64,000 bases of DNA from Chryseobacterium sp. W4I1 (lineage in GTDB: Bacteria; Bacteroidota; Bacteroidia; Flavobacteriales; Weeksellaceae), in NCBI RefSeq assembly GCF_030816115.1, contig NZ_JAUSXQ010000001.1, forward strand, positions 2,294,001 to 2,358,000, written 5' to 3'. The notes below the pieces were generated by a model. It searched no databases, was not told where the DNA came from, and was given only the letters and a program-made list of their open reading frames with translations. Positions 1 through 64,000 of the stretch are shown piece by piece. Both the position numbers and the translations under genes were made by a program. Within the stretch, counting starts at the first letter, position 1, and every line of letters starts with the position of its first letter.

Positions 1-443
1 AGAAAAAGCACTTACTCATTCCAAACATTCTATTATATTCTGCGTAAAATCTTGTGTGATGGTGAAGATCAACTATGCCAAGTTCGTTTGTCTTTAATGC
101 TTAGAATTACATTGCAAGAAACTTTATCTACAAGATAATTTATCTAATAAAAATTAAGCTTTGTAAATAAATCATATTTTTCGATGATTTTTTGATTAAA
201 AAAATTAACGCAAAGTTTATTAATAATTCTGCTTTATTTTAAGTTAGCAAAGTGATGCGACTTTGTCGCTGATGAAGCGGTCTGTTTCACATAGGCTTCG
301 ACGAATCAACTCCGTTGATTCTATCCTTTGCTTTCTTACAATCAACAGTTTTAAAAATGAAAACTTTGCGTCAGAAAAACACATCATCAGTACACGAATC
401 ATCTTTATCAATACCTCCCAACCTTTATTTACAAACAATCTTC
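1..443. other. intergenic stretch with no gene
   Basis: No convincing coding region is seen. The short open frames here overlap on both strands and consist mostly of repeat sequence. Positions 1 to about 207 are A/T-rich with nothing recognisable. Positions 208-371 hold a nested inverted-repeat element described separately. The remainder runs to the stop codon of the minus-strand gene that ends at 444. Confidence 0.6.
208..371. repeat. nested palindromic element, copy 1
   Basis: A 164-bp intergenic element built of nested inverted repeats. The outer arms are ACGCAAAG (208-215) and CTTTGCGT (364-371), and the next arms are AGCAAAG (246-252) and CTTTGCT (326-332). Inside are hairpins GCGAC/GTCGC with loop TTT (257-269), GAAGC/GCTTC (274-278 with 295-299) and GAATCAAC/GTTGATTC with loop TCC (303-321). 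A second copy with the same architecture but different stem bases lies at 43515-43677. No open reading frame crosses it convincingly. It may act as a transcribed structure, a bidirectional terminator or a small mobile repeat; its function is unknown. Confidence 0.8.
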
Positions 444-989
444 TTATCCTGAATTGGTTTCAGCTATCTTCTTTTCTTTCCTTCTTTGAAGTATAAGGTG
501 CGCAGCATCCAGCATTTTAATTGTATGAATGTAGGGCATAACGATATTCCTTTCCGGTAGATTTTCATAGACGCCCATTGAGAAATAGACGATTCCGGAC
601 ATAAAATAATCAAATTCTTTGATGCTGTATTCTCTGAATGCTTTTTTGAAAACCAACAGAGGATTCCGGTATTCCTTATCCGAAAGCAGGCCAAGAACCC
701 ACGGGAAAATCTTTTCCGGTTGACTATCGACAATCCATTTCCTTTCCTTCAGCATGATGAGATATCCTGCCCGGATCAGCGACCTCATCGAATGGTAAAA
801 CTCAAAGATAACCGCCGGATCTTCATGGATCCAACTATTCCTCTTTACCGCATAATTCATCAAATTGCTGAGCCTTTCTTTGGAAACATCCAGCTCATTG
901 AACTGAAAGAAAGTTTCCATCAGCTGCAAGCCGGAACGCTTTTTACCTGCCAAAAACCGGGGAGCAAAATCTGTTTTTATCTTTTTCAT
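444..989 (-). CDS. hypothetical protein, about 181 aa
   Basis: I do not recognise this family. The protein is soluble, with no signal peptide or membrane helix, and is rich in aromatic and basic residues. The start chosen is the internal Met of MKKIKTDF at 989, because the ten upstream residues look like untranslated leader; a start at 1019 is also open. The gene stands alone on the minus strand. A nested palindrome lies downstream of it (208-371) and a structured non-coding stretch lies upstream (1020-1475). Codon use looks like that of the surrounding genome. A real gene is likely, but no function can be given. Confidence 0.6.
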   Translation of the reverse strand: MKKIKTDFAPRFLAGKKRSGLQLMETFFQFNELDVSKERLSNLMNYAVKRNSWIHEDPAVIFEFYHSMRSLIRAGYLIMLKERKWIVDSQPEKIFPWVLGLLSDKEYRNPLLVFKKAFREYSIKEFDYFMSGIVYFSMGVYENLPERNIVMPYIHTIKMLDAAHLILQRRKEKKIAETNSG

Positions 990-1094
990 TGTTTGTATTT
1001 TTAGAATGCATAAAACCACCAGCCTACCGATGTACGCTGAGTTCTATTGTAAATGATGAATAGAAATAAAATCTGTGTTCCCGTGAAAGCCCTG

Positions 1095-1158
1095 AAGCCG
1101 CAATGGATTGTACACTCCATTGTATCCTATCATGATACTTTATGTGGTGAAGCGGCTT
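1095..1158. repeat. branched inverted-repeat structure
   Basis: An outer stem AAGCCGC (1095-1101) with GCGGCTT (1152-1158) encloses a hairpin CAATGGA/TCCATTG (1101-1107 with 1116-1122) and the palindrome TATCATGATA (1128-1137). The plan of one closing stem around two inner hairpins resembles the elements at 208-371 and 43515-43677, but no sequence is shared. It could be part of a small structured RNA. Function is unknown. Confidence 0.5.
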
Positions 1159-1225
1159 AGAAAAAGATGATTGTAGAAAAACAGAACGGCATGAAATAAA
1201 AAACGGCATGAGACTCTACAATATC

Positions 1226-1334
1226 CGATCTGAGGTACTGGTATACCTTACGTACAGATAAGAGAGCCCACGCCTAGGTCGTGAGCTTCCTGCTTATCGT
1301 CTCGTACGTTTAAAAATTACCAGTTTTCAGATCG
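1226..1334. repeat. long imperfect hairpin, about 109 bp
   Basis: Four collinear paired blocks form one extended hairpin: CGATCTGA (1226-1233) with TCAGATCG (1327-1334), ACTGGTA (1237-1243) with TACCAGT (1318-1324), CGTAC (1251-1255) with GTACG (1304-1308), and GATAAG (1257-1262) with CTTATC (1293-1298). The tip has GCCCACG/CGTGAGC with one mismatch and a CCTAGG-containing loop. This is far more pairing than expected by chance. It could be a non-coding RNA, the centre of a small mobile element, or a replication or recombination site. I cannot assign a family. Confidence 0.55.
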
Positions 1335-1475
1335 AGATTCTAAGCAATAGCTTCTATTATTCTTTGAAGTATCGCAAAATTACTTTAATAAGTAATCTTT
1401 TCCAAATATATATAAAATCACACTGTAAACCAAATGGATTACAAAAGTTTTTATCAAATATTCTAAAATTGTTGA

Positions 1476-1721
1476 ATGAGCCTTAGCAAAGACGATATTG
1501 AACTTAGAAATAAGATAACTCAAAGATTAATTGATCTGAGAAAGTCTACCGGATTAAATCAAAGCGATTTCGCCAAACTTCACGATATCGACAGACAACA
1601 AGTCAACAGATGGGAAAGTTTTGAAAGTGAACGAGGAGTTACCATTTACACCATAAATAGATTCTGTATACTTTTAAAAATTACAATACAAGATTTTTTT
1701 AATGATCCATTATTCAAATAA
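1476..1721 (+). CDS. XRE-family helix-turn-helix regulator, 81 aa
   Basis: A small single-domain DNA-binding protein of the Cro/C1 (HTH_3) type. The fold runs from about residue 10 to 75, with the recognition region at SDFAKLHDIDRQQVNRWE and a hydrophobic last helix that ends near FFNDP. Such proteins are typical of phage, toxin-antitoxin and defence loci. It is the first gene of the accessory island. The two-helix membrane protein follows 149 bp later on the same strand, after a probable terminator, so it may have its own promoter. A repressor role is inferred from the family. Confidence 0.8.
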   Translation: MSLSKDDIELRNKITQRLIDLRKSTGLNQSDFAKLHDIDRQQVNRWESFESERGVTIYTINRFCILLKITIQDFFNDPLFK

Positions 1722-1749
1722 ATCCTGACGAAAGTTGGGATTTTTTTTG
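1719..1749 (+). terminator. probable rho-independent terminator after XRE gene
   Basis: The sequence right at the stop codon reads AATCC, a short loop, then GGGATT followed by a run of eight or more T. The stem is short and imperfect, but the shape and T-run match the terminator at 7569-7594. Confidence 0.5.
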
Positions 1750-1870
1750 TGACAGATTTTTCAAAATCTTTAAGAAATTCCGTGAAAATACTGATTGAAA
1801 ATTTTAAGAGGGTTTTTATTTTTGTTGTTTACAGTAAATTAAAATTATTATCGATACAATACACTTAAAT

Positions 1871-2626
1871 ATGGAAAAAAAATTCAGAAATATACTTATA
1901 GGACTTTCAATATTTACGCTTTTATTATTTTTAATAGATTCATATTTTGATATTTCCAATTTGGAAAAAGATCAAAATATAATCTTCGATTCTGATAAAT
2001 TGCAACAGTACGTTCGAGGATTGGCACTTTCTTTATTAATCCTTATTATTACAATAGCTATTATTGAAATTTATATTAGAAATCTTCAAGAAATTAAAAG
2101 AAGAGAAGAAAGTACCGCACAATTAAATAAAGCTATAAAACTATTAGTATTATCATTAAAGGCTTATCAAAAAAAATTATATTTTTTGTTATATGATGAC
2201 TCAAGAAAAGACATAATAAATTACTCTCCAAATTTTCCTTTTAAATATCTGGCAAATATTTTTGATAAAAATATTAATTTAAGCAGCACCTTTTTAATTA
2301 AAACTAGGCTAAAGGATTATAATTATGCTTATAATCAATTTAAATCTGAACTTTGGTCAGTTTATTTAAATAGCAATCTACCAACAGATAGTAATTTATA
2401 TGTTATTTTAAACGAATTAGTAGACAATTTAGAAGAGAATGAAAACTTCGAAAGCCTAATCGATTATTCTCAAAGTCCTAAACTTCAAGAATTTACTTTA
2501 AACTTAGTTCGTGAATCGAAAATCAAGATGGAGGTAACAGCTAGCAATGCGCTGAATCCATATATCTATCTATATAAATCCATCAATTCTATTTTAAATT
2601 TCAAGGAAAAATTGAAAGGATTATAA
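1871..2626 (+). CDS. two-helix membrane protein of unknown function, 251 aa
   Basis: No family is recognised. Two hydrophobic segments lie near the N-terminus, at about residues 8-25 and 48-69, separated by a short loop rich in acidic residues. About 180 residues of charged, probably helical cytoplasmic sequence follow. Codon use is very A/T-rich compared with the genes beyond 5740. The gene sits between an XRE regulator and a Beta-family gene in a candidate defence island. A membrane-anchored partner or effector would fit that position, but this is inference from neighbours only. Confidence 0.65.
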   Translation: MEKKFRNILIGLSIFTLLLFLIDSYFDISNLEKDQNIIFDSDKLQQYVRGLALSLLILIITIAIIEIYIRNLQEIKRREESTAQLNKAIKLLVLSLKAYQKKLYFLLYDDSRKDIINYSPNFPFKYLANIFDKNINLSSTFLIKTRLKDYNYAYNQFKSELWSVYLNSNLPTDSNLYVILNELVDNLEENENFESLIDYSQSPKLQEFTLNLVRESKIKMEVTASNALNPYIYLYKSINSILNFKEKLKGL

Positions 2627-2656
2627 TCTAATAGATAAAACTGTTTTTATTCCTTA

Positions 2657-2692
2657 ACTCTCTGAAGTCTCCTAACTTACGGAAAACCGTAA
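2657..2692. repeat. 21-nt repeat plus TTACGG/CCGTAA hairpin
   Basis: Directly after the membrane-protein gene, a 21-nt segment beginning CTCTCTGAAGTCTCC (2657-2677) matches 18 of 21 positions of a segment at 5198-5218. It is followed by the perfect hairpin TTACGG-AAAA-CCGTAA (2677-2692). The hairpin core recurs at 45336-45349. The hairpin could terminate the upstream gene or serve as an operator for the gene starting at 2740. Confidence 0.5.
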
Positions 2693-2739
2693 ATTAAACT
2701 AAAATATTATTCATATAATTGTTTTCTTAACTATTAATT

Positions 2740-3792
2740 ATGGATAAAAAAATTTACATGCCTATACTAAAAGGCAAAAAAGGAGAATTTGATGCATTAA
2801 AAATGTTAAAAGAAGATGTTCAATCCGTCATTCTACCTCTTATTGAAGTTCCTGCAATTCCATGGGATTTTGTGAATGAAAAAGAAGCATCTTCTATAGA
2901 CAAACAAATCTCCTCAACTGTTAAAAGTATTACATCTTCTTGGGATCCCCAAAATGAGATTTTAATTGATACAAATAGCTTGGATGAAAACTTTGATGCA
3001 GCAAGAAAAACAATTAATGTATTAACAGAAGCATTAATTGAAGAAGGATATTTACCTATTCCTGTTATTCATATTAGTGCAACTGACGAAGTTTTATCTA
3101 ATTTAATATATCAGGATTTTGTATGTATTAGAATTAGTTTTGAAGACCAAGAAGCTTTTGATATTAATGATGAAATTGATAGAATAAAAAAAGTTTTAAA
3201 TAGCGATTTATCAGATATTATATTGTTATTGGATATGAATTATCTGTCTCCAGAAAATGGTTTAATGGGGCAAATGTCTTCAAAAGCATTAGTTAATTCA
3301 ATACAAAATATAGATAATTTTAAAGACTTTTATTTTGCTGCAACCAGTTTTCCAATTAACTTAAGTGGATGTAAAACTAATTCAGTTACTGAGATTGAAA
3401 GAATTGAAGTTTTAATTCATGAATACTTTAGGGCCAATGGTTCAAAATTAAATAGAATGCCTAAATTTTCTGACTATTGTATTTCTAATCCTGATGTTCT
3501 AGAAATGGACCCTAGATTAATGACAATAGGCGCATCAGTTAGATACACCGGAGAAAATCATTGGTATATTTTTAAAGGATCATCAATTAAAAAGCACGGT
3601 TCGGAACAATACTATAAATTATGTGCTGACATAGTTGCATCACAAGTTTACAGAGGTGAAGTATTCTCTTGGGGGGATGAGCAAATACATAATAAATCAA
3701 CTAGAAATGGGGGACCAGGCAATCCTACAATATGGAGACAAATTGGCACTAACCATCATATTACTTTAGTTATTGATCAGCTTTCCAAGTAG
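2740..3792 (+). CDS. Beta family protein (PF14350 / sce7725-like), 350 aa
   Basis: The N-terminus, with MPILKGKKGEFDAL and then ILPLIEVP, is the signature I know from the Beta protein family (PF14350), also seen in proteins named sce7725. The family hallmark at the C-terminus, WRQIGTNHHIT, is present too. The length of 350 aa is normal for the family. No biochemical role is established that I know of. In many genomes the family sits beside sce7726-type proteins, and here the sce7726-like gene lies directly downstream on the opposite strand. The two reading frames overlap by 23 bp at their 3' ends. Base composition is A/T-rich, consistent with horizontal acquisition. Confidence 0.75.
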   Translation: MDKKIYMPILKGKKGEFDALKMLKEDVQSVILPLIEVPAIPWDFVNEKEASSIDKQISSTVKSITSSWDPQNEILIDTNSLDENFDAARKTINVLTEALIEEGYLPIPVIHISATDEVLSNLIYQDFVCIRISFEDQEAFDINDEIDRIKKVLNSDLSDIILLLDMNYLSPENGLMGQMSSKALVNSIQNIDNFKDFYFAATSFPINLSGCKTNSVTEIERIEVLIHEYFRANGSKLNRMPKFSDYCISNPDVLEMDPRLMTIGASVRYTGENHWYIFKGSSIKKHGSEQYYKLCADIVASQVYRGEVFSWGDEQIHNKSTRNGGPGNPTIWRQIGTNHHITLVIDQLSK

Positions 3793-4339
3793 TTCGAGAT
3801 TTAAGATAAAAACGTACATTATCTTTTATAACATCTAAAGCTAACATTTCAGAGATATAAGCCCAAATTTCTTTTTTGGGTTTATTTTTTATTCTTTTAT
3901 CCAAACCATAAGTATCTATAAGCTCTGAAAGCTCTTCTTTCCATAACAATTGAAGCAATGAATACCCCGAAATGTGTTTATTAGGCTTCGCTTTTCTTCT
4001 TTGATAAACCTTTATCTCATCGCTTTTTTCTTCAACTTCTATTATGCCCCACCACTTTGGAACATAATCTTTAATTACCGGAGCAAACTTTTTAGATGTA
4101 ACAATATTTAGAAAGTCGAAAACTTTGTTATATTCAAGAATTTGTTTCTCCAATCTTCTTAAAGTATCATGATCCGACTTTATTTCATACCCCATCATAC
4201 ATCCATTAATAACAGCAATATCAATTATAGAACTACCCAAATTAAGCCCCATTTCATCAATAACTTTTGTATCAAGTTCTTCGAAATGGGTCCGAAATTC
4301 AATTTCTTTTATGGCTGTTCTTATTTTAAGATCATTCAT
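3770..4339 (-). CDS. sce7726 family protein, probable PD-(D/E)XK nuclease, 189 aa
   Basis: The N-terminal half has a PD-(D/E)XK nuclease signature. Asp40 lies in SSIIDIAVING, Glu52 and Lys54 in GYEIKSD, and Gln66 in a Q-x3-Y motif twelve residues later. This matches the sce7726 family as I know it. The C-terminal part is basic and may bind DNA. The gene runs opposite to the Beta-family gene and overlaps its 3' end by 23 bp, so the two transcripts would be complementary at their ends. The pairing of these two families is recurrent and suggests a shared role, possibly anti-phage, but this is inference. Confidence 0.75.
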   Translation of the reverse strand: MNDLKIRTAIKEIEFRTHFEELDTKVIDEMGLNLGSSIIDIAVINGCMMGYEIKSDHDTLRRLEKQILEYNKVFDFLNIVTSKKFAPVIKDYVPKWWGIIEVEEKSDEIKVYQRRKAKPNKHISGYSLLQLLWKEELSELIDTYGLDKRIKNKPKKEIWAYISEMLALDVIKDNVRFYLKSRTTWKADQ

Positions 4340-4431
4340 GGTTGAACAAATATACTGTAAAAAGTTTGCAAAAATAATAATTTAGCTAAAATGAATAATT
4401 ATTTTCTAAAGTTTTCTGGCTTTAGAGTTTG

Positions 4432-4439
4432 TATATTTG
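4432..4439 (+). promoter_or_regulatory. -7 promoter element TATATTTG
   Basis: TATATTTG fits the Bacteroidota -7 consensus TAnnTTTG and ends 22 bases before the start codon of the UPF0489 gene at 4462. No clear -33 TTTG is seen at the usual distance. Confidence 0.55.
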
Positions 4440-4461
4440 ATCTCATAGATAATTTTTTAAT

Positions 4462-5175
4462 ATGTGGATAAAAGAAAAACCAACACATTTATTCGAATCT
4501 GGAAGAGCTAAAGCAAACTTTTTATATAATAAAGATAAAATCTATGTAATGGACAATCATCTGTGTGCAACATGGTGCTGGCTACAGAAAGCTGATAGTA
4601 AAAAAACTTATAATTTTGTACATATTGATAGACATAATGACCTTTTATCCCCAAGTCCATCAATAAAAGCAGACTTACTAAAAAACAATATAGATCTTTG
4701 CAAAATCACATTTGAAGAATATCTTAATCTTAATGAAAATGATCCTGAAGAACACAATATAAAAGTAAAACTCTTCCGTTGGGACAATTATATTTTAAAT
4801 TTAGAAGAAGTTTATCCAGACTTTTTTGGAACTAAATATTTTATAACAAAAGAGGCATATCCAGATAGTGAGTTTATTGATTTTGAGTTCAGAATAGATG
4901 AATTTGTCAAAAATTTTGATTTGTGGCTGAAAGACTCTAAAAATGGCTGGATCATTAATTTAGACATTGATTTCTTCTACTCTGAACATAAAGGCATATA
5001 TAAAGTATATTCGGATGAACTTGTCAAAAAGATTGCAACTATATTGTTGGAAAATATAGATAAGATTGATGTTATAACCATTGCATTGAGTCCAGAATGT
5101 TGTGGCGGGTGGAAAAATGCTTTTGAAACGATGAAAATTTTTAATGACATAATGGAATTGGATATGCAAATTTAA
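4462..5175 (+). CDS. UPF0489 family protein (arginase-like fold), 237 aa
   Basis: The sequence has the metal-site motifs of the UPF0489 family, which includes the peptide arginases of RiPP pathways. NFVHIDRHNDLL gives His54, Asp56, His58 and Asp60, NLDIDFF gives Asp168 and Asp170, and SPECCGGW near residue 211 gives a conserved Glu. These correspond to the di-metal site of ureohydrolases. Known members convert arginine in a peptide to ornithine, but no precursor peptide, radical SAM enzyme or exporter gene is seen nearby, so the substrate here is open. It has its own -7 promoter element and lies last in the accessory island. Family assignment is fairly sure; activity is inferred. Confidence 0.7.
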   Translation: MWIKEKPTHLFESGRAKANFLYNKDKIYVMDNHLCATWCWLQKADSKKTYNFVHIDRHNDLLSPSPSIKADLLKNNIDLCKITFEEYLNLNENDPEEHNIKVKLFRWDNYILNLEEVYPDFFGTKYFITKEAYPDSEFIDFEFRIDEFVKNFDLWLKDSKNGWIINLDIDFFYSEHKGIYKVYSDELVKKIATILLENIDKIDVITIALSPECCGGWKNAFETMKIFNDIMELDMQI

Positions 5176-5193
5176 AATTCACTACCTTACTCC

Positions 5194-5227
5194 CTTGCTT
5201 TCTGAAGTCTTCCAACTTCAAAGCAAG
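5194..5227 (+). repeat. hairpin repeat after UPF0489 gene
   Basis: CTTGCTTT followed by GAAGT pairs with ACTTC and AAAGCAAG across a short loop, with a two-base bulge. The inner 21 nt (5198-5218) match 18 of 21 positions with 2657-2677. Both copies lie just after a plus-strand accessory gene, so they may be related terminators or insertion scars. Confidence 0.45.
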
Positions 5228-5357
5228 TTCAAAAAGAATAATCTCATTTTATAGCTCAAACCCGGGAGACTTCCTACACCAAAGCACAATATTTAAAAAA
5301 TGATGATGGACCATCATTTCTCTTTATCACTTATATCCTATTTTTGTAAAAAAACTA

Positions 5358-5492
5358 ATGGACAAATTAAGTTTTCTGGAAGTTATTGCTGCGATGGCTG
5401 TTTTTGTATCGCTGCTGCTTGCCGTATTTGTTAACGGTAAAAACAGAAAGAAAACTGGAAAACAGATTATTTGCAGCGTTCCACCTGTATAG
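5358..5492 (+). pseudogene. remnant of a membrane-anchored AraC-type regulator gene
   Basis: This 44-codon frame begins MDKLSFLEVIAAMAVFVSLL. It resembles the first transmembrane segment of Bacteroidota AraC regulators such as those at 5741 and 9387, in which one hydrophobic helix is followed by a basic stretch. The frame then stops, and no further regulator sequence follows before the next gene. The likely history is a deleted regulator gene. A genuine small membrane protein cannot be excluded. Confidence 0.35.
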
Positions 5493-5740
5493 TGATATAC
5501 ATGTAAACTGAAAATAAATTTACGATGGTTTAATGGGATCAAAGAAATGACGGAAAAACATTGTAATTAAATCCTTAGCTTTCTTCAATGGTCAATAGCT
5601 TTACAGCAAGTTCATTTAAAAATGATAAAAAAAACTTAAAAAGTACCGGTATTACTATCAATTCACATGAAAGAGGTATATTTAAAAAATAATTACCATG
5701 AGATGCCCCGGCAGATCTTTACAACAACTTTTATAAAAAA

Positions 5741-6877
5741 TTGATCTACACAACACTTTTAAATATTGCGATTTTCCAGGGAATCATCTTAGGCTTAGTT
5801 ATTTTAAAATCTTCCCTATTCAATAGTAAATCAAATAAGTATTTAGCGTACTTACTGTTTGCACTTTCCATGGTTTTACTGAATTATGTTTTTGAACTTG
5901 AAGGTGCATTTAAGTCCTATCCTTTGCTGTGTTTTCTGGACTATATTGAGTGGATATTTTTACTGCCCGTTTTCATCTTCCAGTTTATAATAAACCGAAT
6001 TGATGATACCGTAAAGAACAGACAAAAAACTTATTTGTATTACATTCCGTTTGTCTATTCCTCTACTTTTGTTATTCTATACCATCTTAATGATATTTTA
6101 GGAATTTATAAAATCGCAGGCTCAGGCATTTTCATACTCAATATACTTAGACTGATTCAGCTTTTATTTGCCTTTATCATCATCCTTTTTCCACCTTTTT
6201 ACTCTTATTTTATGATAAGGCATTTAAAAGACCCACAAGAGAAAAAATGGGTCATTACCTTATTAACGACGCTCTATTTATTATTATCTACCTGGCTAAT
6301 TACGTATATGACCGGCTTCTTTTTTGGAATAGACATTTCCTCTACCATGAGTGTACTGGCTTTATCGGCTACATTTATCATGCATTGGACAGCCTATATA
6401 GGCATTTACAAATACAAGCTTGCCAAAAACAAAGATGCTGTCTACCATTTTCTAAATAATGATTCAGCTGTTTTGTCTCCCAATCTGCCAATTGTAGAAG
6501 ATAGTATACCACAAGAGTATAAAGAATCTATCACGGCAGATAATCTTTATTTTCAAAAACTGGAACTTCTCTGCAAAGATGAGCACATTTATACCGACAG
6601 TACATTGAACAGGGAAAAAGTAGCTGAAAAACTAGGCATAAGCGCAGGATATGTTTCACAAATTGTAAACACGATAACAGGAGACAATTTTGCCCACTAC
6701 ATCAATCAATACCGGGTGGAAGCTGTGAAGGAAATGATATCGGATCCGGAATATGAAAACTATACGTTGCTGACGATGGGACTAGAATCCGGGTTTACTT
6801 CAAAAACAACTTTTTATAAAGCTTTTAAAAAAGTAACCGGTCAAACACCCAATGAATACAAAAATACCAGCAAATAG
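5741..6877 (+). CDS. AraC family regulator with N-terminal membrane domain, 378 aa
   Basis: The first 230 residues hold about seven hydrophobic helices, for example at 5-22, 35-52 and 60-80. The C-terminal 100 residues form an AraC-type DNA-binding domain with two helix-turn-helix units: VAEKLGISAGYVSQIVN, then GFTSKTTFYKAFKKVTGQTPNEY. This plan is common in Flavobacteriia, where such proteins sense signals at the inner membrane. The open frame begins with TTG at 5741, with no better ATG upstream. The outer-membrane protein at 6968 follows 90 bp later and is a plausible target. Confidence 0.85.
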   Translation: MIYTTLLNIAIFQGIILGLVILKSSLFNSKSNKYLAYLLFALSMVLLNYVFELEGAFKSYPLLCFLDYIEWIFLLPVFIFQFIINRIDDTVKNRQKTYLYYIPFVYSSTFVILYHLNDILGIYKIAGSGIFILNILRLIQLLFAFIIILFPPFYSYFMIRHLKDPQEKKWVITLLTTLYLLLSTWLITYMTGFFFGIDISSTMSVLALSATFIMHWTAYIGIYKYKLAKNKDAVYHFLNNDSAVLSPNLPIVEDSIPQEYKESITADNLYFQKLELLCKDEHIYTDSTLNREKVAEKLGISAGYVSQIVNTITGDNFAHYINQYRVEAVKEMISDPEYENYTLLTMGLESGFTSKTTFYKAFKKVTGQTPNEYKNTSK

Positions 6878-6917
6878 GTACCATTTTCTTCAGTTTTAAG
6901 CTTTTGAAACCCGTTAT

Positions 6918-6958
6918 AATTTGAATTATTTGAGTTTTGCACTTCAATAATTCAAATT
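6918..6958 (+). promoter_or_regulatory. 13-bp perfect inverted repeat before OMP gene
   Basis: AATTTGAATTATT (6918-6930) and AATAATTCAAATT (6946-6958) are perfect inverted repeats around a 15-nt spacer. The right arm ends ten bases before the ATG at 6968. It could be an operator, a 5' leader hairpin that affects translation, or a weak terminator for the AraC gene. Confidence 0.55.
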
Positions 6959-6967
6959 AACTTTTTT

Positions 6968-7513
6968 ATGAAAAAAACCTTTTTACTACTCATCATGTTG
7001 TTTGCTTTTTATTCTGTCAAAGCTCAAAATGAAAATGGAACTGATGCAAATCCTTATCAGAAAAACAATGAAATTAGATTAAATTTAATCGCGCCATTAG
7101 CCGGTGCTGTGGAAGCAGGTTTTGAACGGCATCTCAGCAAAAACTCATCACTCGGAATTTCTGCATTTTTCGTTTATGATAATTCAGAAAATGAGGATCT
7201 GAATTACTACATTTCCCCATATTACAGGTATTATTTTGGAAAAAAATATGCTTCCGGCTTTTTTGTCGAAGGATTTGGAGCGTTCACTTCCATTGATGGG
7301 AAAAAAATATACGCAGCGGACAACGTGACATTCACTGAAAACAAAGATGTGTATGATGTCGCATTGGGTGCCGGCCTTGGCTGGAAGCTGGTTACCAAAA
7401 AAGGATTAGTTTTTGAAGCCAATGCAGGCTATGGAAGGCTATTGTTCAATGCAGCCAAAACAGATCATGACATAGTTGCAAAATTTGGTTTGAGCATGGG
7501 CTACCGGTTTTAA
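6968..7513 (+). CDS. secreted outer-membrane beta-barrel protein (DUF3575-like), 181 aa
   Basis: A signal peptide (residues 1-19, ending VKAQ) is followed by alternating hydrophobic segments ending in the C-terminal aromatic GYRF, typical of small outer-membrane beta-barrels. The pattern RLNLIAPLAGAVEAGFERHL is like DUF3575 proteins of Bacteroidota. The function is unknown; such barrels are often surface structural proteins. The gene follows an AraC regulator and is preceded by a perfect inverted repeat. A terminator follows at 7569. Confidence 0.75.
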   Translation: MKKTFLLLIMLFAFYSVKAQNENGTDANPYQKNNEIRLNLIAPLAGAVEAGFERHLSKNSSLGISAFFVYDNSENEDLNYYISPYYRYYFGKKYASGFFVEGFGAFTSIDGKKIYAADNVTFTENKDVYDVALGAGLGWKLVTKKGLVFEANAGYGRLLFNAAKTDHDIVAKFGLSMGYRF

Positions 7514-7568
7514 TATCAAATATTCCTAAAGCAAAACAAGGATTTTTTGTGGCAGGTAAGGAAAGAAT

Positions 7569-7594
7569 AAAATCCCAACTCTTGTCGGGATTTT
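7569..7594. terminator. rho-independent terminator between convergent genes
   Basis: AAAATCCC (7569-7576) pairs with GGGATTTT (7587-7594). The hairpin lies between the plus-strand OMP gene and the 3' end of the minus-strand serine hydrolase and may serve both. Confidence 0.7.
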
Positions 7595-7615
7595 ATTCAT
7601 TTTTTCAGTTTACGA

Positions 7616-9269
7616 TCACTTTATTTTCTTAAATACAATGCCTGAGAGATTAGCTCCGGATAATTCAAATTCGGCGATGTTATTATTTTTATCATACTTG
7701 AAATCAAGCTGTCCAAAATATTCTGTTGTCGAGTAAAAACTCGCAGGTTTTAATGGAAACAATTCAATATCGCCATTTAGTGGATGCCTGGCTATCAACC
7801 GATTGTTCTCAATAAGTAATTGATAGATCGTATTAAATTCTTCATTTCTATAAAACCCAACCATTTTATTCAAGACCATTTTATCTGCCTTGGGAGGATT
7901 CAGTGTTACTTTTTTTGCGGTATAGGTAAAATCAGCAATTCTAAGCTTAACAGATCCGTTATTGAAGGTTAAACTTGCAGTAGGAAATAGAATTAATCTT
8001 AAATTTATTATCACCAATTACCTGTAAGAGCTCTTTACCTTTATGGTTATAGGTACCTAGATAAAGATCTTTCCCTTCCGTTGATATTTCAAGATAATTT
8101 CCGGGATTAAGCTCATAAACTCCTCCAAATTGTTTGAGCTCTGACGGAGCATAACTTGTTTTTTGAGGCTTAACAGGAATTTTTTCTTGATCTTTAAGAA
8201 AGAAATCAACCAACTGATAAGCAATGAGCAAGCCGTCAAAACCTTGCCCATTCCCCAGCATTACAACAGAAAACTGTTGCGAAGGAACGTGAAGGATATA
8301 GGTACGATAGCCAACAGTACCACCCCCGTGAAATACAATATCCAAACCTTTATATTTTTCAGTTTGCAGACCCAGTCCATATTCGATGTTTTTTCCATAG
8401 TTTAACACGGTATTCTTTTGCATTGTATTATAAAGCGCACGGCTTCCCTGTATAGGATTTTGAAAATTAGCTGCCCATTTGCAAAGATCAACCAGCGTAG
8501 CATAAATATTGGATGAGCCACTTACCATTTGCCCGATAGGAAGTTTTACGAAAGTGCTGCCTTTTGGCTGATAGGATTCTGCCTTATTTGGAATAATTTT
8601 ATCCGGATCATCTATTGCCAAGGTGTTGTTCATATGCAAGGGATTAAGAACATATTCCTTTGCTATTTGGCTGAAATCCTTTTTATAAACCCTGCGAAGA
8701 ATTTCAGCAAGCAATGTAAAACCAGTGTTATTATATTGATAGTGCTCTCCCGGAGGAAAATTTACTCTTTTAATTTGCAAAAGGGTATGTACTGCTTCAG
8801 TATTGTTTACTTTAAATTCATCACCAAAGCCCTGCAATTTCTTAATTTCACTAAAATTCGGTAATCCATGGGTATGATTGGCTAACTGCCGAATTGTAAT
8901 TTTATAGGGAAGATGGCTCAGTTCCGTTAGATAAACCCTGATATCGTCATCTAATGATAACTTTCCTTCCTGTTCTGCCAAAAGGGCAATAAATGCGGTA
9001 AACTGCTTAGAAACAGATGCAATATTAAAAGCCGTAGAATCTGTTATTGGGGTTTTACTTTCGAGGTTGGCCAGCCCATAAGTTCTCTTATAGATTACTT
9101 TTCCACCTTTTATAATGGCAACAGCCATACCCGGAGTGTTCTCATGTTTATATGTATTCCATAAAGAGTCTGCCCGGCTGATCGGATTTTTTTGATTGGA
9201 TTGTCCGGAATATAATCCAAAACTAAATACAGAAAAAAGGAACAAGGTCCATTTGATTTTTAGCTTCAT
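7616..9269 (-). pseudogene. beta-lactamase-family serine hydrolase, frameshifted near C-terminus
   Basis: Class C beta-lactamase/penicillin-binding fold enzyme with a signal peptide. The catalytic SxxK is Ser85-Val-Ser-Lys88 and the YxN motif is Tyr179-Asn-Asn181. The first frame runs from 9269 and ends at 7959. The missing C-terminal lipocalin-like domain continues one frame over to 7616. Skipping one base near 7985-8000, in AATTCTATTT, joins them as KINLFPTASLTF and gives an unbroken 550-residue protein, a normal length for this family. The upstream AraC gene on the same strand may control it. The break may be an authentic mutation or a base-calling error. Confidence 0.8.
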
Positions 9270-9386
9270 TTTATTAATTTTTAATGATGAAGCAAATCTG
9301 GAATTTTGTACTGATAAAAATATCCGGGTATCGGAAATCGAACTGTTTTTTTATATTAAATCAGTCCGACTTTAAGTCGAACGCTA

Positions 9387-10424
9387 TTAAACCATTGATT
9401 TTCTGTAATCTGTAGGCGTTAAGTTGGTCTCTTTTTTAAATGCGGTATAAAATGAAGATTTTGAGTTGAAGCCCACTTCGTACAATACCTCCAGTACGGT
9501 TAATTGAGACTGCTCTTTTAGAAGCGTTTTTGCATCATTAATTCTAAACTCATTGATAAAATCGAAAAAATGTTTTCCAGTATGCTGATTGATCAATAAT
9601 GATAGTTGCTTTTCTGGTAAATTAAATTGTTCTGCCAATTTCTGCAATGTCAGCTTATCGTCTAAATAAGGCTTTTCAGTTTCCATAAATTGCAGTAAAT
9701 TTTTCAATTGTGAAGGTTCCTCCTTCAATTCATTCACCGGCTTTACAGGAACCAGGTCTTTATTGATACCAGCAAACAAATTCGGGCGATATAAGGCGTT
9801 CAGCACAAACCAGCTGATTACAAATAATACAAACAGGGATGTGAAGGTGTATAAATAGGCATGAACCGGGCTGCTTTCGTCTACAAAGCCCCTGATGAGC
9901 ACAAAGAAATTTCCAATTAAAAAAAGAACAGTAGTTTGCATCAGCCATTTATAAGTAAGGTGATGATTACTGGAATAATTTTCCTGATATAATTTTCTAA
10001 AGTTCCTTAGTGTCAGGAATACAGCAATGATATAACAGTAATATTGAACAATGGAAAAACTATCAAACACTCTGTAATTCTGTTTTGAAATTCCTGAGAT
10101 ACTGAAAAAAATAAGAAAGAATAAAAAAGGAAGCGTATGTAAAAGATGCTTCTTATGAAATTTGAAATTGTAATAGCAAGCAGAATTGACATATAAATAA
10201 TAGAGCGGCATTTGCAGTAATACACTGGCCAGTTTCCCTCCTTTGATTATTCTAGAATCTGGTGGTGATATAAACAAACCGGAAAAATCTATCACCGATA
10301 CTAATAGAAAAGCAGCAAATAAATAATCCGGTATTTTTCTTTTAGATTTTGCCGTAATCAGAAAAACACTTAACAGTAAAAACAAGAAAAATATAATCTT
10401 ACCTAAATCGTTGATTAATGACAT
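9387..10424 (-). CDS. AraC family regulator with N-terminal membrane domain, 345 aa
   Basis: Six to seven hydrophobic helices fill residues 5 to about 215. An AraC-type DNA-binding domain follows at 245-345, with the helices LAEQFNLPEKQLSLLIN and GFNSKSSFYTAFKKETNLTPTDY. The layout matches the regulator at 5741 although the two lie on opposite strands. It is 117 bp upstream of the serine hydrolase on the same strand, which suggests a regulator-target pair. The signal sensed is unknown. Confidence 0.85.
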   Translation of the reverse strand: MSLINDLGKIIFFLFLLLSVFLITAKSKRKIPDYLFAAFLLVSVIDFSGLFISPPDSRIIKGGKLASVLLQMPLYYLYVNSACYYNFKFHKKHLLHTLPFLFFLIFFSISGISKQNYRVFDSFSIVQYYCYIIAVFLTLRNFRKLYQENYSSNHHLTYKWLMQTTVLFLIGNFFVLIRGFVDESSPVHAYLYTFTSLFVLFVISWFVLNALYRPNLFAGINKDLVPVKPVNELKEEPSQLKNLLQFMETEKPYLDDKLTLQKLAEQFNLPEKQLSLLINQHTGKHFFDFINEFRINDAKTLLKEQSQLTVLEVLYEVGFNSKSSFYTAFKKETNLTPTDYRKSMV

Positions 10425-10531
10425 ATTTTAATTTGTGTATTACAAAACTACAATTATAACTTCTTTTTAGTAATTTAAGCTGGATAAACTTTAGCTTCTA
10501 TGTAAGTAAAATCAAACGTCAACTGTCAAAC

Positions 10532-10567
10532 AAAAGAAAACTCCCATAAACACAGGAGTTTTCTTTT
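10532..10567 (-). terminator. terminator of the fructan operon
   Basis: AAAAGAAAACTCC (10532-10544) and GGAGTTTTCTTTT (10555-10567) form a perfect 13-bp stem with a 10-nt loop. It lies just downstream of the fructokinase stop codon in the minus direction and probably ends the long fructan transcript. Confidence 0.75.
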
Positions 10568-10594
10568 ATTATCGAAATATTTAAAATTATCTGA

Positions 10595-11507
10595 TCAATA
10601 AGCATTCTCTTTCAAAAATGCATCGATTTCAGAACTTTCTATTTTAGGATTTGCACCGGAGTAACTTGCGACCAAAGCACCGACGGCACTGGCAAAATTA
10701 AGAGCTTCATCAGGATTTTGATCTGAAAGCAGTTTCGCAATCAGGCTGGCCAAGAAAGAATCTCCTGCTCCTACTGTATCTGCTACTTTCACAGGATAAC
10801 CTTCGTGTCTGTACAATTGATTATTCCACAGCAGGATAGAACCATGTTTTCCTAGCGTTACACAGATTGCAGGCGTGTTTGTTTTTTCTGATATAAACTT
10901 GATATTTGATTCCAGATCCTCGGATTCAAATCCCATTCCGGCAGCAATTTCCAATATTTCCTCATCATTAAATTTGATAAAATCTGCCCTGTTCATAAGC
11001 TTTTCCAGAAGCTGAATATTGTAAAACGGCTTTCTTAGATTCACATCAAAAACTTTAAACATTTTATCATTGGAATCTAATATGGAGAAAAGCGTCTTTT
11101 GAGAAACGTCATTTCTGCAGGCAAGACTTCCATAGAAAAAAACATCCGCCTCTTTTACGGTATCCATTATTTTTTCATCAACACTGATAAAATCCCATGC
11201 AGAAGGAAATTTTATCTCATATGTTGCAGAACCACGTTCATTTAAGGAGACCTGAACAATGCCTGTATCATATTCCGAAGAAACAATGATTCCGGAAGTT
11301 TCAAGAGCATTTTCTTTGGTGTAATCCAGAATTACCTTTCCGTCTTCATCATTTCCTACCGCACTGATCATTGCAACAGGAAATCCGTAAGATACCGTTC
11401 TGAGAGCCAGATTGAGTGGTGCTCCGCCAATTTTCTTCTCTTCTCCAAAAACATCGAAAAGGACTTCTCCAAAACTTATTACATTAATTTTTCTTATTGA
11501 TAAACAT
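10595..11507 (-). pseudogene. PfkB-family fructokinase, frameshifted after codon 6
   Basis: A ribokinase/PfkB sugar kinase that would phosphorylate fructose released by the GH32 enzymes. The conserved glycine motif ISFGEVLFDVFGE, the sugar-site GGAPLNLALR and the catalytic DTVGAGDSF are all readable. The ATG at 11507 overlaps the stop codon of the upstream GH32 gene as TAATG, which suggests coupled translation. From that ATG the frame hits a stop after seven codons. Dropping one A of the A5 run gives MFINKKINVISFGEVLFD and a complete 303-residue kinase. Without that correction the first in-frame ATG is at 11371 and the product would lack the substrate-binding N-terminus. Confidence 0.8.
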
Positions 11508-13048
11508 TAATTGGGATTTTTGATATTGATATTACTGAATGAACTCTCTGAAGAACTAAAAATACTCCATTTTTTATTAACGATATTATAAATTCTATTG
11601 GTAAATGCTATTTTATCATTGATATAGATCACACAAACATCGTTGCTTATGGAAGCCGTTACAGTATATGATGTCCCTGAAACCGAACTTAATGAATAAA
11701 AATTCATAAGATCTTCCGAACCGGAATTCATTACATAAGCTGCGATCCTCTTATTTGCAGGTTCAAATGCAATTTTAACTCCGCTTCCGGCATCGGTATC
11801 CTGTGCCAGAATAATTCCTGCTTTTCCTGCAGATACATTCAAGGTAAAGGTAATCTGATTGGCTTTCTGAAGCTTCGAAAAAGTGACCTGAGAATTGGCG
11901 GATAAATTAAAGTTATTGCCATTCTGAGATGCATTTCCAGTGATTTTATCAACTGATAACGGAGTATTTTGACCAAATACAGATGGTAATCCTGAAACCG
12001 GTTTCACAGCCAGTGTTCCGTCCGAATTCTGAACCAGTCTGTGAGCAACAATATTTCCTGCCCAGTCTTTTCCACCGGTATTATTTTCAGGAGTTTTTCT
12101 TGCGGTCCATCCTACTAAATAGCGGTTTGTATTATCTGAAACCGTTTTGGCTGCATAGAGATAAGAGCCGTCAAAACGGTCATTCTGAGGCGTAGTCCAA
12201 GGTCCGTTTGGTGAAGTCGAAATGCGGTAATGCGTTCCGGTATTGCTGCTCCAGTTTTCAGAAAAAACAAGATACCAATAATTGCCCATTTTGAAAAGAT
12301 CCGGACATTCCAGCATAATATAATTTTCGGAAGAGTTGGTTGTATAAATCGGATTTTCTACGGTCCAGTTTCCTGTTGACGGATTGGTAGTAGTAAATTT
12401 AAGTACAACTGCTTTCTTGTCAGAGGTCTGAGCAGAAACCAGCATCCAGTATTTTCCGTCTTCAGAATTAAAGAAAACATGCGGGTCACGGAATTCATAA
12501 TCATAATATCCTGCCGGAGCAGTGATTTTAAAATTCTTGACCTTCGTCCAGTTTTTCATATCTGTACTTGTTGCTAACAGAACGCTCTCCCGTGGATTGC
12601 CAGAAAGGAACGAAGCTACTTCATTATGACCGGTGTAATAGTAATAATAGGTATTTCCTACCTTTACAAGGCTTCCCGTTCCCACTCCAAAATCGGCTTC
12701 TGATGATGTTCCGTAAGAAATCTGTCTTCCATGATAAGTAAAATCTGTAAAATTACTGGTCTCGAAGCTATGAATATCGTGAAATCCCTCTCCTGCGGGT
12801 TTTGTTTTTGCATCGTGGAGAAAGAAAAGATGGAACTTTCCGTTTTCATAATAAGGCATTACATCGCCTGCATAGCCTTCCGTATAATAGGGATTGTTCT
12901 CTCCCATCCACTGATTGGGCGGCTGCGGAAAAATGTTGGTTTTGCTGTAAATATCTTCCGGATTAACCTCCGTATCCGAATCGTGATTCTGACAGGAGAA
13001 TGTTGCCAGCGCAAGTACGGCTGCTACATATATTTTTTTAATTGACAT
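11507..13048 (-). CDS. GH32 family lipoprotein, probable surface fructanase, 513 aa
   Basis: A signal peptide with lipobox (Cys19 in TFSCQ) marks a lipoprotein, probably surface-exposed. The five-bladed propeller motifs of GH32 are present: a nucleophile-type Asp62 in GYAGDVMPYY, the RDP motif at Arg187-Asp188-Pro189 and the ECPDLF motif with Glu247. The first motif departs from the classic WMNDPNG form. A C-terminal beta-sandwich of about 150 residues follows. In the B. thetaiotaomicron fructan locus a surface endo-acting GH32 holds this position, so an endo-levanase role is plausible. It is the seventh of eight genes in the locus. Confidence 0.8.
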   Translation of the reverse strand: MSIKKIYVAAVLALATFSCQNHDSDTEVNPEDIYSKTNIFPQPPNQWMGENNPYYTEGYAGDVMPYYENGKFHLFFLHDAKTKPAGEGFHDIHSFETSNFTDFTYHGRQISYGTSSEADFGVGTGSLVKVGNTYYYYYTGHNEVASFLSGNPRESVLLATSTDMKNWTKVKNFKITAPAGYYDYEFRDPHVFFNSEDGKYWMLVSAQTSDKKAVVLKFTTTNPSTGNWTVENPIYTTNSSENYIMLECPDLFKMGNYWYLVFSENWSSNTGTHYRISTSPNGPWTTPQNDRFDGSYLYAAKTVSDNTNRYLVGWTARKTPENNTGGKDWAGNIVAHRLVQNSDGTLAVKPVSGLPSVFGQNTPLSVDKITGNASQNGNNFNLSANSQVTFSKLQKANQITFTLNVSAGKAGIILAQDTDAGSGVKIAFEPANKRIAAYVMNSGSEDLMNFYSLSSVSGTSYTVTASISNDVCVIYINDKIAFTNRIYNIVNKKWSIFSSSESSFSNINIKNPN

Positions 13049-13059
13049 GGGTTTTGGTA

Positions 13060-14454
13060 TTAATGGGTTACAAGATAATTGAGACTGTTCTCCGTCATCT
13101 TTTTGATGTTATCCTGAAACGAGTTGGGCTGGCTCGGATTTCCGTTCACGGTTTCATTGTACCAGTCGTAGGCACCTGTACAGATGACCATACATTTTTT
13201 GTTGGCCGTTCCGCCGGGAAATTCAGCAATAGCAACACGTCCGTCCAAAGTATTATCCCAAGCCTCGCTGGCAATATTATTACCACCTGTCTGGCTTCTC
13301 CAGCCTGCACCATTTACGTAACCACCCCAATCCGGAAGGAACCACCACGCCGTATGATTCAAACGGAATGTCCCTTTCTCAAGCAGATTCGCTTTCCCGG
13401 ATTCGTACGTCTGAAGACCATCGAAAACCGGATGATTCTCATATCCTTTGAAAGAGATTCCCCAATCACTTCCTGTATCTATAAATCCGTTTGGAAGAAA
13501 ATCTCCAAAAACATTATTCGGTCCTTTTCCTGCAGGAACTATTCCCAATGCGTCAACGTATTGTGCAGCAAAGCTTGTAAGCAAAATATTTCCTCCGCCA
13601 TTAAGATAAGTCTTGATTTTGGAAGTTACATTTGTATTCAGCGCATCGCCCGGCAGAGCGGTAGCCGAGTCAAAATGCCACCAGATCACATTAATTCCCG
13701 TAAGATTGGCTGCACCACTTGCGACATCAGCCATCGAAACGTACACTGCCCCTGAATATTTTCCAAAAAGCCAGTCAGAAGCTGCAATCTCATCCGGATT
13801 TGTCAATCCTGTTCTTGTAGCAGCCATTCCAAGGAATGCAACAGACGGTCCGGAAACAGGCGTTGTTACTTTAGCCGTATACACTTCCGTTATACTGCCA
13901 TTAGAAACAGTAAACGAAACCGGACTAGTAAAATTAATGGTTGCTCCCGATGCAGGATTGATGCTGACACCATTTCCGGTTTCTATTACCGGCTGCAATG
14001 CGGTAAGATTTGTTCCCTCCGGCATTGTAAGAGAAATGGTTTTGCTCGAATTATTAATTGTTGCGGATAATCCGTTGATCTTAAAGCTGATAATCGGATC
14101 CTGAGCTTTTACAGTGACCAGATAATCTTTGTAGATGTTGCCATTTTTTACTTTGAATTTAACCGGCTGTGAAAAATCAACTGTTGCTCCTGAGATCGGC
14201 GAAACTACAGCACCCTGCGGAATTTCAATAACCGGAGCCAATGCCTTAACGCTTGTATCGTAAGGAAGCGTAACCGTGATTTTATCATTTTTATGGTCAA
14301 TTTCCCCTGAAACACCATTCACGCTGAAAGAAGAAACATTGACTGAAACATCCGTAACAAGTCCATCTTCCACCTGACTGTCGCAAGACCAGATAAAAGC
14401 CGCAAACATCAGCAGAATGATGATCATATGAGTTTTCTTGAATATCGTTTTCAT
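13060..14454 (-). CDS. surface glycan-binding lipoprotein, DUF4960-like, 464 aa
   Basis: Signal peptide and lipobox (IWSCD) at the N-terminus. Two tandem immunoglobulin-like repeats of about 80 residues (each with a SFSVNGVSGEI or SFKINGLSATI start) are followed by a C-terminal domain of about 265 residues, beginning PSVAFLGMAA, that resembles DUF4960. The same layout occurs in the levan-binding lipoprotein of the B. thetaiotaomicron fructan locus. It sits directly after SusD with 13 bp between them, the usual place for a SusE-like surface glycan-binding protein. Binding of a fructan at the cell surface is inferred. Confidence 0.75.
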   Translation of the reverse strand: MKTIFKKTHMIIILLMFAAFIWSCDSQVEDGLVTDVSVNVSSFSVNGVSGEIDHKNDKITVTLPYDTSVKALAPVIEIPQGAVVSPISGATVDFSQPVKFKVKNGNIYKDYLVTVKAQDPIISFKINGLSATINNSSKTISLTMPEGTNLTALQPVIETGNGVSINPASGATINFTSPVSFTVSNGSITEVYTAKVTTPVSGPSVAFLGMAATRTGLTNPDEIAASDWLFGKYSGAVYVSMADVASGAANLTGINVIWWHFDSATALPGDALNTNVTSKIKTYLNGGGNILLTSFAAQYVDALGIVPAGKGPNNVFGDFLPNGFIDTGSDWGISFKGYENHPVFDGLQTYESGKANLLEKGTFRLNHTAWWFLPDWGGYVNGAGWRSQTGGNNIASEAWDNTLDGRVAIAEFPGGTANKKCMVICTGAYDWYNETVNGNPSQPNSFQDNIKKMTENSLNYLVTH

Positions 14455-14466
14455 TTGTATCTTGTT

Positions 14467-16164
14467 TTAGTATCCATTATTTTGTTTGTACAGTCCCTGG
14501 CTGAAATTGATTTGAGCCAATGGAATTGGGCAATATTCTTCGATTCCATGGTCAAATCCTGCCTGAGAATAGTAAGCCCTTTTTGTTTTTTCGCCGGAAT
14601 AATAGGTATTCATCGTTCCTGCCGTAGTTCCCCATCTCACAAGGTCAAAGAAACGGCTTCCTTCCATGGCAAACTCCATTCTTCTCTCCCATCGCAACGC
14701 TTTTCTTGCAAAATCCTGGTTCCAGGTGCAGTTCACGCCCGGTTCATATTTGCTGATCAAATTGTTGGTGGTGTAACTTCCTGTAAGAACTGTACTATTG
14801 GCAGCTCTCTGTCTCACCTGGTTGATTAATGGCAACGCTTCGTTGATTTGTCCGAGTTCAATTAAGGCTTCGGCTTTCATCAGCAAAACATCGGAATATC
14901 TTATGATGATTCTGTTTTTGGAATTTCCGTAAAAAGGGTCTACATTCACAGTACAGCCACATCCTACAGGTACATTTTCCTTCAATGAAGAATAATATCC
15001 ATAGGTTCCCGGACTTCTGCTCCAGCTTTCCTGAAAGATTTTGTTTTCTTCGTATTTCCAAGGCAGTCCGGGCAAGGCAACGGTGTGATACAATCTCGGA
15101 TCCACTTTGTAACTGTTTAGTTGATTGTAATTCAGATCCACATCATTAAAAGTATCGAACATCGGTAATCCCTGAGGTGTCGTTTTGAATGCGTTCACCA
15201 GATTCTGGCTCGGCTTATGAAAATCGCAGCATCCCAAACCTTGTGGCAGAGAAAGTACATCACCGTAATTGAGCCTTCCGAAAAGCGTTCCGTCATTGTC
15301 AGAATATTGAATGGAAAAAACTGCTTCCGGACCGTTTTCGTGTGCTCCCGGCATAAAATTATATCCAAAATCCGGCTCCAATGAGTAATTTCCGATCACC
15401 TGATTGGCAGCATCAATAGATTTCTGAAGCGTTACAGGATTTACCTGTGTTACCGTATAGTTATCATCCTGTTCATACGCCTGATACAGCCTTACTTTAG
15501 CAAGATAAGCATAAGCAGCACTTTTCTTTGGTCTTCCGACTTCTGACTGTGTTGCAGGCAGATTAGCCGCAGCGAATTCAAAATTAGAAGCAATCGCTTC
15601 CCATAACTGTTGGTCGTTCTTTGCCCTGTTGGAGATTTTCGGATAATCTTCAATTGGTGTATTTTCATCGACATAAGGCACATATTTAAATAACGTTTTC
15701 AGCAAAAAGTAGTAATGTCCTCTTACGAAACTCATCTCGGCAATCCGCTTTTGCTTGTTCGGGTATTCTGAATCTGAAAGCTGTTTAAGAGCTGCAATTG
15801 CTTTGTTACATCTGGAAATCCCTACATAATTGAGATACCATAACCTGTCTAATTCGCCAAAATCCGAACGGATGTTGTTTGAAATTTCAAAAAAGTGAAA
15901 GGTCTGGATATCATTGGTTCCGCTTCCTCCTTTGTACGCATCATCAGAACGGACATTCCCATAAGGCCAAAGACTGAAAGGGGTATCATAATGGTCGTTT
16001 CCAAGAGATGCATAGGCTGCAACCACAAAACCATCCACATTCTGAGGCGTTACAACATCGGTCTCTGACAGGACACCTCTCGGCTCATTGTCCAGAAAAT
16101 CGTTGCAGGAAGTAGTTCCCAGCAAAAAGGCAAAAGCTATTGTTAAAAGTATATTCTTTTTCAT
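14467..16164 (-). CDS. SusD-like nutrient-binding lipoprotein, 565 aa
   Basis: Signal peptide and lipobox (GTTSCNDF) followed by the SusD-typical start FLDNEPRGVLSETDV. The protein has the helical TPR-rich SusD/RagB fold, with the C-terminal motif RRMEFAMEGSRFFDLVRWG near residue 490 and RIIIRYSDVLLMKAEALIELG before it, both hallmarks of the family. It would cap the SusC barrel and bind fructan at the surface. It follows SusC with an 18-bp gap. Length is normal. Confidence 0.93.
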   Translation of the reverse strand: MKKNILLTIAFAFLLGTTSCNDFLDNEPRGVLSETDVVTPQNVDGFVVAAYASLGNDHYDTPFSLWPYGNVRSDDAYKGGSGTNDIQTFHFFEISNNIRSDFGELDRLWYLNYVGISRCNKAIAALKQLSDSEYPNKQKRIAEMSFVRGHYYFLLKTLFKYVPYVDENTPIEDYPKISNRAKNDQQLWEAIASNFEFAAANLPATQSEVGRPKKSAAYAYLAKVRLYQAYEQDDNYTVTQVNPVTLQKSIDAANQVIGNYSLEPDFGYNFMPGAHENGPEAVFSIQYSDNDGTLFGRLNYGDVLSLPQGLGCCDFHKPSQNLVNAFKTTPQGLPMFDTFNDVDLNYNQLNSYKVDPRLYHTVALPGLPWKYEENKIFQESWSRSPGTYGYYSSLKENVPVGCGCTVNVDPFYGNSKNRIIIRYSDVLLMKAEALIELGQINEALPLINQVRQRAANSTVLTGSYTTNNLISKYEPGVNCTWNQDFARKALRWERRMEFAMEGSRFFDLVRWGTTAGTMNTYYSGEKTKRAYYSQAGFDHGIEEYCPIPLAQINFSQGLYKQNNGY

Positions 16165-16181
16165 TTTTTATTATTTAAAAA

Positions 16182-19100
16182 TTATAGGGAAAAATTAACT
16201 CCAAAATTGAATGTCAGTGGTAACGGATAACCAAATGCCGGTGTTTCAGGATCTATTCCTGTAAAGCTTTTCGATTTTATTGTCCAAAGATTCTGAACAC
16301 TTGCATACATCCTGAAATTAACAATGTTATAATGTTCCATTAAAGATTTCGGAAACGTGTAGCCCAACTGTAAAACCCTCAGCTTCAGGTAGCTTCCACT
16401 TTCCACATAATACGATGAGAATCTGGATTCTGCATTGCTGTCCACCGTCGTAAGCGCAGGAATATCCGAATTGGGATTCTGCGGCGACCAAGCATTCAGA
16501 AGCCTTGTCCCTTTATTGGAACCTACATCATCCACGCTCCAGAAGTCAGTCTGGTATTTTTTTGAATTGATGACATCTACATCACCGATGCCCTGCCAGA
16601 ATGTTGAAAGATCAAAGTTTTTATATGAAAAGTTGAGATTGATACCATACATAAATCCGGGATTCGGATTGCCAATCCACGTTCTGTCTTTGTCATTAAT
16701 TATTCCGTCACCATTTAAATCCACATAGCGAATTCTTCCCAAACCTTTACCTGACTGAGTTGCAGAATTATCCACCTCTGCCTGAGTCCTGAAAAGTCCA
16801 TCAGCAACATAACCGTACATTGAGTTGACCGGGCGTCCCAAGATATTATCCGTTGTTCCGTTTCCACCGTAATTGTTGATAACGGATTGAGGAAGTTCGG
16901 TAATTTTGTTACGGTTCATCGAGATGTTTCCTGAAACCTCGTAGCGGAAACCACCTGCGGTTTCATTCTGATAAGACAATGCAACTTCAATCCCTTTATT
17001 CTCCATAGATGCACCATTGATCCATCGGTCTCCTCCTTCTCCGATCACACCCAGATAAGGTGGCAATACCAGGATATCTTTTGTTGCTTTTTTATAAACA
17101 TCGACACTTCCCGTCAGTTTTTGATTAAAGAATCCGAAATCCAGACCGAGATTGGTCTGCGTGGTGGTTTCCCATCTCAGGTCATCATTTTTTGTTTGAG
17201 TTGCGATAAATCCTGATGGCAGTAATCCGCTTCCAACACCGGAAATATCGTAAGCCGTACCGTAAGATGTTGCCCACGTTGGATTTCCTCCTGCATAATT
17301 TGCTATATACAGTGAATACACCGCTGAATTGCTGATTTCCTGATTTCCGGTCTGTCCCCAACCTGCTCTTAATCTCAAATCTGAGAAAAAAGGAATCAGA
17401 TTTTCTGCAAAATGTTCTTTATTGATTCTCCAACCTGCCGAGAATGCAGGAAAAGTTCCGAAACGGTTATTTTTACCGAACCTTGAAGAGCCGTCATAAC
17501 GCATAGTTGCAGAGAACAGATAGCGGTTGTCATAATCGTAAGAGAATTTTCCGAAGTAGGACAGCAGACTGTAATACGTGGAGCTTCCACCGTTGAAAGC
17601 ATCTCCTGTTCCCGCATCAGGATACATATAATCCGGTGTTTCTATCAGGAATCCTTCTTTTCTCAGCCAGGTATTTTTATATGTATCCTTGTACATTTCC
17701 ATTCCGCCCAAAACATCAAAATGGTGTTTTCCTGCTTTTGCGGTGTATTGTGCTGTATTTGACCAAGTCCATTTTTCGGTGTCTGACTGGTCGATGTTCA
17801 CTGCATTGGTTTTGTTTTGCAGGTAACCCGAAACATAGCTTCTCTGCAGCATTCTTTTGTAATAATTGGAAAGATCGATTCCGAAGCTGGATTTTAAGGT
17901 CAGATTTTTCACAGGCTGCAATTCGGCATAAACGTTTCCGAAGAATCTTTGGTATTGGTAACCGTTGTCTTTATTGTATTCCAAAAGTCTGACAGGATTC
18001 TGTCTGTCATTCATTCCGCCAACTGGTCCGCCCCACCCGATTCCGTCTACAGTATGAACCGGAATGATGGGCAAAGCACGTAAAGCAGGATCTAAAACGC
18101 CCGGATCCATCAGCTCATTGGTTTTATTGAAAGTGAAATTTTCTCCGATTTTCAGCTTTCCATCGAAAAAGTTATACGAGGTATTGACACGGGCAGATAG
18201 TCTTTTGAAATTGGTCAATTTCACGATTCCTTCATTATCATAATATCCCAGAGAGAAATAATAAGAACCTTTATCCGAAGAGCTGGAGGCAGCAACATCC
18301 AAAGAATTTGCGACACCGGTCTGCGAAACCTCATCGTACCAGTTGGTATTGGCTGATTTTATCGTTTTTCCGGCATCCAGATATTCCGGAACGTTGCTGT
18401 TAAATAAGGTTGGAACACCATTCTGAACACCCCAGTCAAAACTGTAGCTCAAATTATTGCTATTCGGGTTCAGTCCGTCATTGATGTTCGCCTGCCAAAG
18501 TACCTGTCCGAATTGTTTTGCATTCAGAACTTCTGTTTTCTTTGCATATTGTGAATACGCAGTATAATAATTGAGGTCGATTCTCATCTTCCCTTTTTTT
18601 CCTTTTTTGGTAGTGATAATGATCACACCATTGGCAGCCCTGGAACCGTAGATACTTGCTGAAGAAGCATCTTTCAGTACCTGCATCGATTCGATATCAC
18701 TTGGGTTAAGCTCGTGCATCCCTGCTTTTGTGGGAACACCGTCTATTACATATAACGGATCTGTATTGTTCAAGGTTCCAACCCCACGAATCAGGACTTT
18801 TGTATTACCGCCCGAAGGAGATCCATCTGCTGTAATGTTAACTCCCGCTACCCTTCCCTGCAAAGATTTGATCGGATTGGGTTCGGCCTGCTTGTTCAGG
18901 TCTTTCATATCCACCACGGAAACCGCACCGGTAATGTCTGCTTTTTTCTGCTTGGTATATCCGGTTACGATCACCTCATCTATGCTTTTTATTTTCTCTG
19001 CAGCTAAAACGATATTAAGAACCGTCTTTTCATCTACCAAAACTTCGCGGGTGGAATAATCCGGATACGTGAAAATTAAAGTATTTCCTTTTTGCAGGTC

Positions 19101-19283
19101 GTTGATCTGAAATGCACCGCTGCTGTCTGTGGTAGTATTGGCTCCTGTTTCCGAAACGGTAACGATAACCCCGCTCAACGGTTTCTGATTTGAGGAAACT
19201 ACCTTGCCTTTAATGACTTCCTGCGCAAATACATACGAAAAAGGCAGAAGGCAAAAGGCGATGGCTATTTTGTATTTCTTCAT
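16182..19283 (-). CDS. SusC-like TonB-dependent outer-membrane transporter, 1033 aa
   Basis: Signal peptide (ending YVFAQ), a carboxypeptidase-regulatory-like beta-sandwich at about 23-105, a TonB-box region IDEVIVTGY followed by the plug domain at about 115-225 (with VLIRGVGTLNNTDPLYVIDGVP), and a long 22-stranded barrel ending in NFGVNFSL. The NGVIIITTKKGKKG motif closes the plug as in SusC/RagA proteins. It imports oligosaccharides with SusD. It lies 12 bp from the GH32 gene upstream and 18 bp from SusD downstream. Confidence 0.94.
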   Translation of the reverse strand: MKKYKIAIAFCLLPFSYVFAQEVIKGKVVSSNQKPLSGVIVTVSETGANTTTDSSGAFQINDLQKGNTLIFTYPDYSTREVLVDEKTVLNIVLAAEKIKSIDEVIVTGYTKQKKADITGAVSVVDMKDLNKQAEPNPIKSLQGRVAGVNITADGSPSGGNTKVLIRGVGTLNNTDPLYVIDGVPTKAGMHELNPSDIESMQVLKDASSASIYGSRAANGVIIITTKKGKKGKMRIDLNYYTAYSQYAKKTEVLNAKQFGQVLWQANINDGLNPNSNNLSYSFDWGVQNGVPTLFNSNVPEYLDAGKTIKSANTNWYDEVSQTGVANSLDVAASSSSDKGSYYFSLGYYDNEGIVKLTNFKRLSARVNTSYNFFDGKLKIGENFTFNKTNELMDPGVLDPALRALPIIPVHTVDGIGWGGPVGGMNDRQNPVRLLEYNKDNGYQYQRFFGNVYAELQPVKNLTLKSSFGIDLSNYYKRMLQRSYVSGYLQNKTNAVNIDQSDTEKWTWSNTAQYTAKAGKHHFDVLGGMEMYKDTYKNTWLRKEGFLIETPDYMYPDAGTGDAFNGGSSTYYSLLSYFGKFSYDYDNRYLFSATMRYDGSSRFGKNNRFGTFPAFSAGWRINKEHFAENLIPFFSDLRLRAGWGQTGNQEISNSAVYSLYIANYAGGNPTWATSYGTAYDISGVGSGLLPSGFIATQTKNDDLRWETTTQTNLGLDFGFFNQKLTGSVDVYKKATKDILVLPPYLGVIGEGGDRWINGASMENKGIEVALSYQNETAGGFRYEVSGNISMNRNKITELPQSVINNYGGNGTTDNILGRPVNSMYGYVADGLFRTQAEVDNSATQSGKGLGRIRYVDLNGDGIINDKDRTWIGNPNPGFMYGINLNFSYKNFDLSTFWQGIGDVDVINSKKYQTDFWSVDDVGSNKGTRLLNAWSPQNPNSDIPALTTVDSNAESRFSSYYVESGSYLKLRVLQLGYTFPKSLMEHYNIVNFRMYASVQNLWTIKSKSFTGIDPETPAFGYPLPLTFNFGVNFSL

Positions 19284-19294
19284 AGTATAGTTTT

Positions 19295-20857
19295 TTATTT
19301 GATATTAATCTGATGAGCATTGAAGTTCATTGTACTTCCTTTGGTATCTGTGGATACACTCAGTTCCGAAAAGCTTTCATTAGGGAAAAATATTTCGGTC
19401 ATTACTTTTTCGCCGTTATTGAAGAAAATTTCGATGGAAGTTTTATCCAATACAATTTTGAACGTTGCATTTTGGTAGTTTTTTGCTAATGGTGCTTTTG
19501 AAATTCTGTCTGCAAAATTGTTCTTAAAATCTGTTTTCCCGGATTTCGTACGGTCAATAAAAAGTTCCTGATTATTATTATCAATTCCGAAAATCACTTG
19601 TTCCCCCAATGAATTTTTCAAAGCAAAAGTGTACACTCCTTTGGTCATTTTTTTGAAATCGACATCTATAACCGCTTTGGAAAGATCTATTTCTCCTTTG
19701 CTGATGAGCTTTTTATCAGAAACAAGGTTAATTTCTTTTTTAACTGCCTTCCCTTTGTAATTTTTAAGCTGGGAAACAGGAATATTTTTCAGAATGTAAC
19801 CATCTTTTGATCTTTTCAAAGTCACTTCACGAGGAATAGTAGAACTTCCTCTCCATTTTTCGGTTGGCACATTCGGTGAATAATCCCAGTTTGACATCCA
19901 TCCGATAATTACTCTCTTGTTATCCGGAACATTATCAAACGAGACACTCGCATAATTATCTCGCCCCCAATCAAGCCAGGCCACTTTTTCCTTTTCGAGC
20001 TGCTTTGTAAAAACATCATCCATTTTGAAGGTTTTTCCGTCAAAATCACCTACAAAATACTGTGCAGCAGAACCGCCGTTTGGACCACCCGGATTGATGT
20101 TGACGATAAGCACCCATTTTTCCTCATTGGTTCCTTCTACCTTTATAGGGAAAAGGTCCGGACATTCCCAAACACCGCCGTGACCGCCTAAATCTTTACC
20201 AAATTCTGAAAGGAAAGTCCAGTCTTTCAAATTTTTTGAGGCATAAAAATGCTGTCTGTCCTGCGCTGCCACTCCCATTATCCATTGACTTCTTTTCGCA
20301 TCCCAGAAAACTTTCGGATCCCGGAAATCTTTGATCCCCGGATTTTTCAATACCGGATTATTGCTGTATTTGGTCCAGGTTTTTCCATTATCCAAAGAAT
20401 AAGCTATAGCCTGAGACTGTGCATCGATTGCTCCAGCCTGCTCTTTTTTCATATCGTGATAGGTAAAAATAGCGACCACAGGAGTATTCTTTCCATCACC
20501 GAAACCTGATGTATTATCCTTATCCACAACTGCGCTTCCTGAGAATATGGCACCCTTTTCATCATAGGCAATGGCAGGAGCCAGTTCTTCCCATTTGATA
20601 AGATCTTTACTGATGGCGTGACCCCAGTGCATCTTACTGAAATCTGGAACACTTTGAAACGGTGTATACTGGTAAAATAAGTGATAGGTTCCGTTGAGAT
20701 AAAACATTCCGTTTGGATCATTCATCCAGCCTTTTTGAGGTGTAAAATGGTAATTGGGTCTGTAAAGCTGCTCTTCAGACTTTTGCGAAACCGACTGTGC
20801 ATTGAGCCCGGAATAAAACGTGGCAGCGATGATTAAAGTTGATATGATTTTCTTCAT
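19295..20857 (-). CDS. GH32 exo-fructanase (levanase/inulinase type), 520 aa
   Basis: A signal peptide (residues 1-20, ending GLNAQ) with no lipobox suggests a periplasmic enzyme. The GH32 catalytic triad is clear: nucleophile Asp47 in WMNDPNG, Asp180 in FRDPK and acid/base Glu231 in ECPDLF. The five-bladed propeller runs to about residue 350 and a C-terminal beta-sandwich follows. It would release fructose from imported fructan oligosaccharides. The gene precedes SusC by 12 bp and follows the permease gene by 96 bp. Confidence 0.92.
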   Translation of the reverse strand: MKKIISTLIIAATFYSGLNAQSVSQKSEEQLYRPNYHFTPQKGWMNDPNGMFYLNGTYHLFYQYTPFQSVPDFSKMHWGHAISKDLIKWEELAPAIAYDEKGAIFSGSAVVDKDNTSGFGDGKNTPVVAIFTYHDMKKEQAGAIDAQSQAIAYSLDNGKTWTKYSNNPVLKNPGIKDFRDPKVFWDAKRSQWIMGVAAQDRQHFYASKNLKDWTFLSEFGKDLGGHGGVWECPDLFPIKVEGTNEEKWVLIVNINPGGPNGGSAAQYFVGDFDGKTFKMDDVFTKQLEKEKVAWLDWGRDNYASVSFDNVPDNKRVIIGWMSNWDYSPNVPTEKWRGSSTIPREVTLKRSKDGYILKNIPVSQLKNYKGKAVKKEINLVSDKKLISKGEIDLSKAVIDVDFKKMTKGVYTFALKNSLGEQVIFGIDNNNQELFIDRTKSGKTDFKNNFADRISKAPLAKNYQNATFKIVLDKTSIEIFFNNGEKVMTEIFFPNESFSELSVSTDTKGSTMNFNAHQINIK

Positions 20858-20953
20858 TATGATTATTTTAATAGGAAATTTTTGAATTATTTTAAAGACA
20901 CATTAATCAATTTAAATAGGTGTTCTTCCCAATGATTATATAGATTTGCAAAT

Positions 20954-22264
20954 CTATTTCGTCAGTGTTTTGCTTAATTTTTCAAGTGATATACCTTTTG
21001 TCTCCGGCATCATAAACATCACGAATAATAATTGGAACACCATTGCAACGGTAAAGACCAAAAACACGGTCCCTGCTCCGATGGTGGAAAATAATGTAGG
21101 AATCAATGATGGAATGATCGCTGCCAGAAGCCAGTGTGTGGAACTTCCGAAAGCCTGTCCAGATGCGCGAAGATGATTCGGGAAAATCTCTGAAATAAAA
21201 ACCCAAATCACTGTTCCCTGTCCAATAGCGTGAGAAGCAATAAAAAGGAACAGGAAAATAGGAATCGCCAATCCTGACCAATGGAAGTAAAACGCCAGAG
21301 AAACCAGCCCTAAAGAAATGATATACCCAACTGAACCCAAATACATCAGTGTTCTTCTTCCTACTTTATCAATCAGATTGACTCCAACCAAAGTGAAAAC
21401 CATATTTACGACACCAATACCGATACTGCTGAGAAGTGCTGTTTTCTCTCCCAAACCTGCTTCTCCAAAAATCCTTGGTGCATAATACAAGAATGCATTA
21501 ATCCCCGACATCTGGTTGAAAAAGGCTACCAGAAAAGCCAATATTAGCGGAAAACGGTATTTTTTCATAAAGATATTTTCCTTTGGCGATTCGGCGTGGT
21601 CATCTTCCATCTGTGTGATCAAGGTATCAGAATCCTGATCCGGGCTTAGGATTTTCATCACTTTTTTCGCTTCATCTATTCTGGATTTGGAAACCAGCCA
21701 TCTCGGACTTTCCGGAATGGTGAATACACATAATGTATAAATGGCTGCAGGAATTGCCTGCACACCCAGCATCCATCTCCAATCGTTGTCGCCGATTCCG
21801 CTTAATAAATAATTTGATAAAAATGCAATCAGAATCCCAAGGACAATATTGAACTGATACAGGGAAACCATTCTGCCACGGTCTTTTGCAGGCGCAATCT
21901 CTGAAATATAAGCCGGTGCAGCAATCGTAGAAGCACCAACGCCCAAACCACCCATAAACCTGAAAAATGCAAACAGATAAGGATCATTGGAAAGCGCAGT
22001 CCCTATCGCAGAAAACGCATATAATACACCAATAATCAAGAGCGTTTTTTTGCGTCCTAATGTATTAGTTGGTATTCCACCGAAAATGGCGCCTATCACT
22101 GTACCCCACAATGCCATTCCCATTACGACTGCTCCGTGAAATGCATCTGAGCTGCCCCAGAGTGTCTGCAGTTTTTTGTCTGCGCCGGAAATCACTACCA
22201 CATCAAATCCGAAAAGAAATCCTGCCAAAGCTGCCGTGATAGACCACATAAGAATTTTATTCAT
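20954..22264 (-). CDS. sugar-porter family MFS transporter, probable fructose importer, 436 aa
   Basis: Twelve transmembrane helices with the sugar-porter motifs GFLFGFDVVVISG in helix 1, GRKK after helix 2, RFMGGLGVGAST in helix 4 and PESPRWL after helix 6. The second half has KVGRR and the C-terminal PETKG. It lies in the inner membrane and would carry free fructose into the cytoplasm for the fructokinase at the other end of the operon. The equivalent gene in the B. thetaiotaomicron locus has the same role. It is the first gene after the sensor, preceded by a long regulatory region. Confidence 0.9.
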   Translation of the reverse strand: MNKILMWSITAALAGFLFGFDVVVISGADKKLQTLWGSSDAFHGAVVMGMALWGTVIGAIFGGIPTNTLGRKKTLLIIGVLYAFSAIGTALSNDPYLFAFFRFMGGLGVGASTIAAPAYISEIAPAKDRGRMVSLYQFNIVLGILIAFLSNYLLSGIGDNDWRWMLGVQAIPAAIYTLCVFTIPESPRWLVSKSRIDEAKKVMKILSPDQDSDTLITQMEDDHAESPKENIFMKKYRFPLILAFLVAFFNQMSGINAFLYYAPRIFGEAGLGEKTALLSSIGIGVVNMVFTLVGVNLIDKVGRRTLMYLGSVGYIISLGLVSLAFYFHWSGLAIPIFLFLFIASHAIGQGTVIWVFISEIFPNHLRASGQAFGSSTHWLLAAIIPSLIPTLFSTIGAGTVFLVFTVAMVFQLLFVMFMMPETKGISLEKLSKTLTK

Positions 22265-22429
22265 CTGTTAAAATATTTATTTGTTTGTGGCTAATATATC
22301 CCGGGGCGGCAATGCGAGGGTTTAATTATGTAACTAAATATTTCGGCAAGGTTAACTATTTGTTAATTAATTATAACTAGCTAAATATCAATAATTTATT
22401 TGGAAATAATTTTATTAAAGTTTAATCAG

Positions 22430-22445
22430 GTTACAAAAATGTAAC
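22430..22445. promoter_or_regulatory. palindromic candidate operator of the fructan operon
   Basis: GTTACA-AAAA-TGTAAC is a perfect 16-bp palindrome. A third half-site, TGTTACA, follows about 15 bp later (22460-22466). It lies about 170 bp upstream of the permease start codon. The AraC-type domain of the adjacent sensor is the natural candidate to bind here. Confidence 0.45.
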
Positions 22446-22633
22446 ATTGTTTTATAAAAATGTTACATGCATTTTGGAGTATTTAAGGTTTAAGAACAAT
22501 TAATGTAATGAAGATTTTAACCAAAAAAAGGGTCAAGGTGTATCGTTTTTGGATCAAGAACTCTTGAGAATTACAATTCCTATGAAAAGCTGTTTATTTT
22601 TCCGAATGAAGGTGCATTGTTGGGAAAGTGTAA

Positions 22634-22662
22634 TAAAAAAACAGCAATTTGATTTACTGCTG
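22634..22662 (-). terminator. probable terminator of the fructan sensor gene
   Basis: In the minus direction CAGCA pairs with TGCTG across an 11-nt loop, followed by seven T. It lies about 118 bp after the stop codon of the sensor gene. Confidence 0.45.
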
Positions 22663-22779
22663 CTCAATATTGTAAAAATATTAGATGTGAAAATTGATTT
22701 TAAATATAAATTAGGCTTTAAATTTTGTCACTATAATATTGTATTCAAATATGTAATCATTTGGTTTTGCACTTTTTTA

Positions 22780-25540
22780 TCATTCATTCCCTGCAGACTT
22801 TCTAAAAGCATTAGGGGATATGCCAAATTTATTTTTAAAAACAGTGGAGAAATAATTCGGGGAAGAAAAACCGGTTTTGTAGGCAATCTCAGAAATCGTC
22901 AGTTCGGGATTTTGTAGCATTGATTTGGCCTGTTCAAGACGGAAATTGTTGATATAATCGCTCACATTCACATCAAACATTGCTTTTATTTTTTCTATAC
23001 AACTGAATTCTGGAAATATTGAGCAGGTCTGCAAGATTTTCTACTGAAAAATCAGGATTGTCGATATTTGTTTTGATGAGTTGATTGAGATTGTTCACAA
23101 AAGTTTGCTCTATGCTTCCGAACGATTTGCTGTCTACAATTCTACCGATATTGTTTGTATAGTAATAACGTAACTTTTCGCGGTTGTAAAGCAACGCACG
23201 CAGCGACTGTATCAGAATCGGGTAACTGAAAGGTTTTGTGAGATAAAGGTCAACACCGGATTTCAGTCCTTGAAGATAAGATTCTTTATTATCCAAAGCG
23301 GTCAGAAGAATGACCGGAATATGGGATGTACGAAGGTCATTTTTTAGTATTTCACAGATTTCAAAGCCATTTTTGTCCGGAAGATTGACATCACAGACGA
23401 TAATATCAGGAATTTCGCTCAAAGCCTTATCAATCGCATCTGTACCGTCAGAAACCATCACTTCAAATTCATTCTGAAGCTTTTTGCTTAAAAAGAAGGA
23501 CAAATCCGAATTATCCTCCACCAAAAGAAGCGAGTAACGTTCGCCCTGAGATTCCTGATTTTGGGTAATCGTCCCGTCTTCCAATCCCGTAAAAACAGCT
23601 TCTGTTACAAGTCTTTCAGCACCTGCGAGACTAGGTTCTTTTACCATCTGGTCTTCGTTAAAATGCTTATTTCCTTTATAAAGACTGATGATAAATTCTG
23701 TTCCCTGAAAAGAGCTCACTTCTATCTTCCCAAGATGAAGCTCAATGAATTGTCTGCTAAGATGAAGCCCGATTCCAGAACTGTTTTTTCTGTTGTTGGA
23801 ACCTTTAAAATATGCTTCGAAGACATTACTGATCTCTTTTTCGGGGATTCCGATCCCGTTATCTTTAAAGCTGATCACCGCCTGATTTCCTTTTTCCTGA
23901 ATCATGATTTCAATCTTTCCATTGTCCGGCGTAAATTTGAAAGCATTGGACAACAGGTTGAAATAGACTTTATCCATCAGGTTTCTGTCGATATAAAGCT
24001 CAAGGTTTTTATTCTGTGAATGAATTTCGAATTTGATATTTCTTTTCTTAGCTTCATTTTCAAAATCACGAAAAATGGCATACGTAAAATCGTAAATATT
24101 CGTCTTGGAAACTCTCAGATTAAAAGTTTGATTTTCTATTTTTCTAAAATCCAGTAGGTTATCTACCAATCTTAATAATCTGTTGGAGTTTTTATTGATC
24201 AGCTCCAATTCATAGGGTGGTTTTATCCCTTTGGTTTTGCCGGAATCCATCAAAGATTCCAATGAACTGAGAATAAGTGTAATTGGAGTTTTAAATTCGT
24301 GAGACAATCCCGTGAAAAAATTAACCCTCGCTTCATTACTGTCTTTCAACTCATTGGCAATGGTTTCAATCTGGTTTCGTTGAATAGTAATTCTCTCGTT
24401 GGTAAGGGTAAGCTGCTTATTTTTTATCTTGATGGCATAGATAAGGTAAATAGCATAGGCAACCAGGCAAAACATCAATATCAGCAATATTACAGACCAT
24501 CGGAACAATTCTTTTTGTGAGGAATAAAGCTCGATCTGTTTTTTTACTGCCTGTACCTGATTTTCTATAACGCCCTGCTGCTCAATAATTTTATCAAACT
24601 GATTGCGCATAATTTCCGCATTCATCCGGTCGATAATCGTTGTGCTGAGTTTAATGCGTTTGGGAACGGCAACACCGTTATAAATCTTAATCGCAGTCTC
24701 GATCGCTTCTGCTCCGCCAGTCGGATACAATAAAGTGGCGTTCAGTTTTCCGTCCAGAACCATTTGTATTCCGCCGTCTTTTGTATTCAGTCCGTCAACG
24801 CCGATAAATTTAATTTGATTTTCCAAACCCGTATTCCTTGCAACCTGCCACGCATTGGTGGCAAGCTCATCATTAAAAGCAAAAACGTACAGACTTTGAT
24901 TTCCCAGGGAATCCAACGTTTTCCGAAAAGCATCAACAGGAAGGCCTCTGAATGTTTTTATAAGATCTGTGCTGGGATTGCTTTTGATGATTTCCTGAAA
25001 GCCTAGGCTTCTTTCTATGGTTGGGGAAGATTGGTCATCACCTTTTATTTCGATTATTTTTTTATCATTTTTGGAATCTGAAAGAATGTAATTGGCCGCT
25101 TCTTTACCAATCTCCAAGTTGTCGGCACCTATGTAGGTTGTATATTTTTCTGAATTGATCTTCCTGTCGAGCAAAATAACCGGAATATGTTTGGTAGCTG
25201 CTTTTTCCACCACAGGAACCAAGGATTCGGGATCAATGGGTGAGATGATAATCACATCCGCCTTACGATCAATCATTTTTTGTATGTCCTGAACCTGCTT
25301 GCTAACCGAATTTTCTGCTTTCTGGATATTGAGCTCTACTTCGGAATGGAGTGATGCCTGTATCTCCATCGAATGGTTCATTGCCAATCTCCAGGGATGA
25401 TTTCCCAAGCCCTGTGAAAATCCGATCCTGATTTTGTCAGAAGTTTTCTGAGATTCTTTACAAGAAAAAAACACTAGGAAAAAAAGAAGAAATAATATTC
25501 TATAAGCCTTAGGAAAACCGAAAACTTTCAAAAATTTCAT
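22780..25540 (-). pseudogene. fructan hybrid two-component sensor (HTCS), frameshifted in its HTH domain
   Basis: One-protein signalling system. Residue numbers count from an in-frame ATG at 25549; the start preferred here is three codons later. A signal anchor with Cys30 is followed by a periplasmic type-1 sugar-binding domain (about 38-310), a membrane helix (351-372), HisKA with His417 in LSHEFKTP, HATPase (NAFKFT, DNGIGIPE), a receiver with Asp720, and an AraC-type DNA-binding domain. The LacI-like sensor matches the fructose-sensing regulator of the B. thetaiotaomicron fructan locus. The frame breaks after LYRK; removing one A of an A6 run gives LYRKIKAMFDVNVSDY and a full protein of about 920 residues. 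As it stands the product would lack most of its DNA-binding domain. Confidence 0.88.
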
Positions 25541-25679
25541 TGTTAACATATTAACACAATATTAATAAAGTTGATGCAGACAGGCAATTTTTAATGATAG
25601 TATTTTGTATTAAATCTTCTGTATTGAGTATGTGTATATATTTTTAATAATTTAAAGTTTATACTTGCTGTAACAATAA

Positions 25680-25704
25680 AAGCTGAAGTGGGTGACTTCA
25701 GCTT
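25680..25704 (-). terminator. rho-independent terminator after SnoaL-like gene
   Basis: AAGCTGAAGT and ACTTCAGCTT form a 10-bp stem with a 5-nt loop. In the minus direction it ends in TTTTATTG. It lies 47 bp after the stop codon of the gene ending at 25751. Confidence 0.65.
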
Positions 25705-25750
25705 CTGTAATAGAAATTGTATTTAGTTATTGCTTATTCTTTGCCTGTAA

Positions 25751-26164
25751 TTACATTGCGGGTACAGCTCCGATTTGAGTTAGTAAACCAAGCAAGTCAG
25801 GTTGTCCTACTTCTTCTATGATCTGGTTTTCAGACAAACGATAAAAATTCATTGCGCTAACTGCAATCTGTTTTCCGGTTGCGGGTACGTTAAAAAAAGT
25901 TCCTTTATGAGTTCCTTTCATGGTAAACCTAACCGCTACTTTATCATTCTCAGCAATCATTTCTTCAATACTCCACTGAATATCCGGAAAGCCGTTGCGC
26001 ATCATTCCGATAATCGTCAAATAACCTTTAGGACCCTGCAATGGGTCGGCCTGGAAAGGTACGTGGAAACTTGCTGCCGGGCTTATTAACTGTTGTGCCA
26101 GATCTTCGTCAGCAGTATTGATGAACTGTACAAATTGATTAAAAAATTGTTTTGTTGCTTCCAT
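25751..26164 (-). CDS. SnoaL-like ester cyclase-family protein, 137 aa
   Basis: A small cytoplasmic alpha+beta barrel of the SnoaL/NTF2-like superfamily. Features include an N-terminal helix pair, the strand pattern KVAVRFTMKGTHKGTF and the C-terminal EEVGQPDLLGLLTQIG, typical of SnoaL-like proteins annotated as ester cyclases. Members act on small molecules but the substrate cannot be read from sequence. It follows a Crp/Fnr regulator by 118 bp on the same strand, the same arrangement as the SDR and its Crp regulator at 28212. Confidence 0.8.
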   Translation of the reverse strand: MEATKQFFNQFVQFINTADEDLAQQLISPAASFHVPFQADPLQGPKGYLTIIGMMRNGFPDIQWSIEEMIAENDKVAVRFTMKGTHKGTFFNVPATGKQIAVSAMNFYRLSENQIIEEVGQPDLLGLLTQIGAVPAM

Positions 26165-26282
26165 TTCTATTTTTTTAGTTTGTAATATCGATTGGTTTTA
26201 TCATGCAAAGATGGTTCACAATTGTCTTTCCAGCTCATAAACAAGCTTAAGAAATAGTCTTAATATAGTTTAAGAATACCTA

Positions 26283-26864
26283 TTATTTTAATACTCTGTT
26301 TTTCCTGATCTTGCTGAGAAATTCAGGGGTGATACCAAGATAGGAAGCTATCTGAGTATTGGGTAATCTTGAAGCAAGTTCGGTATATTGTTCCAGGAAA
26401 TCCCCATACCGTTGCTCTGCATTTGAACTGAAATTTTGTAACAAACGGTTTTGAAGCTCAATGAATTTTTCCTCCACGATTACCCGAAAGTTTCTGTCAA
26501 ATTTTGGTGAATTCACAAAAAGATAAAGCAGGTCCTGCTTCTCAATTTGCAGAATGGTCGAAGGTTCAATTGCCTCTATGAACAGTTTGCTTGGTTTTCC
26601 TGAATAGAAACTTCCCAGATCAGCAACCCAATCGTTTTCTGCTGCAAACATCAGATTATGTTCCGTCCCTTTTTCATCGATCCCGTACATTTTAAAGCAG
26701 CCTTTCTCAACAAACGTATAATGTTTGCAAACGAAGCCTTCCTGCAAGATCATTTGTCTCCGTTTTATGTTTCTGGGTTTTATTCTTTCGGCAAGCAAAT
26801 TGATCTCCTCAGAATTTAGAGGAAGGTATTTTTTAAAATATTCGATTAATGGTTGTATCGTCAA
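26283..26864 (-). CDS. Crp/Fnr family transcriptional regulator, 193 aa
   Basis: An N-terminal cyclic-nucleotide-binding-like barrel (about 25-115) has KRRQMILQEGFVCKHYTFVEKGCFKMY, and a short C-terminal helix-turn-helix has NTQIASYLGITPEFLSKIRK. No Fnr-type cysteine cluster is seen, and the cAMP-site signature is not conserved, so the ligand is unknown. The type is common in Bacteroidota next to single enzyme genes. It precedes the SnoaL-like gene. Confidence 0.85.
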   Translation of the reverse strand: MTIQPLIEYFKKYLPLNSEEINLLAERIKPRNIKRRQMILQEGFVCKHYTFVEKGCFKMYGIDEKGTEHNLMFAAENDWVADLGSFYSGKPSKLFIEAIEPSTILQIEKQDLLYLFVNSPKFDRNFRVIVEEKFIELQNRLLQNFSSNAEQRYGDFLEQYTELASRLPNTQIASYLGITPEFLSKIRKNRVLK

Positions 26865-27181
26865 CTTTTTAATATTGATTAAGATGAGTATTTAAATAAT
26901 TTGCCACTTTACAAAATATTATAAAACTGAACTGCAAAAAATCCCGATATAAATATAGAAGATTTGTGACTCTCTGTTTAAAAAACTTCTGTAAAAGATA
27001 CGCCAAATTATTAAAATTTCTTAAAGATAATAGATAACACAAGTAAATTCCAACGGAAATGCATACTGTCAAACTCAATAGCAAAATGATAAGTACATTA
27101 AGCTTACCTTCTATTTTTGTATTGATATCGGGTTCTTTGCCTTCCTCAACGATTTGTCTTTATATTGTACTTCAGTTCCAG

Positions 27182-27207
27182 AAAAAACGCCCTTATTACA
27201 AGAGCGC
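27182..27207 (-). terminator. terminator after SDR gene
   Basis: In the minus direction CGCTCTT pairs with AAGGGCG across a 5-nt loop with one G-T pair, followed by TTTTTT. It lies 45 bp after the SDR stop codon. Confidence 0.6.
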
Positions 27208-27251
27208 TTCAGGAAGAATATTAAATCTTCAACTTTTTATTTTAAAATAAT

Positions 27252-28005
27252 TTATTTTGCCAAATAGGTCATACCTCCATCAACAAGCAATTCAGCACCC
27301 AGCATAAATGAAGAATCTTCAGAAGCTAAAAATACTGCAACTTTGCCAATATCGTACGGCTTCCCTATCCTACCAGCCGGTACGACTTCTGCAAACTGTT
27401 GCTTTACTGCATCTATTTGCTCGGCAGGAATAAACTTATCAAACGCCGGGGTATCCGTTGTACCGGGAATGATGACATTAGCTCTGATCTTTCTGTCTAG
27501 CAGATCACTGGAAAATCCTTTTGCCAAATAAATTACAGCAGATTTTGCTGCACCGTAGAGCGTGAAAGAAGCATAAGCACGATGTGCTGCATTTGAACCG
27601 ATAAGAATAACAGAACCGCCATTATTCATATATGGCAAAGCTTTTTGAACCGTGAAATAAACAGCCTTTAGATTTAAATTCATTAATTTATCATAATCTT
27701 CTTCAGTAGTCGTTGCCACAGTTCCCACAGCCCCGGCCCCGGCATTTGCGACAAGAACATCAATTTTACCAAATTTTTCCGATGTTGTTTTAAATATTCT
27801 TTCCAAATCTTCAACTTTGGTCACATCAGCATTAATCGCAATAAAATCATTTCCAAGGAGTGCTATAGCACTATCCAAAGTCTCCTGATTTCTCCCTACA
27901 ATTGCCCCTACTGCGCCTTCATTTTTTAATGCTTCTGCAATACCAAGACCTATCCCGCTGTTACCGCCGGTGATAACGGCAACTTTGTTTTTTTAATTTA
28001 CTCAT
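27252..28005 (-). pseudogene. short-chain dehydrogenase/reductase (SDR), frameshifted near start
   Basis: Classical SDR oxidoreductase using NAD(P)H. The cofactor motif GGNSGIG is readable only after correcting a frameshift. The body then shows NAGAG, the catalytic Ser in ILIGSNAAHR, Tyr-x3-Lys in YGAAKSA and the C-terminal MLGAELLVDGGMTYL. From the ATG at 28005 the frame stops after 14 codons. Removing one A of the A7 run (27988-27994) gives MSKLKNKVAVITGGNSGIG and a complete 250-residue protein, the usual SDR length. A -7 promoter element lies 48 bp upstream. Confidence 0.85.
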
Positions 28006-28052
28006 AATTGTACATTTTATAATTTTCAGATATGTTGTTCTGAATTATTGTA

Positions 28053-28060
28053 CAAAGGTA
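28053..28060 (-). promoter_or_regulatory. -7 promoter element of SDR gene
   Basis: In the minus direction the sequence is TACCTTTG, a full match to TAnnTTTG. No matching -33 box is apparent at the usual distance, so activation by the adjacent Crp/Fnr regulator is possible. Confidence 0.5.
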
Positions 28061-28211
28061 TTTCCTCAGTAGAAATGCATTCTTGACCTGAATCATTAAA
28101 TACACTTGATATAAGTCAATACAAGGCTTTTAACCAAATGAGAATTACTTCACGGAAAGTGTAAAATGGGACTTATTAAACTAAGAATAGAGAAGAGTCT
28201 TGTATTTAGTT

Positions 28212-28802
28212 TTATTTTGAATTTATTTTTTTTCTCAGCCTACTTAAGGTTTCAGGAGATAATCCTAAATAAGAAGCAATCACATTTTGCGGAAAACGCA
28301 TTAGAAAGTGTGGATAATTACTGACAAAATCTGCATAACGTTCTTCAGCTGTATAACTAATTGCGGCTTGAACCCTTCTTTGATTTGCAATCGCATTATT
28401 CTGCTTAATGACCTCCATCATCGCCGAAAAAGCTGGGATAGGTTTAAAAAACTCTTCAACCTGCGCATTTGTCACCTGCAAAACTTCAAGATCCTCCATT
28501 GCTTCTATGTTGTATTGGCTTGGAGTTAAATGATAAAAACTTTCAAAATCAGTCAGCCACCAATTCTCAATACTTAATTTAAGGATATTTTCATTTCCTT
28601 CTTCATCCACAGAAAATGTTTTGGCAGACCCTTTCACGATAAATCCGGTGTATTTACACACATCGCCTTCTTGCAAAAAATATTGTTTTTTTCTGAACTT
28701 CCTGAGTTTCATATGAGTCTCAATCACAAATTTCTCTTCCTCAGAAAGCATTTCTCCGGACAATTTTTGAATATAGTCGTAAAAAACTTCGAAATTGGAC
28801 AT
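28212..28802 (-). CDS. Crp/Fnr family transcriptional regulator, 196 aa
   Basis: A cyclic-nucleotide-binding-like domain (about 20-120), with KKQYFLQEGDVCKYTGFIVKG, is followed by a C-terminal helix-turn-helix, NVIASYLGLSPETLSRLRKK. It resembles the regulator at 26283 in length, motif order and genomic arrangement, each being upstream of an enzyme gene. It lacks Fnr cysteines. Its probable target is the SDR gene 206 bp downstream. Confidence 0.87.
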   Translation of the reverse strand: MSNFEVFYDYIQKLSGEMLSEEEKFVIETHMKLRKFRKKQYFLQEGDVCKYTGFIVKGSAKTFSVDEEGNENILKLSIENWWLTDFESFYHLTPSQYNIEAMEDLEVLQVTNAQVEEFFKPIPAFSAMMEVIKQNNAIANQRRVQAAISYTAEERYADFVSNYPHFLMRFPQNVIASYLGLSPETLSRLRKKINSK

Positions 28803-29094
28803 TTACAGGTATTTATTTATACGCAATATACTAAGACGTCGTTTTAAAACAAAATCATTTTTTGGAGAGAAGCCCATTGAAAAACCTTTGTTTAGCTTTA
28901 GTAAATGAACCATAAAATTTGAATTTACAATAGATAAAATATCATGCATTGAGTTTACTATTTCACCTATGATAAGTGTGAAATTCTTTGTCCATTTTCC
29001 AGGTTTCACCGATATTGAAGCGTAATTGAAAATCCATTAAGGTTCTTAGTATTCTTTATCTTTTGGTTCACATCTAACAAACAGCAAAATTATT

Positions 29095-29298
29095 TTACTT
29101 TATAAAAGGTAAGATTTCATTGTAAGGTTTTCCTGAGATAATTCCATATAATGAAACAAGAAATAAAACAATTATGATGATCAAAAAAACAGGCTTGTAC
29201 CTAAATACCATCCCTTTCTTCTGCGTATACCTGTAATTGATGAATGTACCTATTAAAAAAACACCAGTGAACAAGAGTATGAAATAATTTACCTGCAT
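29095..29298 (-). CDS. small two-helix membrane protein, 67 aa
   Basis: Two hydrophobic segments, at about residues 5-22 and 36-55, are separated by a basic loop (RYTQKKGMVFRYK). No family is recognised. The charge pattern suggests a genuine inner-membrane protein more than chance, but its small size leaves doubt. It lies upstream of, and in line with, three secreted hypotheticals. Confidence 0.5.
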   Translation of the reverse strand: MQVNYFILLFTGVFLIGTFINYRYTQKKGMVFRYKPVFLIIIIVLFLVSLYGIISGKPYNEILPFIK

Positions 29299-29399
29299 AT
29301 TATAATTTTTTACTTAATACCGCCTTCTCAGGTTCAGAACCACCGTTTTTCTTTTTTTGAATCAATGAATTCATTAAATGTTGTGACCTGTCGTCTGTA

Positions 29400-29882
29400 C
29401 TATTTTACTTTGTCTATTCGTACTTCAATAGGATAAATGGATGCTTTCCCGACTTCAAATGATACTTCAACTTTGTCGTTTGTAGAAATCGGTTTGCCTT
29501 CGTTATCATAAAATATGGTCTTATCAGATCCACGTCCTGCATCCTCGGGAACAAAAACACTGTTATGCCCGTTTTCCGCCCACTTCATTTCTACAGGAGT
29601 GATGGTTTCTCCATCATCACCCGGTGCCGTATTGACATATACTGTTTGTGGTCTGTCAACATACACCGTCATTCCTGCTGAATAATTCAAATAGCCGGTA
29701 ATCGCAAAACGCTTCCCTTCATTTGCTTCTTTGTCGTCCAAAATTTTTTGTACCGCAGCTTTTGAGGATTCCATTGGCGTCCCCTTTTCACGGTTTTTAC
29801 CACTTTCAAAATATGAGCACGAACTGACTGTTGATAGTGTTCCTGCAATTACTGCTGTCAGAAATAATGTTTTAGTTTTCAT
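29400..29882 (-). CDS. lipoprotein of unknown function, 160 aa
   Basis: Signal peptide with lipobox (TVSSCS, Cys22). The mature part begins with a charged linker, then a region GKRFAITGYLNYSAGMTVYVD that looks like an OB-fold-like beta domain. Neither enzyme motifs nor membrane helices are seen. It lies 23 bp downstream of the next secreted protein gene and probably shares its transcript. Confidence 0.65.
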   Translation of the reverse strand: MKTKTLFLTAVIAGTLSTVSSCSYFESGKNREKGTPMESSKAAVQKILDDKEANEGKRFAITGYLNYSAGMTVYVDRPQTVYVNTAPGDDGETITPVEMKWAENGHNSVFVPEDAGRGSDKTIFYDNEGKPISTNDKVEVSFEVGKASIYPIEVRIDKVK

Positions 29883-29905
29883 ATAGATTTTATTTTGATG
29901 TTTTA

Positions 29906-30538
29906 TTAATGAAATAAATCGGCAACTACTTCTTCCAGCTGTTTATGTAACGATCCTGTCTCAGTAGTTTTGACCTTCCGGTTGATTCTCATATCATTTC
30001 TAAGTTTGAGATAATCGTCCAATTCATTTTTTGTCGTCACGGGTTTAATCTGATGGAAATTTGAACTGATCCAATAGTCGCCTTTGCATTTATCATCATA
30101 TAATTCTAAAAAGATAAAATCGTCCTTTTTATCTCCATTGATGTCTTTAATTACGTACGCTGGTATACTGATATCACATCCCTTTACAGTCAACACAGAC
30201 TGAAACTGTGAAATCATTTGATTGGTCTTAGGGTTTATAAAAAAATAGGTCAATGAAGATGTTTCTTTATTATTTCCCTCTACCATGCAGACTGCCAATA
30301 CAACCTGTTCCTGATCTACTTTTGTAATATCAGCTTTTTGTAGCGTGGCAGGATTCAACTCACCGTTATAACCATTTATTTTTTTAGGTATCACCTTCTC
30401 TGCATATCCGAAAGGATTATTTCTCCAGTCCGGTAATTTACTTTGGATATCCGTTTTGCTTTTTTGTGCATTGATACTTATAAATATCAACAGGAATAAG
30501 AAGAATAGCCGTCTTTTAATTTGTCTTATTTCTTTCAT
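29906..30538 (-). CDS. secreted hypothetical protein, 210 aa
   Basis: An N-terminal basic stretch and hydrophobic core ending SINAQ form a signal peptide. The segment KDINGDKKDDFIFLE resembles the calcium-binding DxNxDxxxD loop of VCBS/FG-GAP repeats, but only one such unit is present. No family is recognised. It is followed closely by the lipoprotein gene at 29400. Confidence 0.6.
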   Translation of the reverse strand: MKEIRQIKRRLFFLFLLIFISINAQKSKTDIQSKLPDWRNNPFGYAEKVIPKKINGYNGELNPATLQKADITKVDQEQVVLAVCMVEGNNKETSSLTYFFINPKTNQMISQFQSVLTVKGCDISIPAYVIKDINGDKKDDFIFLELYDDKCKGDYWISSNFHQIKPVTTKNELDDYLKLRNDMRINRKVKTTETGSLHKQLEEVVADLFH

Positions 30539-30638
30539 CTTTAAATATATTGAATGATTGCTGAATTTTTCAAAGATAGGATCCTGGTAAACTAGTCATT
30601 TGGCACTAAAATTCCGTCATCACTCAACTTATCTGGGA

Positions 30639-31313
30639 TCAATTGCAATACAGAAGATCACCGGAACTCATCTTACCTATGACTTGGCTGGCATACTCAT
30701 TTTTTATAATATAAAGGAAAGCTCTTATGTGAGAATTCTTTTTTCCGTTATTAATCTTCTTATTTTCTTGATCATCTTCAATTTTGATTGTATTGCTTTC
30801 ATCATCAGTCACTACACAATATTTAATTATTCGGTCTGCTAAACGCCAGGTATAAATATCATAAGGTTTAATAAAAGTTTCTTTGCTAACTTTTGATTTC
30901 CCATATTTCTTATCTAATAACTCTACAAATTTTTTAGTTTCTTTTAAAGAGATCTCCCCTGCAACCGCATTAAAAACCATCATCTTATCATCGATAGTGG
31001 TTGCAAAATTAATGGCATTAAAATCAAAATCACCAAATCTTGCCAGAACATCTTTATTAGAAAAAATTTCCTGCCTGTATTCAATCCGTATTGGTTTTTC
31101 GTTCCCAATAAACTCTCCGTCAGAAATAGTATCAACGCCTATGACCTCAGACTTTATTTGATAATAGTTGTCATACGTTTTGTACTTATCTTTATCTGAG
31201 AAATAGGTTGACGTCTTATTATTAAAGTTAAAATTCTGCAATTCTATGACCTTTTCCTTTTTACAACTGGTCAGAAAAAGTAAACAGATGAAAACAAATA
31301 TGATTTTTCCCAT
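30639..31313 (-). CDS. lipoprotein of unknown function, 224 aa
   Basis: Short signal peptide and lipobox (FLTSCKKE, Cys17). The mature protein is charged, with no recognised domain. It is probably anchored in the outer or inner membrane facing the periplasm. It is the first of three secreted hypotheticals that run in the same direction. The last residues (LLYCN) end just before the start of an A/T-rich gap. Confidence 0.6.
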   Translation of the reverse strand: MGKIIFVFICLLFLTSCKKEKVIELQNFNFNNKTSTYFSDKDKYKTYDNYYQIKSEVIGVDTISDGEFIGNEKPIRIEYRQEIFSNKDVLARFGDFDFNAINFATTIDDKMMVFNAVAGEISLKETKKFVELLDKKYGKSKVSKETFIKPYDIYTWRLADRIIKYCVVTDDESNTIKIEDDQENKKINNGKKNSHIRAFLYIIKNEYASQVIGKMSSGDLLYCN

Positions 31314-31772
31314 TATTAGTGTTGGATAAAGTTTATTGCTATATTGAAATAAAATTGCCTCTAATATATAAAATATATCTTTTTATTACATTTAATTTAT
31401 TTTTAATAAAATAATCAACAAACAACTCTACATTCAACAATTAAATAAAAAAAATATAACAACAAATTAAGTAGGACAAAGCCCCGAAAGCTTGTAAGTC
31501 TTGTTTAAATTTGGCTCAAAAGATCCAAATCATCTATAAAGTGTTTGAAGATAATCCTGTAGAGGTCACAAACAAAATATGCACAAATTAAAAATCTGTG
31601 CATATTTTCATTTATAACTTTAATAATCAATGGATTAAATTATTCCCATTTTCAATTTTCATTCTCTTAATTAATATAATGAACCTACCGATCAGTTAAA
31701 ATACAAATGATTGAAAATCAAAACATTATTACTTAAAGTGTTATACTAGATAATTGGAAATAAGTTATTGTA
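31314..31772. other. 459-bp intergenic stretch
   Basis: It is very A/T-rich between 31320 and 31470, with no gene. A short open stretch before the terminator (about 31509-31590) could be a coding remnant but shows no family. A strong hairpin lies at 31574-31608. The rest shows nothing recognisable. Confidence 0.5.
31574..31608. terminator. strong bidirectional terminator hairpin
   Basis: AAAATATGCACA (31574-31585) and TGTGCATATTTT (31597-31608) form a perfect 12-bp stem with an 11-nt loop. It lies downstream of the alpha/beta hydrolase gene that ends at 31773 in the minus direction. Confidence 0.65.
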
Positions 31773-32543
31773 TTATCTGGAAGCCGCAATTATTACTTCT
31801 GCTACTTCCTGTGGATGAGAAATAAATACGGCATGGCTGGCTCCCTTGATTTCAGTGATCTTTGTGCCGGATCTTTTATACATATTTCTTAGAATAATTG
31901 GATTAATACTCTTATCAGCCGTCGGTACAATTCCGAATGTCGGTTTTGTATGCCAATCCGCGGATGTCACCACATCTATAAATGATGATCCCAGAATCGG
32001 TTTTTGGGAGTGTGCCATAAATTCAGTCTGGTCATGACTAAGGTCTGCAGCAAATCCTGCATGGAATTTCTTCAGATCATAGTACACAAAGCCTTTACTG
32101 TCAGGAGGCAAAATGCCTGCTTCAGGAAGTCCGGGTTGAGAAGAATACCATGTATCAGTAGTTTCTCCCTTGTCCGGTTGAAATGCAGTAACGTAAACTA
32201 ATGATGCAACATTGGCATGTGAACTGGCTTCGGTAATTACGGTACCACCCCATGAGTGCCCCACAAGAACAGCCGGACCATCAAGTCTATCAAGTGCCCT
32301 GCGGACAGTCGCATCGTCATCTTTCAGGGAGGTCAATGGAATCTGTGTCACTGTCACATTATATCCGCGTTTTGTCAAAATATCGTAAACGCTTTTCCAT
32401 CCTGACCCATCAACAAATGCTCCGTGTACAAGCACTATGTTTTTGATTTTTACATTGGTTTCCTTTTTTTGTGCACTCATTTTGTTAAGGCCAAAAAATA
32501 CAGTTAATAAAACTAAAATTGAAAGTTGAATTTTTTTGATCAT
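31773..32543 (-). CDS. secreted alpha/beta hydrolase, 256 aa
   Basis: A signal peptide ending in KMSAQ is followed by an alpha/beta hydrolase core. The oxyanion motif VLVHGAFVDGSGW opens it, the nucleophile elbow is GHSWGG with Ser97, and the catalytic His lies in GASHAVF near the C-terminus. The type is often annotated as an alpha/beta hydrolase of the signal-peptide-bearing EstE/MenH-like group. The substrate is unknown. It begins only 7 bp after the Ohr gene ends, so the two are probably cotranscribed. Confidence 0.85.
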   Translation of the reverse strand: MIKKIQLSILVLLTVFFGLNKMSAQKKETNVKIKNIVLVHGAFVDGSGWKSVYDILTKRGYNVTVTQIPLTSLKDDDATVRRALDRLDGPAVLVGHSWGGTVITEASSHANVASLVYVTAFQPDKGETTDTWYSSQPGLPEAGILPPDSKGFVYYDLKKFHAGFAADLSHDQTEFMAHSQKPILGSSFIDVVTSADWHTKPTFGIVPTADKSINPIILRNMYKRSGTKITEIKGASHAVFISHPQEVAEVIIAASR

Positions 32544-32550
32544 GATATTA

Positions 32551-32967
32551 TTAGATTATAGTTGTTGAAGTATTAATATTCCCGTGAACAGCCTTTGAAT
32601 AAGGACAGGTTTGATGGGCAAGTGCTACCAGCTGTTCTGCTGTCTCTTTGTTGATACCAGGAAGACCGACAAACAACCTTGCCTGTAAAAAATAGGCATC
32701 CCCCATCGTTCCAAGATCCACCTCAGCATCTACATAAGTTTCTTTGGGCAGCACTATCCCCAGTTTTTTTGCTGCCAGTCCCAATGCTCCGATATAACAG
32801 GCTGACCATCCTGCAGCAAAGAGCTGTTCAGGATTAGTTCCTTTTCCATTTGATCCCGGAGCGGAAAGCAGGATATCCAATTTCTCATCACTGCTTTTTG
32901 CATTTCCTTCTCTTCCCCCCACCGTATGGGTTTTAGCTGTGTACAATACGTTTTCGATGTTATTCAT
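32551..32967 (-). CDS. ohr: organic hydroperoxide resistance protein, Ohr/OsmC family, 138 aa
   Basis: Ohr-type thiol peroxidase that reduces organic hydroperoxides. The two redox cysteines are Cys57 in GWSACYIGAL and Cys121 in HQTCPYSKA. The family motif GTNPEQLFAAG precedes the first, and the N-terminal GGREG is also typical. Length is normal. No OhrR regulator is seen nearby. It shares a short operon with the secreted alpha/beta hydrolase downstream. Confidence 0.92.
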   Translation of the reverse strand: MNNIENVLYTAKTHTVGGREGNAKSSDEKLDILLSAPGSNGKGTNPEQLFAAGWSACYIGALGLAAKKLGIVLPKETYVDAEVDLGTMGDAYFLQARLFVGLPGINKETAEQLVALAHQTCPYSKAVHGNINTSTTII

Positions 32968-33133
32968 TTTTCTGTTATTTTCTTGTTACTGATATTTGAT
33001 ATTGCAAAGTTGGTCTAATTCTGACCCCTTTACAATGGATAGATTTCCCTTTGAATTGCACATTTTTCTCTCAACCTCATTGATTTAATTCTAGTTGAAT
33101 TTTGAAAACTTACTTATTAGTTTGAAAGTGAGT

Positions 33134-34180
33134 TTATTTTTTGATCTGAGACATAGAATCTGCCTCAATGATGGCATCTGCAAATGCTTCTGGAGCTTCC
33201 TGTGGTAAATTATGCCCTATTCCACCTGTTATCGTGTGATGTATGTATTTTCCAGTGAATTTAGAAGCATAAGTTTCCGGGGCAGGGAATGCAGCTCCGT
33301 TTGCATCGCCTTCCAATGTAACTGTTGGAACTGTAATATCCGGAGACTGTGCCAGTTTGGATTCAAATATATCATATTCTTTTTCCCCTTTAGCTAATCC
33401 CAGACGCCAACGGTAATTGTGGATTACGATATCAACATGGTCAGGGTTATTAAATGCCCCGGCAGTGCGCTGGTAGGTCTCGTCATTAAAAGCCCATTTT
33501 GGTGAAGCGGTCTTCCAGATCAATTTATTGAATGCTGCTGTATTGGCTTTATAACCTTTATATCCCCTTTCAGTTGAAAAGTAATATTGATACCACCATA
33601 AAAACTCAGCATTAGGCGGAAGGGGTTTTTCGTTTGCCTTTGGACTTCCAATCAGATATCCGCTAACAGCAACCAGCGCAGTACAGCGCTCAGGCCACAG
33701 TGCTGCAATAATATCCGCTGTTCTTGCTCCCCAGTCAAAACCGCCAATAATTGCTTTATCTATTTTTAGAGCATCCATAAAAGAAATGATATCCATTGCC
33801 ACAGCACTCTGCTGACCGTTGCGTTTTGTATTGGGAGATATAAAGGTGGTGGTTCCGTAACCTCTTAAATACGGTATCAACACTCTATACCCTTTTTCAG
33901 CAAGTATAGCAGAGGATTCCTCAAAACTATGGATATCGTATGGCCATCCATGAAGAAGAATCACCGGTTTCCCTGATTTAGGCCCTACTTCTGCATAACC
34001 CACATCCAAAAACCCTGCTCTGATCTTTTTTATATTCTGGAAAGCTGATCTGACGGCATCATTTTCTAAGTTTTTTTCGCCGGTGGTCTGGCCTTTTAAA
34101 GATGATAATCCTATTCCTGTAAAAATAATCAGCGATAAAGCGACAAGCACTCTTTTACCAAAATTCAATGTTGTATTCAT
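33134..34180 (-). CDS. epoxide hydrolase-like alpha/beta hydrolase, secreted, 348 aa
   Basis: A hydrophobic N-terminal segment ending near KGQ suggests export. The core has the oxyanion motif HGWPYD (77-82) and the nucleophile elbow GGFDWGART with Asp149 in place of Ser, the mark of epoxide hydrolases and haloalkane dehalogenases. A cap region rich in Trp and Tyr follows, and the last His lies in GGIGHNLPQEAP. Which of those activities it has cannot be read off. Confidence 0.8.
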   Translation of the reverse strand: MNTTLNFGKRVLVALSLIIFTGIGLSSLKGQTTGEKNLENDAVRSAFQNIKKIRAGFLDVGYAEVGPKSGKPVILLHGWPYDIHSFEESSAILAEKGYRVLIPYLRGYGTTTFISPNTKRNGQQSAVAMDIISFMDALKIDKAIIGGFDWGARTADIIAALWPERCTALVAVSGYLIGSPKANEKPLPPNAEFLWWYQYYFSTERGYKGYKANTAAFNKLIWKTASPKWAFNDETYQRTAGAFNNPDHVDIVIHNYRWRLGLAKGEKEYDIFESKLAQSPDITVPTVTLEGDANGAAFPAPETYASKFTGKYIHHTITGGIGHNLPQEAPEAFADAIIEADSMSQIKK

Positions 34181-34481
34181 AATATAATCTTTTGTTAGGG
34201 GTAAAATTATTTCAAAATAGAAATAGTAAGAAGATCAAATAGGTTGAACAGGTCATATTGAACGTTGAAAACTGATTTTTTAGGGTTAAATCAGACAGGT
34301 GTTTATTCGAAAGGATTTAGCCTCATATTTATATAGGGAAAATTGACAATCATACCGGTGATTTACCAGTTCAAAAATTATTAATCAATTTCATGAGATA
34401 TAAATTTATTTTTCCCACAAATCAAACATTATATTAATTTTCTCATTATATTTAAACCAATAATGAAATATTGTTAATAAT

Positions 34482-37400
34482 ATGAATAAATATCCAGTTC
34501 CTGCAAATGAAAGAGAACGAATTAAAAGACTGGAACTATTTGATCTATTAAGCCTTCCTAAAGATCCCCAACTTGATATTTTTGCAGAAACCGCATGTTT
34601 GGTTTCAGGCTGTGCCAATGCATTAATTGCCATTATGGAAAGTGAAACCCAAATTATACAGAGCTGTATTGGGATGTCTTTAGAGACTGTGGATCGTCAG
34701 AATACCGTTTGCCAATACTCAATCGCGAGTGGAGAGGTCCTGGTTATAGAAGATACTTTATTAGATGAAAGGTCATCTAGCAATCCACTGATTATTGCGG
34801 GAGGAATTCGTTTCTATGCCGGGATCCCGCTCATCGATAATGAGGGATTTGTACTGGGAACTCTTTGCATGTTTGATTATATCCCAAAATCTTTATCGGA
34901 ACAACAAATTTCTGCGCTAAAGAAACTGGGGGAAGCCGTGACAAAACTGCTAATGGGCCGAAGAAAAAATATTCAGGCGGAATATTTCCAGCAGATTTTC
35001 AATATTTCAAATAATCTTATCTGTGTGCTGGATGATAATTTTGACTTCAAAGATGTAAACCCTGCTTTTGAAAAAGTTTTTGAAATAGACCGTAACCATG
35101 CTGTTGACCTGAATTTTTTAACCTTTTTTGAAGAACAAAATCCTGCAGTAAAAGTAGATATTGACCGTTCTCTTCAAACCGATGAAGAACTGTTTTTCAC
35201 CACCTCTACAAATTCCAAGGGGACAGCTCATACTATAATAAAGTGGTATGTAAAGCGAAATCAAAGTCAGTGCGAAATCATTTGTTTCGGAATTAATATT
35301 ACCCAGCAAATTGACGAAAAAATGCAACTGGAGAGCTCTGAACGTCGTTTCAGAAGCTTTTTCGAAAATGCTATAGGCTTAATGAGTATGCACGATATGG
35401 AGGGTAATATCCTTGAAGTTAACGAAAAAGGGAGAGAAACTCTGCATTATTCTGCGGAAGAAGTTAAAGGATTGAATTTAAAAGATCTGGTTCCGAAATC
35501 AAACTGGCCTCTACTTAATGATTATCTGCAACGCATCAATCAAAAAAAAGAAGATTCCGGAACCATGATTCTGAAAACTAAGGAAGGTGAAGAACTGGTC
35601 TGGATGTACCACAATCTGGTAGAAATCAATAAAGACGGAAACCAGTATGTTGTAAGTACAGCGTTGAATATCTCGGAAAGAATGACACTGGAAAAAGACC
35701 TTCTTTATACTAAAAAAATGCTTGAGCAAACCAGTGATGTTGCTCAGGTAGGTGGATGGGAGGTTAATCTTAAAAAAAATTCTATATTCTGGTCTAGGAC
35801 GACAAAAGAAATTCATAAAACAAAGTCGGATTTTCAGCCGGATTTTAAAAATGCAGTAGGCTTTTATAAGGAAGAAGACAGACCAAGGGTTGAATTTCTA
35901 TTTAACAGAGCGGTCTCGGAAGGAATTCCGTATGATGAGGAGTTTCAACTGGTACGCAATGACGGAATTACAATCTGGGTAAGGGTAAAAGGAATCCCTG
36001 AATTTGAAGACGGGGTATGCAGTAGAATATTCGGAATTATTCAGGACATTGATGACTTTAAAAATATGTATCTAGAACTGGCAAAAAAGGAAGCGATGAT
36101 GCAGTCTTTCGTTACCTATGTTCCAGTCGCTGTGGCTATGTTTGACAAAGATCTTAATTACTTATCTGCAAGCAGCAGCTGGAGGGATGAATTTAATATG
36201 AATGATAGGGAACTTATAGGAAAAAACATTTTCACGATTTCGCCCAATGTTCCGAAAGAGAGAAAGGACATATACATAAATGCATTAAGAGGTATTGCCT
36301 ATAAAAATGAAAACTTTATTCTGGAAAAGGAAAATGGATACGAACATTACAATCTGGAAGTAAGACCCTGGTATCTCTCTCATGGTGTGATAGGAGGAAT
36401 CATCGTTTCTGTACAGAATATCACCCGTACGGTGGAAACTAATGAGGAGCTTAAAAAGGCCAAGAAAATGGCGGATATTGCGAGTAAAGCAAAATCTGAG
36501 TTCCTTGCCAATATGAGCCATGAAATCCGTACTCCTTTGAATGGGGTCATAGGATTTTCAGACCTGTTATTAAAAACACCGCTTAACGAGATACAGACGC
36601 AATATTTAAACTATATTAATGAATCGGGCGAAAACCTGCTCACAATTATCAACGATATTCTTGATTTTTCTAAAATAGAATCCGGTAAAATGGAGCTTCT
36701 TATAGAAAAATGTAATGTATATGATGTAGTCAGCCAGGTTATCAATGTTATTCTTTATCAATCCCAGAAAAAGGATATTGAGCTGCTTCTGAATATTGAA
36801 CAAGGCTTGCCGAAAAGCCTTTGGATGGATGAGTCCAGACTAAAACAAATTCTAATCAACCTGTTGGGTAATGCGGTAAAATTTACACAGCAGGGCGAAA
36901 TAGAACTGAAAGTAGAAAAGCTCCGTATGGATGGTAAAAATATATCCCTTCGGTTTGCAGTGCGTGATACAGGAATTGGAATTCCGGAAGAAAAGCAACA
37001 ACATATCTTTGATGCTTTCACCCAGGAAAACAGTTCCATCAGCAAACATTATGGAGGCACGGGGCTTGGGCTTACCATTTCCAATAATATTCTGGGATAT
37101 ATGGGAAGCAACCTCAAATTAATCAGTACACCACAGAAAGGCTCTGTATTTTTCTTTGATATTGAATTTCCTTATGAAATGTCTGAGGCAAATGATGATG
37201 TAGAACTGAAAATACAGAAAGTGCTCATTGTTGATGATAATGAAGCCAACAGGATTATTCTTCAGCATATGCTGTCTTATAAGAATATTGAATCAAAATT
37301 AGCGGCTAACGGGATGGAAGCTTTGCAGATTCTATTGGCCGGAGAACGTTTCGACGTGATTTTAATGGATTACCATATGCCGGTGATTTCAGGCTTGGAA

Positions 37401-38381
37401 ACGATAGAAAAAATTAAAGAATTATTTAACAAGCAGCATGAAACTTCTCCTCTTGTTATTCTTCATACTTCCTCGGAAGAACATGACGTGATCAATTCTT
37501 TCCGCCAGGAAAAAAATTCATATTTCCTGCTGAAGCCTATAAAATCTCAGGAATTGTATAGAACCCTAAAAAGGGTGATGGAAAATAATGATAAAGAAAT
37601 ACCTGTCATTAAACAATACGAAGATGAAGGGTCTACCCTATCCGTTCAGAACCTGCAGGTTTTGCTGGTAGATGATAACCCGGTAAATATGGTTCTTAAC
37701 AATAAAATGATGAAGTCCCTTATTCCAGAAGCACAGCTAACAGAAGCGGTCAACGGTTTGGAGGCTCTCAACTATTGCAAAGACAAAGATTTTTCTCTCA
37801 TCCTGATGGATGTACAGATGCCTGTAATGGACGGTATAGAAGCCACAAAACAAATCCGGCAGCTTCCGGGATATCAGCATATTCCTATTATTGGAATTAC
37901 CGCAGGAACCATACTGGGAGAGAAAGAAAAATGCCTGGATTCGGGGATGAATGATTTTCTTCCCAAACCCCTACGACAGGCGGACCTTCTGGAAATGCTG
38001 AAAAAGTATGTTCTTAATGATGCTGCAGAAACAGAAAATGCACTAAAAACAGAAAATTATCTCGATCTCAGTCTCTTAAATGAGCAAACAGGTGATGATC
38101 CGGATTTTAAGGAGATGTTTCTGAATTTAGTTATTACCGAAATTAATCAGGCAGAGAACAATATAAAATCAGCTGTTGAAGAAAGAAATGCTGATGAGCT
38201 TGAAAAAATACTTCATAAACTCAAAGGTACTGCCGGAACTGCCGGATTGATTAAGCTTGCAGAAACTGTTTTACATTGGGAAGGTAAAGCAGATCAAAAC
38301 ATGGATTTTACTTCCATGCAACAGGAAGTTATTCATCAAATATCAATTGGATTAAATATAATAAAAGCATTAGTAAAATAA
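34482..38381 (+). CDS. hybrid sensor histidine kinase with GAF, PAS, two receivers and Hpt, 1299 aa
   Basis: Cytoplasmic multi-domain sensor kinase with no membrane helix. In order: GAF (about 20-160), four PAS domains (about 165-655), HisKA with phospho-acceptor His680 in SHEIRTPLNG, HATPase (NLLGNAVKFT, DTGIGIPEE, GGTGLGLTIS), receiver 1 with Asp963, receiver 2 with Asp1110, and a C-terminal phosphotransfer domain with His1245 in HKLKGTAGTAG. It holds all phosphorelay steps except the final response regulator, which is not encoded next to it. The GAF/PAS set suggests an intracellular redox or ligand signal. Confidence 0.93.
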   Translation: MNKYPVPANERERIKRLELFDLLSLPKDPQLDIFAETACLVSGCANALIAIMESETQIIQSCIGMSLETVDRQNTVCQYSIASGEVLVIEDTLLDERSSSNPLIIAGGIRFYAGIPLIDNEGFVLGTLCMFDYIPKSLSEQQISALKKLGEAVTKLLMGRRKNIQAEYFQQIFNISNNLICVLDDNFDFKDVNPAFEKVFEIDRNHAVDLNFLTFFEEQNPAVKVDIDRSLQTDEELFFTTSTNSKGTAHTIIKWYVKRNQSQCEIICFGINITQQIDEKMQLESSERRFRSFFENAIGLMSMHDMEGNILEVNEKGRETLHYSAEEVKGLNLKDLVPKSNWPLLNDYLQRINQKKEDSGTMILKTKEGEELVWMYHNLVEINKDGNQYVVSTALNISERMTLEKDLLYTKKMLEQTSDVAQVGGWEVNLKKNSIFWSRTTKEIHKTKSDFQPDFKNAVGFYKEEDRPRVEFLFNRAVSEGIPYDEEFQLVRNDGITIWVRVKGIPEFEDGVCSRIFGIIQDIDDFKNMYLELAKKEAMMQSFVTYVPVAVAMFDKDLNYLSASSSWRDEFNMNDRELIGKNIFTISPNVPKERKDIYINALRGIAYKNENFILEKENGYEHYNLEVRPWYLSHGVIGGIIVSVQNITRTVETNEELKKAKKMADIASKAKSEFLANMSHEIRTPLNGVIGFSDLLLKTPLNEIQTQYLNYINESGENLLTIINDILDFSKIESGKMELLIEKCNVYDVVSQVINVILYQSQKKDIELLLNIEQGLPKSLWMDESRLKQILINLLGNAVKFTQQGEIELKVEKLRMDGKNISLRFAVRDTGIGIPEEKQQHIFDAFTQENSSISKHYGGTGLGLTISNNILGYMGSNLKLISTPQKGSVFFFDIEFPYEMSEANDDVELKIQKVLIVDDNEANRIILQHMLSYKNIESKLAANGMEALQILLAGERFDVILMDYHMPVISGLETIEKIKELFNKQHETSPLVILHTSSEEHDVINSFRQEKNSYFLLKPIKSQELYRTLKRVMENNDKEIPVIKQYEDEGSTLSVQNLQVLLVDDNPVNMVLNNKMMKSLIPEAQLTEAVNGLEALNYCKDKDFSLILMDVQMPVMDGIEATKQIRQLPGYQHIPIIGITAGTILGEKEKCLDSGMNDFLPKPLRQADLLEMLKKYVLNDAAETENALKTENYLDLSLLNEQTGDDPDFKEMFLNLVITEINQAENNIKSAVEERNADELEKILHKLKGTAGTAGLIKLAETVLHWEGKADQNMDFTSMQQEVIHQISIGLNIIKALVK

Positions 38382-38543
38382 ATTTACCGCAAGCTTGAAA
38401 TTGTATCTGGAAACAGGCAAAGGTGCACCTTTTCTGAATCAACAAACAGTCATTAACGGAAGTGGTATCATAGGCGATTAAGCGTTATATCTACAATATC
38501 CTTTTCAATCGCACAAAACCTAACAGAAAAGATTTATAAAAGA

Positions 38544-38570
38544 AAAATGGCTACTTTTTGTAGCCATTTT
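38544..38570. terminator. bidirectional terminator between kinase and Hsp20
   Basis: AAAATGGCTAC and GTAGCCATTTT form an 11-bp perfect stem around TTTTT, with T-runs on both strands. It lies between the convergent kinase and Hsp20 genes. Confidence 0.8.
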
Positions 38571-38579
38571 TTATAATTC

Positions 38580-39032
38580 TTACGATATTTCTATCATTCT
38601 TGGAGGTTTTTGTTTCGCATTTTCCTTTTTAGGGATTGAAAGCGTCAAAAGCCCGTTTTCATATTTCGCATTGATGTTATCCTGGTCAACAACATCTTTC
38701 GGAAGCTCGAAACTTCGTTGGAAGGACTGATAACTGAATTCTCTTCGTGTAAAGTTATCATCTTTTGATTCCCTGCTGTCCTGTTTTAAAGATGAAATGG
38801 TCAGCATGTTTCCATCCAGCTTGATCTCAAAATCACTCTTATCCATTCCTGGAGCCGCAACCTGCACTTCAAAAACATCTGCATTTTCTTTGATGTTGAC
38901 TGATGGTACAGTTGTGCTGGTTGATGAATAATGGTTATTGCCCCAGTTAAAAAGTTCACGATTAAAAAAATCATCAAAGATGTTTGATAATCCTAAATTA
39001 TTGCTCATATTTCTCTTCATCAGATTATTCAT
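38580..39032 (-). CDS. Hsp20/alpha-crystallin small heat shock protein, 150 aa
   Basis: ATP-independent chaperone that holds unfolding proteins. The alpha-crystallin domain runs from about residue 42 to 140, with VFEVQVAAPGMDKSDFEIKLDG, FTRREFSYQSFQRSFELP and the C-terminal ENGLLTLSIPKKE. The short N-terminal arm starts MNNLMKRN. Length is typical. It is a single-gene unit ended by a shared terminator. No heat-shock operator could be identified with confidence. Confidence 0.93.
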   Translation of the reverse strand: MNNLMKRNMSNNLGLSNIFDDFFNRELFNWGNNHYSSTSTTVPSVNIKENADVFEVQVAAPGMDKSDFEIKLDGNMLTISSLKQDSRESKDDNFTRREFSYQSFQRSFELPKDVVDQDNINAKYENGLLTLSIPKKENAKQKPPRMIEIS

Positions 39033-39199
39033 AGCAATTTCCTTTTAATTAAAGTTCAACAATCATTTAATAACACGTCAGCTGGCCAGCTGTAACAAGA
39101 AAAATACAAAAAAAATGCCAGTCAGTACCGTATGATTTTTTTTCAGAATGGCTGTCAATTTTTCATAATTTCTGACAAAAATTCAGACATGTTTCTGCT

Positions 39200-40378
39200 T
39201 CACGGTGAGGTCCCGTTACGTTCTGTTTTCGTCAAGCTGTCTGTCTGGCCCTTACTGAAAAAAGTCCCAAAACTGATCCATATTGTAGAGAATAATAAAG
39301 ATAAGCAGGTGATAGCCAATCCAGCCTTGTAAAGGTCATATCCCACCATATTACTTTTATAAGCGATAGAAAGTGCCAGAATTCCAAATTCCCCGGTCTG
39401 GGAGAGTAATGCTCCTCCATAGAAGCTGTCTTTCCATTTGAAATTTAATATCCGGAAGAAAATAGCCGACATAATGCTGTTACTCACCAATACCACTAAG
39501 GTACCTATAGCGATAAGCTTATAATTGGATAAAAGATAATGAATATCCATTCGCAGACCAATGGAAACAAAAAATAGGGAGACAAAAAAAACCTTGAAGG
39601 GTAGCAGAGCGTGCTCAAGCCAATGGAATGCTTTCATTTTACCTACCAGTACCCCGGCAATAAAACTGCCCAGCGCAGCGCTGAATCCTACAGCCTCTGC
39701 AACAAGCCCAAATCCAAGGCAGATGAAAAGACCGGAAAAAACCTGGAGGTCATGGTCGTTTTCCAGGAATGCACTTGACAGCTTAATTTCACTGATATGC
39801 CTGATCTTCCGGAAGATTAAAAAGATGGCAGCGCATATGGCTAATGGCAGCACAACGTTTAAAAGGCTGAGATTATAGCCATTCCAGAATTTCAATACTG
39901 TCAAAGCGGGTGCCAGGAGAAGGTCCTGTAACAGCAAAATATTGAGGATCACAATGCCGAAGGAAGTATGTAACGTTCCGTGCTTCTTTAAAAAATCGAC
40001 GACTACAGCAGTACTGTTAAACGTAAAAAGCAGCGCAATGAGCAGCACACTTTTATTATCCAGATGAAGTATATTACCAATAAGATGAGCGAATATAAAA
40101 CTCAGAATTATTTTAAGTCCCTGGGCTAATATAGGTTTGATAATCAGGCTTTTTTTATTAGGAATATTAATTTCCATGCCTATAAAAAACATCAGTAGTA
40201 ATATCCCTATTTCACCGATTACTTCTATATCTTCGGCTTTGCTGAAAAGCTGTACCCCGGAAGGTCCCAATACTATCCCGGCAATTATATAGGCAATAAG
40301 GTAAGGCTGATTTAGTTTTTTAAGCAAAAACATCAGTCCCAGAATAGTCATACACAAAATACTTACTGTCCCAAGCAT
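39200..40378 (-). CDS. cation:proton antiporter, CPA2/KefB type, 392 aa
   Basis: About eleven to twelve transmembrane helices of the Na+/H+ exchanger fold. Motifs include YIIAGIVLGPSGVQLF, GILLLMFFIGMEI, FNSTAVVVDFLKKHG and AALGSFIAGVLVG, as in CPA2 (KefB/KefC) antiporters. The C-terminal TrkA-N nucleotide-binding domain of KefB is absent, so this is the membrane-only form. It exchanges K+ or Na+ for protons at the inner membrane. It stands alone. Confidence 0.88.
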   Translation of the reverse strand: MLGTVSILCMTILGLMFLLKKLNQPYLIAYIIAGIVLGPSGVQLFSKAEDIEVIGEIGILLLMFFIGMEINIPNKKSLIIKPILAQGLKIILSFIFAHLIGNILHLDNKSVLLIALLFTFNSTAVVVDFLKKHGTLHTSFGIVILNILLLQDLLLAPALTVLKFWNGYNLSLLNVVLPLAICAAIFLIFRKIRHISEIKLSSAFLENDHDLQVFSGLFICLGFGLVAEAVGFSAALGSFIAGVLVGKMKAFHWLEHALLPFKVFFVSLFFVSIGLRMDIHYLLSNYKLIAIGTLVVLVSNSIMSAIFFRILNFKWKDSFYGGALLSQTGEFGILALSIAYKSNMVGYDLYKAGLAITCLSLLFSTIWISFGTFFSKGQTDSLTKTERNGTSP

Positions 40379-40956
40379 ATTCTCTGTAATATAACGGTTC
40401 TATTTTACGTATTAAAAGTCTAGAGTTTGTGGTAAGAAGATCGTTATGGCAGCGACAGAGCATGGATACCTGCCTGCCGGTTTAACAATCTATATAATAC
40501 CCAACAAAAAAAATACCAATACAGATACCTTGATGAATTTCCAGGATTGCTGTCAAAATTTCAGAAATTATTCAGAAACCTCACTACTTCCATTACGCCA
40601 TTATAAGCCAAAACATACGCCAGAACCGTTCACCAAAACTGGCTATCAAAAATGTTTAGTCAAAATTTCATTTTCTAAGATGTAAAAATTCAGTGGGAAA
40701 AGTGCTACCAGGCTTATCTTACATAATCTATTTTTTGCAGCAATCGTTGCTGTCCTTTTTATTAATGAGCAGCAGCATGAGCAAAAAGTTCTGTTCTTGG
40801 TTCAGAAAATCAATTTTGAAAAATATAATCATTCTTTATTCTTTATTCTTTATTCTTTATTCTTTATTCTTTATTCTAAATAAGAATCTAAAATATCAAT
40901 GCTCCAACCCTTTAAATCATTACATTAGCACCGAATTAAAATGCGTTGAGATTTCT
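40379..40956. other. 578-bp upstream region with heptanucleotide repeat
   Basis: Open frames here (40446-40685, and 40693 onward in the frame of the next gene) have no protein-like character: the second is leader sequence that contains a tandem repeat. The region probably holds the promoters of the divergent antiporter and MG2-like genes. The tandem repeat at 40832-40877 is described separately. Confidence 0.5.
40832..40877. repeat. heptanucleotide tandem repeat (TTCTTTA)6
   Basis: Six perfect copies of TTCTTTA plus a partial TTCT. The run lies 80 to 125 bp upstream of the preferred start codon at 40957. Because seven is not a multiple of three, and the tract sits in the probable promoter region, slippage could change promoter spacing and so vary expression. 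Confidence 0.85.
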
Positions 40957-43359
40957 ATGAAAAATATAGTCTTTGTATTGCTTATTTCAATGGTACAACC
41001 TGTACTTGCACAAACTAAATTAGAAAAAGCACTTACCAATCTTGAGAATAATTACGAGCAGGAAAAAGTGTACTTACTTACCGATAAATCACAATATGCA
41101 GCTGGTGACAAAATGTGGTTTAAAAGTTTTGTATTTGATGGCTATAACCGTTCTGCATTATCTACTACTCTATTTGTTGAACTGTACAATGCTGATAAAA
41201 AATTAATAGACTGGAAAACGATACTCCTGACCAATGGTGAAGGCAGCGGAGATTTCCAACTGAAAGAAGACCTTCCCGAACAGGTGTATTTTGTAAGAGC
41301 TTATACGCCTTACATGACCAATTTTAACGATGATTTTCAGATCGTAAAAACTATTCTGGTGTACAATCCCAATTCCAAAGAATCATTGGTGATTTCTAAG
41401 AGCTCTGACTGGTCTGCAAAAGCCTTCCCGGAAGGCGGAACTTTCATTAGCGGGATTCCTTCGAAATTTGCCGTAAGATTATCAAGCAAGACTTCCCTTC
41501 CGGAAAACTGGGCCGGAAAAGTAATAGATTCCCAAAATCCCAATGTCCCTATAACTACATTTAAATCTTTTGATAGAAATGTCGCCTCTTTTACAATAAC
41601 TCCTGCTTCAGGAAAAAAGTACCAGGTTATTATTCAGGATAATACAGGAAAAAACCAGACCATAGACCTGCCACAGGTTGCAGACAGCGGCCTCAATTTA
41701 CAAGTGTACAGCTCCAAAGAAGGGATTAAATATACCTTAAAAGGTGCCAACCTGAAACAACAGCTTCAAAATTATAAAATTGTAGGAACCATCAATAACC
41801 ATCTGGCTTATAAAGCAAACATCAATCAGCTAACCAACGAAGCTACAAGCCTTATACCTACAAAAATAAGCAACGGAGCTAACGGTATTCTGCAATTAGC
41901 CATTTTTGACGAGCAGGACAACCTGGTTGCACAAAGACTTTGCTTTATAAAACCCGGCAACTTAAAGATTGAAAAAGCAGAAATTGTAGGCCAGAACATC
42001 AAACATACTCCAAGATCTTTTAACAGCATTGATCTTTCCCCGGAGTCTTATTTTAAAAATTATACTGTTTTGGTAAGTGAAGACGACGGCACCCAGAATC
42101 CGGAAGAAGAAAACATACTGAGCGGACTTTGGTTAACCGGAGATTTTACTACAAAAATAGACAGCCCGGCACAATATTTTTCTAAAAATGCTAATACTGA
42201 AGCTTTGGATGCACTCCTTATTTCTGAAAGCTGGCAGAGATTTAACTGGAATTCCTTACTTAGCGGATCTGTACCCACCATTAAAACGAATTCTCAACCC
42301 TATCTTTCTTACAAGGTAAAGCCCATTAAAAACGGTTCCATGCTGATCAACACTCCTGTAAGCTTAGTATTGAGATTAGGTAAAAATGAACCTGCCATTA
42401 ATCAATTTATAACAGATCAAAACGGATACGCTTATTTAAATAACATTAACTATGATGAGCCCCTGGATGTTTCATTATTTGTCAATTCAGAAAATAATAA
42501 AGAATCCGGTACTGATAATTTATTCGTCACCGTAGAGCCATTGGTAAATCCCGTAGCATTTAAAGGCAACTTCCCGGGGACAAAATATAAATTGGTAAAA
42601 GCCGGTGAAAATAAAACTCTTTCTCCCAGCATTTCCAGAGCCATCAACACTCAAAAAAACACAAAAAAAGTCGAAAATGCTGATGTACAAATTGAAGAAG
42701 TAAAACTGGTAGGAAAAAAGCAGGATCCCAAAGAAGAGCTAGACAAGCAACTGTCCACGGGAATGTTTAGTTCTGTAAACTCTACTATATTCGATTTCGT
42801 GAATGAAGACCAGCATATTGCCGGGTCAAATAATATATTCGACTGGCTACAGGGAAGAGCGGCCGGTTTAACGTTTCAAAGAAATAATTCAGGAGTCAAC
42901 GTCCCTTATATCCGCAATCAGCAGGCTAAACTGTATTTAGACGAAACGGCTACTGATCCTTCCATGATTGCCAGCCTTCCTGTCAACAATATCGCAATGG
43001 TGAAAATTCTTAAAGGAGCCGGATTAATAGGTGATGCGGTACTCATCTATACGATGAAGGGTAATATGAAATCTAAAAGCAATGAAAAAGAAACACAGAA
43101 AAACAATTCATCCGTTATAAAAGGATATGATAAACCTTCGGAATTTCTTATTGAAACTTTAGATAATGATGATCCTGCAAAGAAAATTGAAAACGATACA
43201 CGGGAAACCCTTTACTGGAATCCCAATTTATTTGACAGCGACTATGTTCCTCCAAGAATTAAATTCTTTAATAACGACAGCGCTAAACAATACAAAGTAC
43301 TGATTATAAGTTTCGATGAAGATGACAATCTTCTCTATGATCAGGAAATCTTTAAATAA
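40957..43359 (+). CDS. large secreted MG2-like / TonB-plug-like protein, about 800 aa
   Basis: The chosen start at 40957 gives a proper signal peptide (MKNIVFVLLISM, ending VLAQ); starting at 40693 would add 88 residues of repeat-encoded leader. The N-terminal domain EKVYLLTDKSQYAAGDKMWFKSFVFDG is macroglobulin (MG2)-like. Further beta-sandwich repeats follow, and near the C-terminus a plug-like segment FDWLQGRAAGLTF with YLDETATDPSMIASLPVNNIAMVKILKGA resembles TonB receptor plugs, without a barrel. Such proteins are widespread and uncharacterised in Bacteroidota, possibly in protein or envelope handling. A strong terminator follows. Confidence 0.75.
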   Translation: MKNIVFVLLISMVQPVLAQTKLEKALTNLENNYEQEKVYLLTDKSQYAAGDKMWFKSFVFDGYNRSALSTTLFVELYNADKKLIDWKTILLTNGEGSGDFQLKEDLPEQVYFVRAYTPYMTNFNDDFQIVKTILVYNPNSKESLVISKSSDWSAKAFPEGGTFISGIPSKFAVRLSSKTSLPENWAGKVIDSQNPNVPITTFKSFDRNVASFTITPASGKKYQVIIQDNTGKNQTIDLPQVADSGLNLQVYSSKEGIKYTLKGANLKQQLQNYKIVGTINNHLAYKANINQLTNEATSLIPTKISNGANGILQLAIFDEQDNLVAQRLCFIKPGNLKIEKAEIVGQNIKHTPRSFNSIDLSPESYFKNYTVLVSEDDGTQNPEEENILSGLWLTGDFTTKIDSPAQYFSKNANTEALDALLISESWQRFNWNSLLSGSVPTIKTNSQPYLSYKVKPIKNGSMLINTPVSLVLRLGKNEPAINQFITDQNGYAYLNNINYDEPLDVSLFVNSENNKESGTDNLFVTVEPLVNPVAFKGNFPGTKYKLVKAGENKTLSPSISRAINTQKNTKKVENADVQIEEVKLVGKKQDPKEELDKQLSTGMFSSVNSTIFDFVNEDQHIAGSNNIFDWLQGRAAGLTFQRNNSGVNVPYIRNQQAKLYLDETATDPSMIASLPVNNIAMVKILKGAGLIGDAVLIYTMKGNMKSKSNEKETQKNNSSVIKGYDKPSEFLIETLDNDDPAKKIENDTRETLYWNPNLFDSDYVPPRIKFFNNDSAKQYKVLIISFDEDDNLLYDQEIFK

Positions 43360-43376
43360 TAGAATTCTCCGGATTC

Positions 43377-43408
43377 AAAAGCCTTTCAGTTTTTCTGAAA
43401 GGCTTTTT
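43377..43408 (+). terminator. strong rho-independent terminator
   Basis: AAAAGCCTTTCAG (43377-43389) pairs with CTGAAAGGCTTTT (43395-43407) around TTTTT, ending in a T-run. It closes the MG2-like gene 18 bp after its stop codon. Confidence 0.88.
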
Positions 43409-43514
43409 GTTTATTTCAATTCAACATTTTAAGCGATTTTTTATTGTTTTTTTCAAGTTTTTGGAAAGAATTTTTTGGAAGTCAGATAAGAACCGTCGGG
43501 CAGACTATTTTTTC

Positions 43515-43677
43515 ACGCAAAGGTTTTATAAGACTCTTTTGATTTTAAGGAAAGCAAAGGATGGCGGTTTCACCGCTGATGAAGCGGATGGATAAAACGC
43601 CCGCTTCATCGAATCAATCAATGATTGATTCCTTCTTTGCTTCCTAAACTTTGCATTATTAAAATAAGCCTTTGCGT
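43515..43677. repeat. nested palindromic element, copy 2
   Basis: A 163-bp element with the same plan as 208-371. The outer arms are ACGCAAAG (43515-43522) and CTTTGCGT (43670-43677), and the inner arms AGCAAAG (43553-43559) and CTTTGCT (43635-43641). Three inner hairpins follow: GCGGT/ACCGC with loop TTC (43564-43576), GATGAAGCGG/CCGCTTCATC (43578-43587 with 43601-43610) and GAATCAATC/GATTGATTC with loop AAT (43611-43631). Two stem positions of the first hairpin differ from copy 1 by compensatory changes, so pairing itself seems to be kept. It lies 46 bp from the REP flanking the RAYT gene. Confidence 0.85.
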
Positions 43678-43723
43678 TAATAAAATTCTATTCGTTCGCT
43701 GTAAGTATTACCTCTCCCCGCTA

Positions 43724-43750
43724 CCGCACGAATCCTTTCGTGTGGTTTTT
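43724..43750. repeat. REP-like palindrome, left copy
   Basis: A 27-nt sequence beginning CCGCACGAATCC is an exact inverted copy of 44372-44398. It is itself nearly palindromic: CCGCACGAA pairs with TTCGTGTGG across TCC with one G-T pair. REP sequences flanking a RAYT gene are the usual arrangement of a REPtron. Confidence 0.85.
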
Positions 43751-43755
43751 TAGCA

Positions 43756-44322
43756 TTATAAATTAAACATTCTAAAAACAACAATATTATCTAAAAGTCC
43801 TTTTTCATCAGAATAATCAATTGCACTGCTGTATCTATAATCTTCCGCACGAAAAACTAAACCTGCTTTTACCGGATTTTGATGTACATAATTAATTTTC
43901 TGCTCAATCACCCTGTTGCTCCATAACTCAATAGGTTGATTATCATGTCTCCAAAATTGATATTGGGTTACATTTGAAGTTTTTGCACCTTCTTTAAAGA
44001 AGAATTCTAATAAAAATTCTTTTCTGCTTTCTGTAGGATTTTATTTGATTGCTGTTATAAGTGCTTTACTTGTAAATCTTTTTAAATCACCAATCAGAAG
44101 TTCTGGTTTTTGTCCATTTATACTTCTGAAAACCAAGTGTACATGACTTGACATAATGCACCATGCATATATTTCCATTCCTTTACTCTTTTGGCAAAAT
44201 CTTAAACTCTCTAAAAGAATTTCGTTATATTCATTTCTAATAAAAACATCCAGCCAGCCTACAACAGCAAAGCTTATGAAATATAATCCCTCAGGATTGT
44301 GGAATTTGTAATTACGACTCAT
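43756..44322 (-). pseudogene. REP-associated tyrosine transposase (RAYT, IS200-like Y1), in-frame stop
   Basis: Single-strand transposase of the HUH Y1 superfamily. The N-terminal MSRNYKFHNPEGLYFISFAVVGW and the HUH motif in SSHVHLVF are intact. After residue 93 (ITAIK) an in-frame TAA occurs. The same frame then continues through NPTESRKEFLLEFF, QYQFWRHDNQPIELW and YVHQNPVKAGL, which carries the catalytic Tyr, to a stop at 43756. A single G-to-T change (GAA to TAA) would explain this. As read, the product lacks the active tyrosine. The inverted 27-nt REP copies on both sides mark the unit. Confidence 0.85.
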
Positions 44323-44371
44323 CGCTTATGTTTTGATAAAGATAAAAACTTTATGAGAAAGGGGTTGAAAT

Positions 44372-44398
44372 AAAAACCACACGAAAGGATTCGTGCGG
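44372..44398. repeat. REP-like palindrome, right copy
   Basis: Exact inverted copy of 43724-43750, 50 bp upstream of the RAYT start codon. Beyond the 27 nt, both copies continue into partly matching sequence (GCAGCGAGGGAG on this side), so the true repeat is somewhat longer. Confidence 0.85.
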
Positions 44399-44431
44399 CA
44401 GCGAGGGAGTCATTTATGATGGTATTTGAGA

Positions 44432-45256
44432 TTACAGATTGTCATATTGCATCCATTTACCATAACCATAGCCATCTGATAATTCAATATTTGTAAAACC
44501 TTTTTCGTGTATCATATTAAAATAACCTAACGTTTCAAATTTTCTAAACCATACATCATTAAAAAGAACATATGTCAATTTTATTTTTTTATTATCCTTC
44601 CCAGAAACTATAATCTTAATATCTAGATTTCTGTCAAGTAATAAATTTCTCAAATCTTCTCCATATTTTAATCTTGCTTCAGATTCTTCTGCGGATTGTT
44701 TTTTGTCTAGGTCAGCAATCTGTTTTCTGCCAATTGCTTTTTCATTTTTCACTAATGAATCTCTAGTTTTTATAACTTTATTTTCAAATTCAGAACCTTT
44801 AGTTTTTTTAGCAAGCCCAGTAAATCTTATTATTTCAGTATCAACAAAATATTTTTGCGATTTTAATATAGAATAAGCATTTTTAACTTCATCAGATAAG
44901 TTTTTAATAAGAATTTCATGTTGATTTAAAATTTCAACTTCGTTTTTAGTTAGTCGCAAACGTTTTATTTCATTATCTGCTGCTAGTTTTTTAGCAGGAA
45001 TTTTATCTAGCTCTTCTTTCTTCTTCTTTTCAGCAAATATTTCTTCTTCTGATTTATGAAAAATATTTATATAAAACACTGAAATAAATATCATTGCAAA
45101 TCCTAAAATCAATACCGTTTGTCTAGATTTCTCCGTTAATTTCAAGTTTTCAGTTTCGGTATTATTGGGAAACTTATTTTGTGTAGATTTTACTATTACG
45201 AAATTTATTAGAAATACAATAAATAAAAATATTAGAATTGTTGTAAGAGTTATCAT
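44432..45256 (-). CDS. two-helix membrane protein with coiled coil, 274 aa
   Basis: Membrane helices at about residues 4-23 and 46-64 flank a short polar loop. Then comes a long charged, probably coiled-coil segment (about 68-210; for example EEEIFAEKKKKEELDK) and a C-terminal domain of about 65 residues with KLTYVLFNDVWFRKFE. No family is recognised. It lies beside the RAYT unit. Codon use is A/T-rich like that of the first 5 kb. Confidence 0.6.
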   Translation of the reverse strand: MITLTTILIFLFIVFLINFVIVKSTQNKFPNNTETENLKLTEKSRQTVLILGFAMIFISVFYINIFHKSEEEIFAEKKKKEELDKIPAKKLAADNEIKRLRLTKNEVEILNQHEILIKNLSDEVKNAYSILKSQKYFVDTEIIRFTGLAKKTKGSEFENKVIKTRDSLVKNEKAIGRKQIADLDKKQSAEESEARLKYGEDLRNLLLDRNLDIKIIVSGKDNKKIKLTYVLFNDVWFRKFETLGYFNMIHEKGFTNIELSDGYGYGKWMQYDNL

Positions 45257-45335
45257 AGTAATAAAATAGTTTTAGTTAATAAAAGATTGTTTTCCATATT
45301 TTTTCCAAATGTAGATGATAGTGATGTACAAGAAT

Positions 45336-45349
45336 TACGGAAAACCGTA
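45336..45349. repeat. TACGG-AAAA-CCGTA hairpin, second copy
   Basis: The 14-nt palindrome is identical to the core at 2678-2691. Here it lies in the divergent space between the coiled-coil membrane protein gene and the plus-strand lipoprotein gene at 45441, so an operator role is possible. Confidence 0.5.
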
Positions 45350-45440
45350 GTTAGAAGATTTTTCACATCGAGGTATTAAAAAATCCACCATCTTTCAAAA
45401 CAAACTCCCAAATATTCCGTTTAATTCTTAAATTTGGCTC

Positions 45441-45911
45441 ATGCGAAATAATCTTTATCTCATCATTATATTATGTTCTCTTACCAGTTGCTATACGTAC
45501 CAGGTAAAAAAGCCAGCAGATCCGGCGACCGACAGTAAGCAGGAATCTAAAAAAAGGACAGCTACTGCTGATAATATTGCCACGCCAATGAAAAATACAA
45601 CAGCTGCATCCCAAAACCTTAACTTACAACCAACGCCGGCCCCGGTTAATATCCAGGAAAAACTTGCCGCAGGTAAAAATGTTAAAATAGACGTTGATGG
45701 CAGGAGCTATAAAGTAATCGTTGACAAGTGGGAAAGCGACAGCCTGGTGGCCCACCCGGTGCATAATCCTAAAAAAATCCTGAAATTCCATAAGAACCAG
45801 ATCAATAGTGAGAAAATTGCAGAAAAACGTTTTTCACAGCCTATAGCTGATATTATTACGGTGGTGGCTTATGCCGCAATTGGTGTTGGAATCTATCTTC
45901 TGGTCCGCTAA
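45441..45911 (+). CDS. lipoprotein with C-terminal membrane helix, 156 aa
   Basis: Signal peptide with lipobox (SLTSCYT, Cys17), then a Ser/Thr/Pro/Lys-rich linker (about 25-70). A small domain GKNVKIDVDGRSYKVIVDKW (about 75-125) and a C-terminal hydrophobic helix (IADIITVVAYAAIGVGIYLLV) follow. No family is recognised. The pairing of a lipid anchor and a C-terminal helix is unusual. A terminator follows. Confidence 0.6.
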   Translation: MRNNLYLIIILCSLTSCYTYQVKKPADPATDSKQESKKRTATADNIATPMKNTTAASQNLNLQPTPAPVNIQEKLAAGKNVKIDVDGRSYKVIVDKWESDSLVAHPVHNPKKILKFHKNQINSEKIAEKRFSQPIADIITVVAYAAIGVGIYLLVR

Positions 45912-45945
45912 TTTTTTAAAATTTTCCGGAATATTAAAAACAAAC

Positions 45946-45967
45946 AGCACCATTACCCAATGATGCT
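45946..45967. terminator. terminator after lipoprotein gene
   Basis: AGCACCATT pairs with AATGATGCT with one mismatch around a 4-nt loop, followed by ATTTTTTAATTT. It lies between convergent genes and may serve both. Confidence 0.55.
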
Positions 45968-45997
45968 ATTTTTTAATTTACAAATATAACAGAGATT

Positions 45998-47503
45998 TTA
46001 GTTTAAAGTTTTATTTCCCTTTTGAACAAAATCATTCCACTGCTTATTCAGATATGTGATGGCTTCCTTTTTCTGGTCTTTATTTAAAGAAGAATAATTA
46101 ACAGAGTTAAAGACAAGCTTTTTAAGTGCCTTCACATCCAGCTCCCAATATATAAAAGCTACCCAGAAATCATAGCTGAGGCCTTCGTAGCCATACACTG
46201 ACGGATCATCGCTGTTAATGGAACACTGCACGCCGTTGCTCATCAAAACCCTTGCAGGATGATTTCTCAGATCGCTTACATAGCCCAAAACCTGGTTACT
46301 GATGGGACTTACCTCAACCAGTTTGTCTTGCTTTCTGACCTCTTCCATTGTAGCTGGGAAATAGATCAGGTTAAGGCCATGCCCTATCCGTCGGTTATTC
46401 AGTAAAGCAACATCCAGAATATTTTTATTGAAAACAGAATTGCTTTCGCCGGCATGAAGGAAAAGCGGCATTTCTACCCCATACTTTTTAGAAAGTTCAT
46501 TCAGCTTCATCCAGTTTTTCTGAAAATAATAAATGCTGTTTCCGGCAGCCTCATCTGCCACAAGATCAAAACCCGAAATCATGTCCGGGAATTCTTTTTT
46601 GAGCTCAAAAGCGGTTTCAAGCTGTTTTTCTACACCTTCGGGATCTAAAAATTTAAAGCTCGAATAAATTAATTTCAAGCTGAACTGCGGATTCGTTTGA
46701 CGGACTTGTCTAAGAACGTCCTGCAAATCTGTAATTGAAGTTTTTAAAGGATATTTTCCATGCTGGAAATCGTAAAGCTCATCGAATATAAACCTGATCT
46801 CCACATGCTGTACATGATCTTTGGTCAGATCCTGAAAACCTTTCAGATAATATTCTTTGAAGAAAGGACGGTAAGGCAGCAGGAGGTTGATGCGTTTGAA
46901 ACGCTTCTCAAACTCCACCCAGTAATCCGTATAGGTACAGAGCTTATCCCTTTTTAAGGTAAGAAGATCCTGCAGTTCTTTTTCAAAACCGGGGTCCGAA
47001 GCCAGTTTCTTATCCAGGCTTACAAATCCTGCCGGAACATTTTCCTTCGTAAAAAAAGCCAGCTGCCCGAAAATATACTGGTCATTATCCTTCTGATCAT
47101 AAACATAGCATTCCTTATATTTTCTTGCCACCGAAATCACCCATTTTACATCTGCCAGCCCTCCGCTGTGGCTGTGCAGCAAACCTCCTTTCGGCATTGT
47201 CTGGAGGATTTTAAATAATCTGCTGGTTTCAATCAGAGGTTTTAATTCATTAAAAGAACTGTTGAACAGAGATATTTTTTGTGTTTCTGCTTCGGTAAGG
47301 ACTTGTTTTCTTAGCTGAAATAGTTTTTTATCCAACACCATTTCCGCATCCGATAATTTTATGTCTGCATCAAAAGCAAGGGCTTCATTCTTCTGCTCGG
47401 ATGATTTCCAGTCCTGAGCATAGGTAGATTGTCCGGCCATTTTATTCTGACCGCCGAAAAAAGTAAATCCAAGGAGTAAAATATAAGTAAGGTATCTTTT
47501 CAT
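45998..47503 (-). CDS. adenosine deaminase-family enzyme (ADGF/CECR1-like), secreted, about 501 aa
   Basis: Metal-dependent deaminase of the amidohydrolase superfamily. The start chosen is the Met of MKRYLTYILLLGF at 47503, which gives a clean signal peptide; the frame is open to 47539. Motifs are HSHSGG (metal ligands), LHAGES, RIGHGLN, EVSPISNQVLGY and the zinc-site NSDDPS. The extended N-terminal region before HSHSGG is like that of secreted ADGF-type deaminases and unlike cytoplasmic Add. The likely reaction is adenosine to inosine in the periplasm or outside. A -7 element lies upstream at 47582. Confidence 0.85.
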   Translation of the reverse strand: MKRYLTYILLLGFTFFGGQNKMAGQSTYAQDWKSSEQKNEALAFDADIKLSDAEMVLDKKLFQLRKQVLTEAETQKISLFNSSFNELKPLIETSRLFKILQTMPKGGLLHSHSGGLADVKWVISVARKYKECYVYDQKDNDQYIFGQLAFFTKENVPAGFVSLDKKLASDPGFEKELQDLLTLKRDKLCTYTDYWVEFEKRFKRINLLLPYRPFFKEYYLKGFQDLTKDHVQHVEIRFIFDELYDFQHGKYPLKTSITDLQDVLRQVRQTNPQFSLKLIYSSFKFLDPEGVEKQLETAFELKKEFPDMISGFDLVADEAAGNSIYYFQKNWMKLNELSKKYGVEMPLFLHAGESNSVFNKNILDVALLNNRRIGHGLNLIYFPATMEEVRKQDKLVEVSPISNQVLGYVSDLRNHPARVLMSNGVQCSINSDDPSVYGYEGLSYDFWVAFIYWELDVKALKKLVFNSVNYSSLNKDQKKEAITYLNKQWNDFVQKGNKTLN

Positions 47504-47581
47504 ATTAATATGGGAACTTGTTTTGCATAGGTGATGCACTTATCATTAAAACAATTCTGACAAAAAGTTTTAATAAAACTA

Positions 47582-47589
47582 CAAAGTTA
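47582..47589 (-). promoter_or_regulatory. -7 promoter element of deaminase gene
   Basis: In the minus direction this reads TAACTTTG, a full match to TAnnTTTG, about 79 bp upstream of the chosen start codon. Confidence 0.45.
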
Positions 47590-47711
47590 ATGCATACCAC
47601 GCAATTCTCAAGGTATATCGGAATTCAAAGTCTTTATTTTGCCATTAAAATTCCGCCTCAGGATTGATCATTTTTCCTCTTTTAAATGGCTCAGAACAAC
47701 AAAACGGGTTA

Positions 47712-47744
47712 AAAAAAAGGCATTGTAAATTATCATTACAATGC
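47712..47744 (-). terminator. terminator of the esterase/TonB operon
   Basis: In the minus direction GCATTGTAA pairs with TTACAATGC around a 7-nt loop and is followed by CCTTTTTTTT. It lies 40 bp after the stop codon of the esterase gene that ends at 47784. Confidence 0.85.
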
Positions 47745-47783
47745 TTTCCGAACTATTAGCTCAGTTATTTCAATATACAACTA

Positions 47784-48965
47784 TCAGTTTCCCAGATTAT
47801 TATTCTTTAAAAACTCCTCTATTTTATTCCATTCAATCTGTCCGGCAATAGAATTGGAATTGGCATCAAAAACGTGTTCACCATAAGGAATTTCAACATA
47901 AGAGACAGGAAGCTTCAATTCTGTGGCTTTTTTCACAAATGTTCTTGTAGCTTCTACATTGACTACATGATCTATTTCTCCGGCAATAATGAATGTAGGG
48001 GAAATGCCTTTGGAAAGCTGGTCTATTAAATTCAGCTGGGCATAGCGCTGTGGAAATTCGGAAGGTGAACCTCCGAGATATCTTCTTGCTGCGTATTTGA
48101 GATCGATATTCTTTTTCTCATCTATTTTCTGCCAGAGCTCGGATAAGCTGACAGGCGGATAAATCGCAATAACTCCTGCCGAAACCGGAGGCTGTGGGGA
48201 ATCATAAGATTTAGCAAAACCTTGTCTCAATCCTAAATCTGCCTGCATCACCAAAGCTGCTCCCGCAGAACCACCTACCAAAACTATTTTGTTTGGGTCA
48301 ACATTGAATTTTTTTGAATTTTTCACAACGAACCCCATTGAAGTCACTACAGAATTAACCGCAGATTCCCAGTTGTGCCGGTCTTCTTTTCCTAAAGGAT
48401 AATCTATGGAAAAAACGGTATATCCATGATCTTTAAACCAATTGGCAGCATAACCAACCTGAGTTCTGTTTCCTTCAATAAAAGCACCCCCGTGAACAAG
48501 AATAACAGGAATTGCAGGTGATGAAGATCTTTTTTCCGGGCGGAAAACATCTATATGCTGTTCTTCATTATAAATAGTGAGATAAGAATACGTTTCGGTA
48601 GGTTTTATAGGCTCTTCATGCCCTTTTAATCCCTGAGAAAAGGAAACTTTGGCATTGTATTTTTTAGCCGTGGAAAACATAACCACTGTGAAAAAAAACT
48701 GGGCAATGAAAAAAAGAACCGAAAGGATCAGGTTAACAATCAGTAATTTCCGCCAATATTTCCCATATCTATAGAAAAGAAAACAGATAATGATCAATAC
48801 CAGGCTCAAAACAACAAACTGCGAATTGAACTGCATAGCAAACGAACTGCTGTAACCGCTCAGAAGCATGGGTGCTTTCAGATACACTGAAATCATAGGA
48901 ATAACCAATAAAATCAGGATGATGAACAGTAAAATGGCTAAGAATATATTTAAATTTTTTTTCAT
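47784..48965 (-). CDS. membrane-anchored alpha/beta hydrolase (HSL/carboxylesterase type), 393 aa
   Basis: Three N-terminal hydrophobic helices (about 7-28, 46-66 and 73-95) precede a carboxylesterase domain. It has the oxyanion motif HGGAFIEGN, the nucleophile elbow VGGSAGAAL, Asp in AGEIDHVVNV and the catalytic His in YGEHVFD. The membrane anchor is unusual for this family and places the enzyme at the inner membrane. It is the last gene of a four-gene operon with the TonB receptor upstream by 4 bp. Confidence 0.85.
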   Translation of the reverse strand: MKKNLNIFLAILLFIILILLVIPMISVYLKAPMLLSGYSSSFAMQFNSQFVVLSLVLIIICFLFYRYGKYWRKLLIVNLILSVLFFIAQFFFTVVMFSTAKKYNAKVSFSQGLKGHEEPIKPTETYSYLTIYNEEQHIDVFRPEKRSSSPAIPVILVHGGAFIEGNRTQVGYAANWFKDHGYTVFSIDYPLGKEDRHNWESAVNSVVTSMGFVVKNSKKFNVDPNKIVLVGGSAGAALVMQADLGLRQGFAKSYDSPQPPVSAGVIAIYPPVSLSELWQKIDEKKNIDLKYAARRYLGGSPSEFPQRYAQLNLIDQLSKGISPTFIIAGEIDHVVNVEATRTFVKKATELKLPVSYVEIPYGEHVFDANSNSIAGQIEWNKIEEFLKNNNLGN

Positions 48966-48969
48966 GATA

Positions 48970-51631
48970 TTAAAATTTATAGGTTACCGTAACATACCCG
49001 GAAGTCGGCGGAATGGCAATGGTAAAATAAGGAGTATTATTGGCAACCGCAGAAGCGTATTCGGCCTGGGTAAAGTTTTCGAAGCCTGCAAGTTGCTGCT
49101 GAAGAGTTCCCGGTCTCTGGTAGCTCATCACCCCATATTTGTTAAATACATTATTCACATTCACAAGCATACTGAGATTTTCATTTACATTATATCCTAT
49201 TCCAAGGTCGAACTGGGAAAATCCCGGCAGTTTGTAGACATTGGTATTGCTGCCCTCCCTTTTACCCATATAATTCCAGGTTACAAATCCGAATGCCTTA
49301 CCGATTTTCAGATTAGGAGTTACATTAGCCATAATTTTTGGTGTATAGGCTATGGTGGTTCCTGAATATGAAAACACAGTATCATCAGCAGGGCCAGGCG
49401 CGCTTCCGAGGTTCCATAGATACCCTTCTTTCACTTTCGGGTCCTGCAATGTAAGCACCGCCCTTATGCTGAAGTTGTCGGCAGGCCTGATGTTGGTTTC
49501 CAATTCAATACCATAGGTTTCATTCTTATTATACAATGATGGAGTGGTGTAAAACCCGCCTTTTCCGTCATCTGCCATAAAGCTGTAAGGAACATTGCTC
49601 AGCAAACTGTAAAATGGTGTTATAAAAGCATCAAAATAAGTTGTTTTCGTCTTAAATCCCATTTCCACCTGCTGGGTTTTCCTGGATTGAGGATCTAATA
49701 GATCTATGGTTTCCGGTCTGTTGGCTGCAAAGAACATATCAAGATCCGGAGATTTGCTGCCTTTTGAATACCTGGCATATACGGCAACATTATTATTGAA
49801 TTTATAATTCAACGCTGCCGAATAGGAAAAGTTCTCCAACTGTCTGCTATAACCAACATTTGTAAGTTTTGTCAAAGCATTGTTATTGTAAAGGGTATAA
49901 ATGCTGCCATCCGTACCGCCGTTTTTATCTGAAAACAAATAGGTTCGGGTATTATCTCCTTTGATCCATACTTTTTCATACCGTATTCCCCAATCCAGCG
50001 TCAGATGATCTGTAATGTCCCACGTATGCCCAAAAAACACGGCTCCCTGTTGCTGTTTAGCCTTGAATTCAATTAAATCTCCCGTGCTGCCTGCTGCCTG
50101 TGCAAAACCGTCATTATTGGTCAGCTGATATACACCGGGTTTTGTAAAGTCTAAAGTGGTAACCCCTGTTAAACTTAAGGTCATCATTCTTGGACGGTTC
50201 TCTAAGGTGGTAAGTCCTATCCCATTGATTCCGGAAAATCGCCATACATCGGAATAGCCGTAATAGCCGCCAAATGAGAAATTCATATTGTTCCATTTTT
50301 TATTAATGGTCAGCTGGTTCATAGATTCCTTCACCTTATTTTCATAAAAATTAAGAGCTGACATTAAAAATGAATTATTTTGAATAGACTGACCCGGCAA
50401 CTGATTCTTGGTGATCTGGTAAACAGGTAATCCACCGGCTCCCGGGGCAGCATTCACACTGGCAAGTTCTTGCCCTGTAAGCGCATCTTTAAAGGAATAG
50501 GTTCCCACTCCCAGTCCGCCGACCAAAAAATAAGAGGTCAAATCATCCAGCGAGGTAAGAAAAGAATTTCCTACGCTGTTCTGCACCACATCATTATCAG
50601 AATATTTGCTTGCCAGGAACAGCTTCCATCCATTTCCAAGATTATGGTCCCAGTTGAGTCCTATGGAGCGGTATTTATTGCTAACCAGACGGCCTGAATT
50701 ATAATCTATATTCCCGCCATGAATAAAATCCGGAGAATTGTATTGTAATTTCGGAATCAGCAAAGACGAGCTGCTGCTGAATCCTTCTGCCGGTTCGGGG
50801 TTTGAATAATTTCTTGTAGGAACCAACTGAGCATAGCCATTTTTGTCATCAAGATATTTTAGAAATACTTTTAAACTTCCTTTATTGTATTTTTTGACAA
50901 TATTTGCTTTTACCTGTCCACCATTATTGAACGGATAGCCTGCATATCTTGCTCCTAAATCGTACCGGTAAAATCCTCCGATATTAAAAAACCAGTTATC
51001 TCCCAAAGGACCTCCAAAGTTGGCATCCATTCTATGATATCCTGAGTTATCTGCCCCCTGAACGCCATATTTAGCCCGGATTTCACCACCGAATTTATTG
51101 CCGCCCGTTTTAGAAATATAATTGAAAATTCCACCCGGTGCATTAGCAGCCGTAATAGAAGCAGGACCTCCTCTCACCGCATCAATCTGGGAAATAGTGG
51201 CATCTGCTCTCAGAAAAAAGTCAGGCCCGTAATTATAATAGGTGGTATTGGTTACCGGTAAACCATCTTCCTGCATAGAGATATACTCATAAGCAAAAGT
51301 ACCGTCTGAAGAACCTGCACTGATTCCTCTTGAGCTTACATTATTTCTGATCTCTCCCAAGGATGAATTCACATAAACTCCCGGAACATTTTTAAGCAGG
51401 TCTGCAGCACTGTTGGGAACCTGTTTTTCAATGACGTCGCTTTTCAGAACAGAGATTGCGACCGGGGCATTCATTCTTGTCCTTTTAATCAAATACCCCG
51501 GTCATGATCACCTCATCAATATCTTTTGTTTTCGTTGTGTCAGCTTCCTTTTTCTGGGCTGTTACATTGGAAAAGGCTGCCAGGAAAAGTACGGCTACCG
51601 TAATTTTTGTATTTAAAAATGTAGTTTTCAT
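48970..51631 (-). pseudogene. TonB-dependent outer-membrane receptor, frameshifted near N-terminus
   Basis: Siderophore-type (not SusC-type) receptor. The ATG at 51631 gives a signal peptide (MKTTFLNTKITVAVLF, ending VTAQ) and the TonB box KDIDEVIMTGVFD, then stops. The rest (APVAISVLKSDVIEKQ, plug, and a 22-strand barrel ending YVTVTYKF) lies one frame over from about 51490. Dropping one T in GATTAAAAGG gives GVFDKRTRMNAPVAISV and an unbroken 886-residue protein. It has no carboxypeptidase-like domain and no SusD partner. It is cotranscribed with two esterases and an acyl-CoA ligase. Confidence 0.87.
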
Positions 51632-51644
51632 AATATTTTAATCA

Positions 51645-52523
51645 TTAATTTGTGCCATACTTTTTAAGCCATTCCGCCACATGGGTAAATACCACCTGCT
51701 CATCTGCCGGTAATTTTGTAATAAGATGTCCTGCTCCGGGAACTACGATCAGTTTGTACTGAGTACCTTTTGCCTTCAGAGCTTTTTCCAGGATATAAGC
51801 CTGTTGGATGGGAACTACTTCATCCTTATCACCATGAATAATCATTGTGGGAATCTGATTAACAAATTTTACAGGACTGGTTTTAGCGTAAGCTTCCGGG
51901 ATAGCATCACCGGGATTCCAGACTGTTTTGTTTCCTGACATTTTATCCAGAACCTCCAAAAGGTTCGCTGCTTTTACATACGTCAGGGTCTGAACATCCG
52001 TAAAATCTACCGGACCACACATTTCTATGATGGTTTTGATCTGAGGATTTTTTGTGTAGGCATACATCAGCGAAACATGAGCCCCGGAGCTTCCTCCGGA
52101 AATTGAAAAGCCATTTTTCCTGGTATTCCATTCCTGAGCGTGGGCAGAAAGGTATTTTACAACCTGATCAATATCATCCAGAAGCTCCGGAAGATGAGTA
52201 TCTGTAAGATTCGCATAACGGTAATCCAGATTGGCAACCGCAATTCCCTGTGAAAGAAGGTATTCAGAGATCTTCGTATCATAGGTCTTATCACCCTGCG
52301 TCCACGCTCCTCCGTGAATATGAACGAGAAATGCAGTTTTCGGGCTCCTGTCGGCAGGAAGATAAACATCCATCACATTTCTTTCATGTGACCCATATTT
52401 TATATCGGTGAGTTTTTCTTGTTTCAGACCCACAGAAACCGTTTTGTTACTTTCCGTATTTTGTACTGAGCAGCTTACTGTCAATAATCCAATGGACAGC
52501 AGTGCGATTTTAAAATAATTCAT
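51645..52523 (-). CDS. alpha/beta hydrolase lipoprotein (carboxylesterase), 292 aa
   Basis: Signal peptide with lipobox (TVSCSVQ, Cys19). The core has HIHGGAWTQGD (oxyanion), ISGGSSGAHVSL (nucleophile Ser), Asp in HGDKDEVVP and the catalytic His in GAGHLIT, as in BD-FAE/HSL-type esterases. Being a lipoprotein, it probably acts in the periplasm or at the surface. It lies 5 bp after the acyl-CoA ligase and 13 bp before the TonB receptor, so all are on one transcript. Confidence 0.87.
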   Translation of the reverse strand: MNYFKIALLSIGLLTVSCSVQNTESNKTVSVGLKQEKLTDIKYGSHERNVMDVYLPADRSPKTAFLVHIHGGAWTQGDKTYDTKISEYLLSQGIAVANLDYRYANLTDTHLPELLDDIDQVVKYLSAHAQEWNTRKNGFSISGGSSGAHVSLMYAYTKNPQIKTIIEMCGPVDFTDVQTLTYVKAANLLEVLDKMSGNKTVWNPGDAIPEAYAKTSPVKFVNQIPTMIIHGDKDEVVPIQQAYILEKALKAKGTQYKLIVVPGAGHLITKLPADEQVVFTHVAEWLKKYGTN

Positions 52524-52528
52524 TTCAG

Positions 52529-54052
52529 CTAGTTTTTTAAGTTCTTTTTAAGTATTTTTCCTGTTGCGCTTAATGGCATTTCATCTATAAATTCTATGAT
52601 TCTCGGATATTTATATTTGGCAATTCTTTCTTTTGTCCATAACTTAATATCTTCTTCGGAAGCCTTGCTTTCTTTTTTCCTTACTACAAATGCTTTAATT
52701 TCTTCCCCGAGTTTTTCATCTTCGATCCCGATAACGGCTACCATGGAAATATCAGGATTTCTCATCATCATTTCTTCTACTTCCCGCGGATAGACATTCA
52801 TTCCGCCTCTGATAATCATTTCTTTTTTACGGTCGACAATGAAGAAAAACCCGTCTTCATCCTTTACGGCAATATCTCCGGAAAACATCCATCCGTTTTT
52901 CAAAACTTCCTCAGTTTCTTTAGGTTTTCTGTAATAAGATTTCATCACATTGGGGCCACGATAGATCAATTCTCCTTTTTCACCGACCGGCAGTTCATTG
53001 CAGCGATCATCTACAATCTTAACATCAACACCCCAGATAGGCGTTCCGATAGAACCGGGCTTCCTTCCTGTTTTCAACTGGTTAAATGTCACTACAGGAG
53101 AGCCTTCGGACATCCCATAACCTTCAATGATCGGAACTCCGAAGCTATTTTCAAATTCATCAATGATTTTTACAGGAAGAGAAGCCCCACCGGAAACACA
53201 GATTCTTAATTTTTTAATGCTATTGGTATTTTCTTCGGTATTGTCTTCATTCAGAAGTGCCCAATACATAGAGGGAACACCTGCAAAAATTCTGATATCA
53301 AAATGAGGAATAAGCTGGTAAACTGTTTTTGCATCGAATTTTGACAAAAGGACAAGATGGAGTGATCTCCGGATTCCTGCAAGCATCATTACCGTTAAGC
53401 CAAAAATGTGAAATAATGGTAAAACTACAAGCTGGGCCTCAAATTCAGCAGAAGCAATGATGGTTGTGCTGGCTTCTGCATTGGTAAAAAGATTAATATG
53501 CGAAAGCTCCGCTCCTTTCGGTTTTCCTGTGGTTCCGGAAGTATAAATAATAACGGCTGTGTCTTCTGAGGAAGTCATATAAGATTCAAAATCTGCTTTT
53601 TCATTCATGATGAGATTATCAAAATTCTCTACATCATCTGCTAAATTTCCAATACTTATAAAATCTCTGCATGATGGTGTCTTATCAAAGCCTTCCTTAC
53701 CGAATTTCCCTGTTGGGAGTTCCGGAGTTCCGGCAAAACAGAAGAACATTGTACTGTCGGAATCGGAAAGGTGATAAGTGATTTCTTCAGGTTTGAGAAA
53801 GATACTGAGCGGAACCACAGTTGCCCCAGCCTTTAATATTCCGAAAAAAACAATTGGGAACTGAAGAATATTAGGGCAGAGTAAGGCAACCTTATCACCA
53901 TGACCTATTCCTTTTTTTGTAAGTGCATGAGCAGTCTGGCAGACTTTTTCATGAAATATTTTATAGCTTAAAGTAGTTTTATCAAGACTTAAAGCTGGTT
54001 TTTCAGGATTTCTTTTTGCAATTTGTTCTACTAAAATAGATAAGTTAAGCAT
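52529..54052 (-). CDS. long-chain acyl-CoA ligase / AMP-dependent synthetase, 507 aa
   Basis: ANL-superfamily adenylating enzyme. The P-loop-like motif TAVIIYTSGTTGKPKGAEL, the A5 motif EGYGMSEGSP, the A8 hinge region DIAVKDEDGFFFIVDRKKEMI and the C-terminal catalytic Lys in SATGKILKK are all present. No signal peptide is seen, so it is cytoplasmic. It activates a carboxylic acid, most likely a fatty or aromatic acid, with CoA. As first gene of the esterase/TonB operon it could activate the acid released by the esterases. An AraC-type double operator lies upstream at 54163-54197. Confidence 0.9.
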   Translation of the reverse strand: MLNLSILVEQIAKRNPEKPALSLDKTTLSYKIFHEKVCQTAHALTKKGIGHGDKVALLCPNILQFPIVFFGILKAGATVVPLSIFLKPEEITYHLSDSDSTMFFCFAGTPELPTGKFGKEGFDKTPSCRDFISIGNLADDVENFDNLIMNEKADFESYMTSSEDTAVIIYTSGTTGKPKGAELSHINLFTNAEASTTIIASAEFEAQLVVLPLFHIFGLTVMMLAGIRRSLHLVLLSKFDAKTVYQLIPHFDIRIFAGVPSMYWALLNEDNTEENTNSIKKLRICVSGGASLPVKIIDEFENSFGVPIIEGYGMSEGSPVVTFNQLKTGRKPGSIGTPIWGVDVKIVDDRCNELPVGEKGELIYRGPNVMKSYYRKPKETEEVLKNGWMFSGDIAVKDEDGFFFIVDRKKEMIIRGGMNVYPREVEEMMMRNPDISMVAVIGIEDEKLGEEIKAFVVRKKESKASEEDIKLWTKERIAKYKYPRIIEFIDEMPLSATGKILKKNLKN

Positions 54053-54162
54053 AGTTGATGTTCACATTACGTTAATATTGATATGGAATCCCTTTAACCA
54101 AGGCAGTTTCCATATAAACTAATCTTAACTCCAAATTAATGATAACGAGAACAGGTGCTGAC

Positions 54163-54197
54163 ACGAAAAGGAAATTCCGTGATACGAAAAGGAAATT
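54163..54197. promoter_or_regulatory. direct-repeat operator (two 14-mers, 21-bp period), copy 1
   Basis: ACGAAAAGGAAATT occurs at 54163-54176 and again, identically, at 54184-54197, giving a 21-bp period, two helical turns, as is typical of AraC-family sites. It lies 111 bp upstream of the acyl-CoA ligase start codon. A one-mismatch -7 element (54132-54139) lies 24 bp downstream in the direction of transcription. The same paired motif occurs at 57612-57646. Confidence 0.75.
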
Positions 54198-54280
54198 TTT
54201 TTAATAGTGTATAAAAATACAAAATCTGTAAACGCTTTTACAGACTGCGTTTACATGATTGTACGGAAAGGTGTTTAATT

Positions 54281-55156
54281 TTACAAACGTTCTTCAGAGG
54301 GAAGTTTTCCGAAGTAACGGAGATAGAGCTGGGAAAAATGCCCGCGGTTATTATAGCCGATAAAATCGCTGATCTCACCAACGGATTTTTCGGTTTCCAA
54401 AAGCATAGATCTGGCCATCTCCATTCTGGCTTTAATAATATATTGATGGATAGGCAACCGGGTATAATCTTTAAATCCTTTTTTAAGATCACTGCTGTTG
54501 AGTCCGCAATAACGGCTTATTTCTCTGATGGCCAGACTCTGGAATGCATTGGTATCTACAAAATCTTTCGCCAGTTTTATTTTGTCTTCAAATGCTTTTT
54601 TGTGTTCAAATGTTTTCTCATCAGAAAGAAGGTAATGAATCCAGTAGCTTAGGAATTCCAGAATTCTGCTTTCGAGGATGATGCTGCAGGATGCGTCATC
54701 AAACGGGGTATCGAAAATAGTTTTGAGTTTTTCCTGGCTCAGGTAATTGCGCTGTGCATTTTCCAGCTTCTCTTTCAGCAGTCCGTTATCTTTCGGAAAA
54801 ATACTTTTCGGAACAAAAATCCTTACCCCATCTATATCGGTAGTATTGTGCTCAAATTCTTTTTCGTTGTTGATGAAATTACTGCTGATCTTTCCTTCTT
54901 TATTGATGCGGAAATCCATCATTCCGTTATCCCCTACTTTATGGGGTGAATGGAAAATGGTGTCTTCCTGAAAGTTCCATTTTCCACGGAAAAAATGAAA
55001 ATTCTTTTTACTGAAAAGAATCAGCTTCCCGCTTCCCAAATCCTCCGGCATTTCCAGAACAGTAGAGTTCAGAAAATCTGTATCACAAAATCTGTAATCC
55101 TGAATCAGACCTTGTTTAAAACCATCTGACTCCAGGTAAGGAAGAAGCAATTCCAT
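54281..55156 (-). CDS. AraC family regulator, PchR-like, 291 aa
   Basis: Soluble AraC/XylS regulator with no membrane segment. An N-terminal sensory region of about 180 residues precedes the DNA-binding domain at about 190-291, with IREISRYCGLNSSDLKKGFK and IGYNNRGHFSQLYLRYFGKLPSEE. The overall length and helix pattern resemble PchR-type regulators. It lies just upstream of the operon with the acyl-CoA ligase, TonB receptor and esterases, and next to the double operator. It is therefore the leading candidate to bind that operator. Confidence 0.85.
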   Translation of the reverse strand: MELLLPYLESDGFKQGLIQDYRFCDTDFLNSTVLEMPEDLGSGKLILFSKKNFHFFRGKWNFQEDTIFHSPHKVGDNGMMDFRINKEGKISSNFINNEKEFEHNTTDIDGVRIFVPKSIFPKDNGLLKEKLENAQRNYLSQEKLKTIFDTPFDDASCSIILESRILEFLSYWIHYLLSDEKTFEHKKAFEDKIKLAKDFVDTNAFQSLAIREISRYCGLNSSDLKKGFKDYTRLPIHQYIIKARMEMARSMLLETEKSVGEISDFIGYNNRGHFSQLYLRYFGKLPSEERL

Positions 55157-55220
55157 AAAAACGGTAATTTGTTGGGATGTAAGTTAACAAAATTTTAAAA
55201 CATGACAAATATCATGTATT

Positions 55221-56351
55221 TTACTTAAAGATATGCTGGGTAAACTGGTAAAGAGATCTTCTCCAGGTAAGCCATTCGTGGCGGGTTTCCGGAGATTTAT
55301 ACTGGAAATAAGGATAATTATTCTGGCTTAAATAAGTAGTCAAAATTTGGTTAAATTTAAAAAACAGCGCATCTTCTTTTTCCCCGATTCCGATAAAGAA
55401 GTAAGGTTTTTTCTTGGATTTCAATAAATTACCAATCGGAAGCTCTTTAAAAGGTTCAGCTTCCGTTCCTTCATAGATCACAGGACTGAACGCTCCGATG
55501 GCTGAAAATATTTCAGGATGATTAACCCCGATAAACATCGCCTGATAACTTCCCCGGGAGAGTCCTGCAATAGCTTTTTTACCTGTAGTTCTATATTTTT
55601 TTTCAATATAGGGAATCAGTTCTCCGGTAACAACCTTATCCAGGTTTTTGGTGGAAATAACAGTTCTGGGATAATTGTCCGGCATCTTTTCCTGTTCAGG
55701 ATTCAATGCTACACCGTAATCCATCACTACGATCATTTCCGCAGCTTTCTTTTCGGCAAAAAGATTATCCAGAATATGAAGGATATAACCCTGTTTTTCC
55801 CATCCTGTAATATCTTCTCCGGTTCCGTGGTACAGATATAAAACAGGTAGCTTTTTAGACCCGTAATTTGGTGGAAGATATACTTTAAAGTTTCGTTTAC
55901 CTTGTGTTATTTTTGAATTCAGACTATCGTTAATAATTTTTCCGTGCTTTACATTTTTCTCCAGAAAAAAATTTTCCCCGGAAGGAACCTCAATTCCACT
56001 GGTTGGCTGGCTGTACCCGAAATACAGCTGTGTGTTGGGATCATTGGTTCGTTTTCCATCCACATTCAGCCAGTAGTAATGAAAACCTATTTCCATGGGT
56101 GAAGTTGAGATATTCCAAAAACCGTCATGATCTTTGGAAGCAGAGGATTTTATACTTTTCATTCCATCTCCTCCATCTAAGGTTACAGATTGGGCATCCG
56201 GAAAGTAAACCCGAAACTGTGCTTTTTTATCAGAATCTATTTTCGGAAATTCTTTTCCCGGCAATAGCGTTGAAGCCGGTTTGTAGGTTTGGGAAAATAC
56301 AGTGGAAGATAACAAAAGGAAGCCTAGTAGTATTTTTGGTGAGTATTGCAT
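55221..56351 (-). CDS. secreted esterase (enterochelin esterase/esterase D-like), 376 aa
   Basis: A signal peptide ending TVFSQ is followed by an immunoglobulin-like E-set domain (about 38-110, QFRVYFPDAQSVTLDGGDG) and an esterase D-like hydrolase domain, with YLYHGTGEDITGW, the nucleophile Ser in AGLSRGSYQAMF and the catalytic His in RHEWLTWR. This layout occurs in IroE/Fes-like and feruloyl-esterase-like (CE1) proteins, so the substrate may be a siderophore or a polysaccharide ester. It stands between the AraC gene and another esterase. Confidence 0.83.
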   Translation of the reverse strand: MQYSPKILLGFLLLSSTVFSQTYKPASTLLPGKEFPKIDSDKKAQFRVYFPDAQSVTLDGGDGMKSIKSSASKDHDGFWNISTSPMEIGFHYYWLNVDGKRTNDPNTQLYFGYSQPTSGIEVPSGENFFLEKNVKHGKIINDSLNSKITQGKRNFKVYLPPNYGSKKLPVLYLYHGTGEDITGWEKQGYILHILDNLFAEKKAAEMIVVMDYGVALNPEQEKMPDNYPRTVISTKNLDKVVTGELIPYIEKKYRTTGKKAIAGLSRGSYQAMFIGVNHPEIFSAIGAFSPVIYEGTEAEPFKELPIGNLLKSKKKPYFFIGIGEKEDALFFKFNQILTTYLSQNNYPYFQYKSPETRHEWLTWRRSLYQFTQHIFK

Positions 56352-56552
56352 TATTTAAGTTTTAAAAGGTAAGAATTCAGTAATATCTTATAGCCTGGCG
56401 ATATTTTGAAGACTGTATATTAAGCTGTAATCACAGTCAGTATCACAAAGTTTTAATCAATATTAAGAAAAATATTTTTCTTTGCTGTTAATCAGGTGAT
56501 GCTGTGGTCCTGTATTTAATCCATGTCCAGATAAATTCTACAGCACTGTAGT

Positions 56553-57548
56553 TTATTTAAGAAACTGCTTCATCATTCTCAGCGTAATCTCCATATTTTC
56601 CGGAAGAGGCATTCCGTGGGCATAGCCTGTAGAAACATGTAACTCAGTAAAAATGCCTGCTTTGATCAGACGGTCTGCATAAGCCAGCCCACTGTCCCGT
56701 AAAGGATCTGCTCCGGCTACAAAAATTACGGATGGAGGAAGGTTTGAAACATCTTTGATATTTCCGGGCAGCACATATTTTTCTTTTGAGTTCCCATTTT
56801 TCCCGATATAAAAATCCTTTAAAATTGGAAAATCATCGCTTTTAAGTCCTGGGACTTTTTTAAATTCAATAACTGATGGATAGTTCATCCCGAAATCACC
56901 CGGAGGAATTTCCAGAACCTGCAAACTGATTTTAGGACCTTTCTGATCTCTTGAATATTGTGCCAGGCTTCCGGATATACCAGCTCCAGCACTGGAGCCA
57001 CCCACGGCAATGAGTTTTGGATTTCCACCTATATTTTCTGCATTTTTATTTGCCCACAACAATGAGGCATAAGCATCATGAAGCGCAGCAGGAAAAGGAT
57101 ATTCCGGAGCGAAACGGTAATCTACATTGATCACGACTGCATTTCCCTTCAATGCATAATCTGCACATCTCTGATGATCCCATTTAGGTGTTCCATACAC
57201 GAAACCACCTCCATGGAACCAAAGAAATATGGGAAGATCTTTAGCATTTTTAGGTTTGTAAATTGTTACGGGGATTTCAGGATCTTTTGAATTTAACCCT
57301 GGAATTTTAGACTGAATCACGTCAACACTGTCTTTATTCTTCAGTTCTGGCCAGGACATTTCTGCCTGGATTTTGCGTTCTTTTTTTACTTCGTCAAGTG
57401 TAATATCCTTAATCGGACTATTAATCATTGACCTGAACTGGGGCAGCAACCTTTTTTCTGCTTCCTGAAGGCTAAGGGAATGGTATTGCTGTGCAAATGA
57501 TAAACCCGAGATCAGGAAAAGTATTAAAAACAACAGGTATTTTTTCAT
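56553..57548 (-). CDS. secreted alpha/beta hydrolase, HSL-type esterase, 331 aa
   Basis: Signal peptide ending SFAQ. The hormone-sensitive lipase-type motif WFHGGGFVYG carries the oxyanion hole. The nucleophile is Ser in VGGSSAGAGIS, with Asp in AGADPLRD and the catalytic His in GYAHGMP. It would hydrolyse short-chain esters in the periplasm. A -7 element at 57580 and a double AraC-type operator at 57612-57646 lie upstream, which ties this gene to the operon at 47784-54052. Confidence 0.88.
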   Translation of the reverse strand: MKKYLLFLILFLISGLSFAQQYHSLSLQEAEKRLLPQFRSMINSPIKDITLDEVKKERKIQAEMSWPELKNKDSVDVIQSKIPGLNSKDPEIPVTIYKPKNAKDLPIFLWFHGGGFVYGTPKWDHQRCADYALKGNAVVINVDYRFAPEYPFPAALHDAYASLLWANKNAENIGGNPKLIAVGGSSAGAGISGSLAQYSRDQKGPKISLQVLEIPPGDFGMNYPSVIEFKKVPGLKSDDFPILKDFYIGKNGNSKEKYVLPGNIKDVSNLPPSVIFVAGADPLRDSGLAYADRLIKAGIFTELHVSTGYAHGMPLPENMEITLRMMKQFLK

Positions 57549-57579
57549 AATAATAGTATTATATCGAACTCTATTCTTT

Positions 57580-57587
57580 CAAAAGTA
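57580..57587 (-). promoter_or_regulatory. -7 promoter element of HSL-type esterase gene
   Basis: In the minus direction this reads TACTTTTG, matching TAnnTTTG. It is 32 bp from the start codon and 25 bp downstream of the double operator. No -33 box is seen, which fits activator-dependent transcription. Confidence 0.6.
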
Positions 57588-57611
57588 ATATTATGCTTAC
57601 CACCGGATGAC

Positions 57612-57646
57612 ACGAAAAGGAAATTTTGTGATACGGAAAAGAAATT
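57612..57646. promoter_or_regulatory. direct-repeat operator (two 14-mers, 21-bp period), copy 2
   Basis: ACGAAAAGGAAATT (57612-57625) and ACGGAAAAGAAATT (57633-57646) repeat with a 21-bp period, as at 54163-54197. The bases between the half-sites (GTGAT) are also the same. It lies 64 bp upstream of the esterase start codon. Confidence 0.75.
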
Positions 57647-57751
57647 TTTATAAAATTAATCCAATTATATATTTTTCACATCTTATCTATAAGTTGGGAA
57701 ATTAATTCCTTTTAAAGTGATACAATTAAGCATATTCACCCTACTATTTTT

Positions 57752-58672
57752 TTACATGCCCAGACCTGAAAGGAATTGACTAATCCTTTCATTTATTTGA
57801 TCCGGGAACTCTCCGTTTATTGCATGTGATGCCGCTGGCCAGACCTCAGCCTCAACATGATTTGAAAGATTTTTTGCGCAAACTAAGGCTTTAACAGAAT
57901 TATGAACGATGCTTTTTCCAGCAAAAATGACCAAAACTGGAGGATGAATGGAATTTAATTCTTCAGCGGTAAACTGTTTAGGCGGTGGTGTTTTGATGGT
58001 AAATTCTTTTAATCCAATCGAAATAAGGATGGAAGTAGAATTTTGTGAATCAATTTCTGCTCCTCCGGAAATCCAGCTCATTGACTTTTCACGCCATTTT
58101 TCAGGGATAAAGGGAAGAGTAGTGATCAATGAAAAAAGAATAATTTTTAAAGAAAACGGAGCAAAAACCAAAGCTGGGTCCAACAAAATGATTGACGCAA
58201 TGCATTTGGGGTAATTGACGGCATAATTCACTACCGACCATCCTCCGAAAGAAACACCCAGCAGGTGTACTTTCGTTAACTTCAATTTCATTATTACCTC
58301 TTCTACCCAACTTGCCTGTTGTTTATTATCTTTAATGGGATGTGTTTGAATACTTAAGCCAGGCTCTCCCAGAAGGTCCATAGCATAAACATCATGAGTC
58401 TTAAGCAGACCGGTAAGATTAGGTTCCCACATCGGAGTTGAAGCTGCCCTCCCGGGGAAAAGCAGAATAGGAATCCCTCCCCGATTTCCAAACCGATACA
58501 CTCTTACATTTCCATAAGCAGTATTTATATCAAATGTCCCCTGCGGTACAGGCAGTTTTTCCATAGCTTCATCATAAAATTTAAGAAATTTCTGATGTGC
58601 TTTCTGTGATTTAAACTGACTGTTTTCCATAAAAAATTTTATTATTTGTTGAAAATAACGGATATTGAACAA
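57752..58672 (-). CDS. cytoplasmic alpha/beta hydrolase, 306 aa
   Basis: Alpha/beta hydrolase fold without a signal peptide; the first residues MFNIRYFQQIIKFFMEN may be untranslated and Met15 (58630) is an alternative start. The fold shows ILLFPGRAAST in the oxyanion region, the nucleophile in LLGVSFGGWSVVN and the final His in AASHAINGEFP. The group is like proline iminopeptidase or lactone-type hydrolases; the substrate is unknown. It has no copy of the double operator upstream. Confidence 0.8.
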   Translation of the reverse strand: MFNIRYFQQIIKFFMENSQFKSQKAHQKFLKFYDEAMEKLPVPQGTFDINTAYGNVRVYRFGNRGGIPILLFPGRAASTPMWEPNLTGLLKTHDVYAMDLLGEPGLSIQTHPIKDNKQQASWVEEVIMKLKLTKVHLLGVSFGGWSVVNYAVNYPKCIASIILLDPALVFAPFSLKIILFSLITTLPFIPEKWREKSMSWISGGAEIDSQNSTSILISIGLKEFTIKTPPPKQFTAEELNSIHPPVLVIFAGKSIVHNSVKALVCAKNLSNHVEAEVWPAASHAINGEFPDQINERISQFLSGLGM

Positions 58673-58840
58673 ACAATTTTATAGCGTTGTTTCTGTCCAT
58701 CTTAGTTTAGAACTCAATACGGTTAATATCAAGATTAATCTGACTAAGTTATAACTTAAAAATTAGCAGATCGTTTTATAATATACTTCTGAGTATCGTT
58801 TTACATAAATTCCGGTATTCGTCCGCACTGGATTTTTTAT

Positions 58841-59699
58841 TTAATTTTTCAACTGCTTCCGGAAGGCAGCAGCTGTCATGCCCTTATGCTTCTTAAACTG
58901 CCTGCTTAAATGGCTTTCATCAGAAAAGCCTAAATCATCTGCAATTTGTCCTATTGAATAGTCACTGTAGAGCAGCCGCTGTTCAACAAATATTCATTTT
59001 ATACTGGGTGAGATAACAGTGTAAACTATCTCCTGTAAGATTTTTAAAATATTCACCGATATAATTGGCAGAGAGATTAAACTGTTCTGCAAGATGCTTT
59101 ATCCTTAAATTTTTAGGACAGTGTATTTGCTGATGCAGATAAACCAGTATTTTATTGATCAAAGGTTCATCCATCGTTGTATCTGATACAATTTGCTGGG
59201 GATTGACATTCCGGGCAATAATATTTAAAACAAGAATTACCAGATGCTGTAGATTTTCATCAAAATAGGAAGGTTTATCGTTGTATTCTACGAGCATATT
59301 TTCGATCAATGAAGAAATCATGTCACAATCTCTCGGCTCTTTAATCAGAACCTGCTCAAAGCGGTTGTGATGTGTAAAAATAGCTTCCAACTGTTTCAGC
59401 CATAGCAGAACTTTCTCTTTTTCATTTTTGGTTTTGTACTGTTCAAGAAAAACTTCAGAAAAACGGATGGAACAATACCGTGTATTTGTAGTACTCTCAA
59501 AACCTCTGCAATCTAATGGGGTAAATAAAAAAATGCTCCCCTTACGGTATGGAAACTTGTTTTCATTGATAATCCTGGTACCTTCCCCTTCTATGATCTG
59601 CACAATTTCGAAGAACTGGTAGATCAGGGGACGTTCATTCCAGTGTTCCATATCTGAGACAAATATATCCAAAGGTTTATATAGATGCTTCGTTTTCAT
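58841..59699 (-). pseudogene. AraC family regulator, frameshifted between its two HTH units
   Basis: A cupin-like N-terminal domain (about 25-150) precedes an AraC DNA-binding domain. The first helix-turn-helix, HLAEQFNLSANYIGEYF, is in the first frame, which ends YKMNIC at 58983. The second unit, IGQIADDLGFSDESHLSRQFKK, lies one frame over and ends at 58841. Removing one T from ATATTTGTTG joins them as KMNIVEQRLLYSDYSIG and gives a full 285-residue protein. It diverges from the Old Yellow Enzyme gene, 77 bp apart, and probably controls it. Confidence 0.85.
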
Positions 59700-59758
59700 T
59701 ACCCGAAATGTACAAAAAAAACCGTCCGATATCCCTGTTTTTAACTGTTAATCAAAAC

Positions 59759-59766
59759 TAATTTTG
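59759..59766 (+). promoter_or_regulatory. -7 promoter element of OYE gene
   Basis: TAATTTTG matches TAnnTTTG and lies 10 bp before the ATG at 59777, so the transcript would have a very short leader. The spacing is tight and the call is tentative. Confidence 0.4.
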
Positions 59767-59776
59767 TAAAAAAAAG

Positions 59777-60877
59777 ATGTCACAGAAAAAATTAACAACT
59801 CCGTTTACAAATGAAAACATTTCCCTTTCAAACAGGGTTGTAATGGCTCCAATGAACCGCCGGAGAGCTGTAAATGGACTACCGTTACCATCCATGACCA
59901 CTTATTATCAGCAAAGAGCCGGTGCCGGATTACTGATATCAGATAATATTGCTGTTTCTTCCAATGGCGGTGCTTATATGAATACTCCGGGAATATATCA
60001 TGATGAACAAAAACTAGCCTGGAAAAAAATTGTGGAAGAGGTTCATCAAAAGGGCGGAAAAATATTTGCCCAGTTGGTACAGGCAGGCCGGGTAGGACAT
60101 CCGGCTATTCAAAATAACGAGCCATTAATCGCTCCATCTGCCATAGCTGTCAACGAAACCATCCGTATTCCTGATAACAGCTATCAAAATATGACAATAC
60201 CGATTGCTATAACCACTGAAGAAATTCCGGTTTGGGTAAATGTTTTTAAACAAGCAGCCATCAATGCAATAGAAGCAGGATTTGATGGAGTTGAAATTCA
60301 TGCAGCCCATGGTTTTCTGATCGACCAGTTCATCAATCCTTTCAGTAATACCAGAACAGATGAATATGGCGGAAGCATTGAAAACAGAACCCGTTTTCTC
60401 TTTGAAGTCATACAGGAAGTAATTGCCACAGTTGGAAAGAACAAGATCGGAATAAGACTTTCCCCTTTCCGCAAAATTTATGATTTGAAATCTTATCCCG
60501 AAGAACTGGCAACCCACGAATATATTCTTGATGAATTGCAGAAGCTGGATATTCTATACATTCATTTTTCCAATGCAATAAGTGATGGGCAACCTTCAAT
60601 CCCAATAAGTTTTTTGCGTAATGCAAGAGAACGTTTTAAAAATATAATTATGATTGCAGGCGGATTTACAGTAAAAACGGCTGAAGAAATTTTGCGAACA
60701 GGGCTGATTGATCTGGTTGCTTTTGGTAAACTGTACATTTCAAATCCTGATTTAACGGAACGTATAAAAAATGATTTTCCGTTGGCAGATTGGGATGAAG
60801 AAACTTTTTATCATGGTGGAGACAAAGGCTATATCGACTATCCGAGTGTCTCTTTCAGCAAGTGTACAGATTATTAA
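59777..60877 (+). CDS. Old Yellow Enzyme-family alkene reductase, 366 aa
   Basis: FMN-dependent NAD(P)H oxidoreductase that reduces activated C=C bonds. The TIM barrel shows the family start LSNRVVMAPMNRRRAV, the substrate-binding His pair in EIHAAHGFLIDQF, the signature NTRTDEYGGSIENRTRF and IMIAGGF near the flavin phosphate site. No 4Fe-4S cysteine cluster is present, so it is the short OYE type (as in NemA/XenA-like enzymes). It diverges from an AraC regulator, the usual arrangement for an inducible xenobiotic reductase. A terminator follows. Confidence 0.92.
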   Translation: MSQKKLTTPFTNENISLSNRVVMAPMNRRRAVNGLPLPSMTTYYQQRAGAGLLISDNIAVSSNGGAYMNTPGIYHDEQKLAWKKIVEEVHQKGGKIFAQLVQAGRVGHPAIQNNEPLIAPSAIAVNETIRIPDNSYQNMTIPIAITTEEIPVWVNVFKQAAINAIEAGFDGVEIHAAHGFLIDQFINPFSNTRTDEYGGSIENRTRFLFEVIQEVIATVGKNKIGIRLSPFRKIYDLKSYPEELATHEYILDELQKLDILYIHFSNAISDGQPSIPISFLRNARERFKNIIMIAGGFTVKTAEEILRTGLIDLVAFGKLYISNPDLTERIKNDFPLADWDEETFYHGGDKGYIDYPSVSFSKCTDY

Positions 60878-60918
60878 ACAGGAAATCAACAGACATTGAT
60901 TCATATTTTCAATTGTAT

Positions 60919-60947
60919 AAATCCCCGGACAACTTTTCCGGGGATTT
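60919..60947. terminator. bidirectional terminator
   Basis: AAATCCCCGG and CCGGGGATTT form a perfect 10-bp stem around a 9-nt loop, between the convergent OYE and acyltransferase genes. Confidence 0.85.
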
Positions 60948-60960
60948 CGTCTTCAATCGG

Positions 60961-62088
60961 TTATGTCTTGCTTTTCTTGTTTAAGATTTTGTATTTAAGC
61001 TTTGAGGAAGGATTTTCAATTATAAGCCTATATAATAATCCTCCGGCAATGCACCCGAGAAGGCAAATCAAAAGACCGGTATTACCTGATGAATCTATAC
61101 CCAACCATTCAAGAGCATTCTGAATCATGTGGATAATTCCTTTATGTGAAAGGTAAACTGCATAGGAAAGCCCTGCCAGCTGAGCAGTACAATATGATTT
61201 TGTCCTGAAAAGAAAAGAAGATCTTGAAACAGCTGACAACAGAATAATACCATAACTCACTGCTACAAAAGTAAAACCGAATATAGAAGCATGTTGCGAA
61301 ACCTGATCATTGCAGAACCAAAATGTAATTCCCAGCATCATAATTCCAAGAATAAGAAGTCTGTTCCCATTATTATGGACTACATTTTTAAACCGAGAAG
61401 AATACTGCATTAAATAACCAACTATAACTCCCGTTGCCAGACTATCCAGACGGGTGTGGGTGGGATAATATATTTTCATATACCATGCTTTCCAGAAATC
61501 TTCAGTATCCAGAAGAGGAACAATATATACTTTCCATAGGATTAATCTGGCTGCTAAGGAAAAGATGATGAGAAAAACAGAAAAAAAGATGGTATATCTG
61601 ATGACTTTTGCTTTTACCGCAACTAAAAGCATTAAAGGAAGGAAAAGATAAAACTGCTCTTCAATACAAAGAGACCATGCATGCGAAAATGTTCCCCGAT
61701 GTATGATATCAAGTCCATAATTCTGGGTAAAAGTGATGAATTTCAAGAAAGAAGACAATGCCTCCCGTTCTCTGAAAAAGGGAAACAAAAAGTACACAGC
61801 CAGCGTAAAAAAATAAGGCGGAATGATCCTGAAAAAACGTTTGATAAAAAATGTCTTTAAGCTGATATTTCCACTTCTTTTAATTTCTGTAAACAGCTGA
61901 CCTGATATCAGAAAGCCACTCAATACAAAGAAAAGATCCACTCCTGTCCACCCAAATCTTCCTATCGCATCAATCCAGGCGGGATGCTTAAATGCACGGT
62001 AATGATACATTAAAACCATTAGAATGGCCAGAGCTCGTAAATGATCTAAGCCGTAAAGTCTTTCAGAAGAATATTGGTCTGCAGGCAT
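60961..62088 (-). CDS. acyltransferase family 3 membrane protein, about 375 aa
   Basis: Integral-membrane acyltransferase of the OafA/NodX type with about ten helices. The N-terminal motif LDHLRALAILMVLMYHYRAF holds the catalytic His, and WTGVDLFFVLSGFLISG and KRFFRIIPPYFF follow as in the family. Such proteins O-acetylate surface sugars or lipids. The start used is Met of MPADQYSSERLYG at 62088; the frame opens at 62115. It diverges from the LytS-type kinase gene. Confidence 0.88.
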   Translation of the reverse strand: MPADQYSSERLYGLDHLRALAILMVLMYHYRAFKHPAWIDAIGRFGWTGVDLFFVLSGFLISGQLFTEIKRSGNISLKTFFIKRFFRIIPPYFFTLAVYFLFPFFREREALSSFLKFITFTQNYGLDIIHRGTFSHAWSLCIEEQFYLFLPLMLLVAVKAKVIRYTIFFSVFLIIFSLAARLILWKVYIVPLLDTEDFWKAWYMKIYYPTHTRLDSLATGVIVGYLMQYSSRFKNVVHNNGNRLLILGIMMLGITFWFCNDQVSQHASIFGFTFVAVSYGIILLSAVSRSSFLFRTKSYCTAQLAGLSYAVYLSHKGIIHMIQNALEWLGIDSSGNTGLLICLLGCIAGGLLYRLIIENPSSKLKYKILNKKSKT

Positions 62089-62266
62089 ATTTTTTCTGCA
62101 AATATTATAAAACAATAAACCGCCTGAAGATCATCATTACAGAATACAGCGATTCGGATGCAAACAGCAGAAAATGCTGTCTGAACAGCAAAGCAGGTTT
62201 TTTATCACCAATTTGAGCCATTTCATCAAAATACTATAGTCTTTGTCTAAGGATTGTATATTTTTG

Positions 62267-63331
62267 ATGGCTATGAAATTCGGAAAGGAAAATAATCTGA
62301 AGCGGAATATCTATTTCCAGCTGTTCTTCTGGACAGCTCTTTTTTTATTCGGAACAGTGAGAGGTTACGGAGATTTTAGTGATGAAATATCTGCTGAGAT
62401 CATCATCTATAATTTCTGTCACTGGATCTTTCAGATCGCTGGAGCCAACTTCATCTACTCTATTCTGATCCGCCATTTTTTTGACCGGAAAAAATACATT
62501 GCTTTCTCAGTTTACCTTATCATCAGTTTGTATATCATTTCTGTGATGAATAGGATTTTTATCGTATATCTTGCGGAACCTTTTTTCATGGATGTGCCGA
62601 AAGACAGTCTGAACCGTATTTTCACTGACCTTGGTTATCTTCTGATCCATTATACGTTTACGATCATCAGCGGGACTTTTATTTTCATTTCCGTAATGTT
62701 TGTGATTCGATATCAGGACGAAAAAGAAAATACAATCAAACTGCAGAAAGAAAAGGCAGAACTTGAACTAAGGTCTCTTAAATCCCAGCTGAATCCGCAT
62801 TTTCTGTTCAATACCCTGAACAATATTTACTCTCTTTCGCTCAGCAATTCTGAAAAAACTTCGGAATCTATCACCCGTCTTTCTGAAATTCTGGATTACA
62901 TTTTATATAAAGGTCCTAACAAGGAAGTCCTGATATCCGAAGAGCTTAGCATTATTGATGATTATATGCAATTGGAATGTCTCAGATACAGTGAAGGAAG
63001 GTTGAAGATCAATAAAAAATCCGAATTAAATCCTGCCGCCACCATTCCTCCTCTGATTTATCTGACCTTGGTAGAAAATGCTTTTAAACATGGTGCAGGA
63101 AAGAATATGGAAACAACAGAGATAAAAATTGATGTCTCTTATGACAGCAGATACTCAGTTTTCAGGATTGAAAACACTTGTGAAAATAATGAAAGTTATA
63201 ACGCAGATGGAATTGGGCTCAAAAATATTGAAAGACAGCTATGGCATTATTATCAGGATGATTTTATATTCAACGTTTCAAAGGAAAATCATATTTTTAA
63301 AGTTGAAATCAAAACCCCAGCCGCATTATGA
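62267..63331 (+). CDS. LytS/YehU-family sensor histidine kinase, about 354 aa
   Basis: Membrane-bound kinase with four hydrophobic helices in the first 165 residues, a short coiled coil (LQKEKAELELRSLKSQ) and a His_kinase domain with LNPHFLFNTLNNIYSL carrying the phospho-acceptor His. A HATPase-like end has LVENAFKHGAG and GIGLKNIERQL. The ATG at 62267 is preferred; a frame with a non-standard start is open from 62243. Its stop overlaps the start of the response regulator gene (ATGA), so the two are translationally coupled. Confidence 0.9.
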   Translation: MAMKFGKENNLKRNIYFQLFFWTALFLFGTVRGYGDFSDEISAEIIIYNFCHWIFQIAGANFIYSILIRHFFDRKKYIAFSVYLIISLYIISVMNRIFIVYLAEPFFMDVPKDSLNRIFTDLGYLLIHYTFTIISGTFIFISVMFVIRYQDEKENTIKLQKEKAELELRSLKSQLNPHFLFNTLNNIYSLSLSNSEKTSESITRLSEILDYILYKGPNKEVLISEELSIIDDYMQLECLRYSEGRLKINKKSELNPAATIPPLIYLTLVENAFKHGAGKNMETTEIKIDVSYDSRYSVFRIENTCENNESYNADGIGLKNIERQLWHYYQDDFIFNVSKENHIFKVEIKTPAAL

Positions 63332-64000
63332 TTAATTGTATCATTGTAGATGATGAACCTCTGGCAGCCGCTCTTCTGGAAAAACATATTTCCAGCACCG
63401 GTCATTTAAAACTTGTAGGAAAGGCTGAACACGCAATGGATGCTTACCAACTCCTGCAGACAAGATCTGTAGACCTTATGTTTCTGGATATCCAGATGCC
63501 TCATTTAACGGGAATTGATTTTTTAAGATCACTGTCCAAGAAACCATCTACCATTTTCACGACGGCTTACCGGGATTTTGCTATTGAAGGTTTTGAACTG
63601 GAAGCGGTAGATTATCTTTTGAAGCCTATCACTTTTGAACGTTTTTTCAAATCTGTAGAGCGGGTTTTAAGAAGCAGAACAGATTCTCATCAGAATTTTA
63701 TCATCATCAAAGCGGAAGGAATGAGCCGGAAAGTCCTGATCGAAGAAATTGCTTATTTTGAAAGTCAGGGAAACGATATCAAAACGGTCCTGATAAGCAA
63801 TGAAAGTATGATGTCAAAGAATACAATGGCGGATCTCGAATCTGTTTTATCAGAAAAAGGTTTTGTAAGGATTCACCGTTCTTTTATGATCAATTCTCAG
63901 TTGGTTACTGCTTTTAATGCTCATGAAATAATGCTTGGAATTCATCAGATTCCGGTGGGAAGAAGTTATAAAAACGAGTTTGATGCTTTGGTCATAGAAA
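63328..64000 (+). CDS. LytTR-family response regulator, cut by window end
   Basis: A receiver domain (residues 1-120) starts MINCIIVDDEPLAAALLEKH and has the phospho-acceptor Asp in DLMFLDIQMP, Thr in TTAYRD and Lys in DYLLKPI. A LytTR DNA-binding domain follows from about residue 135, with EEIAYFESQGNDIKTVL and FVRIHRSFMINSQLV. The frame is still open at base 64000, near the end of the LytTR domain, so few residues are missing. It pairs with the upstream kinase, with which it overlaps by 4 bp. Confidence 0.93.
   Translation, partial: MINCIIVDDEPLAAALLEKHISSTGHLKLVGKAEHAMDAYQLLQTRSVDLMFLDIQMPHLTGIDFLRSLSKKPSTIFTTAYRDFAIEGFELEAVDYLLKPITFERFFKSVERVLRSRTDSHQNFIIIKAEGMSRKVLIEEIAYFESQGNDIKTVLISNESMMSKNTMADLESVLSEKGFVRIHRSFMINSQLVTAFNAHEIMLGIHQIPVGRSYKNEFDALVIE

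What the first reader, a model, noticed from the sequence alone, without database searches (positions are those of the whole stretch)
54163..57646. Shared double operator with 21-bp period links TonB/esterase operon and a distant esterase
ACGAAAAGGAAATT is repeated at 54163 and 54184 (identical) and at 57612 and 57633 (second copy with two changes). The period is 21 bp in both places. Each site lies 24 to 25 bp upstream of a -7-like element (54132-54139 with one mismatch, 57580-57587 exact) on the minus strand. AraC-family activators bind such direct repeats. The AraC gene at 54281 is adjacent to the first site. The result would be a regulon of acyl-CoA ligase, TonB receptor and three esterases.
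Basis: partly seen in the sequence, partly recalled or inferred. Interest (0 to 1): 0.72.

Follow-up and report, generated by a model that had tools for sequence, protein, structure and literature searches.

The report
Twin AraC switches controlling esterase cassette
Two matching pairs of short DNA repeats sit in front of two neighbouring gene groups and most likely let one regulator protein, itself made by one of these groups, switch on uptake and breakdown of an unknown ester compound; the control layout is a known type, but here it seems to travel between species as one package.

Summary
Observation confirmed. ACGAAAAGGAAATT forms 21-bp-period pairs at 54163/54184 and 57612/57633 (last copy with two changes), the only two such pairs (<=3 mismatches) in the 4.62-Mb genome. 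The AraC reading is supported, with corrections: the "distant esterase" heads a same-strand row hsl-esterase-araC; the other pair fronts CoA ligase-esterase-TonB receptor-esterase. So araC probably controls its own row, and four hydrolases are involved, not three. Of 148 genus genomes, all 12 with an araC ortholog carry exactly two pairs; 9 of the other 136 match, with 8 of their 10 sites in long open frames, one in front of a decayed hsl and one not examined. A -7-like box lies at one fixed distance in 29 of 29 operators. In distant relatives, 14 of 18 (controls 0 of 27) have a 21-bp direct repeat at the araC 3' end; one also has a second pair fronting an esterase row that leads to araC. Cassette and gyrB trees conflict, suggesting transfer. 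The 21-bp geometry is known for AraC-type regulators in Bacteroides (PMC3870299, PMC3878776). Binding, activation and inducer are inferred.

The parts
54159..54197 (-). P2 double operator: half-sites AATTTCCTTTTCGTATCA (distal) and AATTTCCTTTTCGTGTCA (proximal) in promoter orientation, 21 bp apart
   Evidence: same place in all 15 araC-bearing loci
54131..54139 (-). P2 -7-like element (TAATTTGG or TTAATTTG, each 5 of 6 to TAnnTTTG)
   Evidence: spacing
54227..54255 (-). hairpin between araC stop and P2, possible terminator of the hsl-fae-araC transcript
   Evidence: fold -16.0, z -3.9 in the window; weaker or absent in most relatives; not listed by the scan, whose loop limit of 8 excludes its 11-base loop
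57608..57646 (-). P1 double operator: AATTTCTTTTCCGTATCA (distal) and AATTTCCTTTTCGTGTCA (proximal), 21 bp apart
   Evidence: present in 14 of 15 loci, absent with hsl/fae in G231
57580..57587 (-). P1 -7 element TACTTTTG, exact TAnnTTTG
56553..57548 (-). hsl: alpha/beta hydrolase (PF07859, hormone-sensitive-lipase type)
55221..56351 (-). fae: PF00756 esterase (enterochelin/feruloyl esterase type)
54281..55156 (-). araC: AraC-type regulator, 291 aa, C-terminal HTH_18, beta-rich N-terminal part in the predicted model
52529..54052 (-). acsl: AMP-binding CoA ligase; two best solved relatives are named feruloyl-CoA synthetase and fatty-acyl-CoA synthase, with nearly equal scores
51645..52523 (-). 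BD-FAE-type esterase (PF20434)
48970..51631 (-). TonB-dependent receptor; signal peptide and body in different frames in this assembly
47784..48965 (-). est1: BD-FAE/Abhydrolase_3 esterase with a hydrophobic N-terminal part

Best explanation
The two repeat pairs are operators P1 and P2 of the AraC-type regulator encoded at 54281-55156. Two subunits of the regulator, each with two HTH motifs, bind the same face of the DNA two helical turns apart (21 bp), with the proximal half-site ending 24 bp upstream of the Bacteroidota -7 box, where a -33 element would lie, and activate transcription. P1 drives hsl-fae-araC (positive autoregulation); P2 drives acsl-esterase-TonB receptor-esterase, possibly after a terminator hairpin behind araC. 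Together they form a self-regulated, probably horizontally moving cassette for import and hydrolysis of an acylated compound, with CoA activation of the released acid. SHOWN by computation: the repeats, their uniqueness in the genome, co-occurrence with araC, fixed spacing, and the 21-bp repeat beside most distant araC relatives examined. INFERRED: binding by this AraC, activation rather than repression, autoregulation, co-transcription, and the substrate class.
For: Only two paired sites in the genome, control 0. In 148 genus genomes, 12 of 12 araC carriers have exactly two pairs and 9 of 136 others have a match (Fisher p about 2e-12, ignoring kinship). Of those nine genomes' 10 sites, 9 were examined: 8 lie in open frames of 317 codons or more, and 1 (G073) precedes a decayed hsl (53% over 51 aa). 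Operators average 1.75 (P1) and 1.84 (P2) bits per column against 0.32 and 0.77 in the 70 bp upstream. A -7-like box (5 or 6 of 6) lies 26 nt from TTTTC in 29 of 29 operators, and 27 nt (>=5 of 6) in 21 of 21 loci of distant relatives (in L084 another box scores equally). 14 of 18 distant relatives outside the profile alignment have the 21-bp repeat at the araC 3' end, against 0 of 27 control AraC loci and 0.13 loci expected from shuffles. One distant relative (G417; 1 of 17 scanned over 13-19 kb) has the twin layout too: a second pair 4.7 kb before araC, fronting a PF00756 esterase in a same-strand row that leads to araC, with a 5-of-6 -7-like box again 27 nt away. The HTH1 recognition helix (LKKxFK) is largely kept and HTH2 differs between the two groups; the 5' part of the half-site (CTTTTC) is shared and the 3' part differs. 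Where an extra gene of 430-431 aa lies behind araC, P2 stays with the ligase gene (G027, G050, G146, G126). The other AraC-type gene (58983) is absent from the fetched stretch in 10 of the 15 loci that carry the operators, so it is a poor candidate.
Against: No experiment. The P2 -7 box is imperfect (5 of 6) in all 15 loci, and in most of them TTAATTTG one base nearer scores equally. No -33 element was established. The 29 operators hold only 7 distinct P1 and 7 distinct P2 sequences, were picked by a pattern (<=4 mismatches), and the 60 bp downstream are also conserved (1.25 and 1.47 bits), so the contrast is mainly with the upstream side. The sites travel within a cassette, so co-occurrence with araC is partly simple linkage. 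4 of 18 relatives fall below the repeat threshold; they show weaker repeats only with a consensus derived from the same loci. Among 8 further loci from the phylum search, 4 have no such repeat behind araC and one (L156) has period 20, not 21. Period 21 is also the commonest period in control AraC loci when counted anywhere (9, against 8 for period 42), so the period is a family habit. Seven of the 14 positive relatives are from one genus.
Confidence: 0.83

Rival explanations
1. The repeats are operators of the AraC protein, but it acts mainly as a repressor (or as activator at one promoter and repressor at the other).
For: The genes may be induced by a substrate either way; the proximal half-site reaches the region where a -33 element would lie.
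Against: Operators lie upstream of the -7-like box at one fixed distance in all 29 places, as expected of an activator that contacts RNA polymerase; no half-site overlaps the -7-like box. Transcription starts are not mapped.
Confidence: 0.1
2. Another regulator of the genome (for instance one of the many other AraC-type or hybrid two-component proteins) binds the pairs; the araC at 54281 is a bystander.
For: The genome has 72 HTH_18 matches, and direct repeats about 21 bp apart are predicted for hybrid two-component systems in Bacteroides.
Against: In the genus set, paired sites outside coding frames were seen only with this araC or as a relic (9 of 10 other sites examined); distant relatives with different target genes keep a repeat beside araC.
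Confidence: 0.05
3. The similarity of P1 and P2 is only the trace of a promoter duplication and recent transfer, with no selection on the repeats.
For: P1 and P2 also share bases such as AGCATA between operator and -7 box in most genomes (by eye); the cassette is probably horizontally moved; downstream bases are conserved as well.
Against: In the diverged lineage (araC 79-81%, hsl 72-74% identity) the repeats stay while upstream flanks change; within each operator the two half-sites match at 21-bp spacing.
Confidence: 0.02

Closest known systems
AraC-family regulators with 21-bp-period direct repeats in Bacteroides (RhaR motif, PMC3870299; HTCS motifs averaging 21 bp, PMC3878776; passages seen)
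   Same: Direct repeat of two sites two helical turns apart, upstream of catabolic genes in Bacteroidota; AraC-type HTH.
   Different: Other regulators and targets (sugar/glycan genes; HTCS are hybrid kinases); no pair of operators shared by the regulator's own gene row and the neighbouring one described in the passages seen.
AraC I1-I2 and XylS Pm sites (recalled; no paper read on them)
   Same: Two direct half-sites 21 bp apart, proximal one next to or overlapping the -35 region; HTH1 contacts the upstream part, HTH2 the promoter-proximal part.
   Different: Sigma-70 type promoter instead of the Bacteroidota -7 box; different half-sites and effectors.
MtlR of Pseudomonas fluorescens (PMC4514859, passages seen)
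   Same: Two similar direct 15-bp blocks (-72 to -58 and -50 to -36, i.e. 22-bp period) upstream of -35; shown by EMSA and footprinting.
   Different: Different target operon and phylum.
PchR-like AraC proteins (source names of some hits: activator of pyochelin receptor)
   Same: Profile relatives carry this name in source databases; TonB receptor gene in the cassette.
   Different: No gene recognised as iron or siderophore specific among the cassette proteins scanned; relatives lie beside NmrA-like or DUF5367 genes.

Membership tests
AraC/XylS family transcription regulator | C-terminal AraC-type HTH domain | tested here: met
   PF12833 1e-15, residues 214-290; AraC-domain chains such as 3oio by sequence and by fold, TM 0.85 on the target
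AraC/XylS family transcription regulator | N-terminal effector/dimerisation domain of known fold | tested here: inconclusive
   No Pfam match over residues 1-210; model mean pLDDT 76.9 with strands between residues 24 and 116; full-length alignments to Rns, CsvR and ToxT but TM 0.3 and rmsd about 22-25
AraC-type direct-repeat operator | two tandem half-sites about 21 bp apart | tested here: met
AraC-type direct-repeat operator | fixed position just upstream of the core promoter (class II-like) | tested here: met
   -7-like box 26 nt from TTTTC in 29 of 29; transcription start not mapped
AraC-type direct-repeat operator | binding by the cognate protein | not testable with these tools
   needs EMSA or footprint
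PchR-type siderophore regulator | responds to a ferric siderophore and controls its receptor | not testable with these tools
   only database names
Feruloyl/aromatic ester utilisation locus | feruloyl-type esterases, aryl-CoA ligase and a CoA-dependent side-chain degradation gene | tested here: inconclusive
   esterases and a CoA ligase present; no hydratase/aldolase family among the ten window proteins scanned; substrate unknown

The most novel reading that the evidence does not exclude
Across Bacteroidota, one AraC subfamily carries its double operator (about TTCTTTTCRAACAAATC twice, 21 bp apart, then TAnnTTTG) at the 3' end of its own gene as a built-in promoter for whatever gene follows. 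In the Chryseobacterium group, and independently in at least one distant relative (G417), a second operator stands in front of an esterase-led gene row that leads into araC, making a positive-feedback switch. In the Chryseobacterium group this switch took control of a horizontally transferred import-and-hydrolysis cassette for acylated (possibly hydroxycinnamoylated) glycosides, to which GH3 and GH2 enzymes were added in one lineage.
Probability: 0.4. Interest if true: 0.55.

Novelty: new member of a known kind. Interest (0 to 1): 0.42.

Why it matters
It turns a sequence impression into a regulator-operator pair with a consensus, a geometry and a regulon that can be tested directly. It gives a rule (look for a 21-bp direct repeat at the araC 3' end, 26-27 nt before a -7 box) for predicting targets of a whole AraC subfamily. 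It also points to a self-regulated cassette that appears to move between Chryseobacterium-like species, possibly with plant-derived esters as substrate.

Tried and rejected
Wider regulon in the own genome: with <=3 mismatches no third pair; single half-site matches are at or below control level. araC2 (58983) as the binder: rejected because it is absent from the fetched stretch in 10 of 15 operator-bearing loci (the G129 stretch is short on that side), and the window copy lacks its HTH. Plasmid origin of the cassette: no match in the plasmid collection in 'near' mode, which sees only closely related DNA. Sigma-70-type promoters: scan at shuffle level, 23 against 21.5. A terminator behind araC: the 70 bp upstream of P2 fold with z <= -3.5 (100 mononucleotide shuffles) in 6 of 15 loci, against 0 of 14 for P1, but with z above -1 in 4 of the 15, so it stays tentative. 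Iron/siderophore function from the TonB subfamily hit: scores lie below the curated cut-offs. My first idea that the second operator is an addition of the Chryseobacterium group alone was dropped after a wider scan of 17 of the 18 distant loci found one more twin layout (G417); L081 was left out of that scan. Papers: none in the held library joined feruloyl-CoA synthetase, feruloyl esterase, TonB and AraC, or AraC, Chryseobacterium, direct repeat and operator, or Chryseobacterium, feruloyl, TonB and acyl-CoA, or named DUF5367; the other searches were read as listings, except passages of PMC3870299, PMC4514859, PMC7366714 and PMC3878776. The fold search with the AraC model gave no effector: its matches at E <= 0.001 are mainly named AraC-family proteins or parts of them.
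Full report
OBSERVATION. The window is part of a single-contig 4.62-Mb genome; of the 10 named loci with an araC ortholog, 8 are labelled Chryseobacterium, one Elizabethkingia sp. and one a Weeksellaceae MAG. In the own genome the pair pattern with up to 3 mismatches occurs at exactly these two places, control pattern 0. Single half-sites elsewhere are at or below control frequency (11 against 24; 21 against 36), so the pairing and not the 14-mer is the signal.

ANATOMY. All cassette genes lie on the minus strand. P1 (57608-57646) fronts hsl (PF07859), fae (PF00756) and araC (HTH_18); P2 (54159-54197) fronts a CoA ligase, a BD-FAE esterase, a TonB receptor and a second BD-FAE esterase. Gaps are 201 and 64 bp in the first row, 228 bp between araC and the ligase, and 5, 13 and 4 bp in the second row. 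The two best solved relatives of the ligase, with nearly equal scores, are named feruloyl-CoA synthetase and fatty-acyl-CoA synthase. Upstream of P2 the strand can fold into a hairpin in the window and some relatives, which may end the araC transcript; the terminator scan did not list it, its loop limit being shorter than this loop.

CONSERVATION. An araC ortholog (E <= 1e-40) is present in 15 of 320 genomes of the family. In the 148 genus genomes scanned for the pair, 21 match: the 12 that have araC carry exactly two pairs each, and 9 of the other 136 carry 10 sites in all (that the 148 are all within the 320 is inferred from the handles). I examined 9 of these 10 sites (the second G101 site had no locus): 8 lie inside open frames of at least 317 codons, and one, in G073, is intergenic in front of a decayed hsl (53% identity over 51 residues) in a genome without an araC ortholog, i.e. 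a relic of the cassette. Fisher's test on 12/12 against 9/136 gives 2e-12, without correction for kinship. Gene maps of all 15 loci show P2 in 15 and P1 in 14; G231 lacks hsl, fae and P1. In G027, G050, G146 and G126 a gene of 430-431 aa on the other strand lies between araC and P2, and P2 stays with the ligase. Ungapped stacks give 1.75 (P1) and 1.84 (P2) bits per column in the operators against 0.32 and 0.77 in the 70 bp upstream and 1.25 and 1.47 in the 60 bp downstream; each stack holds only 7 distinct operator sequences, and the sites were picked by a pattern. Pooled half-sites (58 from 29 operators) read AATTTCyTTTTCGTaTCA; 9 of 18 columns are invariant or have a single exception.

PROMOTER GEOMETRY. 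In 29 of 29 operators a -7-like box with 5 or 6 of 6 matches to TAnnTTTG starts 26 nt after TTTTC of the proximal half-site (14 P1 boxes 6 of 6, 15 P2 boxes 5 of 6; in most P2 sites TTAATTTG one base nearer scores equally). TAnnTTTG is the primary-sigma -7 consensus of B. fragilis; the -7 part was confirmed in Flavobacterium johnsoniae, the -33 part was not identified there (PMC7366714, passage seen). With TAATTTGG as the P2 box both promoters have 24 bp between box and repeat. The repeats thus end about where a -33 element would lie, as for class II AraC-type activators (recalled).

THE SUBFAMILY. An order search with the single protein found, outside the Chryseobacterium group, only three weak relatives (genus g35, which I take to be Flavobacterium from names), each with a 21-bp direct repeat at its araC stop. 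A five-row profile then gave 28 hits of at least 137 bits in 395 genomes, 21 of them outside the Chryseobacterium group (L069-L089). Of the 18 of these that are neither profile rows nor L071 (L072-L089), 14 have a period-21 repeat (at least 13 of 17) within -60 to +120 of the araC stop. Of 27 control AraC-domain genes none does; one control (L101) has a shortened flank, so its stop was placed wrongly, but it has no such repeat anywhere. Shuffles of the same stretches give 0.13 expected loci. Counted anywhere, controls also have 9 period-21 repeats, their commonest period, so 21 bp is a family habit and the 3'-end position is what marks the subfamily. The 14 come from seven genera, seven of them from one genus and two from another. 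With a consensus taken from these loci (circular for the score), all 21 have their best pair at the araC stop, and a -7-like box with at least 5 of 6 lies 27 nt after TTTTC in 21 of 21 (in L084 another box scores equally). A phylum search (19 of 395 genomes) added eight loci not seen before: L157 and L160 have the repeat by the 13-of-17 rule (at -2 and +111 from the stop), L164 has a weak one by eye, L156 has a similar one by eye with period 20, and L161, L162, L163 and L165 have none behind araC; L161-L163 have another 21-bp repeat upstream of araC. Genes following araC differ: NmrA-like, DUF5367, small secreted proteins.

TWIN LAYOUT ELSEWHERE. I scanned 13-19 kb around araC in 17 of the 18 distant loci and had 20 kb for three more. 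Besides the pair at the araC stop, only G417 shows another pair of score 25 or more among the 17: 4.7 kb before araC, intergenic, fronting a PF00756 esterase in a same-strand row (esterase, glyoxalase-like, nitroreductase and others) that leads to araC, with GACCTTTG (5 of 6) exactly 27 nt after its TTTTG. So a second operator in front of an araC-containing row occurs in 14 of 15 Chryseobacterium-group loci and 1 of 17 distant loci. This weakens an earlier thought that it is unique to the Chryseobacterium group and supports the wiring itself.

PROTEIN. The HTH1 helix keeps LKKxFK in most members, while HTH2 reads NNRGHFSQLY in 14 of 15 Chryseobacterium-group proteins and (E/D)SLSSFSNAF in most others; the half-sites share the 5' part CTTTTC and differ in the 3' part. 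This fits the recalled AraC/XylS arrangement in which HTH1 reads the upstream and HTH2 the promoter-proximal box. A predicted model (40-row alignment, mean pLDDT 76.9, pTM 0.52) has a beta-rich N-terminal part and the AraC-type DNA-binding domain; the best fold matches are AraC-family proteins, the full-length ones (Rns, CsvR, ToxT) with TM about 0.3, so the sensor fold is not settled.

MOBILITY. G087, G103 and G109 have gyrB 95.4-95.7% identical to the window genome but araC 79-81% and hsl 72-74%, while G201, of another genus, has gyrB 90.4% and araC 94.2%. Approximately-unbiased tests reject the gyrB clade {G012, G050, G004, G129, G231} on the ligase (p 3.9e-6) and TonB trees (2.8e-4), and the ligase clade on gyrB (2.4e-4); the clades were named after seeing the trees and the gyrB bootstrap had not settled, so these are indications. 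Flanking genes differ between groups of genomes. No near plasmid match.

MECHANISM AND FUNCTION. Most likely the regulator, on binding an unknown effector, occupies both half-sites of P1 and P2 and activates; P1 makes more regulator. Depending on the genome the cassette encodes a TonB-dependent receptor, two to four esterases and a CoA ligase; four loci (G109, G103, G087, G231) add a GH3 enzyme, and G109 a GH2 enzyme, with an ORF of the same length and place in G103. Import and hydrolysis of an acylated glycoside, with CoA activation of the released acid, is therefore a reasonable but unproven guess; hydroxycinnamoyl esters are one candidate from the BD-FAE/PF00756 esterases and one of the ligase's nearest solved relatives, fatty acyl esters another.

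COMPARISON. Direct repeats with 21-bp periodicity are reported for AraC-family rhamnose regulators including Bacteroides (PMC3870299, passages), and for hybrid two-component regulators of B. thetaiotaomicron (average 21 bp, PMC3878776, passages). The operator kind is therefore known; this regulator, half-site, 3'-end position and twin-operator wiring were not found in the searches made, which cover open-licence papers only and were mostly read as listings.

Noticed in passing
window 48970-51631 (minus): The TonB receptor's signal peptide and its plug/barrel lie in different reading frames in this assembly, while the 14 other loci have one frame; an assembly error or a broken gene.
   Followed up: partly
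window 58983-59699 (minus): A second AraC-type gene is 238 aa and lacks the HTH that its 304-aa relatives have (HTH checked in L005).
   Followed up: partly
L005 10914-12206 (similar in G050, G146, G126): A 430-aa protein without any Pfam match is inserted between araC and P2 on the opposite strand, divergent from P2.
   Followed up: no
L061 10028-10311 (genome G073): An operator pair with two mismatches remains in front of a decayed hsl in a genome without the araC ortholog: a relic of a lost cassette.
   Followed up: yes
L057, L058, L059, L011: A GH3 enzyme (777 aa) lies behind the TonB gene in these four loci; in L057 a GH2 beta-galactosidase-like enzyme (1027 aa) lies between hsl and fae, with an ORF of the same length and place in L058.
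   Followed up: partly
L175 4364-4427 (genome G417): A second double operator of the distant-relative type, 4.7 kb before araC and in front of a PF00756 esterase row, with a -7-like box at the usual distance.
   Followed up: yes
L161, L162, L163: Another AraC type has a different 21-bp direct repeat (AAAACGGATTATTATTTTG-like) about 250 bp before the matched part of araC.
   Followed up: no
L057 12569-13460 in araC orientation (genome G109): The BD-FAE esterase is split into two overlapping frames in this relative.
   Followed up: no
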